Both the position numbers and the translations under genes were made by a program. The notes beneath the pieces are model-generated. The model was given only the letters and a program-made list of their open reading frames with translations. It had not been told where the DNA came from and made no database searches. A stretch of DNA of 64,000 nt, taken from contig LUVW01000038.1 of the NCBI GenBank assembly GCA_001661515.1, forward strand, positions 62,001 through 126,000, written 5' to 3'. The stretch comes from Capniomyces stellatus. Taxonomy: Eukaryota; Kickxellomycota; Harpellomycetes; Harpellales; Legeriomycetaceae. Of this stretch, positions 1 to 64,000 are shown in pieces (the first letter of the stretch is position 1; every line of letters begins with the position of its first letter).

Positions 1-317
1 CCTTCTTTCCCTTCTTCCCCAATTCGGCAATATGATTATTGGATAGTCATTATATTACCAACTATCGTATATCTACAATTTACTCTTTTTCTTTTCTTTA
101 TTTTTTTTCTTTTTCTCTTTTTTTCTCCTTTCCACGTTTGGCTTTACTGATAAGAAATTTACAGTTCGAGTTGCTTTTATTATTGTTATTGTTATTGTTT
201 TTATAATTAAAAGTAAATAAATGTAGTTGCTTTTTTATAAAACGCAAGTGTTGTGAAACATAATCTTCAATAGTAATAATAAATAGGCTAGATGATATGA
301 ATGGGCATTAATTGTAT
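1..317. other. AT-rich 3' flank of the branching enzyme gene
   Basis: Downstream flank of the minus-strand branching enzyme gene. It holds T-rich runs and several AATAAA-like stretches on the minus strand that could serve 3'-end formation. I see no coding potential. Confidence 0.5.
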
Positions 318-2372
318 CTATGACTTGGTGCAGGCAAAGACAATTGCTGTGCGTGCTGGGAGATATATCTGGATGTAGTTTGATCTACCATGCAGCTCCT
401 CGGGGAAGGAAAAGAACTCTGTAGAGTTGTCAACACGACCATGACCCAAAAACGTCTTATCGTCAGAGTTAAGGACGATGCGGTACTTTCCAGCCCAGGG
501 AGTAGCCACCTTGTAGTCAGAGTAGGAGTTTGAGGGGTGGAAGTTGAAGACCCAAAGCAGGTTTCCGCGCTCAAAAGTGATTACCTTTTGGTCCTCGTGT
601 TTGAGGCTGGTGTACTGGTCCTTGGCGATCAGCCATTTGTGGTCTTGTTCAAGCTTGTTGATTGCACAGTCAAACCTGTACAGGTACTTGTACCTCAGAA
701 GCTCATCGTCAACCAGGTTGAACTGTCTTCTTGCGTACTGGAAGGAGGAACCGTTTCCTTCTCTTGGGAAATCGAGCCACTCTGGATGCCCAAACTCGTT
801 CCCTTCAAAGGTCAAGTACCCCTCACCACCCAGCGCAAAGGTCAGTAAGCGGATCATTTTGTGGAGGGAAATCCCGCGGTCAATAACGGAGGTCAGTGGG
901 GTCAGGTCAGACATGTTGGTGTACATTTCCTTGTCCATCAGCCAAAACGCGATGGTTTTATCGCCCACCAATGCCTGGTCATGTGACTCGCAGTAAGCTA
1001 TCGTCTTTTCCTGGTATCTTCTGTTTGTCAGCTGGAACTCCAAGTGGCCCATTTCCCAGTCCTCGTCTTTGATTTCCTTGAGGTGTTTGATCCACATATC
1101 CGGAATCGACATCGCCAGCCTGTAGTCAAATCCCACTCCGCCCTCGGAAATCGGCCTGCACAGTGCCGGCATTCCGCTGACATCCTCGGCTATAGTCGAC
1201 AGCCCCGGGTACAGCTTGTGGAAAATGTAGTTTGCCAGCATCAGGTACAAAACGGCATCGTCGTCTGTGCTGCCATTGAAATACTCATCGTAGTTTCCGC
1301 TGAACCCCACTCCAATTCCGTGGTGGTTGTAAAGCATCGACGTTACTCCGTCAAATCTGAACCCATCAAACCCAAACTCTTCCGTCCAAAAACGCAAGTT
1401 TGACAGCAAGTACCGCATCACCTCGTGGCTCCCGTAGTCAAAAATACGGCTGCCCCACTGCTCATGTCTCCCTCGGGACCCTGCGTGGAAGTAGCAGCTG
1501 TCTGTTCCATCAAACTTGTTGATCCCATCTTCAATATTGTCGCTTGCGTGCGAGTGAACTACGTCAAGAAGCACCGAGATCCCCATCTTGTGTGCTGCGT
1601 CAACTAGCATCTTGAGCTCCTCAGGCGTTCCGTACCTTGACGACGCTGCAAAGAACGACGTTACCTGGTATCCAAACGACGCGTAATACGCATGTTCCAT
1701 TATCGCCATCAGCTGAATCGCATTGTACCCAAGCTCCTTTATTCTTGGCAGCACGTTGTCTATAAACTCCAAGTACGTCCCAACCCGTGGCTCCGTTGAC
1801 GATATTCCTACGTGCGCCTCGTAGATCCTCAGGTCCTCTGCAACCGCCAAATGTGGTGTCGCTCTCTTATACCGCTGCTCTGCTGGCGGGTTGTAAAACA
1901 GCGCATCATATATTGGACTCACATTCAGGTCCTGCACCACAAACTTGCTCCAGGCTGAAATTCTGTATATTCTCTCGTCATTCTCACTTATAAAACTTAT
2001 CTTCACCTTGCTAAGATGAGGAATTGCTGGAACAAGAACCCCATCCACACTTAAATGTGCTACTTTAATCGTCCAAACCCCATACTCATCCTTTTCCATC
2101 ACATGCGTTTCCAAACTCCAACCATTGAAATCCCCAACCAAACTAGCCGACTTTGCTCCCGGCGCCCATTCGCGGTAAACAATGCACTCATCTGTCACAT
2201 TGAACCCGTAGTGCTCATATCCCTTTGTAAACTTGTCTATGCCTCCCTCATTCTCTATCTTCTGAACCCACTCTTTAAACCTATCAAACCTAGCTGTAAA
2301 GTACTTTTCGTATGGTTTCAGGTACTCGTCTGACGCCGTAACCTCTGTTCCCTTGATATGCATTAACTCCAT
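318..2372 (-). CDS. GLC3: 1,4-alpha-glucan (glycogen) branching enzyme
   Basis: Single-exon gene for a 684-residue GH13 enzyme that transfers alpha-1,4 chain ends to alpha-1,6 branch points in cytosolic glycogen. An N-terminal CBM48 module is seen around residues 60-150 ([20 protein letters not shown]). The catalytic barrel follows: LLDVVHSH near 268-275, the nucleophile Asp341 in FRFDGVTSM, the acid/base Glu396 in TIAEDVSG, and the transition-state pair His464-Asp465 in CESHDQ. A C-terminal beta domain ends the protein. Length fits the eukaryotic family (about 680-700 residues), so it looks complete and active. The start is the first ATG of the frame. The coding strand is strongly G-biased at the 5' end and nearly balanced near the stop. 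Known from the family: it works with glycogen synthase and glycogenin, neither of which lies in the window. Confidence 0.97.
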
Positions 2373-3564
2373 CTCTGTATTGCCTTGCTTCTTTATTATT
2401 ACTATTCTGTCTTGCTACTCGTTACTCTTTTATCCTTTGTTTCTAAGCTAAAGAACTACTACCAACAAAAATTTTGTTTAGAGCGACTTTTACTGTTTAT
2501 TTAATCTATACAAACTGTAGAGTTTCGGAAACTATACAGAAATACCAGATGTTGTATAAGCTGACTATGTAAATACTGAACTTTAAAACAACCAAACTAT
2601 TTCCTCGCTTTATTATATCCCTTTACCGCTTTTTTATTAAAACGGTATTTTCTCTTTTATAATTTTTTTTTTCTTTCTCTATTTCCCTTTTTATTTATTT
2701 TTTTTGCTCTTTGCTCTTCCTTTTGACACTCTTTTGTAGAGTAAAAAGTACAAAGCCGGGGTTTGCTAATTTTGGTTTAGTGTGTATTTTTACTAGGTCT
2801 AAAGGTAAAAATAAACTAAAACAAAACTAAAAAGGCTGATGCTTTATTTATTTATTTTATTTTTTTATTTTTACTCGGCGAATTTTCGATTCTCGTTTCT
2901 ATTATTAAAATGGGTTTTACTTTTGGCTTTGATTCAGCATTACATAATTTCTTTTCATATATTAAAGTTTGCCTATTTCTTTTGTTCGTCAATTAACTGA
3001 TTCAACCTTTTTATATCCAGATGTTAAACGCACCCAATACCTTTGCTGTATTTCATTTAAATCTGTCCATTTATAGCCTATTTGCTTCTATTTACTTATT
3101 TTTACAACCTTTTTGCTAGTCAAATTGTTCGAGATTGAAACAGATAACAAGTATGTATAATATACAGATTCCGCTGACTTGTTGGTTTAGAGAAGAGCCT
3201 CTCTTGCTTTCGCTCTCAATAAAGCGCTTATCATATTAAAGCTAATCAGTTCGATCCATTTTTCGTTTATCACTTTTAGGCGCTTTTGACCGTCTATCCA
3301 TGCATTTATTACCAATAATTAGTCTCTTGAAGACAAATATCCAAAGATTAATTAAAAAGGCATTCATGCTTCTGTTCCACAACAGGTCCATAATTAGATT
3401 AAAATGTTTTATCTTTCTAATCGATTAATCTAGATACTCTCAGTATCTTCAATTTTAGCCGCATTAGTTTATGGGCGGAGAAAGGTTCATTTCTCACTTT
3501 TCCCTTCTTTTACTTGTGTTTAAGTGGGTTGTTCTTTTGTTGTTTTTTTTTGCTTCAACATGAT
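2373..3564. other. Intergenic, no gene seen
   Basis: About 1.2 kb of AT-rich DNA with T-rich and A-rich runs upstream of the branching enzyme gene, which must contain its promoter. I saw no convincing reading frame, RNA gene or repeat. Confidence 0.4.
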
Positions 3565-3822
3565 TTATGCTACAAGATCTTTCTCACTGACTTCTAAACT
3601 GTTGCTGTTGATATACTCAACATCACACAAAGTTTGGCAGAGTTTGGTCCCTTTGATGCTAGTGCCAAAGTCCTTTTGCGTCTTTGTAACCAAATAAAAA
3701 GAGTCTTCATCAAGGATTTTTGATAAATTAACCAAGTTTAGTGCTGGGCTGCAAAACCAAATGGCTTGGGCCAATGGCAGCTCAGAAACACAACATTCTT
3801 CAACAAAAACATTCAATTCCAT
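3565..3822 (-). CDS. Small hypothetical protein, 85 aa
   Basis: An open frame starting at the ATG at 3822 encodes 85 residues. The frame is open a little further upstream but has no earlier ATG. The N-terminal half is hydrophobic with two adjacent cysteines (VEECCVSELPLAQAIWFCS), followed by a short acidic/hydroxylated stretch and an acidic C-terminus (EVSEKDLVA). The composition looks protein-like rather than like translated AT-rich spacer. It is divergently arranged with the RINT1 gene, with about 318 bases shared between the two starts. I do not recognise the family. It may be a genuine small gene, the last exon of a larger one, or chance. No intron was needed to read it. Confidence 0.45.
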   Translation of the reverse strand: MELNVFVEECCVSELPLAQAIWFCSPALNLVNLSKILDEDSFYLVTKTQKDFGTSIKGTKLCQTLCDVEYINSNSLEVSEKDLVA

Positions 3823-4140
3823 CTCGAATAGCAAAAACAAAAAAACAGAATAAAATTAAATAAAACAAGACCAGTGTGCAATAAAGACAAAACGGGAAAA
3901 ACTACATTTCAACTTTATTACGTTAGTAACAATTGCTAGATGGTTTTTATCACCCATCTTTTAAAAGTTTGAAACATCAAAAATCAAAGAGAGAGCTGTA
4001 AAATTGAGATTGGGTTGACCTTTTCTAAAAAGAAGGAAAAGAAAGAAAAAAAAGGTTTATACAAACCACGGTAGCATAAGTCGGTGCGAGTAAAAGTGAA
4101 GTTTTAGGAATAAATAAAAGAAATCAAAGCAGTAAACAAA
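3823..4140. promoter_or_regulatory. Shared divergent upstream region
   Basis: 318 bases between the start of the small minus-strand frame and the RINT1 start. It is A-rich on the plus strand (many GAAAA runs). It must hold the RINT1 promoter and, if the small gene is real, also that one. No TATA box is clear enough to call. Confidence 0.35.
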
Positions 4141-7100
4141 ATGTCGATGAGGAAAGAAGAGTTTATAACAGACTTCCTCGACAATCATTTTACTTCGCTG
4201 GACTCATTGGCAGTGGTAAATGAGCTGTTGGGAGCAGAAAAGGAGGCAAATTTGCTAATGTTAAAAAAGGTACAAAATAAAAAGAATTTATGACTGAAAA
4301 AGTGCAATGTATGTATTAACCCGATTCAACATTCAATTCCTGGCTTGGGTTTTTCTAATTTTTGTGTTTAAAGACGGATAATTAACATTTGAGTACATGA
4401 TGTGTTTGCGGTGGGGGATAGCATGAAGAGTCAGTAAAGGAGCTAGAAGAGATGGTGGTGGTTATGAAGGATGTTAGCAATAAAACACGGGTTGAATTGA
4501 GCGAACTAAAGAAAATACAGAGCGACATTATTAGAGAGAATAACGAGAACGAGTATAATCTGATGAATGAAACGGGAAAGTCGATGGAATGGCTGAAGCA
4601 GATAAACTCAGAGATGGGCAAGCTCAAAGTTCTAGAAACCTCGCGAATGTTGCTGGAACAAGTGTGTGCACTACAAGAAGCAGAGTAAGCTTTAATAGAT
4701 GAAAACAAGTAAATGAAGGGAATAAACAAGAGTTGTAGTTGGAACTGTTGGATTTAATAGCAATAGTTATCAAAGTGATTGAACAAAGTAAAATTTATGC
4801 TTGTTGAAATAGAGAGGTGATAGTTAAGCTTTTGCCAGACAATGTCGAAGATGCGTTTTTAGCGTTTGCAAAGGAGGAGAATGACATTGAACAGATGGAG
4901 GCGAATGTTTTGAGAATAATGAAAGAGAGGAACGAGGAGGGCGAGGCGAACGGTATGTGTGGTGGGGAGAATGGGAATATGTTTGATGGGGGTATGCAGG
5001 GCAGGAGGGAGATAAAGATGCCAAATTCAGTGGTGTACATGCATGGCAAGATTAAGAGTATTTGGAGGGGGATGATAGAAAAAGTGATACAGAGCGAGGA
5101 GGAGGGGCTAAGAAAGATAGGATGGCCAAGCAAGATCGAAGTAGGGTCGGGCGAGGAGTTGGGGCAGTTTTACAAGAGCGTCAAGGCGATGTCACAGCTT
5201 GAAGAGTTGTACAAGGCATTGTCAGTAAAGACAAGGCACATGATAGGGAATTGGGACAGCTCGTTGCTGACGGACAAATGGGGAGTGAAGCTGCCAGTAT
5301 CAGTTTTGGTTGAGGGATCGTCAAAGAGATTCTGGTTTCATTTCAGTGGAAATAAGGCGACCAACAGGGCAGATAAGCCAGAGTGGTGGCTTGGGTATTT
5401 GCTGAAGGACATTGCGCAAGTGATGCACTTTATAGAGAATGTTGTGCAAAAGTTGGTGTGGCCTGAAAAGGCAAACGGAACGGATGCACGAGATCAGTAC
5501 ATTTATGGAATGGTTGTTCTGGTTACCGAGAAGCTAAAGAGCGGACGAGAGCTGTGGATAGAAACACCTGAGCTGATTCCGCATGTTGTAAATGAGCTGG
5601 ACAAGTTTGACAGTACGCTGCAGGAAATATACCTGTTTGGGGTTGACGAAGAAAGGGAAAGCTTGTGGAAGGGGACCTCTGAGCTTTGGCTGAAGGACGA
5701 CAAGGAATTGCTGAGGGCCTGGAGAGACTGGGAATTACAAGGTAAAAACCTAAAAGTTTGAAATTATGATATTCTGATGTTCAGAAATTGGCGTCCAACT
5801 GTGTACTAGGGATTAAATTATATTAGTGTGTAAAAGCTTAATGAATGTTGCAAGAGAAGAAAAAAGAAAAAAGAAAAAAGAAAAAAAAAGATATAAAAAT
5901 ATTGTATTGTGATGAATAGAGACTAAAAGAGTATACGATGCAGAGATCAAAGAGTACGAGGCATTTGATCTTGGAGCAGGGAGGGAGGAAGGAGAGGGAG
6001 AGGAAATGATGGAAAAGATTTGGGCGTCACCATCGTCATTGAAGCTGGAGGTTCAGATTGAAGAGCTGGTGGAGCGGATTTCAGGGCTGAAGGAGGAGTC
6101 GTGGAAGTTGAACTTTGTAGAGTCAGTGTGCTTTCCACTGCTAAAGGCGTATGCGCAGGACATAGAGGCAGAGATGGACGACTTTAACCGGGTGGCAGTG
6201 GCGTTTCTACAAGGAGTGCCAGACACAGGAAAAGGGCCCAGAAGTAGCACAGTGTCAATCAAGAGGGATATTTTTGGATCTGAGCTGGCCAACAGAATCC
6301 AGTCGCGCGTTGAGCAGGCCGGGATGCAGCCATTGGCAGCGCGGGTACAAAAGGTGTCTGGATTTCTTTATTCAGCGCATTATATCCAAGAGATCCTGGA
6401 CGACTGGTCAGATGGCGAGTTTTGGCTGCAGCTGTGGGAGTGGAAATGCAACAACAAGCACGAGCGCAGGATGAGAAAGCTGGACAGACTGGGTGAGAAG
6501 GGTAAAGGAGGCGACAGCAGCGCCAAGAGTCCAAGAATAGCGTTGTTTGGCAGGGCTGGGGGCGACATTTCAGATTCAGAGAGTGAGGATGAGTACATGC
6601 CAGACATGCCGGATTTAGGAAACGTGGCTCAGCTGAAAAGGGTTCTGTACGAAGGGAACCTGTTTACCAAGTTTAAAGCGAGGTACGGCGCTCTGGTCCA
6701 AAGAAGTCTTGACCTGTACGCACAGCTGCTGGACAAGGAAATTATGGGTCTGTTTAGGCCCTATGCAAAGACAAGTGCGTTCAATGCTGTTGGCTTCAAT
6801 ATCGCTGCGTCAGAGGCCGAGTCTGAGGTTGATGAGGAGTTTAGCACCAATGAGATTGCTGGTGCCAGCGCTTCAAGCACCCTGATGGGTCCAATGAGAT
6901 CGCTTAATGCTCTGATGTCGCTCGTTTCGCTTAAGCTGCTGACGCCCAGCCACTTTAGAGCTGTGCTGGCCGTGTTTATGAAGCGTTTTGACAGCTGGGT
7001 TTACAGCTCTGTTGTGCTAACTCACAAATGGTCCCTGTCAACAGGCAAGCAGCTGGCTATTGACATCGATGCGTTGACATCGTCGCTTGCGTCTGCAATA

Positions 7101-7571
7101 AACTATACCAGCTCCAAGACCAAGGCTGGTGCTCGTAGGGGCAGAGGTGCGGCTTTGGTGAGTGCCAGCAGGATGCTTCCAATGTCGAGGGAGTGCGCGT
7201 ACTTGCTTTCTTTGCCCGTTGGCCTGATAAACAAGGACCCGCTGACCTCTTTGGACTGGCTGGAGCTGGAAGGATACCCCGACTATGTCGACGTCAAAAA
7301 AATTGCCCAGTCGGTTGCTGGATACCATTTCAGCAGTGCAAAGTCAAGTTCGATTCTGCCAATAGGCAGCGGGTTGACGTCGACAGCAAAGGCATTTAGC
7401 TTCAATGTTCTTGATACCGCCGATACTGGCAAGCGGGAGGCTGGTGGTGAAGGCAGCAACGACAGCCAGGTTTCTGCATTGTTGGCTGCCCAGAATATTG
7501 CGTGTTTAACGCCGTACCAAGTCTGCCAAACCATACAAAGCAGAGTTGATTCCGGCGACTTGTTCAAGTAG
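4141..7571 (+). CDS. RINT1: RINT1/TIP20-family Dsl1-complex tethering subunit
   Basis: Four exons: 4141-4269, 4422-4684, 4813-5741, 5920-7571. All junctions are GT-AG and phases match, giving 990 residues. RINT1/Tip20 is a subunit of the Dsl1/NRZ complex that captures Golgi-derived COPI vesicles at the ER. The first 250 residues are charged and predicted coiled-coil. The RINT1/TIP1 region begins near residue 280 and runs to the C-terminus, marked by FWFHFSGN at about 304, followed by NKATNRADKPEWWLGYLLK and then the helical rod LWIETPELIPHVVNELDKFD. The protein resembles animal RINT1 more than yeast Tip20 by eye. Introns are 152, 128 and 178 bases; the third contains a repeated GAAAAAA tract at about 5854-5890. 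GCLC follows on the same strand 1.2 kb downstream. Confidence 0.9.
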
Positions 7572-8736
7572 TAGTATTTTTATTTTATTTTCCACCAATA
7601 GTATTCACTCCGACATTTTATCGTTATTGTTGTTGTTTTTTTTCTTTTTACTATTGCCGAGTGTTTATAGCGATTGCTTTTAACTTTGTCAACTAAAACA
7701 AGGGTGAAGTGAATAGTCGAATTGGTGGTGATTTTAGTTTAATAGCCTTTTTTTTCTTTGTTAAAAAAAAAAAATTCGCATACATATAAAGCTTCTAAAT
7801 TTATGGACCTTGTGATTTTCAACAAGTTTTGTGACCACGATTGTTAGCTTTGTAATTATGGAATGAAAGTGCTGTCGTATTGTTTTATTTACGTTCTGCA
7901 CTGTTTACATCGAGTAGATCTAAGAGTAAGGAAGCATCGAACTATCATTATCATTAACATTTTAACGTTTTTTTTATTTTTAAAAACGCTCAAGGCATAG
8001 TCAAGTGAAGAAAAACAAGTTAACTTGGATTGACCTTGAGTTTGTCTGGTCAGGAATCAATATTATTGTTATTTTATCTATTTATTTATTGATTAGTAAT
8101 GCAAATTGATGAGTTTTTAGTGCTTAAATGGACTATGCTTTTTTTTTTTCGAGTTTAAAAAGCAAAGGAAAAAGTTTTAAATTCTGGATTATGATTGATT
8201 CCGTAATTAATGCTAAAAGTGATACAATATCAATTGAACATGATTTAAGGGTTTCAAAGTGCATAAAGACCAAATTAACACTAGGTAAAAAAAAAAAAAT
8301 CAAGTAAAAATCTGCCCTATTTAAGCCAAGAAAGCTTACTTGTTAATTCCATTACTAATGAACAAATCTACTTTAATGTAAACAAATTTAAAAGCTTTAT
8401 CTTGAAAGTAAAGTAGAAAAAAAAAAGTCAATTTTTGGTTGATCCAAAAGTTTAATAACAGAAAATATAATTCAACATTTTCTGACATTTATTTTCTGCA
8501 ATATTTATATTTTACTTTTCGCTTTCAAGCTTTATATGCTTTATTCCTTGTCTAAACAATTTATTTGTTTAATTTTAATTTGTTTATTGTTTAATTCTAG
8601 TTGTTTCGGTTTAACAAGCGCTGAAACACTTTGATTCTAAACAAAAATCTATCAGGTTCAGGACAAAACCAGGAAACCCCCCCCCCCCAGCCGGTAAAAA
8701 CCAGAAAAAACAAACAGCAATAAAATAAGGTAAAAA
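7572..8736. other. Intergenic, RINT1 to GCLC
   Basis: AT-rich spacer with poly-T and poly-A runs and no credible frame. A pure 12-C run at 8677-8688 lies 48 bases before the GCLC start, within the likely 5' leader or core promoter. Nothing else stands out. Confidence 0.45.
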
Positions 8737-11264
8737 ATGGGGTTACTATCGGTAGGTACACCCATGGACTGGGACGAGGCCAAGCAATATGCAGACCATG
8801 TTCGCAAAAATGGAATTGAACAGTTTCTCAACATCTGGAGAAAAATCAAGGACAAGGAGCGAGACAGTCTAATGTGGGGAGACGAGGTAACATAACTACT
8901 TTTGATTTTCCTTTTCTTTTGCTTTAATAATAGAAAAAAAAGTAGATTCAATTAGCTTGATTTAGTGGATTTTGAAAATTTCCATAGTGGTGGTAACCAA
9001 TAGTTGGATAATATATCACAAAGATATTGGAATTGTGACATTAACCAAAGCTGTGTTTTATTTGGACTTTCAAAACAGATCGAGTACTTGGTTGTTGAAT
9101 TCGACAAGGAAACTAAAAAAGCTAGATTGCTTAATGGGAATTACAAAGTGATTGATGAATTGCAAGTCGAAGAGCTGGAGTACCTAGAAAACCTCGAAAA
9201 AGGCATAAAGTGAGTGGAAGACATGGATAGTTGGAGTTGTTTGAACTAAGGAACCGATTCTTCTTTTTAAAAAGAAAAAAATAGGATAAAAATAAACTGG
9301 AATAAGCAGGAGATAAAAGATTATAGATTAACAAATCAATCCAAAAATGTAGTTCAAAGCCGCCTTCAGCCTTGTGGAGACCAGAATATGGCGACTTTAT
9401 GATTGAAGGTGGGTTGAGGAAACTTTCTTCTTCTTCATTTTACTAGTTGTAGTATGTACGCTGAGAGGAGTAAAAAGTTAAAGTAAATGGATTTGTACGA
9501 TGCTGATAAATAGGAACGCCTGGTGAACCATATGGATCTGATTTGAAAGATCTGATTCAGGTTGAAAAGAGCATGCTGCAAAGGTAAGTTTAGTCGGCAT
9601 ACCGATAACCATTTACTGAGACACAAAATGCTGATATGATATTTTATAATATGGTATTTTATGGTATGGTATGATGATGTGATAGACGCAAAACAGCAAA
9701 TGCACATTTAAAGGAAAACCAGGTGGTTCTTTCGATCAGCAGTTATCCAAAGATGGGACAAGGTGACTGGATTTCGCCAAAGTACGAGGCGGGCGGAAAG
9801 TTTGCACAGAGTCTGTTTATTCCGGACGAGGTGATAAATCCGCATCCAAGGTTTGGGACGTTGAGTTCAAATATTCGGCAAAGACGGCAGAGCAAAGTGC
9901 AAATAAACATTCCAATGTACAGGGATGTGAACACAAAATGGCCGCACAGAGACGAAACAATTCCATGGGACAGGCAGGAGCACAGTGGCGATGGAGAGGC
10001 AAAGAACGGGGCGGCTCTTGACAACCACATATACATGGACGCGATGGCGTTTGGAATGGGATGCTGTTGTTTGCAAGTGACGTTCCAAGCGTCAAGCATC
10101 AACGAGGCACGTCGGCTGTACGACCAACTGGCGCCGGTAGGAGCAATCATGATGGCGTTGTCAGCAGCATCGCCGTGTTTCAGGGGGTATTTGGCAGACA
10201 TTGATTGCAGATGGAACGTGATTAGCGCGGCAGTGGATGACAGAACGCCTGAGGAGCGGGGGAAGGCAGCGCTGACGGGGAAGAGCCGGCTGATATCAAA
10301 ATCGCGGTACGGAACAATTGACACGTATTTGGGCAGCAGCGATGGATTTTTCAGGCCAGAGTTCAACGATATTGAGTTGGAGTATGACGAGGAGATATGC
10401 AACAAGCTGATTGAAAACGGTGTGGATGAGCAACTTTCGAGACACATAGCGCATCTTTTTATCCGGGACCCGCTGGTAATCTTCAAGGAGAAGCTGGAGC
10501 TGGACAACGAAAAGTCTGCAGACCACTTTGAAAACATTCAGTCGACAAACTGGCAGAATATGCGGTTTAAGCCGCCACCACCAGGGTCAAGCATTGGGTG
10601 GCGGGTGGAGTTCCGGCCAATTGAGGCGCAGTTTACAGATTTTGAAAACGCAGCGTTTGCGGTGTTTGTGGTGTTGCTGACACGTGCAGTTTTGTCGTTT
10701 GATTTGGACTTTTACTTGCCAATCACCAAAATGGACGAGAACATGCAGAATGCACACAACCGCGATGCAGTCAACAGAAGCAAGTTTTGGTTCCGACGAA
10801 ACGTTTTCCCAAGAGTGGTCCCAACCAGCGGGTGCCCATCACCAGCCCAAAACCCCACACAAACTACAGACCCCGTCAACAGTCCCGCAAATTCCAACTT
10901 CCTCCAGATAGACTCTAAAGTCGAACTGCCCAAACAATCCGTCCAAATCGACGAAATGACCATTTGCGAAATCATGAACGGCCAACAAAACACTACCAAC
11001 GGGTTCCCTGGTCTCATCCCAATTGTAACCTCATACCTCGACTCAATCAACGTCGACGTCGTTACTAGGTGCAAACTCCAAGCTTACATCGACTTCTTGA
11101 AGCTCCGGTCCACCGGCGAACTCAAAACTAACGCCTCTTGGATCAGAGACTTTATCCACAACCATCCTGACTACAAAGGCGACTCTTTTATCCCTGATTC
11201 TACCAACTTTGATTTGCTGTCTGCTATCCGTGCAATCTCAGATAACAACTCTTCCTCTTACTAA
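8737..11264 (+). CDS. GSH1: Glutamate-cysteine ligase catalytic subunit
   Basis: Five exons: 8737-8886, 9079-9209, 9353-9408, 9514-9583, 9686-11264, all GT-AG with matching phases, giving 661 residues. The enzyme makes gamma-glutamylcysteine, the rate-limiting step of glutathione synthesis, in the cytosol. The N-terminus MGLLSVGTPMDWDEAK matches the eukaryotic family start, which fixes the first exon. Other family blocks are WRPEYGDFMIEGTPG across exons 3-4, HIYMDAMAFGMGCCCLQVTF near residue 250, SAASPCFRGYLADIDCRW, SADHFENIQSTNWQNMRFKP near 415-430, and GWRVEFRPIE. The C-terminal part (FPGLIPIV, then WIRDFIHNHPDYKGDS) is also intact. Length is close to animal and fungal enzymes (about 640-680). 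The coding strand flips from G-rich to C-rich near 10800. Confidence 0.96.
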
Positions 11265-11586
11265 CCAAAACCCCCTCTTTATTTCTCTACTTTAACTTTA
11301 TATTTAAGTTCTACTTGCTTAATATATCCAACTATCTATATTTCGGATGTTTTTGTTTCTTTTCTTTTTTCTTTTTCCTTTTTTCCATTTGTCTAATTAA
11401 AGATATTTTATTTATTCTCACTTTCTTTATTGACTTGTTTATTATGGAAAAGAATTGATATATTGAAAAATAAAACTTGTGACTATAATTAAACAATGCT
11501 ACTTGAAAACATCCGGCCTTTTATTTTAACACTAAACTAGATCTATAAATATAAACATAAATATACCCGTATTCATATATAAAACT
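11265..11586. other. Convergent 3' intergenic region
   Basis: 322 bases between the stops of GCLC (+) and the kinesin (-). It contains T-rich and A-rich runs and AATAAA-type signals on both strands. No gene is seen. Confidence 0.45.
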
Positions 11587-13001
11587 TCACTTTATCGAGC
11601 TAAATAAACTCTTTTTGGCAGCCTCAACCCTTCCAGCCCCTCCACGTTTACTATCAGCATCATCCCGTTTCGCCACACCAACAGCATCTACCTGCATATC
11701 ATTGCTGCTAAGCCCGCTGTTCGACTGCACCCCATTCATGATGTTTGTCACAAACATCCCATTCGACGTGCCACTCTTCAGTATCTCAACCCCTCCCCCA
11801 ACCATCGACAGCCGCTTTCTTGTCTTGCTGAACTGGCTCTCTTTGGCCGCCCCATTCCCCACTTCCTTTTCGGTTGTCCCCGCACTCCCACTTGCCAGTT
11901 TGGTGTTTTTCAATATCCCCTTCTTGGGCTGCGCATTTATCCCGGGTGGATTGTGCATTGTTGGGCTTATTCCACCCTCCTTACCCTCTTCGTTCCCCCC
12001 ACTACCAACTTTACTGCCACCGACGCCATTGCTACTGCTGCTACCTTTGCTCTGTACACTTGAATCAAACGCTATATGGCTCTTTTGCACTAGCCTGCTG
12101 GTCTCTGTAGCTGATGGCGACACACTGCTGCCGCCCGCAGTCGCGCTATTCGAGAAAATTGTTGATGTTGAGTCTCGCCTGGCCTTCTTCCTCGGCGATC
12201 TTCTCGCCCCACTACCTGGCTGGTGAACCGGGCTTGTTGTGCTGCTCGTGTTTGCGCTTGAGCCGGCTGGCCCGCCAACATTTCTCTGTGCACTAGGCAA
12301 CACAAACGACCTCCTCCTGGCTGTTTTGGCCTGCACCAACGCTGTCGCTGTGCCTACACTCTTTTGGTCGTCTGAAAACGAGCTCGAGTGTTTCCGTTTC
12401 TGCGGACTTGTTGGCAGCCCCGAACTCAATCCATTGCCTTGTAACGACCCTGGGAATGGCGAGGATCCTGATAGGCTATGTCTGGACTTTTTGATCCTTG
12501 GCACTGCTGGTCTTGTTGTTCGTAACATTGTTGCTCCTCCACCGCCTACTGAACCTATTGAACCTACTGAGCCACCAACAGTATTACTGCCTAAATTATC
12601 CTTTCTTGATGCTGCCATTGCTGCTCTGGGTCGATGGGCAGAGTTACTGGCTGCGTTGGAATTAAAACCTGTGCTGTTTGATGGCGGAAGTGGAGGTCGT
12701 TTGTCAAACACGCTGCTACCATGGCTCAAATGGTCGTTTTTGACTGTTGTCTGCGCTTGTACTTGTACTTGTACCTGTGTATTCGCATAGCTACTGCTTC
12801 TTTGTGAACCATAGCTGGTTGCGCTACCAACACCAGAATCCGGAAAATCAAATACAGTTGCTGCATCTACTTTAGAGGGACCTCCGCCATCCAGCAGGCC
12901 AGATATCGTGCCTTCAATCCATCCAATCGACTTGTTGAACTCTGCAGCTGCACTAGAGTAAATCTTATCCAACTGCCCAATCACCAGCCCCAACATATTT
13001 A

Positions 13002-13040
<39 letters not shown>

Positions 13041-15186
13041 TAGAACTAGAACTAATACCATTTCCACCCTTTTCACCCTGTTCAATCAACCTAGTAACAT
13101 CCAGGCTGTGCTTCAAACCAGACAAGCACATTGCATTCAGCACAAACACATCCTTGTTTTCTACACTCAATTTCTCTACCAAGTTCTTCTGCAGCTCGCA
13201 CCGTCTCTGCAACCCTTTTTTCTCACTGCTCAGCTGCAAAATCTTGAACTCCTGGTCAATCTTTAGTCGCTGCTCAGGCGTAAACCCTTGCTTTGGGTTT
13301 GCTGATGACGCACACCGCTTGGCTTCGTACAGGTGTCTTTGTGCTGCGTTCTTTGAATGCTCTGCGTGCCTTGTTGCCAACCTGCTCTGCTGCGCCAGAT
13401 TTCCCAACAGCTCATCCACTCGCTTGCTATAAACACTCATGAATTCTGTGCTGATCCCCATCGATTTACACTCCACTGTCAGCAAGTCATACTTTTCTCT
13501 CCAGCTCCTCAAAGTCTGCTGCGCCTTGCTGAAATACTCGCTAAACACCGTGGCTGATAGACTCTCGTGCTGTGCTACCGTAGCTGCTGAAAACGCCTGT
13601 GCCATCCGGTTTCTAATGTCCACCACCGACTGCTCCGCCATCACCTTCCTCCTGTTTTCTAGCGAGCTTGTTGCCTGTTGCTGGCTGTTTGTACTCCGTC
13701 CTGACTCTGCCCCCCCTACCCGCCCTCCTCCCGGCTTCTTCTTTAGCTCTGCTATTTCTCTCTGCAGCCTCCTGATCTCGTCGCTCTGCTCCTGGATCTT
13801 CTTTGTGTACTGCGCTATATGCACCTTGCTGGATGTCAGGTTCTTGTTTACTGTTGTCTTTATGTTCTTGGCTCTGCTCGCATACTTTAATGTATTGTGC
13901 GTCTCTTCATAGTACGCTGACGATGGCGAAACACACGTTATCATCACTGTCCTACAATTCCCCCCCAACGAAAACTTCAGCAGCCTCGTCAGCTTCGAGT
14001 CTCTATACGGAACATGTCTGCCTTTTTTAACGTCACAGAGTGCGTTTATACAATTTGCCAGTGCCAATAGCGATCTGTTGATGTTTGCCCCCTCTCGCAT
14101 CCTTTCCCCCACATTGTTTGAAACTGTCGCCCGCTCGCTTCCCGCAAGATCTATTATACTAAGCGTGGCTGACGTCACATCCGTCTTCATTCCTCCTGAC
14201 CGCGGCTTTTGTTTGATGTTTATCTGCAAAACTGCATGACTTCTTGACGACGCTGCATTTGCCTCCGTTGGCGACATCGTTCTGTTTGTGTTTCCTCGCA
14301 CAACCAAATTCATCACCTCCTCAACCGCCTTTGGCTTGTGCTCGCTTAACCCCGATACTGTCACCCCTTGCTTCAAATCTTCTCTCAAATTCAGCCCATT
14401 CACTCCCGTTCCTCCAGGTATCAACAAATCTCTAATCGTCTCGTTGTAAACCTCAAGGTACGAAACCGTAATGTTTATCTCCTTTGTCTCCTTTTCTGTC
14501 TCCATCCTTTTGAACAGCTCCCTCATCGTCAAAAATATTATCCCTGGATCATCCTGTGTCCCACTAATCGTATATGTTTTGCCACACCCCGTTGCTCCGT
14601 ACGCAAACACTGTGGCATTGTACCCCTCCATAACTGACTCAATCATACCAAACGTTGTTCCCTCAAACACTTGCTGCTGTGTGCTTTCCTCTCCGTAAAC
14701 CTGATCAAACACAAACCGAATGTCCTTATGCCTCTTATTGCTTGCTCCTACTTGTCCCACGTTTTGCCGCGCCCCTCTCACCATCCGCCCCCTTGGTCCC
14801 ATCGCTCTCGCGTCTCCATTAGCTGTTGCCTGCTGAACCTTCGAATTTCCAAAACCTCCGTCATCTTCATCAGGCGGATCAAAAACTAAAACTCGCTCAT
14901 CAATCGCATGCACTGCTTTCCAAACAGGCTCATTTCCCCACTCCCCCAAAGGCGTACTTGCACCTTGCGACGCATTTGCTGGCTTTTGGTACTCGTATCC
15001 GTATTTCTCCAACGTAGAGGGCATCATTTTTCCAATCTCCTTATTGCTAAACGGCCTTATCCGCACCGCCACTAGAATCGCCGCTTGATTATTTACATTT
15101 TGCTCTTCGTTGCCTCCCTCTTTAGCTGCCCCGCTTTCAGCTCCTACTGCCCTTTTTGCTCGTCCAGTCTCTTTACTGCTTGTCAT
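11587..15186 (-). CDS. KIP3: Kinesin-8 family motor (Kip3/KIF18-like)
   Basis: Single-exon gene, 1199 residues. Kinesin-8 motors walk to microtubule plus ends and limit microtubule length, controlling spindle and nuclear positioning. The motor occupies roughly residues 35-460: ILVAVRIRPFSNKE, P-loop GATGCGKT at 197-204, switch I NAASSRSHAVLQI, switch II DLAGSERA, and the C-terminal motor block HVPYRDSKLTRLLKFSLGG. The VLVFDPPDED stretch before the first long loop is typical of kinesin-8. That loop, about residues 105-153, is long and Gly/Arg-rich here. A neck and coiled-coil of about 150 residues follow, then a Ser/Gly-rich, basic, low-complexity tail with a run of (GS) repeats encoded at 13010-13050. 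The assignment to kinesin-8 is firm; the exact orthologue (Kip3, Klp5/6 or KIF18/19) is inferred. Confidence 0.92.
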
Positions 15187-15832
15187 TATTCTATCGTGTT
15201 TGTTTGTCTTTTTTTTATTTACATTAGTTTATCCTTGCTTGAGTTGAGGCTACTGTTATTTTTCTTAATAATACCAAATGATACTAATGTCGTTGCTATT
15301 GCTGTTTTGCTACCGAGTTAAAAAAAACATAATCTAAATTTACGACTTGGAAATCCCAATTAGTCTAATTTAATTATTTTAGAAAAATAATTATATTTGC
15401 CTTAAATTTGGTTTTGGCTTAGCGTTTCTGTTTCGCAATTATACTCACTAGTTGTAATCTAAATGCCTAATCTTAACGAAACCAAGCCATTTAACCAATT
15501 TTTTTTGGATACATCATTATTTGAATAAAGTTATGTTTAATTTTCACTTTCTTGGTCTGTTTGTTTTTTTTTTTTTTTTTTTTTNNNNNNNNNNTTTTTT
15601 TTTTTTTTTTTTTTTTTATTTACATTTCAGTTTTGCAATTTAGTCTAATTTTTCTGTTTTTCTATTTTGATTTTTGTTTACTTTTTTTAATTTGTCCAAT
15701 TAAATTCACCAAACATTTGCTTGAAATTTACAAACAAGTAATGTTTTTTTTTTCATCCAGTTTAGCTAAACCGCAACTCTTGACCGCCGAACTGGATAAA
15801 TGTGTTGGTCAAATTAAATAAAGCTACCAATA
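15187..15832. other. Intergenic with assembly gap
   Basis: AT-rich upstream region of the kinesin gene. It contains long T runs on both sides of ten N bases at 15585-15594. No coding sequence is evident; the open frame across the gap is poly-Phe read from T runs and is not real. Confidence 0.6.
15585..15594. other. Assembly gap (10 N)
   Basis: Ten N bases flanked by about 20 Ts on each side. The true length is unknown. It most likely marks a homopolymer the assembler could not cross or a scaffold join. Confidence 0.98.
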
Positions 15833-16256
15833 ATGGGCGTGCAAAAATCCAGAGTACCAAAATCAAATGGAACACCTGGCCAAGCTCTTGGGTTTAGAGC
15901 GGCATCAGTATGTTTATTTTATTTATACTATTATTTATTTATGTGGTTTATTGACAACAGAATCAACACAACAAAACATACAATACTAAACAGTAATATA
16001 AGAATACTATAGAAATCTCAGCATGTTGGACTCAAACTCGAACTCGAACTCAAACTCAAACCATCATCACAATGGTCTAGTTAGTCCAAGTTTTATTGAT
16101 AAAGCTTTGCCCCATTTGGTGGGTATGTTAATAATAACTGCCGTTTTTAGGATCAAATTTTCGAATTGGTTGAATGAAAGTGAATTAGAAAAAATAGTAG
16201 TAAAAATAAATAGGTATATTGAAACTTTTTTTTTTTTGAAAACTCGAATAAACTAA
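15833..16256 (+). CDS. Possible small gene, structure unresolved
   Basis: A possible first exon starts at the ATG at 15833 and reads 25 codons (MGVQKSRVPKSNGTPGQALG...) to a consensus donor GTATGT at 15908. A second open frame from the ATG at 16023 reads 77 codons. It begins with a Ser-Asn repeat (an AACTCG/AACTCA tract) and His residues, then a hydrophobic stretch (LPHLVGMLIITAVFRIKF) and a Lys/Glu-rich end. The two frames do not join in phase with any acceptor I could find, so they may be separate, or the second may be chance. No family recognised. It is squeezed between the kinesin and HUT1 genes. Confidence 0.22.
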
Positions 16257-16474
16257 ACTTTCCTACGTATCCTACATCATTCTAATAATGGGGTATTAGT
16301 TATTTGACTTCGTTTACTGTAAAGCGTTTACTCCACTTTGAGGCCGGATCCAGGCTGAGAGTAGAAAGGATGGGCTAATGCAATTATGAGCTTAGCTGGG
16401 ATAAAATGTCTAGTATACACAGCAAATTTCACAAAAAAAGCAGGACCAATGGGGGACTAGCCTAGTCCAGATGT

Positions 16475-17533
16475 CTATGCTACTTTGATTGATTTTCCTT
16501 TTTTCAAGCTTTTTTGGCCAATGATGACGCTATCTTTTGCAAGCTTTTCGTCCAAGTCTTCCTTTGGCTGTGACTTGGGTTCTAGTCGCTTAATAATGAT
16601 TTCAAAAATAATCGCAGCAAATACCAATGCAATCGAAAGCCACTGACCAAACGATAAAACTTTGCCGTACATGAACACGGACAAAAACATTGTGAACAGC
16701 TTTCGGGTCACCGTTACTGTAACAAGTGTCAATGAGCCATAGTTGCCAAGCATGTTGAAAATAAAGCATTGTCCTATTGACCCGCAGACCGAAAACAACA
16801 GAATGTCAAAGATAGCAGCGTTGTTTCTCATCAAGAATGCAGTGGCACTGGTGAGCTCTGGGTTATATGGGTTCATCAAGTAGAGGAACAAGAGCCCGCC
16901 ACTGAACAGGTTCATGTAAGTCATCATATTCCTTCCGTTGACCTTTTTGTCGTTTTTGATAATGTTGTCTTGCGTTGAATTCAAGGCTCCATCGAGTGCC
17001 AAGTTGATAAAAACCAAGAACAGTCCAAAGATACTATCCGTTGACAATCCAGCTGCGCCTTGCTTAGACTTGCTTCTCGAGCTGCTGGGCGACAGAGCCA
17101 TAAACCCGACTACTCCCAAAGTAATGCAAACAACCACAATGTACTTGTAAAACGGGAAGGTTCTTTTGTACAGCAATTTGTGCATAATCATTAGCGGAAT
17201 TAGTTTGCTAGATTTCGCCAGCGTCATCGTCAAGTAATCAATGTGCTTCAATGAGGCATACCCAAAAGGCGACGCTAAAGAGCAAACCATTGAAACTTTC
17301 ATGAATTTGACTATGCGGCTCTGTGTCATTTCCAGCTTGGGATCCTTTTTGATGTGGTAGCTATAAAAGTATCCTATAGCTGAAGCCACCAAAGCCTGAA
17401 TCGCATTCATGACTATAAAATAGTCAAACTTTTCTCCATCACCGTAAACCGTCGACGTCACTCGTTCCTGCGTATAGCCCCAGGTTAGAAAACAGCCATA
17501 AACACCAACAATATTGAACGCCAAATTCAACAT
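16475..17533 (-). CDS. HUT1: HUT1/SLC35B1-type nucleotide-sugar transporter of the ER
   Basis: Single exon, 352 residues, about ten hydrophobic segments. HUT1/SLC35B1 proteins sit in the ER membrane and exchange nucleotide sugars or nucleotides across it; yeast HUT1 is linked to UDP-galactose transport and ER protein folding. Family marks are GCFLTWGYTQERVTS in the first helix, the central TMTLAKSSKLIPLMIMHKLL (the conserved K-S-x-K-x-I-P motif), LALDGALNSTQDNI, and SVCGSIGQCFIFNMLG followed by LVTVTVTRKLFTM. The C-terminus is Lys-rich (KKGKSIKVA), resembling but not matching a strict KKxx retrieval signal. Length fits the family. It lies 1.1 kb from the HAC1-like gene, whose targets in other fungi include ER transporters; the proximity may be chance. 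Confidence 0.92.
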   Translation of the reverse strand: MLNLAFNIVGVYGCFLTWGYTQERVTSTVYGDGEKFDYFIVMNAIQALVASAIGYFYSYHIKKDPKLEMTQSRIVKFMKVSMVCSLASPFGYASLKHIDYLTMTLAKSSKLIPLMIMHKLLYKRTFPFYKYIVVVCITLGVVGFMALSPSSSRSKSKQGAAGLSTDSIFGLFLVFINLALDGALNSTQDNIIKNDKKVNGRNMMTYMNLFSGGLLFLYLMNPYNPELTSATAFLMRNNAAIFDILLFSVCGSIGQCFIFNMLGNYGSLTLVTVTVTRKLFTMFLSVFMYGKVLSFGQWLSIALVFAAIIFEIIIKRLEPKSQPKEDLDEKLAKDSVIIGQKSLKKGKSIKVA

Positions 17534-18677
17534 TTTACTACTTTCTATGCCTACTACTAATTATCTTGTTTTTTTTTTACTTTGTTTCGAAATAGAAAAT
17601 GTAAAGGGAGAGGATATTGATTGAATTTGTCTGTTTGCTGAATGGCTTGCTAGCTTTAATACTTTTGTCTTTTACTTACTTTATCTACTCTTTTCCTTTT
17701 ACTTTCTCTGTTCTTTGGCAATCTCGTTATTCTACACCTTTTTACTTTCCCTATTCTGTTTTTTTGAAAATGATTTATTAGCAAATTTACACCTCCAATT
17801 GTATTTTCCAATTCCAGTGGTTAACATTAATCCTTGAAATTTCAAGAAGCTGGCATACCGTATTTATTAAACCAATGTCTCAAGCTCCACCAATTATACA
17901 TTTTTTCTATAACCAATCATAATAACAAAACTGGCAATTATTCAGTTAGAAATTACGGTTCAAGCATTATTATATAACATACTTATGCAATTTTACTGGC
18001 AAAACAATTTGCACTTTGAGAGCACTTGAGTCGAAGTTCTGCGTAATAAAAGCTAATGCGGTTTAAATGTTCCAATGAGAATTATACACGAGTAACCCAA
18101 AGTGACCAAGAAAATGTTAGCAATTAACCGATCCCGGAGAAATGTTTAGGGAATAATATTTTTGTTTTATTTTGTCATTTGTTTGCCAATTTATTTGAAC
18201 AAGACTGGCCTTACTTGTACACTATATCAAGTTGTAACCATCCAGTCGTCTAGTAATACAATCTTCTAATGATATAATTGTCTATTAATCTAATCTACTG
18301 AAACCTTTGCTTTTAATTAAAGAAATAAGGTTTAAAAAAACGGCTATTATAGAAAAAGAGCGGTGGGAAAAAAAGACAACAGTAGTGGCAATAATGTGGT
18401 ATAATCAAAATCACCGAATTGAAGAGCACGTGAATAATGGAGTGGAGATGTAGCAAGACATTCGATAACAGAGAACAGAAAACAGAAATTGGGAATAGGG
18501 AGTCGGGAATACTTGAAAGTATGATAATTGTGATTTAAATTGAATCAAGAAATTGTACAATATTAGAAATAAATCAAAAAGGCAATGGTGTCTATAATAA
18601 AAACTCTTTACAAATACTCTAAAGGAGTGATAAAAAAGAAAACTGAAATAATAGTGTAAGATATTTTTCTAAACAAA
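17534..18677. other. Intergenic between HUT1 start and HAC1 3' end
   Basis: 1.1 kb of AT-rich DNA that includes the HUT1 promoter and the HAC1-like 3' untranslated region. A CACGTG hexamer occurs near 18428. No open frame worth calling. Confidence 0.4.
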
Positions 18678-19971
18678 CTATAGACCAAGAATCTTTGTTA
18701 TTTCTGAATCCAGAGCTTGAGCTTCGGATACAGTATCTGTTGTATTTGCGTACAGGCTGGAGAGTTGTGTGTTATCATCAAACGCCGAGTTGAACTCTAG
18801 TAACCCGCTCAGATTGGATTCACTCTGATTGATTTGATCTGAATTCAAAAGATCAAGGTATGCTAGCACAGACTCGTCGTAGTTTGAAGGCATTGCTGGG
18901 ATTGTAGTGTTGGACTGGTCAAGCTCCAAGTTCAAGCTGGCCAACAAAGAGTTATCTGGGACTGAGCCGTTAGCTTTAAAATTTTGGGTAAAATTGGTCT
19001 CGTTTGCCAAAAGTCTGTTGATTTCAACGTCACATAGCAAATCGCTAAAAATAGATCCATTCAGTATATCATCATTATAGTTGGAAACCTCTGCTGCTGA
19101 GAGTTGTTAGCAAAATATAAAAATATTAAGCATACAACTGGACGAGTACTGCTGACTCGCACAAGTCGCCATTGATGTAACTGAATGTGTTATTATTAGA
19201 GATTGCTAGTGAATCTGAAGACAGGCTTTCTGAGAAAGCAGAGACGGATTTTTCAATATTTTGAAGCGAAACGGTGCAAGTTTCAGATGTAGAGCCGGTA
19301 AAGCTGAACTCGGAGCCACTGTCGTTAAGACTTATGCTTGGTTCATTGCTTGGTGGAGCCAGAGCGGAGTTTTCAGGACGCAGGACCAATGACTTGGCAC
19401 TATCCATCATATTCACCATGTTCTTGACGTAGTTTTCCAAGTTCAGACGTCTAGCTTCAGACTGTTGGTACATGCTTGTGATTCTTTGATTCTCTTCAAC
19501 CAGGAATTTGTTCTCATCCTCAAGCACCAGGGACCTGGACTTCTTCTTCTCCCGAGACTTCTGGGCTGCTAGTCTATTTCTTAAAACACGGGCCTTCTTT
19601 CTGTTCAGCGACTCGATTTCGTCAATTGGACCTCCTCTCTTTGCTGGTCTTCCGGAACGCAACTTTTTTGGGCTATCAAAAGTCGCTGTGTCACATGTTG
19701 AGCCCGAGTCAGACTTTGAGTCAGAGTAGCTGCTAATCTCACTCTTTATGTAGCTGGAGATGTCATACCCAGAATTGATGTCAAATGTTGGGAGCCCAAG
19801 GTTTCCAAAGGCGATCTCCTTGGCAAACCTGAGGCTGTCATAAGACCCAACAAGCTTGCTTTGGTCGATTGAACCCAAACATGATAAAGCTCCTGTTTCA
19901 ACGCCTGCTACCTGTGCCTGGTCCAGAAACTTTTGTACTTTTTCTTGATAGTTATAGCTGTCTGTGAGCAT
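18678..19971 (-). CDS. HAC1: HAC1/XBP1-type bZIP factor with predicted Ire1 intron
   Basis: On the minus strand, frame 1 (19971-19126) encodes 281 residues: an acidic/Ser-rich N-terminus, an NLS-like segment (KKLRSGRPAKRGG, about 102-114), a Hac1/XBP1-type basic region (RVLRNRLAAQKSREKKKSRS, 128-147) and a zipper to about 190. It stops after an 8-residue tail. A second frame follows, open from the junction to 18678. Two hairpins with Ire1-type 7-base loops flank 55 bases (19151-19097). Removing these joins 820 and 419 coding bases into 412 residues without frame error. The new tail of about 139 residues is acidic and Asn/Ser/Leu-rich (FSDLLCDVEIN, ESVLAYLDLLN, DSEITKILGL), like an activation domain. 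Family knowledge: ER stress activates Ire1, which cuts such mRNAs and tRNA ligase joins them. The unspliced product would be the short 281-residue form. bZIP assignment is sure; Ire1 splicing is a strong inference. Confidence 0.88.
19089..19103 (-). promoter_or_regulatory. 3' Ire1-site hairpin
   Basis: The minus strand reads CTCT-CAGCAGC-AGAG: a 4-bp stem closing a 7-base loop CAGCAGC that fits CNG/CNGN. Expected cleavage is between 19097 and 19096. The stem is shorter than at the 5' site, and the next base pair outward is an A-G mismatch. Confidence 0.77.
19097..19151 (-). other. Predicted 55-nt unconventional (Ire1-type) intron
   Basis: Begins CAGTACTCG and ends AACTCTCAG on the minus strand, so it has no GT at its 5' boundary. 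It contains the in-frame stop (TAA after the codons for QLYA) that ends the short form. Length 55 is 1 mod 3, which shifts into the downstream frame. An internal TGCTAAC resembles a spliceosomal branch site. A rival GT-AG intron of 61 bases (19149-19089) is also in frame but must skip three CAG acceptors to use GAG. Confidence 0.75.
19143..19159 (-). promoter_or_regulatory. 5' Ire1-site hairpin
   Basis: The minus strand reads CGAGT-CAGCAGT-ACTCG: a perfect 5-bp stem closing a 7-base loop CAGCAGU. This fits the Ire1 consensus CNG/CNGN, with cleavage expected after the third loop base (between 19152 and 19151). Confidence 0.8.
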
Positions 19972-22941
19972 TTTTACTGTATATGTATGTATTTCTAATC
20001 AATAGGCCAAGTTGGCTTGCCTAATTTATTTCTTGATTTTGATTATAGTATGGAACTTTGTGTTAATGAAGATATGTGCGTAATTTTGGCTTCTTTTATA
20101 TCTTTTTTTTTCTCTAGTGCCTGGGTCGTGAATTAAATTATTACATTTTGTTTTGTTTTTTAAACGCTGGTTAATTTAGTTTGTATTATTTATAAAGTGT
20201 TAAAGAGAAAGGCAATTTAGTTCCAAACTTAAATTATAGCAATTTATTTCACTTATTTCGTTAAAAATAAACTTTTACAACTTGACATAGTCAACAAAGA
20301 ATTCGTAAAAGCTAGACAAATGAGCAAAGGAAAATTTGCCCAGATGAATAGGCAACACAAGCTCCATTATATCTTGACGAGCCAATCATCAATTTCCAAC
20401 AAAATATTGCATCACTTATTTCTCTATGTTTCTATTGGTAGTAATAATTATTTGTAATACACGGATTAGCTTGGCTTTTAGTTTGTAAAAATTAGTAATT
20501 GCGAGTTTATAAGCCTAAATTAGAATATTAAATTTCCATAGACCAATAGCGGCTGTTTATCTACAATTAACTGCAGTTTTGGGTCATCATGACCTATTAT
20601 TACCTTTTCTTTATGTGTTGTTTTACATTCAAGTTCTCAACTAGCTGGAATAACGTAGAATAAAGTTTAAAGATTGATCAGAATTTGATTTCCCATAATA
20701 CCCTTTTGTCAAGCAATTTCCTAAAGCAGTTAGCGAAACCACAGCTAAGTTCGATCAAACAGCGAGTCTTTTCAAATAAGTGGCATTTTCTGAAAACGTT
20801 GGATCTAACTATTATACACGTTATTATCGATATTAACCGAAGGCTATTTTTAAACAAGTCGACTATTTCAAGCATACTCTATTAATAGTAAATGCTTCCG
20901 CATATACTACACAACAGCACAGTCGATGTCTAAGCAAACATTGTGTTTGTCTTTTTGATATTTCTTGATGTATATTTTTTAACTTAGCTCGCCAACTTAG
21001 CACTCAAACATCATATTCACCCTATTCAACTATTGCAATCATTTCTATTCAACTTACTTATTTCTTGTTCCACATCCCGTGCTCTGTTATTTCGTGTCGC
21101 TTATTCCTATCGCGGCTTTTTTTCTTGACTGTTATCACCAACGGTTTGTTTTCCATCTTTTGCATCTATACTGAAAGCTAGGCGTATGTCTTATTACACA
21201 CTACACCATAGTCATCAGTGCAGTTTACATTGACTTCAATTTTTTTTACTTGCTCTGGAAAAAAAAGGTGCAACGTATCTAAACTTGATTACACCAATAA
21301 AACTTGGAAACCCACACGCAACATGTATATATTTATCACTATAAAGTCCTCATTATGCATTATTTAAATTTGTTGTTACGCTGCAGACGACGTCGTATTA
21401 CTCAATCTCCCTGTCACTTGAGGGCTACTAATACGACAGATAATATAAAACTTTTGGCCATTAAAAATACGTAATGTTGAATGTGCGTATAAATGCAATC
21501 TGGGAAAATGGTTAATCATAAATTTATAATATATCGTCAGGAGTGTTACAAGTTTTATTTGTAAATATAGCCGATGAGTCCAAGAAAATGCTTTGGGCAC
21601 GGCTTTTTTATAAAAACCCATCTCTGGCAGCCTAAAAACACCAACTTCGTCGAATTAATAAAAAAACAACTACCAAACCTTAGTTACAACCCCCCTCACC
21701 TCCATTTGTACGTATCTAACGTGGAACCAAGAAGCTCGTTTTAATGTAAACAGCACATGCACAATCAATTACACGATTGATTGGATTAGCTGTGCAAACT
21801 TGACATGTAATATTGAGGTTATACAACGGGAAAAAAAGGAAAAAAAGTAAATACAGGGGTGCATAGAAAGAAATGCCGACTTTCTCCAATAAAAAAACAA
21901 TTTTGTTATGTGCTCCCGGCTTTTGTTAAAGTCCTTACAAAACCCAGCTCTTCAGCTTGAACACAAGTGAGCCAGCATTTGTGTTCTTTGACTCAAAGTT
22001 GACGATCTCACCTTACCAATTTGCCCACATTTCCCGTATTATTCACACGTCAAAGAAAAAACGGTGATAAAAGGGTTACTACTACTTTAGGTGCTGAAAG
22101 CTTAGTTGCACATAAAGGTTTAGTAGGTCTTTATCATTGTATTGGCGAAAGGTTAGTATTACATATTCGATAACTTCAAGTACGTATGACAATCTAAATA
22201 TAAAATATTTAGTCAATTCTTTTTGTTTGAGTAAATGTATGTATAGTAGCTAGTTACCAAGGTAGCTCATATGGATGTGCATCAGCGTGATAAAAAAAAA
22301 GATGTGTTAGACGGATATTCATAAGAATTATCAAGTAGGCAAAAAGATACCGGTATTATTCTTTTGTTTCACTGACAATTACGAAAAGCTAAAAAAAACT
22401 CAAGTAGCCAGATGTGGGCCATATGGGCAACTAATCCAGCCCAAAGCTTTGAAACCCATGAATTGACACTGAGTGGGTTCTACAAACATTAAATTTGGGT
22501 GTGCGTGTCGATCCAATCAAGAAAATAAAGCTGAGTGTGCCAGGATTTACAGCACAAATTCACTATTTTATGTAAAAGTAAATAAATGGTTAAACAAAGA
22601 ATTTCTTTGTAGTGCTGAAACTGCTCAACTGACTAAGATGGCTACAACTGTTTTAAATCATTTTGGAATAATTTTCTGAGAGGTTGGCGTGTAAATCGAA
22701 TATGTTTAATTTACACAGTGTTTATTTATTTGTCAATTTATTCGCAATTACAGTCAACGCGACTATGAGCAGTCTTAGTTATACTATTATATTGTAGCAT
22801 ATAATAGACTGGGGCCGACGAATGCAATTAAGCTAATTAAACGAATAATTCGAATATAATTCTAGATTTGCGGTCAAGTAGTTAATAATTTCTAGGTAAA
22901 TAAATGCTCTAAGCCAAAGAAAATCAAATTTATAATGAAGT
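19972..22941. other. Long AT-rich intergenic region
   Basis: About 3 kb upstream of the HAC1-like gene and downstream of SLC41. Short open frames exist on both strands (for example 20685-20885 and 21376-21621), but their predicted peptides look like translated AT-rich spacer and show no family motif. I found no tRNA, transposon or tandem array. No clear ERSE or UPRE element was spotted near the bZIP start. Confidence 0.4.
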
Positions 22942-24988
22942 CTAGGTGATGATGGCAAAAACCAGCACCAATAATATTATTCCCAGCATGTCACCAGTTC
23001 CAGACCTAAAATAAAATTGAGGAAAACACAACACAGCAAAAAATATTAGTCTCGCTTTAGCAACTGCTGGATGCAGTTAATGATAGTAAATAGAAGAATG
23101 GCATTCGACTTTGAAGTCTGCACCAAGTGTACTTACAATATCGGGTTTACATAGAAATCAGGATCCAAACGTCGCTTCCAAACCATTTTAGCTGCAACTG
23201 AACCGGTGGCAAGTAATAGAAATACCTATTAGACAAGGAGAAACCCAATTTAATAACACTTCTTCAATCGACAAGTTAAAAAGTCAAAGCTTGAGGTGAA
23301 GTAGTCGGCCTTTAGCTTACATGAGCAAAACTGGCTACCAAGTACGCGACTATAAATACCGATGAATTCACAGTGCCCCCTGTAAACATCTTTATCGTGT
23401 ATGCTACAATAAACAGAAGCTGTACAGGGATATTGGCGAGTAGTAGCAGAATGAACGAGTTGGATGCCTTTTTTGTATTGACAATTCCTGTATGAAGCGA
23501 TGTAGACAGCCTGGATGCGTACACAACTGCAACGTTGCCACCAGTCCCACAAAATACTGGAACCAGCCCTGCAATCAACGGGTACTGAACAACAAAGCGC
23601 TCCAGCAGCACTCCCGAGACACTTGATGTGATAAGGGCATAAAGCAGCGGACCCCAACCCTGTGTGAGGTATGGTACAATGAGTGGATGGGACAAAACCT
23701 CTAGATATAGATAGTACATTACAGCTATTAACAGTATCAACGATACTGCAAATCCATAAAAAGGCATATTGATGGCTAGCTGACTGAATTTTAGCAGCAA
23801 GAGCAATGTGGTGATGTCCCCAAAGCTTGAAGCGATTGGCGCAGAGACATTGTCCGAATCAATCCCGGTATTAACGCACACTATCACTGTAGCGGTAACC
23901 AGCGATCCTACCAAAACGCAGCCCAAAAACGTGCTTACTGTGCAAGAAAAAAGAATAACCGATGCCTGAAACCTCCACGATTTTTTGGAAGGCACCAGAT
24001 CATCAAGGGCTATTATTGGTATAAGAGCAGACACAATTAGCCCTATAATCAAGCTTACAAATAGCGACTGGAACACCATTAGCGACAAGCTGGACCTAAT
24101 CTCAAGGTTCCGCCGTCTTTTCACCGAAAAACACCCTGTGTTTGCCAGAGTAGCCAGCCTGGTTGCCAAGTTTGCTTCCAGGTTACCCTTAAGATTCAGT
24201 AGCATCGGTGCAAGCATGTATAAACCAGGAACCAGTATAAAAGATTCCTTGGTTCTCAAGTCGTCCAGTATAATACCAGCTGCAATCGATCCCAATACAC
24301 AGATCAGTAGCACAGGAACCACCTCTGCCAACATGCCCTTTTCTTTTGCACTTTCGTTTATCAGCTTCATTAGCGAAGTGTGTTCATTGCTGCTTCTGCC
24401 AGATATTATCCGCTCAAACTCCTCTTCATCGTTAATAGTCTCTTCGCCAAGTTCGTATATCTGCACTTGTGTTGGCGTAAAGCCGCTTTCCTCTGATCCT
24501 CTCCCATAGCCATCTTTTGCTGCTCCATCACTCAGTAAATTGTTGAAATCATCTTTATCGGCTCCATAGTCGTTGGCATTGAAGAGTATGTTGTACCCAT
24601 CGCTATTTTTGTTAAAGTCGTTGTCGTACCCCATATTAATATTGGGATTGCTAAGGTTTTTGCTTGCGGCTCTGTAAACAAATTCGCCATTTAGATCAAA
24701 ACTATCCCCTTTACTTTTCATTTCGGAACTGCTATCGCTATAGTGACCACTACTCCTCGATTTGCTCTTTCCATTTATATTTGCTTTCTTGTCTAGATTT
24801 TCTATCCTTCCGTTATTAACCAGAAACTCTTTCGAGCTTTCCCGCTTTGTTGAATTGAAGTTTTGTTTTTGCATCCCACCTGAGCCATTAAACATATCCA
24901 GCTCTATTTCCTCTGTCCCAGCTGTGGGGTTTGACACAAATTCCGTGTTCCTACTCAAAGAGGTGTCTTCCTTTACATCCTTTCCCAT
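22942..24988 (-). CDS. SLC41/MgtE-like magnesium transporter
   Basis: Three exons on the minus strand: 24988-23321, 23225-23137, 23005-22942, all GT-AG with matching phases, giving 606 residues. The last two exons supply a final helix block (VFLLLATGSVAAKMVW) and the C-terminus (GTGDMLGIILLVLVFAIIT). The first 200 residues are acidic, Asn/Ser-rich and disordered. The membrane region then holds two MgtE-like repeats. The first has LAPMLLNLKGNLEANLATRL at about 260-279 and the cation-site segment DSDNVSAPIASSFGD at 377-391. The second has FCGTGGNVAVVYASRLSTSL. These are the signature segments of SLC41 proteins, Na+-coupled Mg2+ carriers known from animals; substrate here is inferred. The long charged N-terminus is typical of eukaryotic members. 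Confidence 0.92.
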
Positions 24989-26379
24989 TATTGCACAAGC
25001 ACGCTGTTTCTTTTTGAATGGATTTTTCGAATCATCAATTTCAGTTTACAGGCCTACTTTTGAGACTTTATATTTTATAGTTTATGTTTGCGTCAAATTG
25101 CCAAAGCAAACTATAAAAAAAAAACTAACTGAAGCTTATATTAGTGTAATAAAAATAATGTGGTTAAAGTAAAAGTAAAAAAAAAGTATTACCAGGATTC
25201 GTGCTGATGTTTTAAAGGCAACATTTCACATTTATAAACGTAATTTCAAGTCTAAAGTTTATTTTATTTTTACCTTTCTTATTTTCAAATTTAAAAATAA
25301 TTTCAATTGTTCGTTGTTTTCAGTCAGTTTAAACTCCCAATCGTTTCCAAGAAATCATATGCCCAACTCACTCGATGTCTATTTATTTCTCTTGATTTAC
25401 CAACGTATCCTAATTAAAGGTTTAGTAGTTGGAAACTAGACGACTTTCCAATTTCCACCTGGCAAGTTCTAGGCGACAAGTTATACTTTTTTTTGGAATT
25501 TAATTTACCATCAACGGCTGCACCCTAAATCTTCCTATAGAAATAAGTGCGTACACCAATAGTCGAGATTGGGTTTTATATCCAAGCTCAGTTGCTAAAT
25601 TTTAATGGGGTAAAACATTAAATCCAAACCTAGGACCACTTGACGGCTGCGTATCTGGAACATCAAGCCAATAAACAAGATACGTTTCAATTGATACACT
25701 CATTTCAATGTTCATATCAAAGATTATGTCCATGATCGAGGTAAAGCTGAATTTTTGGATCAACAGGACAATTTTAAAATGTAATGCAAACACCACTTCT
25801 TTTTTGCATGCCATTAGTACAAAATGGACAAGTAAAATAACGGATGGCGGTGATACGAGCTAAAACAACTCAAGTCGATCATATAGAGTGTATAACACGA
25901 TTTTAAATCACATATAGCAATGGTTTGGGTTCATGATAATGCAGGAAATGTATAAAGTAAGCGTAATATACTCATAGAAATAAAGTTGTGGAGTCTGAAG
26001 AGGATTTTTTTAGTCGCTAATTAAACAGAATAGGGATCAGTGCAGAAGAAAATCACAGAGATCATGTACCCGAACCCGGTGGCAGAAAGTCAGGTGCAAA
26101 GGGTTTTAGCTATAGTGATTTTGGGTTTATGGGTTTGGGTTTAAAAGCCAAACTAGTTGTAGTAAAACGAGGTTGAAAGTTCAAGGTGTAATCAATAATA
26201 AACGTTCAAAATATAAAATACCAATTATACGAACTTCAGATAAAATGCAAAACCAAAAAGCCAATGGAATCGATGGGTTGGTGTTTTTAAAGGAGTAAAT
26301 TAACTTTTTATAAATCTATCTGCTAATTTGGAGTTTTACCGTGTTGAAATAAAGCAGTTGGGCATTTTGTTTAGCAAAA

Positions 26380-26414
26380 CCTACGTAAAAAGCAATAATG
26401 GCTTTTTACGTAGG
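26380..26414. repeat. Perfect 14-bp inverted repeat
   Basis: CCTACGTAAAAAGC, a 7-base spacer AATAATG, then GCTTTTTACGTAGG, the exact reverse complement of the first arm. It lies 1.4 kb from the SLC41 start and 1.2 kb from SPT7. It could be a hairpin, a protein-binding palindrome around TACGTA, or the footprint of a small mobile element. Confidence 0.9.
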
Positions 26415-26572
26415 AAATATTGAACCAGAAATCATAGTTTTTTTTGAAATTTGAATTTTTTTTTTGGAAAAATAATAACACCAAGCATCAAGTTTGTTGT
26501 TCAATTTATAAAGAAATAGCAAGATATATAATTAATGTACGAGAAAAGGGTAGCTGTATAATGAAACAAGCG

Positions 26573-26623
26573 TGAAATGCTCAAGAAATATATATATATT
26601 TTCATTGAAATGCTCAAGAAATA
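26573..26623. repeat. Short direct repeat, two copies
   Basis: TGAAATGCTCAAGAAATAT occurs twice, separated by about 13 AT-rich bases. This is a small local duplication with no coding content. Confidence 0.75.
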
Positions 26624-27592
26624 TTTTTAGTATTTTAGTTTTATATTATTTTGAAAAAAAAATACCGCAATAGTCCAAATATAAGGGAAAAGATTTGGTT
26701 TAGATTAGTCTGGGGTTGTTAGGTTAGACTAGCTGTGGTGTAATAGATAACACAAAGGCGCCTTATTTTTTTTTTTATAAACAGTTTTATTCGGGTTTTA
26801 AAATTGGGGGTTTCTTATTTCTTATTTCAAGTTTAAAAAGCAAACACGGACCAAGAACTAGTATAGTAAAAGTGTTATTTTTCAAGTTGTAAAGCGGATA
26901 CTATAGATATAAGGGTGAGCGGATTTAATCAAGTTTGAGAAATAGTAAACAGGGGTTTAGGGATATTAGTTGAAGGTAAATAAAAGCATTATTTGGATTT
27001 GATTAAAGCAAAGATAAATTAGAGTGGCAGTTTGAGGTTTTTACTTTTTAGTATTACCATCTTTGGGGGTGTTTGAATAATCTTAATCAACCTCCATATC
27101 GAGAATAATTCGATACCCACAAATCAATAAAGGCTGAAATATGAAATACAAAAAAAAAACAATAGAAATCACAGAGCAAACAAAAACAAAGAAATATTAC
27201 GCGACAAGGTTTGGAATTTAAACACGAAAACTAATGGTTCAGACCATTTATAACAAAAAGGGAAAAGTTAAGCCAGATACTACAGTAAGTTGAGAGTTAG
27301 ATAGGAAGTAAGGGACGAAAGAAGGGATAAATGCAATAAGGAAAAGAGATTGGGTAGATTTGTAATTGTTTCAAAGTGATATAAGGGTTATACCGATGCA
27401 TAAAAAAATAGGGAATCTAAAATAAATCCAGGAATCTTTAGAATACCAAGACCAAATAATACTTGTAACAAATCCAAGCTGTTATATTTAAGGAAAAAAA
27501 CAAAAACAAGTAAAAACAAATCAGAGACAGTAATAAAAACTTCAATTGAAAAGAAACGGGGGGAGGGAAAAAAGAAAAAGTAGAAACAAAAG

Positions 27593-30500
27593 ATGGAGGG
27601 TATAGAGAATTGTTATAAAGATACGGAGGAGCAAGGAGAATTGAATGAGAAGGTCGTTGGATATAGCGAGGAATGGGAAGAACGGACGTACAAAATAGCA
27701 CAGAGTCTTGAAAGCAAGGGGAAATGGGCAGGGCATTTGCGGAAACGGGAGTATGAGTGTTTGAAAAGAAGTTTGTCGAGTAAAGAAAGTTGGAGAAAGT
27801 CTATGTCATTTTGGAAAGATGGGTGGAAGTCAAAGGTTTGCCAAGAAGGTGTTGAAGGAGGCAAAACCGGCAGGGAGACTGGGGAAGGCCAGGTGGGGAT
27901 GGGCGAAAAGGTTAATGGTGAAGGCATGGATGAGTTTGGCGATTTTGAGCGAATGATGATAGCTTTCCATGTACGAGCGGTGATATTCGAGCAGTATGTG
28001 TCTGGATTGTATCCAGCAGAGTGCGATAACTGCCAGCTAGATAGCACGGCGATAGAAATTGAAGAAATTGAGAATTCGATAAGGCAGCAAAAGGGCGCAG
28101 AGGTTGAGAATAAAGTCAAGACTGAGACCAGTAGTACCAATGGTGCCAAAGGGACTATTGATAGCGATGATAGTGGTATGGATGTAGATTTAGATATGGG
28201 TAGCAGTTTGAAAGATGAAAAGATAGCAATGGATGCGGAAATGGGGAAGGCGGAGAGTAAAGGGAAAGAAGGGGAGAAAGAAGGGGAGAAAGAAGAGGAG
28301 AAAGAAGAGGAGAAAGAGGAGGAGGAAAACGGATTTGGGAGTTTGTTGATGGGGGCGAGTAGAAATATGGATGAAGACGATGATTATGATGAAGAGGAGA
28401 GTAGTGAGAAGGATATGGTAAAGGAGGAGGAAGAGGAAGAAAGTGCAGAAAAAGAGAAAAAGCATGAGGAGAAGGATAGTGGAGGGCTGTTGGTACCAGC
28501 AGAGGAATCTATTGGTGAGGGACTAAAATTCAATGGGGGCAGCGATGAAGGGGAGAAGGACAAGCAAAAGAGCAAGGAAGGCGATGAGGGCAAAACATTT
28601 GCAGAGCTATGGGCGTTAAATGTATCGAGTGGGATATCAGACGCGAATAAGCAAGAGCAAGGCGAGCAGGATATAAAGAAAAAGATGATAGAGGCTGAAG
28701 AGGATGAGAAGAGGATAAAGGAGGAGAAGGAAAAGGAGAAAGAGAAGAGGAAGAGATTGATTCCAGTAGGGCTGGTGTACGAGACGTTAGAGGACGATAT
28801 AATGGCGATATCGGAGCAGAGGCAATGGGAGGAGACAAAGATGCAGATCCAAGAGTATATAAAGGCAAAAGAGGAGGAGAGCAAGCAGGACAGAGTAGTG
28901 ACACAGATGGGGTCGTTGGTGAGTGTAAAGAATCTTGCACAGTTTATAGATAATAACCGCGCAAAAGTGCAGCTATCGACACTGGAGCTAACCTCGTTGC
29001 TGGCAGAGGTTCGGCCGAAAAAGACCAAGTGGGCGAGCGATGAGTGGCCAGGACAAGAGGAGCTATACAATGGGCTTGAGTCGGTGTTGGCAGAGTTGAA
29101 GGGGATGGGAACGGTGTCTTTGCCGTTTTTGTCGCAGGTTAAGCGCAGAGATGCGCCGGACTATTATGACGTGATTACCAAGCCTATGGACCTGGGGACT
29201 ATGGGGAAGAAGCTAAAGAATCTGCAGTATAGAAGTAAGCGGGAATTTATGGAAGACGTGGTTCAGATAAGAGAAAATTGTTTCCAGTATAACACGACTA
29301 ATGTAAGTGGAGATTAGAGCTAGAGGGGAAAAGGGATGGGGGTGTTATTAGAGAATTGTTGAGTAGTTGGGTAGTTATACTAATAAATGTTTTTGTGTTT
29401 GTAAAATAGAGCCATCCATACAGAAAGCAGGCAGACTCGTTGATGAGAAAGGCAGAGCAGTTGTTGGTAAAGGTGTCGGACACAGAGATACAAGTCAGGG
29501 TGCAGAACTTTAATGATGATGAGCAGAACAACGAGTTTGGGTACGACAGCGATAACTGCGGAGCGAACTACGTGAAGTTGAATGGGATCAAGAACAAAAA
29601 CCAGAGCGAGAATTCGGCGAAAACGCCTCAGGACCTTGGCTATGACAACCTGGATACACCTGACAGCAGCTATGTGTTTGGCACAGATGTCCTTACCAGG
29701 CCACCATCACTGAGCAACGGAAGCGGGAGGATCACGCCTCGAACCTTGGCAGCAGAAGACAGCTTGATGCAGGACGGCAGCAGTGTGGGGCTAGGATCAG
29801 TAAATGCGAACCCAGAGCTGCAGGAGATGGAGGAAAGTGAGGCACGGCAGCAAAAGGCCATGGAGTTTCAGGGGGAAAGAGAGGTTAGGGAGTTCAACAT
29901 CCAGAGGAGTGCAGAACAGGTTCTGGGCGACTACAACAGGTACCTGCACGTGGATAGAGAATACAGACAGAAGAGGACCAGAAAGTATCGGGCACAGAAG
30001 GCCATGGAGTCTATAGAGCGAAGCAAGCTCTTGTTTGGGGACCAGCCAGCGCTGATTAGGAATGAAGTTGGGATGAACCAAAGCCTTTTAGAAACACATT
30101 TTAGATACGTTCCTGTCCAAGTGCTTGACGACCAAACCGAGCCCGGTAAGTTGGAGCCGATAGAAGGGGAGGGAACGGCAAGTGAAGTTAGAGGGGGGCA
30201 GAGTGAGAAGCAGGAGCTTGATGAGTCGTTTTATGACTTTGATTTTGGATATGATGTTGAGCCATTGGTGGTTAAGGCGCAGAAGCTGAAGCTGTATGCA
30301 GCCAAAAACGGGCTTGACAATATAGAGTCGACGTCTGCGGATTACGAAACGCGGAAAAAGCTGAGTGACTTGGTTGAACGGCACAAGCTATTGCTGCAGG
30401 AAATGGAAACGGTTGACAAAAACGACGAGATCAACAAGGCAGTTTCGCAGAGCTCTGCGTACGAGCCAACGTGGGGAATTCCCGACTACTACTCGGGGTG

Positions 30501-32913
30501 TCTGTTTGATCCGATTCTGGAGATAGAAGACAGACCGGAAAAAAAGAGCGCCAAAAAGGAGAGTGTGAAGGAAAAGAGAGGATTTGGGGAGGGAGGGGAT
30601 TGTGGAGCAGATGGAGAGAGAAAGGAAGAGAAGCTAGGAACGATTGAGCAGTACCAGGCAGCAAGGTTCCCAAATAACGAGATGTGGCAGCACATGGCAA
30701 AGTGTGTAGACATCCTGAAGAAGATCCGAGACGTGGATAATAAGATCAGCACAATCAAGTTCAACATTTCTGTAGGGTACTATGGGGAAGGCAGTGGGCC
30801 AAATACCAAGCTTAGCCTGCCAAGCAGCTCGGTGGCAAACAGAAGCAGGCTGAAAAAGTCGAGCAAAAAGTCAAAGATGAGAAAAAGACTAAAGGCGAGT
30901 AACACAGTCAAGCTAAAACTAAACGAGGAGGACTCGGAGTGTGAGTTTGGGGATGGGTTGGAAGCAGAGTCGGGTCTGGAATCTGGGTTTGGTTCAAACT
31001 CAGGCTCTGAAAATGGCTCAGACTCAGACTATGACCCCAACAGCCTTGTTGAGCTGGAAGCCGAGTGGAAGGACAAGCCCGATCCAATGGCGCCGCTGAT
31101 AATGGACAAGAAAAGCAGTGCGCACCTGGTAAGGCGGACGTGTGGGGTGCTGTTTGCCCATGCAGGGTTTGAGCGCCTTACTGTGCCAGCGTTGGGACTG
31201 ATAAGCGAGGTGGTGGCAGAGTATATAGGCAACCTGGGCCATACGCTGAGGGCTTACATTGACGGTCACTCCAAAAGAATGTCGAATGAGGCGATATTGG
31301 CGCATTGTTTGCACGAGAATGGCGTTGAGGGTCTTGATGACTTGTCGTATTATGTTGACGAAAAGATTAGCAAAATGGATACCAAACTGAAAGATACGTT
31401 TAAGAAGCTCGAGCAGAGCTTGGATGAGCTGGTGACTGGAAACTTGGCTACCCAAGACGACTCGGCTAACGAGTTCAAAAACGAGTCCAGCTTTGTCAAC
31501 GGCGACTTGGCTGTTTTGGGCGACGATTTCTTTGGTTTTCAAGAGCTTGGGCTTGACTCTGAGTTTGGCATTGATATTACTAAAGGAATTCCGTCCCAGC
31601 TTTGGTTTGGCAAGAACGATGCTGGCAACCCACTGAATTACGCTGCTAATCCTGACAGCAACTTGATGTACCCACCGCCGCCCAAATGGCCAATGATTGA
31701 GAGTCTAGACAACCACATTGGCCTGTTTCTCCCATTCCTAACCCTGAAGTTTGGGCTTGATCCCATTCAGCTGCCTGACCCAACATCAACTACTCTGGCC
31801 AATCAAGACATTTTGAAGCCAACAGCTCAAAACAACCCAAGCGAGGCGTTGAGCTTGGACTTGAGTCTGGGTTTGAACTCAATTTCGAATCCAAACTCGA
31901 ATTTGAGTATGGATGTGGATACCAACACGAACTCGAGTTCAGTTTCAGGCTCAGGTCCAGGTTTGGGCTTGGAAAACGTTGCTGACAACAAGAGTCGGTT
32001 GGTGGATGTAGCGGTGGGTGATAAAAATGATCCTTACTTTGTTATTGAGACATACTTGTCTGAACACAAGAAATCTGGGCTGACGCTGGTACCACTTGTT
32101 GAGGATGAGAGCTTGCCAGTAAAGAGCAGATTCGGAAGCTTCAGACCCAAACTGCCACCACCAAACAAACTAACGCATCCAAAAACACATGGTCCCAACC
32201 TAACGGGCTCAAACAAGAACAGCGGTTCATCAAACAGGGCAGGTTCAGCAAACAAAACAGGGACTGGCAGCAGCAGTAGTGCTCAAATCAATGGCAAACA
32301 AGGCACAGCAGCGACAGCAGCAACAACAACTAAAACGAGCAATTCCAAAACATCTGCAATGTCAAAAAGCAACAGCCAATTGTCAAACTCACCATTGACT
32401 AACTCAAACTCAAGCTCAAACTCTAACTCTAACTCGAATACAAATACAAATACAAATACAAATACAAATACAAATACAAATTCAAATTCAAACAAGATCA
32501 AAACCAAAACATCATTGCTATCACCATCAGCATTGCCAATTCCAATTCCCAAACTATCTGACATCAAATCCTCAACTCAACAGACAGTAAAGAAACCCAA
32601 GGTAAAAGCAATCTCCAAACTCTCGCAGACCAAGCTGTCAACAGGCACAAACCCAAAGGCTTCCAAGAACTCTGCAATGAAGGCCAAGTCAGACGAAATC
32701 GTGATTCCCAAAATCTACGTTTCTTCAAACAACAAACCCAACTTGGTGAACCTAGCTAACAACAACAGCTCTGGAAAACTCGGGAAACCCGGTCCCAAAA
32801 ACAACAGTAGTGGCGTCACTAATATCAGCATCACCAAAGCTTCATCCAAACTGGCTATGAATAAAAGCATCAAGAGAAAACGACATAAATCTCTGATTTC
32901 CAATGACCCTTGA
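27593..32913 (+). CDS. SPT7: SPT7-like SAGA subunit with bromodomain and histone fold
   Basis: Two exons, 27593-29302 and 29410-32913, in phase, giving 1737 residues. Spt7 scaffolds the SAGA coactivator and reads acetyl-lysine. Residues about 150-410 are extremely acidic and Glu/Lys-rich. The bromodomain spans about 500-590 across the intron: FLSQVKRRDAPDYYDVITKP with MDLGTMGKKL, then ENCFQYNTTN joined to SHPYRKQADSLMRKA. A bromodomain-associated histone fold lies near 1130-1215 (SSAHLVRRTCGVLFAHAGFE, then LHENGVEGLDDL). The C-terminal 500 residues are low-complexity (Ser/Asn/Thr) with an encoded ACAAAT repeat at about 32435-32480, ending in a basic stretch. Yeast Spt7 is about 1330 residues, so this one is long. 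The coding strand flips from G-rich to C-rich near 32140. The start is the first ATG after an A-rich leader. Confidence 0.9.
32435..32485 (+). repeat. Coding (ACAAAT)n microsatellite in SPT7
   Basis: About eight tandem copies of the hexamer ACAAAT (read as AATACA) encode alternating Asn-Thr, within a longer Asn-Ser tract. It lies in a low-complexity part of the SPT7 tail. Confidence 0.85.
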
Positions 32914-33563
32914 GTATCTCACAACCCCCCCCCCCCTCCCCTCACTTTTTTCCTCTACAAAACTTCCACTTGCTTTCATTATACTTTTATTGTTATTATC
33001 ATTGCATTTTTTTTTCTCCGCTTCAATTTATTTATATTTTTTATTATTGTTATTCTATTAGAAAGCAACTCATATTATACATTTATCGAGATATCTTTTC
33101 TCTATTATATTTGTTTCTTTTTTTTTTTTACCATAATCAAATACTTACAAATATAATCATTATTGCCATCCCTATATGCCAGTAATAGCATACATCTACA
33201 CAGCTCTATTCGGAACACCTTCAATGCCTGCATTCAATGCATGCTTTTATTTTCCATCTCATCGTAGTTTCAGCTTTCCATCCAAAACACATATTATGTT
33301 CATCATACTTCAAATAGTACATGGGTTATCAACTAGCACCTCCTCTACATTTATTTATCAAGTTGGGGGTATATAAAATGCTAGGAATATACCACAGGTC
33401 CCTTTTTATAAAAAAAAGATAGAAAATAATATATTCTCCAGCTTTTAACTTGATTACTGAATAATCTAAGAATCCAGAGCCGTGCTCTTGTAATTTAATC
33501 AACAACATATTTAAACTGCTAATTTACCCACCTTCCCTTATTTATAAAAGCAACAGGATAACA
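32914..33563. other. Intergenic, SPT7 to orphan gene
   Basis: C-rich then T-rich DNA. A run of C's starts 11 bases after the SPT7 stop (about 32925-32936). TATA-like sequences occur at about 33370 (TATATAAAATG) and at 33543 (TATAAAAG), the latter only about 20 bases before the next start codon. No convincing frame. Confidence 0.4.
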
Positions 33564-34760
33564 ATGGACATCTTTGAGCTGATAGATTTAGATAGCTATT
33601 ATAACGACGAGTTGACGAGTGCTGGATCATCACTTGTAGATTCATTTGGCGAGTTACGATATTTCCCTACATACACTTATTTTAAACTAATCAACTCTTT
33701 AGCACAAACTGAAACTCCCAACGAATTAGCGCGCAACTACAATTACAACTACAACTACAACTCTGCGCCCTTAAACCACACCAGCGTACGTACTGACAAT
33801 AAGGATGACTCCTATTGCACACGTTCCAAAATATTATTCTCTGTTGATGAGTTTGGTGTGATCATTGACGATATATATGTTAGGAGTCTGATAGAAAAGG
33901 ACAGACGTAGCAGTATTATTGAATACTCTAACCGCAAAATGGAGTTCCTCGCTGAAATACGTAATGACACTTGCTCTTAGTATTGCTGTTACCAAGCCAT
34001 TATTATATTAATTAATCTCAAGATGATAAATACGTAGAGTTAACACCGAATTGGGCAAATATAAACACCAGTTCATTGTATATATATATATACTATAACT
34101 ACTGTAGATCGAAGACGAAAATACAAAAAGGAGTTTGAGAGTGGAGCCGTAAACACCAGATTCATTCCCATGCTTGATGTTCAGGACAGATTCTATAGAA
34201 CAGTTTATTTGGAGTTTACAATCTTAAAAAAAAGAGACGAGCTTCAACATCTTGTTTCCGACGAGTTTCTTTGGGATTACTGCTATGACAGAGAACCACC
34301 AGCAACGAAATCTAATAGTACGCTCTTAGCTGAGAAAATAATACCAAGGAGTTGTCACACGGAGCTATTGACTGTCAATCAGACTGAGCTGAATTATCCT
34401 AGACTGGTTAGAAACAAGCCAAGTTTATCTAATAACAACGCCAAAAGCAAGAATTGCTATAACAATTATGAAAACTGTCGCTGTTTATGCAGCAACGCAG
34501 CAGTCTACGGAAAGTTCCAGGAATGTGCAGAAGGTAAAGGTGGTAGATACACTGCTATCGACAGATTAGCGGTGGGTGATACAAAGACCAAATGGCTGAG
34601 TGGTAATAGCGATCAGGCAAAGCTGATTACCGTTTACGGCGCCAATTCAATACATGGAGCCAAACCAAACAATGAAATATCTATATACGTCCCAAGGATA
34701 CCAATGTTCTGCAGCAGCTTGGCAAACCCGCAAAGAAACACATTGGTCCAATACCATTAA
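33564..34760 (+). CDS. Hypothetical two-exon protein, 349 aa
   Basis: Exon 1 33564-33960 and exon 2 34108-34760 join in phase through a 147-base GT-AG intron, giving 349 residues. Exon 1 encodes an acidic start (MDIFELIDLDSYYNDEL), an (Asn-Tyr) repeat from an AACTAC tract (NYNYNYNYN), and a segment with VDEFGVIIDDIYVRSLIEKD. The join yields a strongly basic stretch (RRRKYKKEF), a candidate nuclear signal. Exon 2 contains VQDRFYRTVYLEFTILKKRD, a Cys-rich patch (NCYNNYENCRCLCSN) and a polar C-terminus. There is no signal peptide or membrane helix. I do not recognise the family; it may be lineage-specific and nuclear. The in-phase junction and non-spacer composition argue that it is real. A five-copy 20-bp tandem repeat begins 65 bases past the stop. 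Confidence 0.6.
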
Positions 34761-34824
34761 ACAGATGTAGCAGCTCAAATCCATTTACAGTGATTTGCAT
34801 GCTTTTTAGGTAGATTGGTAACCT

Positions 34825-34924
34825 TATAGCAAGTTGGATGCAGTTATAGTGGATTGAATGTGGTTATAGTGAATTGGTTGAGACTATAGCGAGTTGGATG
34901 TAGTTATAGTGAATTGGATACATT
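34825..34924. repeat. 20-bp minisatellite, five degenerate copies
   Basis: Five consecutive 20-base units each begin TATAG, with consensus near TATAGTGARTTGGATGTAGT. Copies differ at 3-7 positions and there are no spacers. They sit 65 bases after the stop of the orphan gene, possibly in its 3' untranslated region. Confidence 0.85.
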
Positions 34925-35422
34925 CCATAAAGGCATTGAAATCTAAAATTAGCAACAGGCGTGCTTCCCAGTGTGAAATATAGCACGAACTTGTTTATAT
35001 TATATACATCCTACCAAGTGTTCGTTAGCTGAATACAAAAGTTTACACCAACTTTTACCTTTTTTGTTCTTAAAAGCTCATTCAATTAAAAAGTTAGGTT
35101 AATTTAGTATTCATTACGTTTGCGTTATAAATAAATACAATAAAATAGCCTAGTATTATCAATACCAAGTAATTTTTTTAAAGCTTAATATATTCTCACA
35201 CCCTATCACTACCTACATCGGTGTGTAAATGTGACTATTTGCTAGCAACTTGACCTTTTGTATAATGCCAACAAAACGAAAGCAAAAATAACTAACGCTG
35301 GAAACAGTAACAATGGGTAATAAATTGTTTGTTTACTAAACATAGTATGAGGTTGTATCTATCGGCTATCTAAGCTCTATTTTGTTTACCAAAGGGTTGG
35401 TGTAGTGGATTATTATTCTTTT

Positions 35423-35510
35423 TATGGTTTGATGGTTTGATGGTTTGATGATATGTATATTATAGTGTTATTATATGGATTAAGTTTGGGGGTTGGGGTT
35501 GGGGGGTTGA
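35423..35510. repeat. 8-bp repeat followed by G-run block
   Basis: Three copies of GGTTTGAT around 35425-35450 are followed at 35488-35516 by G runs of 5, 4 and 6 separated by TT, then GAGG-TT-GG. The second part can be drawn as a G-quadruplex and looks superficially telomeric (TTGGGG-like), but it is only about 30 bases long. Confidence 0.75.
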
Positions 35511-36770
35511 GGTTGGTGAAAAAAAAAACTTTTGACAAAAGGGTATACCATTATAACTGCATTGGTGTCTACTGGTTTTTATGTGGAAGCTTTGTGATAT
35601 ATCATATTCAAAAGTATATTATTTAAAGGTATTAGAAAACGACACAAACAAGATAAATTTCTGACAACTCTTGATGCGGTTTGTGTTTCACTTTGTGCTT
35701 CGGGTCAGTTATAAAAAAACTCACATTATTTCCTGATTGTAGGAACACACAATACACCTGATTTCTAATAAAGTGCACTGTGTTACTCTGCGTGAAGCTA
35801 GTGAATATTTATTTATAGAATGCCATATTTAAGCCAAAGAAAGTTAAACTGCAAACTAGCCAAGTGAAGCAATAAGAAATACTTTTTGTCTTGTTATTGT
35901 CTTTATTAGACGTTTGTCGCTTTGTATGCTTCCTTTTCCAGTTTTTAAAATGTCAAAAGCAGCAAACCATACCGCTTATCATTCAGCAGCTTTTAGTTGG
36001 CTTTCAAGCTGTCAAGCTTTAAAATCGGTGGAAATTGGTAATTCCAGACCTTATCTTAAAATATACCAATAAACACAATACCTTTATTCAATAATCCAGT
36101 TAGATAAACGACGGAGTTATATAATTTCTACGTTAATAAACTAGAACTTTCATACTTTCCGTTTAATTTTTAATTAAATTGAAAAAAAAACCATCCTGTA
36201 TTTTAAATCCACTGTTTAGTTTTAGGTAACTTTTTTCCTTCTTGCTTTAGGCTTTCAAACAAAAATTTACGCAATATTTAATTTACAAAACAAACAAATG
36301 CGTTAAACACCGAGATTGAAGATTTTGAGGTTTCGAGCCAATTCTCAAGTAGGAATTTGTCGAGTTTTGTCGGGTCTTGAAGTTAAAACTACTAAGCGAG
36401 CAAAACCCTAGCAGAGAAAACTTTTAGTTGCGTTTTTGAACTCACTTTCAACTAATTAAGTTATAGCAAAATCTACTCGTAACTTACCAAAAAAGATAGC
36501 ACAAAATCACACATGCCTTTCAATTAATTACAAACGGCGTGTATTATTTATTAATTTAACACAATTTCGGTAGGCCATCAGTTTCTATTATTAGAAATAA
36601 CACGGTTTCAAGAAAAGTAACCAAATAGATAGCGCAAGACGGTTTGTAATTGAGCCATACAGCCGAGATTAAATATATCCTTTTTCACTAGTTGTTTGTT
36701 TTTGTTTTTGTTTGTTGCTTTTTTGCATCTTACTGTTCGTTTTTTTTTCCGTTTCAAAAAATCAAACGGT

Positions 36771-36778
36771 TATAAAAG
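36771..36778 (+). promoter_or_regulatory. Candidate TATA box of secreted protein gene
   Basis: TATAAAAG lies 165 bases before the ATG at 36936, after a T-rich stretch and followed by an A-rich leader. Position and match are suitable for a core promoter; the transcript start is unknown. Confidence 0.4.
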
Positions 36779-36935
36779 ATAAAAGATCCGGCGGATTTTA
36801 ATAAAAAAAAGTATTCATCAACATCAACTACATTAGAAAACTTCTAAATCCAAATCTTAAAGCACAAGTATAGACTTAAAAATAAATAATCACATCAAGC
36901 TAACCAGAAAACCAAACCACCAAGTATATAACATA

Positions 36936-37463
36936 ATGAAGTTCCTAGCAATCGTCTCAGTAGCACTTTTAGCACTAACCGCTGCAGACTCAAGCTATGG
37001 AAAAGAAGCAGCATACGGAAAACCAGCTGCCAAGCCAACCATTGTCACCAGCTATGTAACCAAATACAAGATCAGTTATAGAACCAAACACGTCACCGCT
37101 ACCGCCACCGCCACCACCACCGCCACCCAGTTTGCAACTGTAGTAACCACAGAACACCAAACCGCCACTATCATCGCCACCGCCACACACGCTGTGACTG
37201 TAACTAAAACTGAAATTGTAAAACAAGTTGTAACAGAAACCGTCAAAGGTGATTGCAAAGAGTACGGAAGAGGAAAGGGGAAGGGAAAAGGAAAGGGGAA
37301 AGGATACGGAAAGGATAAAGGATCAAATAGCTATGGCGATGACAACGACGATACCTATGGCGGTGATAACGACGATACCTATAATGATGGCAACGACGAT
37401 ACCTATGATGATGACAACGACAGTGCTTATGATGACAAGGATGATGATAAAGAAAACTACTAA
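36936..37463 (+). CDS. Secreted polyampholyte repeat protein, 175 aa
   Basis: The N-terminus (MKFLAIVSVALLALTAADS) is a clear signal peptide, so the product is probably secreted or wall-bound. The mature chain has three compositional blocks. Residues about 35-105 are Thr/Val/Ala-rich with beta-like alternation and many possible O-glycosylation sites. Residues about 112-130 are basic and glycine-rich, with alternating Gly-Lys (GRGKGKGKGKGKGYGKDKG). From about 132 the chain is acidic with four roughly 8-residue repeats around DNDDTY encoded by 24-base units. There is one Cys (DCKEY). I know no named family; Thr-rich plus charged-repeat architecture is common in fungal surface and adhesive proteins. 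A second signal-peptide protein with a similar leader lies 2.4 kb downstream. Confidence 0.8.
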   Translation: MKFLAIVSVALLALTAADSSYGKEAAYGKPAAKPTIVTSYVTKYKISYRTKHVTATATATTTATQFATVVTTEHQTATIIATATHAVTVTKTEIVKQVVTETVKGDCKEYGRGKGKGKGKGKGYGKDKGSNSYGDDNDDTYGGDNDDTYNDGNDDTYDDDNDSAYDDKDDDKENY

Positions 37464-39893
37464 GTAGAACTGTAAACAGCCGTGTATGTAAATGTAGTAG
37501 TTACAGTCCTGGATTATAGAGTACACAATGTATAATGGATTAAAACACGCGACATTTCTGTTTTCGGATTTAGTAGCTTTTCCTATGACCACCCAAATCT
37601 TTATAACTTTATTGTAATTAAGTTTGCAAAACTGTTCATTTTTCAAATAAATTCAGGAAGAGATCATATTACGTTTAGAATAGCGCAAAGCGCTCTAAAA
37701 CAGACCACTTTGGTTTATTCGCTTGCAATAGTAACACACGGCCGAGCCATATACCATCAATTTCGTTTAGAAAGTTAAATGCGACTAATTAAGTAGAAAA
37801 GTGTAGTTATGAATGGCTTGCTATGAGAGTTAAAAGGAGTAGGACCCAATCAGAAGAATATGTAAAGGTATATGAACACACACCCTCACGCTTACCCTAA
37901 TTGTATCTGGTTCGAATCGACGTAGGGCAATTTAGTGTAATTCCACCATTTCTTTCCCATCCACTACGTTGTGATAAATAGTGGGTATAATCTGCAGTAG
38001 TGGAAACTTTGCCTTCATTTGGTGCCAATTTTTTTCTCTACAGCTAACCATTTACTGCTTTCAAATTTATCTGGTTGTTCACTCGAATTTAAACTCCGTT
38101 TTTCTAGAACCCACAGCATCATTTTTTTTAAATTCTTTTTTGCGGCTTGTAATTCTTAAAATACCCAAGACCTAAAATGACACAGGTGGTTATATAAGAG
38201 GATATCACAAACGCACAATAAATAACGTCAGAGTAAACAGTGAATATTAGGGCCTCAGCGGTCTTTAGTGATGCAGTCCGTTGTAAATACATTTGGTTTA
38301 TCCAGTTAGTCGGTTAGCAGATGGTTTTATTTATCTATGGCATTTATATTTTGTCACATGTGTTCAAGTCATGGGGTTTTATATAGAAAAAGTGACAATA
38401 ATTATTAAAAAGCAAATATATTAAGTTCAAATACATTATTATAATTTAAGTTAGGGGAAAACAGTGAATATGCGTGATCTTAAATAGCTTATAGTAATAT
38501 ACAGTAGCTTGACTCCAGTATAAAGTTTCAGAGTAGTAATTTGTATCTATGTTAGTCGGATTTTTTGTCAATCACTCTAACTCGATTCTGAGTAGGGAAC
38601 CGGTTATTACCACTGAATGGGGTTTTAGTTCAATATTATTTATAGTACCCTTTCCCAACCCTTTATATACCAAATCTGCAAAGCCATGCTTTATTCAAAT
38701 AAAATAAAATAAGAACAAAAAAATCCTTACACGTCCCGTATTTAATTTAGAGGGCGCTGAACTGGCGTTTGGTCCAGCGGTGTCAAAATCAAGTTTGATC
38801 CGTTCAGTTCCTCATGCGTTTGCGAATAAACTTGCTACTTGTGGTATTATTCTACCACTGATTACTGGTGGTTGGTGGTTTATTTCAGCTTTTAACGACA
38901 GTTTTTTCCTAATAAACCCTTTGTATTCCTAATATCTCTATCATTCATCAGAACTTTTTCTATTAATATGCACTAGTTTAGTAATATTCCCGAGTTGAAG
39001 TCCACCGTTTTTGTTTCTTTATATGGGTTCTGCTTCGATCTGTAATGTTTGTGAATAAATGTCCAAGCAGACCCGCAATAAAAAAAAGTTCAGTCAGAAG
39101 CTTACCTTGATAAAGAGGCCATAAATTGCGAGTAGTGAAAGATGTTTGTAGAGTAGCTTAAAATACAAATGGCGTAACATATTTACATAACCTCTTTGCC
39201 ATTCTAACATTTAAACATTAATCCCCAGTAGGATTATTGATTAATTAGGTTAATTGGCAAACTTTACAAATACATGAATTTTTCCTTTTTGAATACAAGA
39301 GATTGGCCCTTCGATAATAGCTTGTACTTTACATTTACTAAAGCAGCAAGGAATTTGTTTAGTGTTTCAAAGAAAAATGTTATTATTAACTAAACAAACT
39401 CAAAATACCTAATAGATCCGCTAATTCTTATAGCTTAATCTTGCAGTTTTATCAATAAAATGCAAAATTGACAGAGTTATTGCCAAACAGTCCAAATAAA
39501 TAGACGGAGTTTACTAACAGAGAAAATATTTTAATGAGCAAATTCTATAATTAGAAGCTGCTAATATTAGACGCAATTACTTTGGAAGGCTTATTGCTTT
39601 GAAAAGCCTATTACTTTACAAACAGGGTTGGGAGTTGAATTAAAGTAAATAAAAGTAGAAACGTCGATAAATAAGACATTGGAATAGAATTCTATTTAAC
39701 AATTTAAATCTCTTGCCCAAAGTAAAAGGGAGGAGCAAAAAAAAATCAATATCAAAATCAGTATCAATATCAATATCAAAATTAATGGTAACAACAAGAG
39801 AATAAGTGTTTAGCTTGGATTTCATTTTTTTTTTAAATATACAAATCTCACTCTAAAACAGGCTTATTAGCACTTTATCAACCTAGAACCACC
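37464..39893. other. Long intergenic region between the secreted-protein genes
   Basis: 2.4 kb of AT-rich sequence. No supported frame, tRNA or repeat array. A 13-mer AAACAGTGAATAT occurs twice (near 38235 and 38460). A near-palindromic run of ATCAATATC repeats occurs at 39745-39782. Confidence 0.4.
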
Positions 39894-41183
39894 ATGAAAG
39901 TACTCGCTGTAATTTCAGTAGCATACTTAGCATTAGTCAGCGCGGGAGCGCCAAGGCATCAAGACACCTCGTACTATCCTAAACAGAGTAAGGGCGGTCG
40001 TAAATCAAAAAGCCGCGCCAACAGATATATAACCAGATCTTTTGTCGAGTCGATAACGGTAGACCATACATTGGTGGCCACACAGACCAACACTTTAAAA
40101 CAAATCCAAACCAAAACAATCACACAAAGCAGTGTTGGATACAGAAATAGCGAGTTGAAAAAGAGCGGTGAAAAATGCAGATGTCCTGCGTCTGAAGCTG
40201 GGCTTGATTTTGGCAGAAATTTCACTGATATTACCGTACCCAGTTTGATCGGATCTGTTGCATGTGAAGTAGGAATTACGTTCCAAAGCATTAAAGCCCA
40301 GTTGAGTCTTGTAAAACGGGCAACAGCTGAGGGCAATTCTGAGCTGCTTGCATCAGTTATCAGTGCAGCACAGGAAGGACTCAAGTGTGGGGAGCCACGA
40401 TTGCTTGAATTTTTCCAAGTTTTTCAAGAAGGCCTGCCAGAGCAATTGGAAGAAATGTCTAAACAAGTGTACGTAGGCATGGATAAAATATACAGAAACA
40501 ACAGTTTGGCAAACAGCGTGTCAAATAGCATCAAGAGCATTAAGGGAAACGAGAAAACGATAGCAAAACTGGTCGGCGATTTATTTAAGGGACTGCAAAA
40601 CAACAAACTGACTAGAGATCGATTTGCTCTTATTTTATTCCGCTCACTATCGCTTATAAAACCAACAATGGCAGCGCCAAAAAAGGGGTTTGTTGATGTT
40701 GAAAATGGCGTTGAGAGCCTAGAGTCAACAATAAGCGAGTCCTACAGCTGTAGAAAAAACTTTATTCCTACTGGCTCCAACTCAAAGTTTTCACACATCG
40801 TCAATCTTTTCTTAACTCGAACCGAGGAGAGTGCTAAAATTCTGCTCAATATTGTTTTGTATCTGGCTAATAAGAACGAGAAGTTTGATAGTGATTTGGA
40901 AAAGGTGCTGACCGCATCAAGCAAGTTCAACGATCTCTTAACCACATCCGTACACACGGTTGGTCTAGCACTAGTTTCAGAAAACGAATCATTAATTGAA
41001 AAAATTTCCAGCATCCGTGCTTATTTCAAGACCAATAAACTCCAAGTTGAGTCAGATGTCTGCAAACTTTCAAAAAAATACGAGTTGGGTGATACCAACA
41101 TTGTTGAATTTATACTTAGGCTGCTGCCTGCGTACACTGTCTTGCTTGCCATCCTATTTTCGCCATTCTTCTGTTGCTGGTAA
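39894..41183 (+). CDS. Secreted helical protein with hydrophobic C-terminal tail
   Basis: Single exon, 429 residues. It starts with a signal peptide (MKVLAVISVAYLALVSAGA) that resembles the leader of the 36936 gene. A basic linker (GGRKSKSRANR) and a Thr/Gln-rich stretch (TLVATQTNTLKQIQTKTITQ) follow. Then come about 300 residues of predicted amphipathic helices with a few cysteines (KCRCP, VACEV, LKCGE, YSCRK, DVCKL). The chain ends in a hydrophobic segment with no charged tail (FILRLLPAYTVLLAILFSPF then FCCW). That end could be a GPI-attachment signal or a membrane anchor, though no strong omega site is obvious. I do not recognise a family. Shared leader and Thr-rich N-terminus suggest distant relation to the upstream secreted gene, or a shared secretory design. 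Confidence 0.72.
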   Translation: MKVLAVISVAYLALVSAGAPRHQDTSYYPKQSKGGRKSKSRANRYITRSFVESITVDHTLVATQTNTLKQIQTKTITQSSVGYRNSELKKSGEKCRCPASEAGLDFGRNFTDITVPSLIGSVACEVGITFQSIKAQLSLVKRATAEGNSELLASVISAAQEGLKCGEPRLLEFFQVFQEGLPEQLEEMSKQVYVGMDKIYRNNSLANSVSNSIKSIKGNEKTIAKLVGDLFKGLQNNKLTRDRFALILFRSLSLIKPTMAAPKKGFVDVENGVESLESTISESYSCRKNFIPTGSNSKFSHIVNLFLTRTEESAKILLNIVLYLANKNEKFDSDLEKVLTASSKFNDLLTTSVHTVGLALVSENESLIEKISSIRAYFKTNKLQVESDVCKLSKKYELGDTNIVEFILRLLPAYTVLLAILFSPFFCCW

Positions 41184-41996
41184 AAGAAGTGCTCGGAAAT
41201 AAATGCTCTTGGAAATAAAACAAGCTCAAATTATATACTAATAGCACCTGTATGCAAATTCTTAAACTTATTTGTGTTTACACTTTAGTGATTATCGTTA
41301 TTAAAGTTTTCAAGTTTTACTAGATCTTATTTAACAGCAATAAAACACTAGACATTCATTTCAATAATAATAATAATAAACACTAGGCATTCTAAAGCAA
41401 CGAAGCGAACATGATTTATTTATTTTCAACATGACAAAAAAAATAGCATAATAGTCCAATAGTATAATTAATGAGTTTTTATCCAAAGAATATTTTTCTC
41501 CACTGGGAAATAAAAAAAGAAAAAAATAAAGTGAAAAAAAAGTTGAAAAGAAATTGATCGGATCACAATGGATTTCCAATTAGAACTACAATTGACTAAA
41601 CCAGAAAACAAGAAGCAAAGCAAATACTAGTAATAAACCAACCAACTTTCTAAGCCAATATCAGAAAACTTAAATTGCAACAGTATAGATTTAAATAGTT
41701 AATACGCGTATTAAAGTTTGATACTCTGCATCAAAATAGCTTTTATATTTTTGCATTGAGACATCCTGCATACTTCTACAGCCCAATTTTTCAAAAGAAG
41801 AAAGGGAATTGACTTTGGACTTTGAACCGAAGTTACGATTTAAGGCTAAACCAAGCGGAATCAAAGCTGGTAGACTTGTCAGAAAAAAACAAAACATATT
41901 TTAAGTCTGAATTGATAACAGAAGACGGGCCGAAGAGCTTAATCGCGAAGCGAGATATAAGCTGGTTTAGACGATAAAGAACATATAGAAAAAAAA
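41184..41996. other. Intergenic, no gene seen
   Basis: About 0.8 kb of AT-rich DNA with an (AAT)n run at about 41363-41380. The minus-strand open frames here are short and T-rich and look spurious. Confidence 0.45.
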
Positions 41997-44426
41997 ATGC
42001 TTAAAGCGCTAACTGATCGACGTGGTAAAGAGGAATTAATCCGGCAAATAAATCGACTACTATTCTCAAGAAAGTACAGCACAAAGCCGACATTTGAGGT
42101 ACGCGCTTGAACGTTTTAGCAATGTTGTGTGTGAATTGCGTTGTAATGTTGTATGTAAACGCGAATGTGGGTTGAGGATTCTAGACTTTAATTTAGAATA
42201 CAATCAATGTAGAATTAGAACAAAACGAAAACCGTCAATAATTGTGCTTCAATACAATATTAGGGTCTAGGAATTCCGAAAGAGCTATGCTTGGCGGCAG
42301 AAAAACTGTATGGAGTTGCCACACCTTCGGCAATGCAATGCAAGCTGATCCCGGCAATATTGAACGAGAAAGAGGATTATCTTATTCAGCAGGAAACGGG
42401 GTCGGGGAAAACCTTTTCAATGGTTCTTACGCTGCTAGGAATAGCGTATAAGGATTATCTTGACAACGCATTTGTTTTAGAAAATAACAGAGCCAAGCCG
42501 GCCGAAAAGACCTTAAAGCAAATCAATAAGAGCAAAAAGACAGAGAGTGTTGCTAAAGGAGCTAAGCAGCCCAGATTTAGTAAAAACAGGAACAGAGACA
42601 GTGGTAAAGCAGAAAGTGGTGGTGGAAATACTGTAGAGGTAGAGAGTAGACGATTGGAGACGCATGCGTTCTCAAGTCCATTGGCAGTGATGTTGGTCCC
42701 AAACAGAGAGCTGGCACTGCAGATCGATGAATGGGCGAATGCACTAGTGAGTGAGGCGTTTCCTCATATTCCCAAAAACTACCTGGTTCAGTCATTTGTT
42801 AGTGGCGAAAAGTTTAAGCCAGAGCAAAACAAGATACTCAAGGAATTTGGTTCACCCTCAGTGGTTATAGGAACAGCAAAGCAGCTGGAGGAGGTTATAA
42901 TATCGACCAAGAGGATACCTCTTGACATGAGACTGCAAAGAGTGCTTGTTGACGAGGTTGACAGCATTGTCCAGATACCAAGCAAACACGCGTCGATTAA
43001 AAAAAAGATTGTGAGGATGAAAAACCCTAAAGAGGGACAAACGTTTGTTGAGAAGATATTGAATAGAATAAACGAGATATATGAGGCCAAATATGGCTTC
43101 AGTCAAAGGAAAGAGTTGCCCACGAAAAAGGGCAACGCTGCAGAAGATGGTGAGCATGGAGACAATGACGCTGTAGATTCTGGAAAAGGAATAGAGGAGG
43201 GCGTTGGAAGCGAAGAGAAGGAAATTGTCAATTACAATCAGCCAAACTCAGTGCACAGGCTGCAGTCAATCGCCAAGGGTCTTACTGAGGGATACAAGAA
43301 AAAGTGGTTGCTGGATGAGCTTGAGAAAATAGATTATTCCAAAATCCCACAGCTGAAGCCGGTGGAATACAAGGCAAGCAAATTCTACTCGCTGATTGTT
43401 TCGTCAGCAACAGTTAATAACGATTTGCGGAGGTTTTTGAAATCACGTGGATGGTTTCCCAAGCCACTTCGAGTTATTGAGAATAAAAGCACCGCTACTG
43501 TGGTTCCTCGATTGATTGAGCATTACTGTGTTGTTGTTGAGGATTTGGAGAAGGTTAGAAACATAAGTCCAAAGATAAAAGAGGAGAAAGTTGAGCAGAA
43601 TTTGGATGAAGATGGGAATGAGGTTGGGGGTTTTGTTGAGCAAGAAACAGATAATGTGCTAGGTGGTGCAGAAGATTCGGGACTGACCTCACAGGATAAT
43701 GGTATACCAGAAAGCAGTGAGTTTGGTGAGAATAGAGATAGGTTGAAGGTGAAGAGCGTATATGGGAACTCTGAGCTGCTGATTAAGCAAACAACAGACG
43801 GGATAAAACTAAGTGGGAATTTGGAGGCCTTTGTAGATCACGACTCGGGCTTGGAGCTGGAAAAGGATAGTTTCAAGGGAAGTAAGGGCAAAGGGAAGAG
43901 GGGGGGCTTGGATAAGCAAGGCGGCCTGATGACAGAGGAGATGTACAATGAAAGTATGGCAGAGTGTGTGTCGAACATAATTGATGCAGAAGCAGAGTCG
44001 GTTCAAAACGTGATTGTTTTTATGGAAACAGGAAAGAACTTTATGAAGTTTGTTGAGAAGCTGAAGGAGTTTGGGGTGGTGGCGGTGGGGTTGATAGACA
44101 GGTTTAACTCGGCGCCAAAAAACAAGAACACTGGTGGCGACAGCAACAGTGATGGGGGTGCTAGAGGCAGTTATAATATATATGTAACTACAGAGTCAGC
44201 AGGAAGGGGGATAGATATTCCCAATGTATCGCATGTGGTGGTTTTGGGATTACCTAAAAATCCAACCAGCTATGTGCATATGAGTGGGAGAACCGGTAGA
44301 TTCAACAAGACTGGAAAGGTTATTTCCGTTATTATAAACCAGCATGACACAAAGTCGGAGGGGAAAATGCGCGGGATGTACTCGATGTTGGGCATAAATC
44401 CTGTGAAACTGGATTATTTAGATTAG
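41997..44426 (+). CDS. DEAD-box-family RNA helicase, probably mitochondrial (Mrh4-like)
   Basis: Two exons, 41997-42098 and 42264-44426, in phase, giving 754 residues. Exon 1 encodes a basic, Arg-rich, acid-free leader (RQINRLLFSRKYSTKPTFE) typical of mitochondrial import, and splicing completes the Q-motif region (FEGLGIPKELCLAAEKLYGV). Helicase motifs seen: motif I ETGSGKT at 78-84, Ia LVPNRELALQ, motif II VDEVDS (D264-E-V-D267 instead of DEAD), III SSATV, V TTESAGRGIDIP, VI HMSGRTGRF. An acidic insertion of about 130 residues sits between the two RecA lobes, and another Lys/Ser-rich one precedes motif Ia. Yeast Mrh4 assists large mitoribosome assembly; assignment to it is inferred from targeting and overall layout. 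The gene converges with the P450 gene. Confidence 0.8.
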
Positions 44427-44694
44427 TATTTTAATACACTTTGTTTAGTTTTTATTTTGGTTTGTTTTGTTCTGTTTTTATTTATTTTTAAAACTATACG
44501 TTTGGTTGTTGGCTTATTTTTCCATCTTTACTATTTTTTTTTTTTGGGTTGCTAGTTGGATCTGTTTGTTTAGATTGAAATACATAATGTGAAGAAGTGG
44601 CGATTAGTTTGCCGAATTTACAAGTTATAAATTGGGATAAAATTAAATTAAACAATATCTAAAGTAAAATGAAAATCAAAAAAAAAAAAAAAAA

Positions 44695-46338
44695 CTAGAC
44701 AATGTGATGTTCTCGAGGGTGGAAATAGATGCCGCTGGTTTTATTTAATATGTAGAAAATGGATACTGGTTGGTTGTTTTTAATAATAGATGGGGTGGTT
44801 AATGTGTACTTTCGAACAATCAAAGCGATGGTCAGTTTGCTAATGGCAACGGCATACTCTCTAGCAAGACACATTCTAGGACCAACGCCCCAAATAAGAT
44901 TGTCAAGAGAAACGTCGGAGAATTTTGTGTTTGCAAGAATGTGTCGTTTGTAGTTGAACATGTTTGAGTCTTCGCCAAAAGTAGAGCTGTCTCTGTGGTG
45001 AGTGTAGGAGTTCAAGGCAACATATTTGTTTTTAGGAATGGTTACGCCATTTGATAGGACCAGATCTTTTGTGGTGTAGCGAGAGAGAAACGATGGTGTT
45101 CCAGATAGTCTATGCGACTCTTTGATGACAGCGTCTAAAATCACCATCTCCTCTAAATGGTGGTACTTTATCTCGTCTCCGTACTTTCTAACCAAGCTGT
45201 CTTGTTCAATTACCAAGTCTCTATAAACGTCGGGGCGTGAGGAAATATCGGTTAGCACGTTGTATAGCCTGCTTGAGTTAATAAAAACTCCAGCCTCCAT
45301 TGCTGCCTGGACGTTGTGGGACAAAACGCTAGTGTGTTTTAAATCAAATAGAACCGAGTTTTCTGCCAGAAATTTTATCAAGGTTCTTGGTCTAGTATTG
45401 TCAGTGTACCCATTCCTCAAAATCCCCATTCCTAAATACTTTGTCAAGTAGCTTTTTTTCGGAAATCCATACTGAAGCAGAAACCTGGATAATGTGTCGC
45501 CCAGACGAACTCCGCCCGAGTTATTTATCGCTATTTTAATTGAATGGTTTAATTCTTCGTTTACCAACGCTTCAGGACCAAAAAACCGAAACGACACTGC
45601 CTGTATCATTATGCTTTCCAAAAACTCATATACATTATACAGCTCCAACCCTCCCACCTTATCCAACTTTCCGTGCGAGTACAGCGACTTTTTTATTTGG
45701 TTACTCAGCATGTACTGACACGCCTCTATTGACTCTTTTAAATCCACTGTTGATGTAAAGTATGCAAACAGTCGCGAGTATTCCGTAAACCTCCCATGTA
45801 TATCGGCCAAAACCGTTGTAAAAAATGACTGTCCGTCATAATGTGCCTTTAAAACGCTTAGTACCGATGTTGAGTATGAAATGTACTCGGTGGAAAACGC
45901 CCCCCCTAAAATTACCCTCGACTTTTCCATACTTGTACCAAGCACCTTTTTGTTATACTCCTCAATATTTTCTTCGTTTCCTATTTCAGATATAAATTCA
46001 GAATGTGAAACCTCCTTATACTTCACATCCCTTAGCCCGTACGGTACCACTATGCTTTTAATGATGTTTCTTATCCCGCCATTGAACAATTTAATGCAAA
46101 TAGCATACACTGTTGCTATCTCCAGTATCGAAAACACCAACGCCGCTGCCGTACCAAACTCGTTAAGATAAATCACTTTTATGGAATGGCTAATGTAAAG
46201 CACTCCCAACAAACCCACGAGTGCTATAATGCTTCTAAAAAAGTACAAGATTGAAATGTACTTTATTAAAGTTTGAACAACTCCGATAGCTAATACCCCT
46301 CTCTTGATCGAATACACGAATAGCTTTAGCAGCCCCAT
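44695..46338 (-). CDS. Cytochrome P450
   Basis: Single exon, 547 residues. The hydrophobic N-terminus (ISILYFFRSIIALVGLLGVL) should anchor it in the ER membrane. The K-helix ExxR motif is present at E407-R410 (KESHR), followed by PSFLSRYTTKDLVLSNGVTI and the meander region. The heme-binding loop reads WGVGPRMCLARE with the axial Cys at about 490; the usual first Phe is Trp and the last Gly is Ala. Such a loop (FGxGxRxCxG relaxed) still permits heme ligation. The substrate cannot be told; the general shape is like fungal P450s of the CYP503/ent-kaurene-oxidase-like class, a weak impression. No redox partner or biosynthetic neighbour is nearby. The coding strand changes from G-rich to C-rich towards its 3' end. 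Confidence 0.9.
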   Translation of the reverse strand: MGLLKLFVYSIKRGVLAIGVVQTLIKYISILYFFRSIIALVGLLGVLYISHSIKVIYLNEFGTAAALVFSILEIATVYAICIKLFNGGIRNIIKSIVVPYGLRDVKYKEVSHSEFISEIGNEENIEEYNKKVLGTSMEKSRVILGGAFSTEYISYSTSVLSVLKAHYDGQSFFTTVLADIHGRFTEYSRLFAYFTSTVDLKESIEACQYMLSNQIKKSLYSHGKLDKVGGLELYNVYEFLESIMIQAVSFRFFGPEALVNEELNHSIKIAINNSGGVRLGDTLSRFLLQYGFPKKSYLTKYLGMGILRNGYTDNTRPRTLIKFLAENSVLFDLKHTSVLSHNVQAAMEAGVFINSSRLYNVLTDISSRPDVYRDLVIEQDSLVRKYGDEIKYHHLEEMVILDAVIKESHRLSGTPSFLSRYTTKDLVLSNGVTIPKNKYVALNSYTHHRDSSTFGEDSNMFNYKRHILANTKFSDVSLDNLIWGVGPRMCLAREYAVAISKLTIALIVRKYTLTTPSIIKNNQPVSIFYILNKTSGIYFHPREHHIV

Positions 46339-47612
46339 TCCATTCAGTTATTTTTTTTTTTGTGGTTTGTTTAAATACCAAGTTGTGATACGAACTTGGT
46401 TAATGGGGGGGGGAAGCACGTTATTATTTACTTTTGTTTTTATATAGGGGTTCATCGTTTAAAATTTTCTAAATTTTGCCATTATTGAAATTATGAATCA
46501 ACTCATTTTTGGAACAAATTAATTATTAACTATATCTCTCAAACCCGGCTCTACTTCTACGTTATTGGTCCACTAATCTATCCATTCAATGTTCTTGGAT
46601 TTATTATCCTTAATCTATTGAACAAGTCTCATTGGGATTCATTGATTACTTTTTGCCAATAATTAGTTACTAGAACAATAATATAACAAAATGAATAGGG
46701 TTGTATCAAATGAGGGGGCTGTATTAAAAATTTCCGATTAAGGTTATTTTGAATGATGGCATTTTTCTTTACTTTACTATTATTAATTACTATGTTTTGT
46801 TTTTCTTTTAAATTTCTTTGTAAAATTATATGATTTGAGCTTTGAAGTGTGACATTTGTAATTCGAAAGAATAAAAGTAGGATAAAAACACAAATATCAT
46901 ACTTTTAATTGACTCAACTTCCTACTATAAAATTAATGAAAAAAACTTGCCAAAAGGTATTTGGATCGGGATAAACAAAACAAGTCGTTGAACAAAATAT
47001 CAGGCTAAAAGTACCCAGCCAACTACACCCAGCTGCTACGTATATTTAGTTGGAATTATTAAATACATTTTATTAGCAACCATATGACACTAAGGCAGGT
47101 GATGTGGGTTTGACCAGAATATTTCAACACGGTTATATCAGTGAGACAGTTTAATCGAGCAGTGTTGGTTTTGATGTTTTAGTTGTGAAAAGAAAAGAGA
47201 GCAGAGAATAATAAAAAAGAAATAAGCAGTGAAAACGAAAAAAGAATTGAAGTAATAATGAAAAAGAAAAAGAAAAAGAAAAAAAACGTTTAAAATAAAG
47301 AAATACGATTGGTTAAATCAAATTTGGTTTGGTTTAGAGGGAAAAATTGAAAAAAAGAAAAAAAAAGAAAAAATTTTTTTTTTGCTTTAAAATCAAAAAT
47401 CGATTCAACAAGAATAAAAATATTTTAAATAGAAAAAAAAAAAATTTAAAGTGATTTTAGTTGCAGTACACAAAGTCTATTTAATTGTGCACTAGAATAT
47501 AGAATCAGAATTGGGGGAAAATAAAATAAAATAAAAAGGTAGAATCTGTCAAGTAGATCAAAGGAAAAGTAAAGGTAAAAGTAAAAACAAGAACAATAAT
47601 AGAAAGAAGAAA
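46339..47612. other. Divergent promoter region of P450 and HAS1
   Basis: 1.27 kb. The 400 bases before HAS1 are almost pure purine on the plus strand, with (GAAAAA)n near 47262-47285, and probably hold its promoter and leader. A G8 run lies near 46407. No gene seen. Confidence 0.5.
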
Positions 47613-49415
47613 ATGGGCAATAATCAAGCTGCCTCAAGTAGTTTAGCTACGGAGAAGAAAAAGAGAAAGAGAAAGCATACCAAAGAAGAGAAGGAAGTTG
47701 AAGTAGAAAAGGTAGATCAGAAAAATGAACAAGAATTGGATCAAGAAAGTGCGCAAGAAGTAGAGGAGGAAAAGGGGGAGGAAAGCGGAGCAGAAAATAA
47801 GGAAGCTGAAGAGCAGAAAAAAGAGCCAAAAGTAAAAAAGAGTAAAACCGAGCATTTGGAGAAGGAGAGTTTTGATCAAGAGATTGAGTATGATTTCCAA
47901 AAGCTTCCAATAACAGATCAGACAAAGGAGGCGATAAAAGAAATGGGGTTCGAAAAGATGACAACGGTGCAAGCGCGAACAGTGCCACCTTTGTTGGCGG
48001 GGCGGGATGTGTTGGGAGCGGCAAAGACGGGGTCGGGAAAGACGTTAGCGTTTCTGATACCGGCGATAGAGTTGATGACAAAGTTGAAGTTTAAGCCAAG
48101 AAACGGGACAGGGATAGTGATTATATCGCCAACTAGGGAGCTGGCGTTGCAGACGTTCACGGTGGCGAGGGATTTGTTGAAGTTCCACAGCCAGACGTTT
48201 GGGATAGTGATGGGGGGAGCAAACAGGAAGGCGGAGGCGGACAAGTTGGCGAAGGGAGTGAATATATTGATAGCAACGCCGGGGAGGTTGTTGGATCACT
48301 TGCAGAACACAAAGGGGTTTGTGTTTAAGAATTTGAAGACGTTGGTGATTGACGAGGCGGACAGAATATTGGAGGATGGGTTTGAGGATGAGATGCGGGC
48401 GATTATCCATATACTTCCAAAGGAGGAGCGGCAAACAGCGTTGTTTAGTGCGACGCAGACGACAAAGGTGGAGGACTTGGCGAGGATTTCGTTGAAGAAG
48501 GGGCCATTGTACATAAATGTGGATGAGAAGAAGGTTGAAGCGACGGCAGACAACTTGGAGCAGGGGTATGTGGTGACGGACTCGGAGGAGAGGTTTATGT
48601 TGTTGTTTACGTTTTTGAAGAAGAACTTGACGAAGAAGATTATTGTGTTTTTTTCGTCGTGCAATTCGGTAAAGTACCATACAGAACTGCTGAACTTTAT
48701 TGATGTGCCGGTGCTTGATTTGCACGGGAAACAAAAGCAGCAAAAGAGAACATCGACGTTTTTCGAGTTTGTCAATGCGACGAAGGGAATCCTTCTGTGC
48801 ACTAACGTGGCGGCAAGAGGACTTGACATCCCAAGCGTTGACTGGATCATCCAGTATGACCCGCCAGATGATCCTAGAGACTACATCCACAGAGTTGGGC
48901 GAACAGCACGTGCCGGATCAAGCGGGAAAAGTCTCCTGTTTCTGCTGCCAACCGAGCTTGGCTTTTTAAGGTACCTCAAACAAGCCAAAGTTTCGCCAAA
49001 CGAGTACCAATTCCCAAGTAACAAAATCGCAAAAATCCAGCCTCAACTCGAACGTCTTATCGAGAAAAACTACTACCTCAACAAAAGCGCTCGTGACGGG
49101 TACAGATCTTACCTCCAAGCATATACAAGTTACCAGCTCAAAACTATCTTCAACGTCAACGCCCTCGACCTCGCCAAGGTTGGTAAGGCTTTTGGCTTCA
49201 GCGTCCCCCCCAAAGTCAACATCAAAGCTGGTTCCAACTCTACAACCCCTACTGGCGGCCCAGCTGGCGGGAAAAGACTCCAACAGCGTGATGGCGGAAT
49301 CAGTGCCAGTTATTCTAAAAACAGATCCGCTGGTTCTCATGACTCTAAAAACCATTTTGCCGACAAGAACAAATCTTCTGCTTTCAATGATAAAGTCCGT
49401 CAATGGTCCAGATAA
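47613..49415 (+). CDS. HAS1: HAS1/DDX18 DEAD-box RNA helicase of ribosome biogenesis
   Basis: Single exon, 600 residues. Has1 acts in the nucleolus on pre-40S and pre-60S particles. A Lys/Glu-rich N-terminal extension of about 85 residues precedes the helicase core. Motifs: Q region [18 protein letters not shown], motif I AKTGSGKT at 137-144, Ia PTRELALQ, Ib TPGRLLDHL, motif II DEAD at 247-250, [28 protein letters not shown] at 426-433. The C-terminal block ([19 protein letters not shown], then [20 protein letters not shown] with [11 protein letters not shown]) is diagnostic for HAS1. It ends with a Gly/Ser/Lys-rich tail. Length is slightly above yeast Has1 (505), due to the N-terminus and tail. 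The first two thirds are G-rich on the coding strand, the remainder C-rich. Confidence 0.97.
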
Positions 49416-49731
49416 AAAAAAAAAATCAAGTTTCTTTTTTTTTTTTTTTTTTCACTTCTCCCCATTTCCACTCTCAGCCCCCTCCTTTTTTTTTTTTATC
49501 TTTCTTTCTTTCCCAAATATATACATTTATTATTTAACTTTTTGTTTTGTCTTTTTTTTTTTTCTTTTTCACTCTCTTACTCTATTATGCTTATAATTAC
49601 TAGTATTTACTTGGTAATTTAATAAATTTCTCAAGAATGAACGAATTAATGGATGAATGATTTAAATTAATAATTTAAAGAAAATAAAAGAAAAAAAATA
49701 ATAAAATAGTAAAATAGTAAAATAGTAAAAT
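49416..49731. other. Convergent 3' intergenic region
   Basis: 316 bases between HAS1 and RNA14 stops, dominated by T runs, then A runs. Three copies of TAGTAAAA lie next to the RNA14 stop. No gene. Confidence 0.5.
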
Positions 49732-52700
49732 CTACCAACGAGTTCGGCTCTTTGAATCGCTTCTACCACCAGAACTGCGGTTTACAGATGGCGATCTTTG
49801 TCTATTAGAGTAATTGTTTTGATCATTTCCACCACCATTATTGTTGTAGTTTCTGTTTTGACCATTATTATAATTGTTGTTGTTGTTGTAATTATTATAA
49901 TTGCTATTACTATTGTTGTTGTTGTTGTTGTATCTTGGTTGTCTACCACTATTTGAATTGTTTGATCCAACTGATCCAGAATGGTTTCTGTTATTGTTGT
50001 TACTGTTGAAATTCTTTTGGTATCCACCTCCTCCACCTCCGCCCATACCTCCACCTCCACCCATCCCACCACCACCACCACCAGTGTTACTATTGTACGG
50101 TTTGTTTTGGTACTTTTGGTTTGAAGTGCTATTGTTGTTGGTGTTGTTAAAGTTCATGTTGTTGTTGTTGGTGTTGTTTGCATACCTAGGTCTTTTTCTT
50201 GAACCAAACCCATCACTTCCATCATTACTATAAGTATCATTGTCGTTATAACTACTGTTGTTGTTATAATTGTTATTGTTACTGGTGTTGTTGTTGTTGT
50301 TGTTGTAGTTTTGTTTCCAGGGCTTGTTTTTGGTATTCATGTTCATTCCAGCGTTTCTGTTGGCACTGGTATTAGTATTAGTATTGATATTGTAATTGGC
50401 GTTGTAGTTACTGTTTGAATTGGCCATGTTACTGTTCATGTTTTGTCTTTGCCCACCACTATTGCTAATATTGTTATTACCGCCATACTGTTGGGATTGG
50501 AAACTGCTAGTATTGCTGGATGAAAAGGGCATGTTTTGTTTTTGACTAGGCAATCCGCGAGCAATTGGCCCTAGCTGAGCATCTGATCCGCTCTTGAAGT
50601 TGTTGGCGTTTAAAGCCAAAAAGTTGGTCGAGTAAGCTGGTGGAGGAACCGGCAATCCCAACACGGTGTCCAGCAAAGCATTCAGGTCCAAATTAGGCAA
50701 CATGTGTGACGGCAAGTTGGCGGTTCTTTTATAAAGACTTGTCAACAAATCATTGGTATTGGCATTAACGTTGGAGTTTGAATTGGAATTGGAATTAATG
50801 TTGATATTGGAGTTGATGTTGGCCATTTCTTCATAATCATTTTTGCCAGAATCGGTGTTTGGGTTTGCAGGACCTATACCATGACCTGTGTTGGCGTTTG
50901 GTTTGAAAGTGTTCCATGAATTCAGGTTTGGACGGACAAATTTGGACTTGTTCTTGGGCTTGATAGAGTACAGCAGCTGGTTCCTGTTCAAAAACTTCCC
51001 GCTTCTTATCGACCCTACCTTGATGTCCAATGGCTGGCCAGACTGTTCATCGTTGTCGTCGGTTCTGGCGCCGGTGTTTCTAGCACTGGTGTTCGAGTTG
51101 GGGTTTGCGTTGGGGTGAGTAGTTGAGGCGGCAGACATCTGAGTGGCATTGAACTGAGGATGGTCCAGCTGACCGCTACTGCTGATGCTACTGTTGATGT
51201 TGCCCATCTCAAGGTTCCTCCGGTAGCTCAGCTCGCGGTTTTTGGTCTGGTTCCCCAAACAAGTTTCGTCGGCTATGCTCAGCCCGAGGTATCTGTACCG
51301 TTCAACCAGGCGGTTAGACGTGGTTTCGTCTTCAAACTTGGCTACCACGCGCGAGTTCAATAGATACACACTCCTCAAGTCACCGTACTGGTACTCGTAC
51401 TCGGTAAACAGGTCCCACAACACCCTGCTATCGTTGCCCTCGACCGAAACAAACCGCTCAAACAGAGCCCTGGTATTGTTGTCGTCATTCATCTTGATCA
51501 GGTACTTGAGATACTCTGCTACGTACCTCGGCTCGTCCCCAAAGGTCTTCAGCCCCAGCTCAAACAGCCGCCCTGCAATTGTGCTGTTTTTGGTCACGTG
51601 AAACTCTATCATCGCCGACGCCACAAACAGGTGGAACGTAATATTGTCAATAGACTTTGTTCTTGCCGCCTTGAACACCGCCCGTGCCCCATTGATCCCC
51701 TCCGCCCTCAGCGAAAATCTCAGATACCCAATGTACACCATTGTAAACCTCTTCTTCTCCTTCTCTATCCCTGCCTTTGCCTTCTGTCCAATTCGCTCCT
51801 TGATCCTCTCGTACTTTTTCCTAATTGCAACTGCCTCCTCTACATCCAAACCATCTTCATTCGCTACCAATCTGTCTCCTACTTGCTCCCTACTATCATT
51901 TACACTCCTACCAAAGTCTAACCCTACCCCTGATACTCCTCCTCCTCCTCCTCCTCCTCCTGATCCTACCCCTGATCCTACTTCTGTCTCCACTCCCGAT
52001 TTGCTGACCTCCATCTCATCGTCGCTAGATTCAAAGTCTGTTGACAACTCCGATTCTATTGCTTCTTCGCTGTCTGCGTCCCCTACCCTGTTGCCTGGCC
52101 TACCCCCCCTACCTCTTCTGCTCATCATCTCTATCTTGCTGTCCACTTTTCTATGTGCCCGCTCGTAGTACCTCTTCTTCTTGTTGATCTCCAGCTCACA
52201 CCGCTCCAGCTGCTGCTTAAAAATCTCGTGGCACTTTTCCACATTCCCGCTTGACTCCTCATATTCTGAATACAAAAACGTAATCCCCAAACTGTTTGGA
52301 AGAACTTTGTATGCCTCCTCCATCAGCCTAAGTCCCTCGCTTTTCTCTCCAATGTCCCACATATATTGCCCCGCCTCCTCCCATATTTCCGGATAATATC
52401 TCAACGCCTCAATCGCCTGCTGGTACCCATACACCACCCTCTGCTGCACCGCTTTGTCGCTTTCCAATCTCTGTGGGTTCTTCTTTTCCCATTCAATATA
52501 CTTTCGCCATGCTATCAGATAGTTGCTTTCCCTCTCTGTCCACCGCACTGGAACTGCCAGTCCATGCCCTGGCTGGTATTTCTGAATACTATCATAGTAC
52601 TTTTTCCCCTCCCTCACTGTCGACCTCGCTGTCATGTAAATCGCCGATACATCCGCTAACTGCTTTTTCGCCTATTTTACCAATATCATTATCAGTATTA

Positions 52701-53775
52701 TTACCAGTATCATTACTATTATCATTACCATTATCAATGTCATTATCTATTTAAATAATATCCCATTCTCACTTACTGCTTGCTTATTAACCGAGTTCTC
52801 AAACATGTCATAATCCTTCCAAATACTCTCCACTATCTTCAACGGAATGCTGATCGCTCTATGATACACGCTTCGAATCTTGTCATTTCGCTTACTCTGT
52901 TCCCATGCACTAAACAGCTCTCCAGAACTCAAAAACTTTATGTACATTTTCCACAACGGCCCCGATTCCCGATCAATCCCAACATGGTTAAGAACAAACT
53001 CGTAGCACTGCTCAACCGTCGCCCGTTGCTCTGGCAACATCACCTGCCCGCTCTCGTTGCTGTTGATCTTTTGAATATACGTAATATAAAACGTCCACAA
53101 GTCAATCGACTTTATCGTTGCCAACGTCCTCGTAAACAACGACTCTACTGCCGCTAACCGCTGCTGTCCCAACTCCAACTCACAGTATCCCTTCCAATGC
53201 CGACCTGATGTCGGATATTGCTTCAGAAATCTCTCATATGCTTCTCTCATCAGCTCCACATCCCCCTGCGCCTGGATCTCCCCCAGTAACCCCACCCAAG
53301 CATCACTATCAAACTCCTCCTTCTTAATTATCTTTTCAAACCTCTCCACCTTCTTGTTATTTCGCGCCAAACTCACAAACTCCTTCTTTTCACTTTCTAC
53401 TCCCTGTCCTACTGGCGTACTTTTCGCTCTTTCCTCTTCTTTCCTCCCCTCCTCTACCTTTTCCTTCTCTTTTGGCTCCACTTCCATTATTGAGTCTGCT
53501 GAACCTTTTAGGTCCGTTGATTCGTTTTGTTCCCCTTTATCCTTGCTATCCTCTGACTTGCTTTCACTCTCCACCTCTACCTCTTTTTCAATATCTTCTA
53601 CGCTCTTTTTCTCGCCACCCTCTTCATTGTTCTTTTCATCGTCCTTTTCATTGTCCTTTTCAATATCTTCCACTTTATTTTCTATATCGACAACACCTTC
53701 TTTGTTTTGTACATGTACACCTTCTTGTTCTACTTTGTCTACTTCCATACTTCCCATCGTTTTTTTTATGGTCAT
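49732..53775 (-). CDS. RNA14: RNA14/CSTF3-like cleavage factor subunit with Asn-rich tail
   Basis: Two exons on the minus strand, 53775-52777 and 52671-49732, joined in phase (intron 105 bases), giving 1312 residues. Rna14 is a HAT-repeat scaffold of the cleavage factor that positions mRNA 3'-end cleavage. The open frame begins at GTG (53778), but the first ATG is at 53775. The N-terminal 110 residues are Glu/Lys-rich. HAT repeats follow, with family blocks KMYIKFLSSGELFSAWEQ and the junction-spanning WKDYDMFENSVNKQAAKKQL. Next come WTERESNYLIAWRKYIEWEK and FLYSEYEESSGNVEKCHEIF. The C-terminal half departs from the family: about 450 residues very rich in Asn, with Gly (GGGGGGMGGGGGMGGGGGG), Ser and Tyr, ending in an Arg/Ser segment. 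Yeast Rna14 is only 677 residues. The Monkeytail-type segment that binds Rna15 is not obvious to me. Confidence 0.9.
52672..52776 (-). other. RNA14 intron with simple repeats
   Basis: A 105-base GT-AG intron (donor GTAAGT). Much of it is an imperfect TCATTA/CCATTA repeat on the plus strand, so its length is likely polymorphic. Confidence 0.8.
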
Positions 53776-55249
53776 CACCTATTTCTGACTTCCTTTTCTT
53801 TTGTCACAATGCTTGTTTGTCTTTTCTTTCAACAAACTATCCCTGATTTATCCAATCCTTAACTTTTTTTAATACTCTGTAATAATAATGATAATAATAA
53901 TAATAAAAGTTAATTGTTAATTGTTAATTAATCCTCTTCAAACCGTACTATACCGTATTTTTTGTGTATGCGAGTGTGTGTGTGTGTGTGCGTATATTTA
54001 CCTTTCCAAAAATGCTTCTATTCTTGGTTTGTCTTTAACTTTGAATGATCTTTACTTATTTTTACGTTTAACAAGTGATTTTGTCAGCTATACTCTCATG
54101 AATCAATGGCTACATAGATTGCTTTCCTTTTTTACTTTCCAGTTTCTTTATCTTTCTCCCTCTCTTACAAACCAACCCTTAATAGTCTTTACTACCGAAG
54201 TTTGTATGGTTGGGTCCACTTGTAACTTGATACAAAACTATCACTATCCGTTTAACTAAATACAGTGTACTCTAATCAGCGAACCAAGTTTGTTTTTTTG
54301 TTTTTTTCTTTTTTGTTCCTGCACGTTAAAGAAAAAAAGAAACTCTTTTAGATTGGCACTCTTTGATGTTTTACTCGGGTTGTATTTACTTATTTTTCTC
54401 CTCCTAAACAAAACTCAAATCCTTGAATCTTTCTTTTTTTTTTACCAGAATAACAAGTCACTCTAATTTAATTGCAACTAAAGTCAAGCCCAATTGTCAG
54501 GTTACTAGAATCAAAATCAATCTACTGTTGTGTGGCTACTTTTTGCTAATAACTCTATCAATACTGTAGAAATATAAACCGCTTTCTTTGTCGACTTAAT
54601 TTAGGGTCTGTAGCTATTCTTTTTACCTATTTTATTACGCGCTTAACAATTTTTATTTTTTTTCCTTTTTGAAATTCTAAAGATGTTTGCTTTAGCTATC
54701 GTCGAATATTTATTTATTTATTTATTGTTTCGCTTTCAATTACAACTCTACTTTTTTTTTATTATGTACTTTTTGCCTGGTTTTTAAAAAAAAAGATTTT
54801 GGAAAGATTCTTTCCTTCTTTTTCACATCTTATTTTATTCATTTACTTTTGCTTCTTTATTACTAGATTCATGTCAGAACTTGAAAGTAAAATTAAAAAA
54901 AAAAAATACACAATTAAAACGTAATTGAATTATACTTGGATTTGGAAAAACTCGTCTCCCGTTCTAGACCTTATTAAAAAGCACAATTGTGCCTTTTTTT
55001 TATTTTTTTGTATTGAAAGTGGAATAAAACCGCCTTACTGGATTTGTAAATAAATCTGCTTAAATCTTTTATCAAATCATTCAAAACATCCAGATAAATT
55101 CACAACATTTTTTTTGAATTAAGATAAAAATTCTACTCTATCCAATGCCGCTAATTCCTTTTACCTTTTTCCTGCCTTTTCAGCTAATAGCTTTCATGCA
55201 TTTAATTAATTTCAATTCTACTTGGATTGTATTAATTTTATATTATATT

Positions 55250-55297
55250 CACTTTGATATTCGCTTTGATATTCACTTTGATATTCACTTTGATATT
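55250..55297. repeat. 12-bp tandem repeat, four copies
   Basis: CACTTTGATATT repeats four times with a single substitution in the second copy (CGCTTTGATATT). Non-coding as far as I can tell. Confidence 0.85.
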
Positions 55298-55557
55298 TAC
55301 TTTTTTTTTCCTTGGCTTTCTTTCAGTGTCACGAAATGACTCCCCCTCCATTCCAATCCAACTTTTTTTTTTCTTATTTGTTCTTTTCGTCTCAGCGAAT
55401 TAGTGTCTCGCCTCAACCTCAAAACCTCAGTCATTTTGTTTTAAGTCTTTTTTTTCTTTTACTCTTAATTTATATCCAATGGGGGGTTTCCCAGCTCTAC
55501 TCGGCTCTCTAAAACCAGTAATCAACCGGGCTTATTCTTTAATGGAGCAGTAAGAAC

Positions 55558-55573
55558 ACCAAGTGGAGCTTTT
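55558..55573 (+). repeat. 16-mer shared with 60266-60281
   Basis: ACCAAGTGGAGCTTTT is identical at both places. An 11-mer CTCGCCTCAAC also precedes it at both sites (55407 and 60225). It may be a shared upstream element or the remains of a dispersed repeat. Confidence 0.6.
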
Positions 55574-56745
55574 GTTTGTTTATTTTATCAGAAAACACCA
55601 TCCCTATATCTCTAAACTGCTTTTTTAATCTCCAATTAACCTTCATCTTCTTTTGAAATCAGTGTCTGCTTGGGGCTATCGTTTTGGGTTGTACAACTTG
55701 AATTATCTCGTATCCCTGAACGCTTTTGCCAAATATCTTGTAGGGACTATATATTCTAATTGTAAAAGTGTGGACTCGCCTGGTCAAGTTAATTGCACCA
55801 AATGTGTTGTTGTTTATTGCATTCTTGTGGAAATTAGTCAAATTGACTGTACTAGTCCTTTTTTCAACTTTGATTGTGTGTTCGTTACATGCCCCCCCCA
55901 TACTTTGACTAATGCTGTTGACTTTGATTTACTTGTTTGTTTGGTACTAAAAAAGTAAAGGTCATAAAAGAGGGGGGGGGGGGGGGTTTTTTTTGACTCG
56001 AAATAATCACAATAACAAAACAGGTAGCCTGAACTAAACAAGTGTTCAAAGATTTTGTATTTTCATAACACTTTAACTCTCTCAATATAACCCTGGCACC
56101 AACCAAGAGTGCAATGTAAGGCCTTGGACATGTTACGACACTAACTACACCCTTTTGTTGATAAGAACGCCCTAAGGATTACTAAAAGTAAATAAAACGA
56201 AAAAAAAGCTTGGTATTTGCTACATTAAGCCCAATTTATTCATTTTTTTTTAAAAAAAAAATTACAAATAACAGTTTAAGGGATTAAAAAAAAATTCAAT
56301 GGGCTTTTTTTTTCGCCAGAGAAACCGAAACTTTTATAATTAGCTGTTCAATTTATTGTTACTAGTTCAAGCCTTATTTCCACAAAGGATAAAGCAACTT
56401 GAACCAGAATAACCTAATTCGCTGTAATCAAATCAATATACAAACCTCAATCGAGCTTTTGCAAAATTGCGTTCCCCTTTAATCACAAACAACCTCATCG
56501 CTCTTGGATCCAAACACAAATAGCGTCTCGCTTGGAATTAGTGAAACAAACGCGCATTTCGAAGTTTGTCTTTCAAGAATCGTAATCATACAGCATAAAT
56601 TTTTAATCGCCAAAAGTATAGAAACCAGAAACAGCTATAAAGTAAAACAGGAAATTTCGAATTTATTTACTCGAAACACAATTAGACAAATAAACCAAAG
56701 ACATAGACATAGTTTTGGAGTAGAGTAGAGTAAAACCCTGCTAAA

Positions 56746-58881
56746 ATGTCAAGCAATCCTATCCAAGTGGTTGGTAGTCAAGTTAGATTTATAGACGAGA
56801 GTAGCGACAGAGTACGGCTAAATGGAGGATTCGGCTTAAACAACTCGAAGTATTCTAACACTCAACAGCAAACCAGCCACAACAGCAACAGCAGCGGCCT
56901 GAATAACCAGATACCAATACTTAGACCATACAACTATGATTCCTCAAGCTATGCATCATCGGTGTTTAAAAATAGAGACACAGAGTATTCGACGGGTGCC
57001 GACAACATATATATGCCAAGGCCATCGAGTTCCTTGTTGTACGGAACCGGAACCCTACGGTCTCGGGCAAATCTGGGCGAAGACGAGAGATTGAGACCAC
57101 CAACTTTGCAGAATATAAATCCTGGCTCTGGTTTTGGTAGACAGACCGGGTACGATGACAGTTCAAGTAACAGTCGCGTTTTTGGATTTGGCTCTTCGGG
57201 GCTAGGGGATTACTCGTCTAATCTGGGCTCTTCACTAAATAGATCCCAAGGGTTTGGGTTTTCCAATGAAAACAGCGGCTCGAGCAGATATTATAACCAG
57301 GCAGATGGTTCCAATAGCATAGCCGGTAGTTTTATTGGTGGGCAAAATCAAGATATGAGTGGCGGGTTAAACCACAGCAACACTCGCGTGGACAACGAAG
57401 GCCACCAACTGCCCTCGTTTTTGCTGAATACAGCACTGGGAAAGGTGAGATATAATAGTATACGTTGGCACAGACATAATGACCGAATAGTGAAATGAAA
57501 AATGGAATGAAGAAGAAAAAGAGTGTATTGCAGTTTATAAAACATGGCTAGCTGTATTTCACTCCAAATAACGTATTTATAATTCACGCGTCATATACTG
57601 TAGTCTCCCACAAACGCTAGGTTTCAAAGTGCGTATTCTCTTAACAAACCGATTAGCCCGTTTAACAAAAGGTAAAGTAAACGCGTTTTAGTATTTCCAC
57701 CAACGCCCAGCACTAGAGTTTATGGACGCACCAGCTCAATTTCAGAATTACCCAACTCAAGCCTACCACCCTTTCCTTTCCTTTTATTTCTCTTTCTCTT
57801 TCTCTTTATAGAAACTCGATTAATAAACGGAGCACATCTCCTGAGGGAATACAGGTGCCAAAAATCCGGAAAATGAATAGTTTTGGCGATTCGGAAATAG
57901 CACATACATCAAGGTAACCTTTCTAAAGCACAATCAGCCCCAGTTTTAAATACAAAAAAATACATATATGAGTATGTTTGACGTGTTTTTCATAACATAA
58001 TCAGCTTTAGATCAAGAAATTCGATGCACGGAAGCATTAACAACGACGACCTGCCACCAATCACAACACTAGAAGACGACGAAATGCTGAAAAGCACCGC
58101 TGAAAGCAACACCGGTGTGCTTAGCAGCAACTTGGCCCAACGAGGTATGCCAAACGGAATTCTGAAATCACGAAAAGATGCACAGGCTCGAACATCGAAT
58201 CCAAGCAAGTATGATAATGTGAGCCTCGGACTGGATCCATCAGAGATAGCCGAGCAGACTCTGTTGCTTTATGGAATCAATTCAGAAACAACGGAGGTTG
58301 TGGCCAATCATTTTGAGCGTTTTGGGGCCATAAAAGCTATTTTGCCAGGCCCAGCCGAAAGTAATTGGGGCGTTTTGATTTTTGAGAAGCAAGAAGGTGC
58401 TCGAAAGGCGTTTGAAAGTGCCGCCCAGAACAATGGAAAGGTGTTGATTGACAAAGGAAGAATAATTCTAGGAGTTGACCAGGCTGGTTTAAACGCGATT
58501 GAGATGTCGTTAGATGCACTGCAAACAGCAAGATCTCTTAGATCACAAGGCCTAAGCTCAGCTTCAGAGCCGAACGATGATATTTTTTCCTTTAGCCAGA
58601 GCCTGAAAAACAAAAGCAGAACACTCGACTTTGGAAACGAGGGTGCATTTACCCAAGGTAAATACAACAAGCAGCCTTCCAGCTCAAGCAAAAGGTCGCA
58701 GCTACAGCGGCAAGCGCATGAAAAGTCAAGAAAGGATAGCAGGCTTGCCAAACTCAGTTCGCCAGCAGATTCGGCTACAAGGAATAGCAGCAACGTCAAC
58801 GGATCTTCAGTTTTGCCTGTTAGAGTTCAGCCAAGGCCTGGAATTATTCAGTCTGCTTACGAGTTATTCTTTGGTTGGTAG
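56746..58881 (+). CDS. NUP53: NUP53/NUP35-type nucleoporin
   Basis: Proposed exons 56746-57444, 57604-57632, 57812-57913, 58011-58881 give 566 residues. Nup53/Nup35 links the inner ring of the nuclear pore to the membrane. The first 233 residues are Ser/Asn/Gly-rich with FGFG-like dipeptides (RVFGFGSSGLG, GFGFSNENSG) and end in LPSFLLNTALGK. A basic Ser/Pro segment (INKRSTSPEG) follows, then the NUP35-type RRM at about 350-430 (EQTLLLYGINSETTEVVANH, FGAIKAILPGP, SNWGVLIFEKQEGARKAFES). The extreme C-terminus GIIQSAYELFFGW matches the family's membrane-binding amphipathic helix. Exons 3 and 4 join well. Exon 1 cannot join exon 3 in phase, so a miniexon is needed. The 29-base exon (donor GTATTC) is my choice; a 17-base version ending at 57620 also keeps frame. 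Gene identity is firm; the second exon is tentative. Confidence 0.85.
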
Positions 58882-61039
58882 GACTGACACGTATATTAAG
58901 TTTATTTCCCCTTGTGTCCTGCTTTTATCTTTTCTTTACCCTTACCTTTTCTTTTTCTTTTTCTTTGATTTTTTCTCTGATATGCCTCAGTTTGCTATGC
59001 TTTATTTGGTACATGCTTTTGGGCTACCATTGAGTTGGTAGCTTATACTTTTTAGTTTTTAAACATCTGCCATTTTTATTTATACATACTTCATTGTCAA
59101 TCTAGCTTATTTGATAAATAAATATAGTAATTAATCCACTTATTTCCCACTTGTGGATGGTTCTAGTGATCCGATCCTGTTTGTTTTGTCTTTAACCTTG
59201 TTGTGCTGTTTCTCTATGTGTGGTTTAGAGAGGTTGTTGGTACCAACAGCCGTTTATGGCTACGCTCTTTCAGTTCAGCTATCCAGTGTTAATTCTGCTG
59301 TTCTTTGCTGAGTGAATCGTGAACTTGCTATTTTAGAAAAATGACAAAACAAAGCAACTATTATTACTTGAAGCTGTTTTGTTTATGTTAATTGATGATA
59401 TTAAATTGTCAGCGACCTAGAACCAAATTAATCTGCTTTTTTTTTGAATGTGGACGAGTTTATTGGGCTTACTTGTATTTAAATATTCCAAAAAAAAAAT
59501 GGATTGTTGAATCAAATTTCCTAATTTAATCTAAATCACTATAATTCAGTTATTTATGTAATGTTTATTTTGATTATACTGTAATAATGGTCAAACGGCT
59601 TATTCTCTTCTGTAATAAAGTTGTTATTCTACTGAACTATTAATAGTAATGATATATTTACTTTTGTCCAGCAAGTACAATGGCTGAATAATACTGTCAC
59701 TAAAGCAGTATGACTATAAATATAACTTTTTAGTGCAACATTATCAAACCGGAAAACATAGTGATTAGAGTTATTATCCAAAAGTTTCTAAAGTCTAGTT
59801 TATAAAAACCAACCAGCCTTTATTCGTTTTTTTTATTCGCTTGGAAGGGGGGGGGGGGTGAACTATATTTAGAACTTGCCAGCTTTTAATCAAAAAATTA
59901 AAGAAAATAGTAATAAACGTTCCAAAGCAAAAGCGAGGAAATCCGTTGTGATCAAGCAAAATTTCTGACAATGGCACCGCTATAGTCAAACGAACAAACT
60001 CAGCACTCAGGTGACGTTACACATTTGTAAACCAGACTTGATTCTCTGCGATTAAAACCCCCAACTCCAACGTGGAAAAGTCGAATGAACCATAAATTAA
60101 TCTTTGCTTTTCTTTTAAACTTACCAATTAGCGTCAATCACAAATTGGTCTAGTAGTCAAGTTTAATTTAGAATGTAATACTTTTGCTCATTTTCCAAAA
60201 TTTCTATTTCAAATACGCTAAAACCTCGCCTCAACTAAGGGGTGTTTTTTTTTTTAAATTGAAATACCAAGTGGAGCTTTTTTGCTTTGTTGGAAAGCGC
60301 AATTATAAAGGCTAAAACAAAAGAGCATTCGAAAAGAATCAATTTCCTGCATCAATTGGCATAATACAAGTATAAAACATCACCCAAAACCACTCCCCAA
60401 TACCTCCAAGTTTGAACCAAACAAAACAATAAAGTTGCATAGTTTTGAGAGTACTGCTGTTTTCTATTTATTGAGCACTGTTAGAAACCTTTTCTCGTAA
60501 TTTTTATTCTCTAGATAAACAATTGTTACATAAGCTATTACAAAGTAAGCCAGGGCAATCATAAAAGGTCGACTCTGTAAAATGAACACTTAGCTACTTT
60601 GAATATTATAAAACTACTCACCAAAACTCAATTCAACAACATTAAACAATTCTTTGCATTCAGTAGCTATACAAGTAGCCACAAACATTAGATAGAGGCA
60701 AAAACAAAAGCAAAGGGTTTTACAGAAGCAAATACACACAACAATAAACCAACACAAGCAGATATACACGTCAGCCGTTTGCGGTTCAGCAATTTAAGCA
60801 TACTGTTAAGGGCAATTGTATTTTAGAGAAATCAGTTTGAATAATTCCACAAAGAGTAGCGTACCATACGCCGGTAATTTAAAGCAGTAATTAGTGGTTG
60901 CGAATAAAAGCACCAAAGAGCTAGAAAGCACACTTTTATTAATTTCTGACGCCAAGGGAGCAGGAGTGTCACAGCGACAGCAATTCAGATACGTTCAGGG
61001 CGTAAGAGGAGGTAGAATATCTACACGCAGGCATAAACA
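58882..61039. other. Intergenic, NUP53 to NVJ2-like gene
   Basis: 2.2 kb of AT-rich DNA. It contains an 11-12 base G run near 59848 and the second copy of the shared 16-mer. The frame at 60894-61094 starts at a non-ATG codon, overlaps the next gene start and looks spurious. No tRNA seen. Confidence 0.45.
60266..60281 (+). repeat. 16-mer shared with 55558-55573
   Basis: Identical ACCAAGTGGAGCTTTT, 774 bases upstream of the NVJ2-like start, preceded by the 11-mer CTCGCCTCAAC at 60225. Confidence 0.6.
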
Positions 61040-64000
61040 ATGTGGGGGCTGTTATTTACGTATTTTATTGGGTTTATATCTTTCCCTTTGTTAATTTGTC
61101 TCTTGGCGGTAGCGTGGTACCACTTGCCGTCTGGGGGGAAAGCACGCAAACCTAAATATGCCGAGGAAAACGAGCTATTGGAGTCCTATAAAGAAATCGA
61201 GTCGTTAAAGTATGGCATACAAGGCAGAAGAATGAGCGGAGAGGTTCGTAGGAACAAGTATGTTGACGGAACAAGGTTGAGTAGTGGGAATAGTGGGGGT
61301 TTGGATAAAGAAGAAGACGATGGGCTAAATAAGGAAACCGGTACCGAGACGATGTCGGGGTGGCTGAGGGTGGCCAAGCCCGATACTGCAGAGCCAACAA
61401 ACAGCACCAAAGGGTTTGGCTCATTTGTTACAAGTGGGATTAGTAAGTTAATGTCTAGCAAAAAAGATAGCGTCTCGCTAGAATTGTCCGATAAAGAGCT
61501 GGAAGAAATGAACATAGCGTCCGCCAACAAAAACAGGTTAAGAGAAGCGACGCTGTGTTTTGCTAGACTGACAGGGAACACGCTGTTTTTATATGAAGGC
61601 GACGAGAATAGTAAAGGGCTGGGAACTTTTGTTTTATCAGAGTATGAAGTCGAGTTGTATAACGAGGCGGGATTCAACGAGTCAAGGATATACTCTAAAA
61701 GGATTCCGATACTCCTCAGAGCCAAGCACTCGCCTTATCAGCACAAAAAAAGCCAGAATAGCGATGATTACAGCAATGGGCACCAGGAAAAAAGCGGAGT
61801 GGTTGATAGCACGGCAGTTTCACAAAAGAGTAGCAAGAACGATGTCTTGGATGAGGATTGTGAAAAGATGAATTGTGAGACTGATAAGGATAAGGATAAA
61901 AGAGTTGCGCTATATCTGTATGCAGAACGATCGGTGGAGAAAGAGGACTGGTACCTCGAGTTGCTATCGGCATCTCTTGAAAATGATAGCACCGAGAAAA
62001 ACAAAAAGAAGAGGGAGATTGTAGAGTATGGACGCGCATTTTCCAAAATGGCCTTAAACAGGTATATTAGCAGTGGGGAAACCGAGAACCAATGGCTAGA
62101 GGCTGTTGTGGAGCGGTATATGATGGGTATGCTAAAAACAAAGAAGCTGAGGCAGTTCATTATAGACAAGGTCAAGCATAAGTTTTCAAGGCTTAAGCTT
62201 CCAGCTATTTTCTCGTATATCCGAGTAATAGGCCTTGAGATGGGGGAAGAGATCCCTAGAGTCAGCGAATTAAAGCTGCTGAAAAGAGACAGTAGTGGGA
62301 GGATGGAAATTGAAGCGCAGACAGAGTATTTGGGGGGATTTTCTGTTACAGTTGAGGTTGAAGTGAGTGTTGTGAATATAAAGCTGAAGATGACGTTTAA
62401 AGTTTTACTAGAAAAGTTTTCCGGAAAGGCACTGGTTGTGATTAAAAGACCGCCATCTAGCAGGGTGTGGATAGGGTTTGATGAGCTTGAGGACGTGGCT
62501 CTGGATATTCAGCCAATGATTATGCAAAAGGAGATAAAGTACGGGAAGATTATACAAGTACTGAAAAACAAACTGATTGAATCGTTCAAAAGCAGTTCGG
62601 TATTGCCAAACATGATTGACCTTTTGTTTTTGAGAGCAGAAAACACGGGCGGGCTGTTTGAAGATATGATTTACTATGGCGAGGATGGGGTGTTTGGGAG
62701 GGTGGGCCAGGACGAGTTGGCAGAGAAAATACCCAAGGACGGCGAGTCGTCTGAGCATACACTGAGCAAGCCCAAGAGCAAAGATGCACTAGTTGGAATT
62801 GAAAACAACCCAAAGCAAAGGCAAAGGGAAACGAGCGAGCATGTTGAAGATGAGATGGAAGAAACTGACGCGGGAAGCTTTGATGACAGCAAGGGAGCAA
62901 ACATTGAAGGAAAGGACACCAACCAGCCTGAAGGAAACATGGAGTTTTTGAAGCAAGATAAACAGCAGGAGGAGATCATCAGAATGATGCTGGAAACAGA
63001 GTCTCAAGCTAGCAGGAACAGAGGCAAAAGTAAAAAGCAAAGCAATCCGTTCAGCTTTGGCAAAAACTCACTCTTTTCAGACAAAAAATCAGGGTCTCCG
63101 GCGTTAGAGGAAACCAAAAAAGCCAATGGTAAACTAAGCCGTGAAAACACGCCCAACTCAGTGTTGGCCGATTTGACTAGCAGCCACCAGCCAGAAAACA
63201 AAGACAGAAGTAGTGCTGGAACAGGCATAAACGACGATACAAGGGAGTCTAGGAATGACAAAAACAAGTCAGAATCGAAATCAAGTTCTGATGAAAGCAC
63301 AGAGACAGTAACCAGTGCAAAGTCTAGTAGAAAATTGTCACAAGGGCCAGGCAAAAAAAACGAGAGTAACGTCAATTCGGATATTTGCGATATAACGGGT
63401 GTTTCGCCGGAACTAACAAGTATGAATAAATTGCAGGATGCCAAGGATGGTGCAAAGAACCAAGAGAGGCTGTCGAATGGAACAGAGACAGCAATGAATT
63501 GGTTTTGGAGAGGAGCAAAACAGGCTCAGCAGGAACCAAATAGTCCTAAAACTCCGAATAACAAAGCTCCAGGAACACCTTCAAGCAAGAGCAATGGCTA
63601 CAAAGGCGGCGGTATTAGCAGCGCTGACATAAATACAGACATCGAGAGTAGCCCAACTGGTGTGAAGCCAGAAACAAAGCAAGGAGTTGGGTCCGGGAAA
63701 AGCCCCAAATCTAAGCAGAGCCCAAGAGTTGGATATGGATATGGACATGGGGTGGCAGGTTCCCCTGACGTGAACTTGGCCAAATCACCAACAACCAATA
63801 GCAGTAAAAGCAAGGGTAGTAGCGGGTTGTCTAACTCGGTGTTTACTAAGAAAAACTTGATGAAAACTAAAGATAGCATTAGCGAAATGATCAATAAAAC
63901 GATCCTGTCAAAATCGACACAGAGCAACACAAGTAGGATGTCGGAAATACTAAACGCAAAGGACTTGCAAAGGCTTGCAACCTTGCAGCAATCAATGGGG
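61040..64000 (+). CDS. NVJ2: NVJ2/TEX2-like SMP-domain lipid-transfer protein, 3' partial
   Basis: Open without a stop from the ATG at 61040 to the window end, 987 codons so far. An in-frame TAA lies just upstream of the ATG, which fixes the start. NVJ2/TEX2 proteins sit in the ER and move lipids such as ceramide at contact sites. A membrane segment covers residues 3-25 (LLFTYFIGFISFPLLICLLA). A PH-like region lies at about 164-325 (LCFARLTGNTLFLYEGDE; later KEDWYLELLSAS). The SMP domain is at about 370-560: WLEAVVERYMMGML, TEYLGGFSVTVEVEVSVVNI, LSG-type segment FSGKALVVIKRPPSSRVWIG, then VLPNMIDLLF. After it the chain is Ser/Lys/Asn-rich and disordered. No intron was needed. The C-terminus lies beyond the window. 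Confidence 0.93.
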   Translation, partial: MWGLLFTYFIGFISFPLLICLLAVAWYHLPSGGKARKPKYAEENELLESYKEIESLKYGIQGRRMSGEVRRNKYVDGTRLSSGNSGGLDKEEDDGLNKETGTETMSGWLRVAKPDTAEPTNSTKGFGSFVTSGISKLMSSKKDSVSLELSDKELEEMNIASANKNRLREATLCFARLTGNTLFLYEGDENSKGLGTFVLSEYEVELYNEAGFNESRIYSKRIPILLRAKHSPYQHKKSQNSDDYSNGHQEKSGVVDSTAVSQKSSKNDVLDEDCEKMNCETDKDKDKRVALYLYAERSVEKEDWYLELLSASLENDSTEKNKKKREIVEYGRAFSKMALNRYISSGETENQWLEAVVERYMMGMLKTKKLRQFIIDKVKHKFSRLKLPAIFSYIRVIGLEMGEEIPRVSELKLLKRDSSGRMEIEAQTEYLGGFSVTVEVEVSVVNIKLKMTFKVLLEKFSGKALVVIKRPPSSRVWIGFDELEDVALDIQPMIMQKEIKYGKIIQVLKNKLIESFKSSSVLPNMIDLLFLRAENTGGLFEDMIYYGEDGVFGRVGQDELAEKIPKDGESSEHTLSKPKSKDALVGIENNPKQRQRETSEHVEDEMEETDAGSFDDSKGANIEGKDTNQPEGNMEFLKQDKQQEEIIRMMLETESQASRNRGKSKKQSNPFSFGKNSLFSDKKSGSPALEETKKANGKLSRENTPNSVLADLTSSHQPENKDRSSAGTGINDDTRESRNDKNKSESKSSSDESTETVTSAKSSRKLSQGPGKKNESNVNSDICDITGVSPELTSMNKLQDAKDGAKNQERLSNGTETAMNWFWRGAKQAQQEPNSPKTPNNKAPGTPSSKSNGYKGGGISSADINTDIESSPTGVKPETKQGVGSGKSPKSKQSPRVGYGYGHGVAGSPDVNLAKSPTTNSSKSKGSSGLSNSVFTKKNLMKTKDSISEMINKTILSKSTQSNTSRMSEILNAKDLQRLATLQQSMG

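Follow-up and report, generated by a model that had tools for sequence, protein, structure and literature searches.

The window, by which we mean the whole stretch of 64,000 nucleotides of Capniomyces stellatus DNA analyzed here, very probably carries a genuine HAC1-type gene of a harpellalean (Kickxellomycota) gut fungus. In the reading that we favor, and to which we assign a probability of about 0.9 on the basis of the sequence, this HAC1/XBP1-type gene would be expressed as an unspliced mRNA encoding a bZIP protein of 281 residues. Upon ER stress the genome's own Ire1 would cut both CNG^CNGN loops of this mRNA, a Trl1-type tRNA ligase would join the exons with loss of a 55-nt intron, and the resulting 412-residue factor, equipped with an acidic and probably activating tail of 139 residues, would switch on ER-folding genes. 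The gene structure, both hairpins, the fusion of the frames, the presence of IRE1 and TRL1 and the matching junction peptides in one other harpellalean are read directly from sequence. Cleavage, ligation, stress dependence, tail activity and target genes are extrapolated from the known pathway, and we infer the splicing of the gene and its role in the unfolded protein response. The mechanism would be of the classic HAC1/XBP1 type, and what would be new is its place in an early-fungal branch, the Kickxellomycota.

Gene layout and coding evidence for the tail

On the minus strand a bZIP frame of 281 codons starts with an ATG at 19971 and ends with a TAA at 19128-19126, between two closely spaced hairpins. 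A second, acidic frame on the same strand is closed by a TAG at 18680-18678. The original prediction had placed loops CAGCAGU (19154-19148) and CAGCAGC (19099-19093) in this region and had proposed that excision of 55 nt fuses the bZIP frame to an acidic tail of 139 residues without a frame error. Both loops are found at these places on the minus strand and fit CNG^CNGN, and the coordinates and counts proved right. A cut after the third base of each loop removes 19151-19097, exactly 55 nt, and the fused protein has 412 residues, 273 ahead of the junction and 139 beyond it. The elements of the gene are the following.

19152..19971, minus strand: exon 1, 820 nt, beginning with the ATG and ending at the predicted 5' cut
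19456..19602, minus strand: bZIP domain, residues 124-172, upstream of the intron (PF07716, 33.4 bits, cut-off 22.3)
19143..19159, minus strand: 5' splice hairpin CGAGU[CAGCAGU]ACUCG, loop 19154-19148, predicted cut after 19152
19097..19151, minus strand: predicted Ire1 intron, 55 nt, more stable when folded than any of 500 shuffles (z -3.57)
19126..19128, minus strand: stop codon of the unspliced frame (281 aa)
19102..19139, minus strand: central intron hairpin, outer stem 19139-19134 with 19107-19102, sharing 19103-19102 with the 3' splice hairpin
19107..19109, minus strand: TAA closing the tail frame just upstream of the predicted 3' cut
19089..19103, minus strand: 3' splice hairpin CUCU[CAGCAGC]AGAG, loop 19099-19093, predicted cut after 19097
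18678..19096, minus strand: exon 2, acidic tail of 139 residues (first codon split over the junction) and TAG, with a coding signal in this frame only

At the predicted junction GAGTCAG would be joined to CAGCAGAGG, with 55 nt taken out. The unspliced frame reads SYINGDLCESAVLVQLYA followed by a stop and the spliced frame reads SYINGDLCESAAEVSNYNDD; excision from loop to loop would swap the C-terminus in frame, from 281 aa in the unspliced to 412 aa in the spliced form. The fusion of the frames alone is weak evidence, because 13 of the 42 GT-AG cuts across the same stretch are likewise in frame. The tail itself has the properties of coding sequence. Its frame stays open for at least 414 nt in none of 2000 dinucleotide shuffles, and codon log-odds trained on five genes of the window are positive only in the predicted frame (0.134 for exon 1, 0.19 for the tail), while exon 1 and the tail each score below zero in all five remaining frames. 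The 139 residues include 22 acidic (D+E) and only 3 basic ones (K+R). Downstream of the HAC1-type gene, at 16475-17533 of the window on the minus strand, lies a gene for a nucleotide-sugar transporter of the UAA family (PF08449, 133.2 bits), which includes ER transporters.

Rarity and folding of the hairpin pair

The background for the hairpins was taken from the window together with 20 further pieces of this genome, each of 10 kb, which makes 528,000 strand-bases in all. Strict CNGCNGN loops on stems of four or more Watson-Crick pairs number nine in this set, and the one pair among them with a spacing of 15-700 nt is that of the HAC1-type gene. According to PMC8104961, yeast Ire1 in vitro also tolerates A as the fourth loop base; the correspondingly relaxed motif CNG(C/A)NGN gives 11 sites with a stem of at least 4 bp and again this one pair, while a stem of at least 3 bp gives 39 sites and five pairs, four of them elsewhere. 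When the eight bZIP loci of the genome were compared with 1.5 kb on each side, only the HAC1-type locus had a hairpin pair and two others had a single site. An Rfam scan of the window at the gathering threshold gave no match.

The loops had also been described as closed by perfect stems. The pairs are present, five Watson-Crick pairs with a possible sixth G-U pair in the 5' hairpin (CGAGU/ACUCG) and four in the 3' hairpin (CUCU/AGAG), but in RNAfold the full 3' hairpin in the register given above has a probability of only 0-0.07 in four contexts. This is low because the outer pairs of a competing central intron stem use the same bases. In isolation, the 3' hairpin in this register is favored (-2.0 kcal/mol) over the register shifted by one base (-1.1 kcal/mol). 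For the 5' hairpin, pairing probabilities in the four contexts are 0.86-0.99 for the inner four pairs and 0.08-0.93 for the outermost C-G. Formation of both splice hairpins costs 1.8 kcal/mol in an 81-nt piece and 4.3 kcal/mol in a 131-nt piece. The 55-nt intron is more stable than every dinucleotide shuffle by virtue of the central hairpin between the splice hairpins, and for the element as a whole the signal is weaker (z -2.07, with 16 of 500 shuffles equally good).

In S. cerevisiae HAC1 the 5' leader pairs with the intron, and this pairing blocks translation. In the gene described here, by contrast, leader-intron pairing is no stronger than expected by chance (38 of 300 shuffles are equally good), and therefore the unspliced mRNA may well allow translation of its protein, as has been suggested for HXL1.

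A homologue, the splicing machinery and competing explanations

When the spliced protein was compared with 6562 candidates out of 5.8 billion proteins, a single homologue reached E <= 0.001, namely AX774_g4250 of Zancudomyces culisetae (E 4e-43), an unnamed bZIP protein with 47% identity to the window protein over a 219-column alignment. Zancudomyces is placed in the Harpellales, Kickxellomycota. A two-sequence profile built from both proteins found no further homologue among the 8000 candidates scored, and named Hac1 or Xbp1 proteins gave no sequence match either in the search at E <= 0.001 (6562 candidates) or in the profile search (8000 candidates). Among the solved structures of the PDB the best matches are generic bZIPs (CREB, C/EBP), none of them with an E value below 0.015. 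Compared with the bZIPs of the genome, AX774_g4250 scores 176 bits against the HAC1-type gene and 29 bits against the next bZIP. The window itself carries a glycogen branching enzyme (318-2372) whose closest named fungi among the best 120 of 7995 are Furculomyces (73%) and Smittium (70-73%); its top score is an unnamed JGI protein with 55% identity, and no Zancudomyces protein is among these best 120 of 7995.

AX774_g4250 matches the window protein through SYINGDLCESAVL and then again from SAAEVS, and around the junction it reads SYINGDLCESAVLAQLSTQFSAAEVSVLND. In the window the 5' hairpin encodes ESAVL, and the match extends up to and beyond the 5' cut; the 3' hairpin, translated by hand, reads LSAAEV, and it is here (SAAEVS) that the match resumes. 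Conservation of both loops in related genomes, proposed earlier as a check, is addressed at the peptide level by this one relative. The Zancudomyces peptides match both hairpins, but the gene model reads through both and keeps them in the coding sequence, with 11 residues more than the spliced window protein. Should the coding sequence of the model be uninterrupted in the DNA, excision between the corresponding cut sites would take out 33 nt and leave the reading frame intact; should the model include a predicted GT-AG intron, a 33-nt in-frame Ire1 intron does not follow. Of all the observations on this gene, the read-through model is explained least well. A tentative idea, which we consider rather doubtful, is that sister genera of the Harpellales differ in the effect of Ire1 splicing on this gene, with the 55-nt intron swapping the C-terminus in C. 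stellatus and a 33-nt in-frame intron, flanked by the same hairpin pair, merely removing 11 residues in Zancudomyces. If true, spliced and unspliced Zancudomyces proteins would share one tail, the Ire1 intron would act there as a cassette or as a switch at the RNA level and not as a frame switch, and the two genera would show how such introns grow or shrink. A new Z. culisetae assembly has been published together with transcriptome data, according to PMC12611240.

The machinery for such a reaction is encoded in the genome (assembly of 24.5 Mb in 59 contigs). The Ire1 RNase family (PF06479) has one match, within a reading frame that stays open for 1853 codons or more (L012:4437-9998, minus strand; G000:C12). 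The 605-residue piece scanned combines in one frame the RNase domain (100.9 bits) and a kinase domain (51.6 bits), and by eye the N-terminal part appears luminal-like and is accompanied by a hydrophobic stretch. This IRE1 is unusually long; it contains extended regions of low complexity, and an insert separates the activation loop from the remaining kinase. Aligned to solved Ire1 structures, the RNase retains the Y and the RNKxHH motif, which we take to be catalytic. At the interface, residues counted in the alignment are D at the position of yeast K992 and K at that of yeast Y1059. According to PMC8104961, fission yeast and human Ire1 share this pattern, which occurs in 175 of 230 orthologues and is linked to a promiscuous, RIDD-enabled RNase; judged by its sequence in this way, the Ire1 of C. 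stellatus may also do RIDD. TRL1 carries its ligase, kinase and phosphodiesterase domains (PF09511, PF08303, PF08302) in one frame. ERO1 is found in the genome, and a gene for BiP, a possible target, is recognized by its signal-like N-terminus and a C-terminal KDEL. Upstream of BiP, in about 0.85 kb of upstream DNA within a 1011-base piece, this one promoter has none of the tested UPRE words except a single ACGTG core, about as many as expected from a background of 0.73 per kb. The DNA target of the HAC1-type bZIP may differ from the UPRE words tried, and one promoter is too little to judge. The same piece (L046, G000:C5:521950-522960) is very A-rich and contains AAAAGCAAAAGC-like repeats.

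Could the tail be joined through removal of an ordinary spliceosomal intron such as GTACTC...GCAGAG (61 nt) or GTATGC...TTTTAG (91 nt), with the hairpins a coincidence? The proportion of GT-AG cuts that keep the tail frame (13/42) would allow it, and GTATGC and TGCTAAC inside the intron resemble spliceosomal signals. However, the seven introns that were located by eye within conserved genes (29303-29409 and 52776-52672 of the window, two in actin, one in an actin-related gene and two in tubulins) all start with GTAA, five of them with GTAAG, and GTAA is absent from the body of the HAC1 gene, which thus lacks a genome-like 5' splice site. GTATGC combined with its four nearest AGs (39, 42, 45 and 47 nt) is out of frame; its cuts of 91 and 121 nt are in frame, but the 5' site is untypical. 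We consider spliceosomal joining quite improbable; the data that weaken it come from a small intron set (n=7), and an automatic search for an intron consensus, run from frame joins, gave no clear signal, with motif counts not above those of altered control words. As a separate candidate, a nested GTATGC...TGCTAAC...CAG intron was rejected, being out of frame at 39, 42, 45 and 47 nt and unlike the placed introns. The two introns placed in the window are of the form GTAAGT...AATAG, 107 nt (29303-29409, plus strand) and 105 nt (52776-52672, minus strand), and join a bromodomain-like and a Prp39-like gene (names given by eye). Two actin-family genes (G000:C17:17961-19461 and G000:C58:629639-631139) have identical scores for both exons (366.8 and 71.7 bits) and represent a recent duplication or an assembly duplicate.

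It is highly improbable that Ire1 cuts the mRNA in a RIDD-like control, with the product being degraded and not ligated. The D and K at the interface, tied to RIDD in PMC8104961, would agree with degradation, yet the same source reports the pattern in 175/230 orthologues, among them human Ire1 proteins, which splice too. The paired sites, the in-frame coding tail and the three-domain Trl1 point instead to ligation. An equally slight chance is left to a frameshift, a pseudogene or an assembly error, in which one frame was split by a sequencing mistake. The frames are indeed separate in the DNA, but a single indel cannot join them, because stops close both between the hairpins: the bZIP frame is shut at 19128 (TAA 19128-19126) and the tail frame remains shut until 19107 (TAA 19109-19107). 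Such an error would also leave the hairpin pair unexplained. The original reading of an Ire1-type intron in a HAC1/XBP1-type gene is supported by the rare hairpin pair, the coding tail and the junction peptides of the homologue, and further by IRE1 and TRL1 in the genome and the poor fit to the spliceosome.

Relation to known systems and meaning for early fungi

Within the open-licence literature, the texts available to us describe HAC1-type splicing in fungi for ascomycetes and basidiomycetes. The gene of C. stellatus resembles HXL1 of Cryptococcus neoformans, which also codes for a bZIP protein and has an Ire1 intron of 56 nt, bordered by CAG on either side and accompanied by stem-loops (PMC3154848). 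In contrast, HXL1 belongs to a basidiomycete, is extended by splicing from 406 to 426 aa (PMC6116095), compared with 281 to 412 in the gene of the window, and has an additional conventional 55-nt intron (PMC3154848). Its unspliced protein has been proposed to be translatable (PMC6116095). The intron length had been called basidiomycete-like, and as a number this holds against the 56 nt of HXL1 reported in PMC3154848; however, 55 nt says nothing on relationship, because the organism is a harpellalean gut fungus and not a basidiomycete. The HAC1 genes of the Saccharomycotina share the twin border hairpins, the intronic stop and the swapped C-terminus, with introns of 252 nt in S. cerevisiae, 19 nt in C. 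albicans and 626 nt in C. parapsilosis (PMC6222058). These lengths differ from the 55 nt in the window, and the likeness considered here is one of architecture.

Animal XBP1 is likewise a bZIP factor that is activated by Ire1 splicing with a swapped C-terminus, and on the animal side there is also the human-type D and K interface of the C. stellatus Ire1. The animal intron is about 26 nt long. The ligase is unlike that of human cells, where RTCB joins the XBP1 exons, whereas a fungal Trl1 is present in the genome studied here. A catalogue of stress genes in anaerobic fungi treats Ire1 and Hac1 by homology (PMC10512342). Among the open-licence literature matches listed, none describes splicing of the Ire1 type in Kickxellomycota or in any other fungi outside the Dikarya. 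A clear case in the Kickxellomycota, combined with a human-type Ire1 interface, would provide an outgroup for the ancestral length of the fungal intron, and it would bear on whether early fungi had an Ire1 that did both splicing and RIDD.
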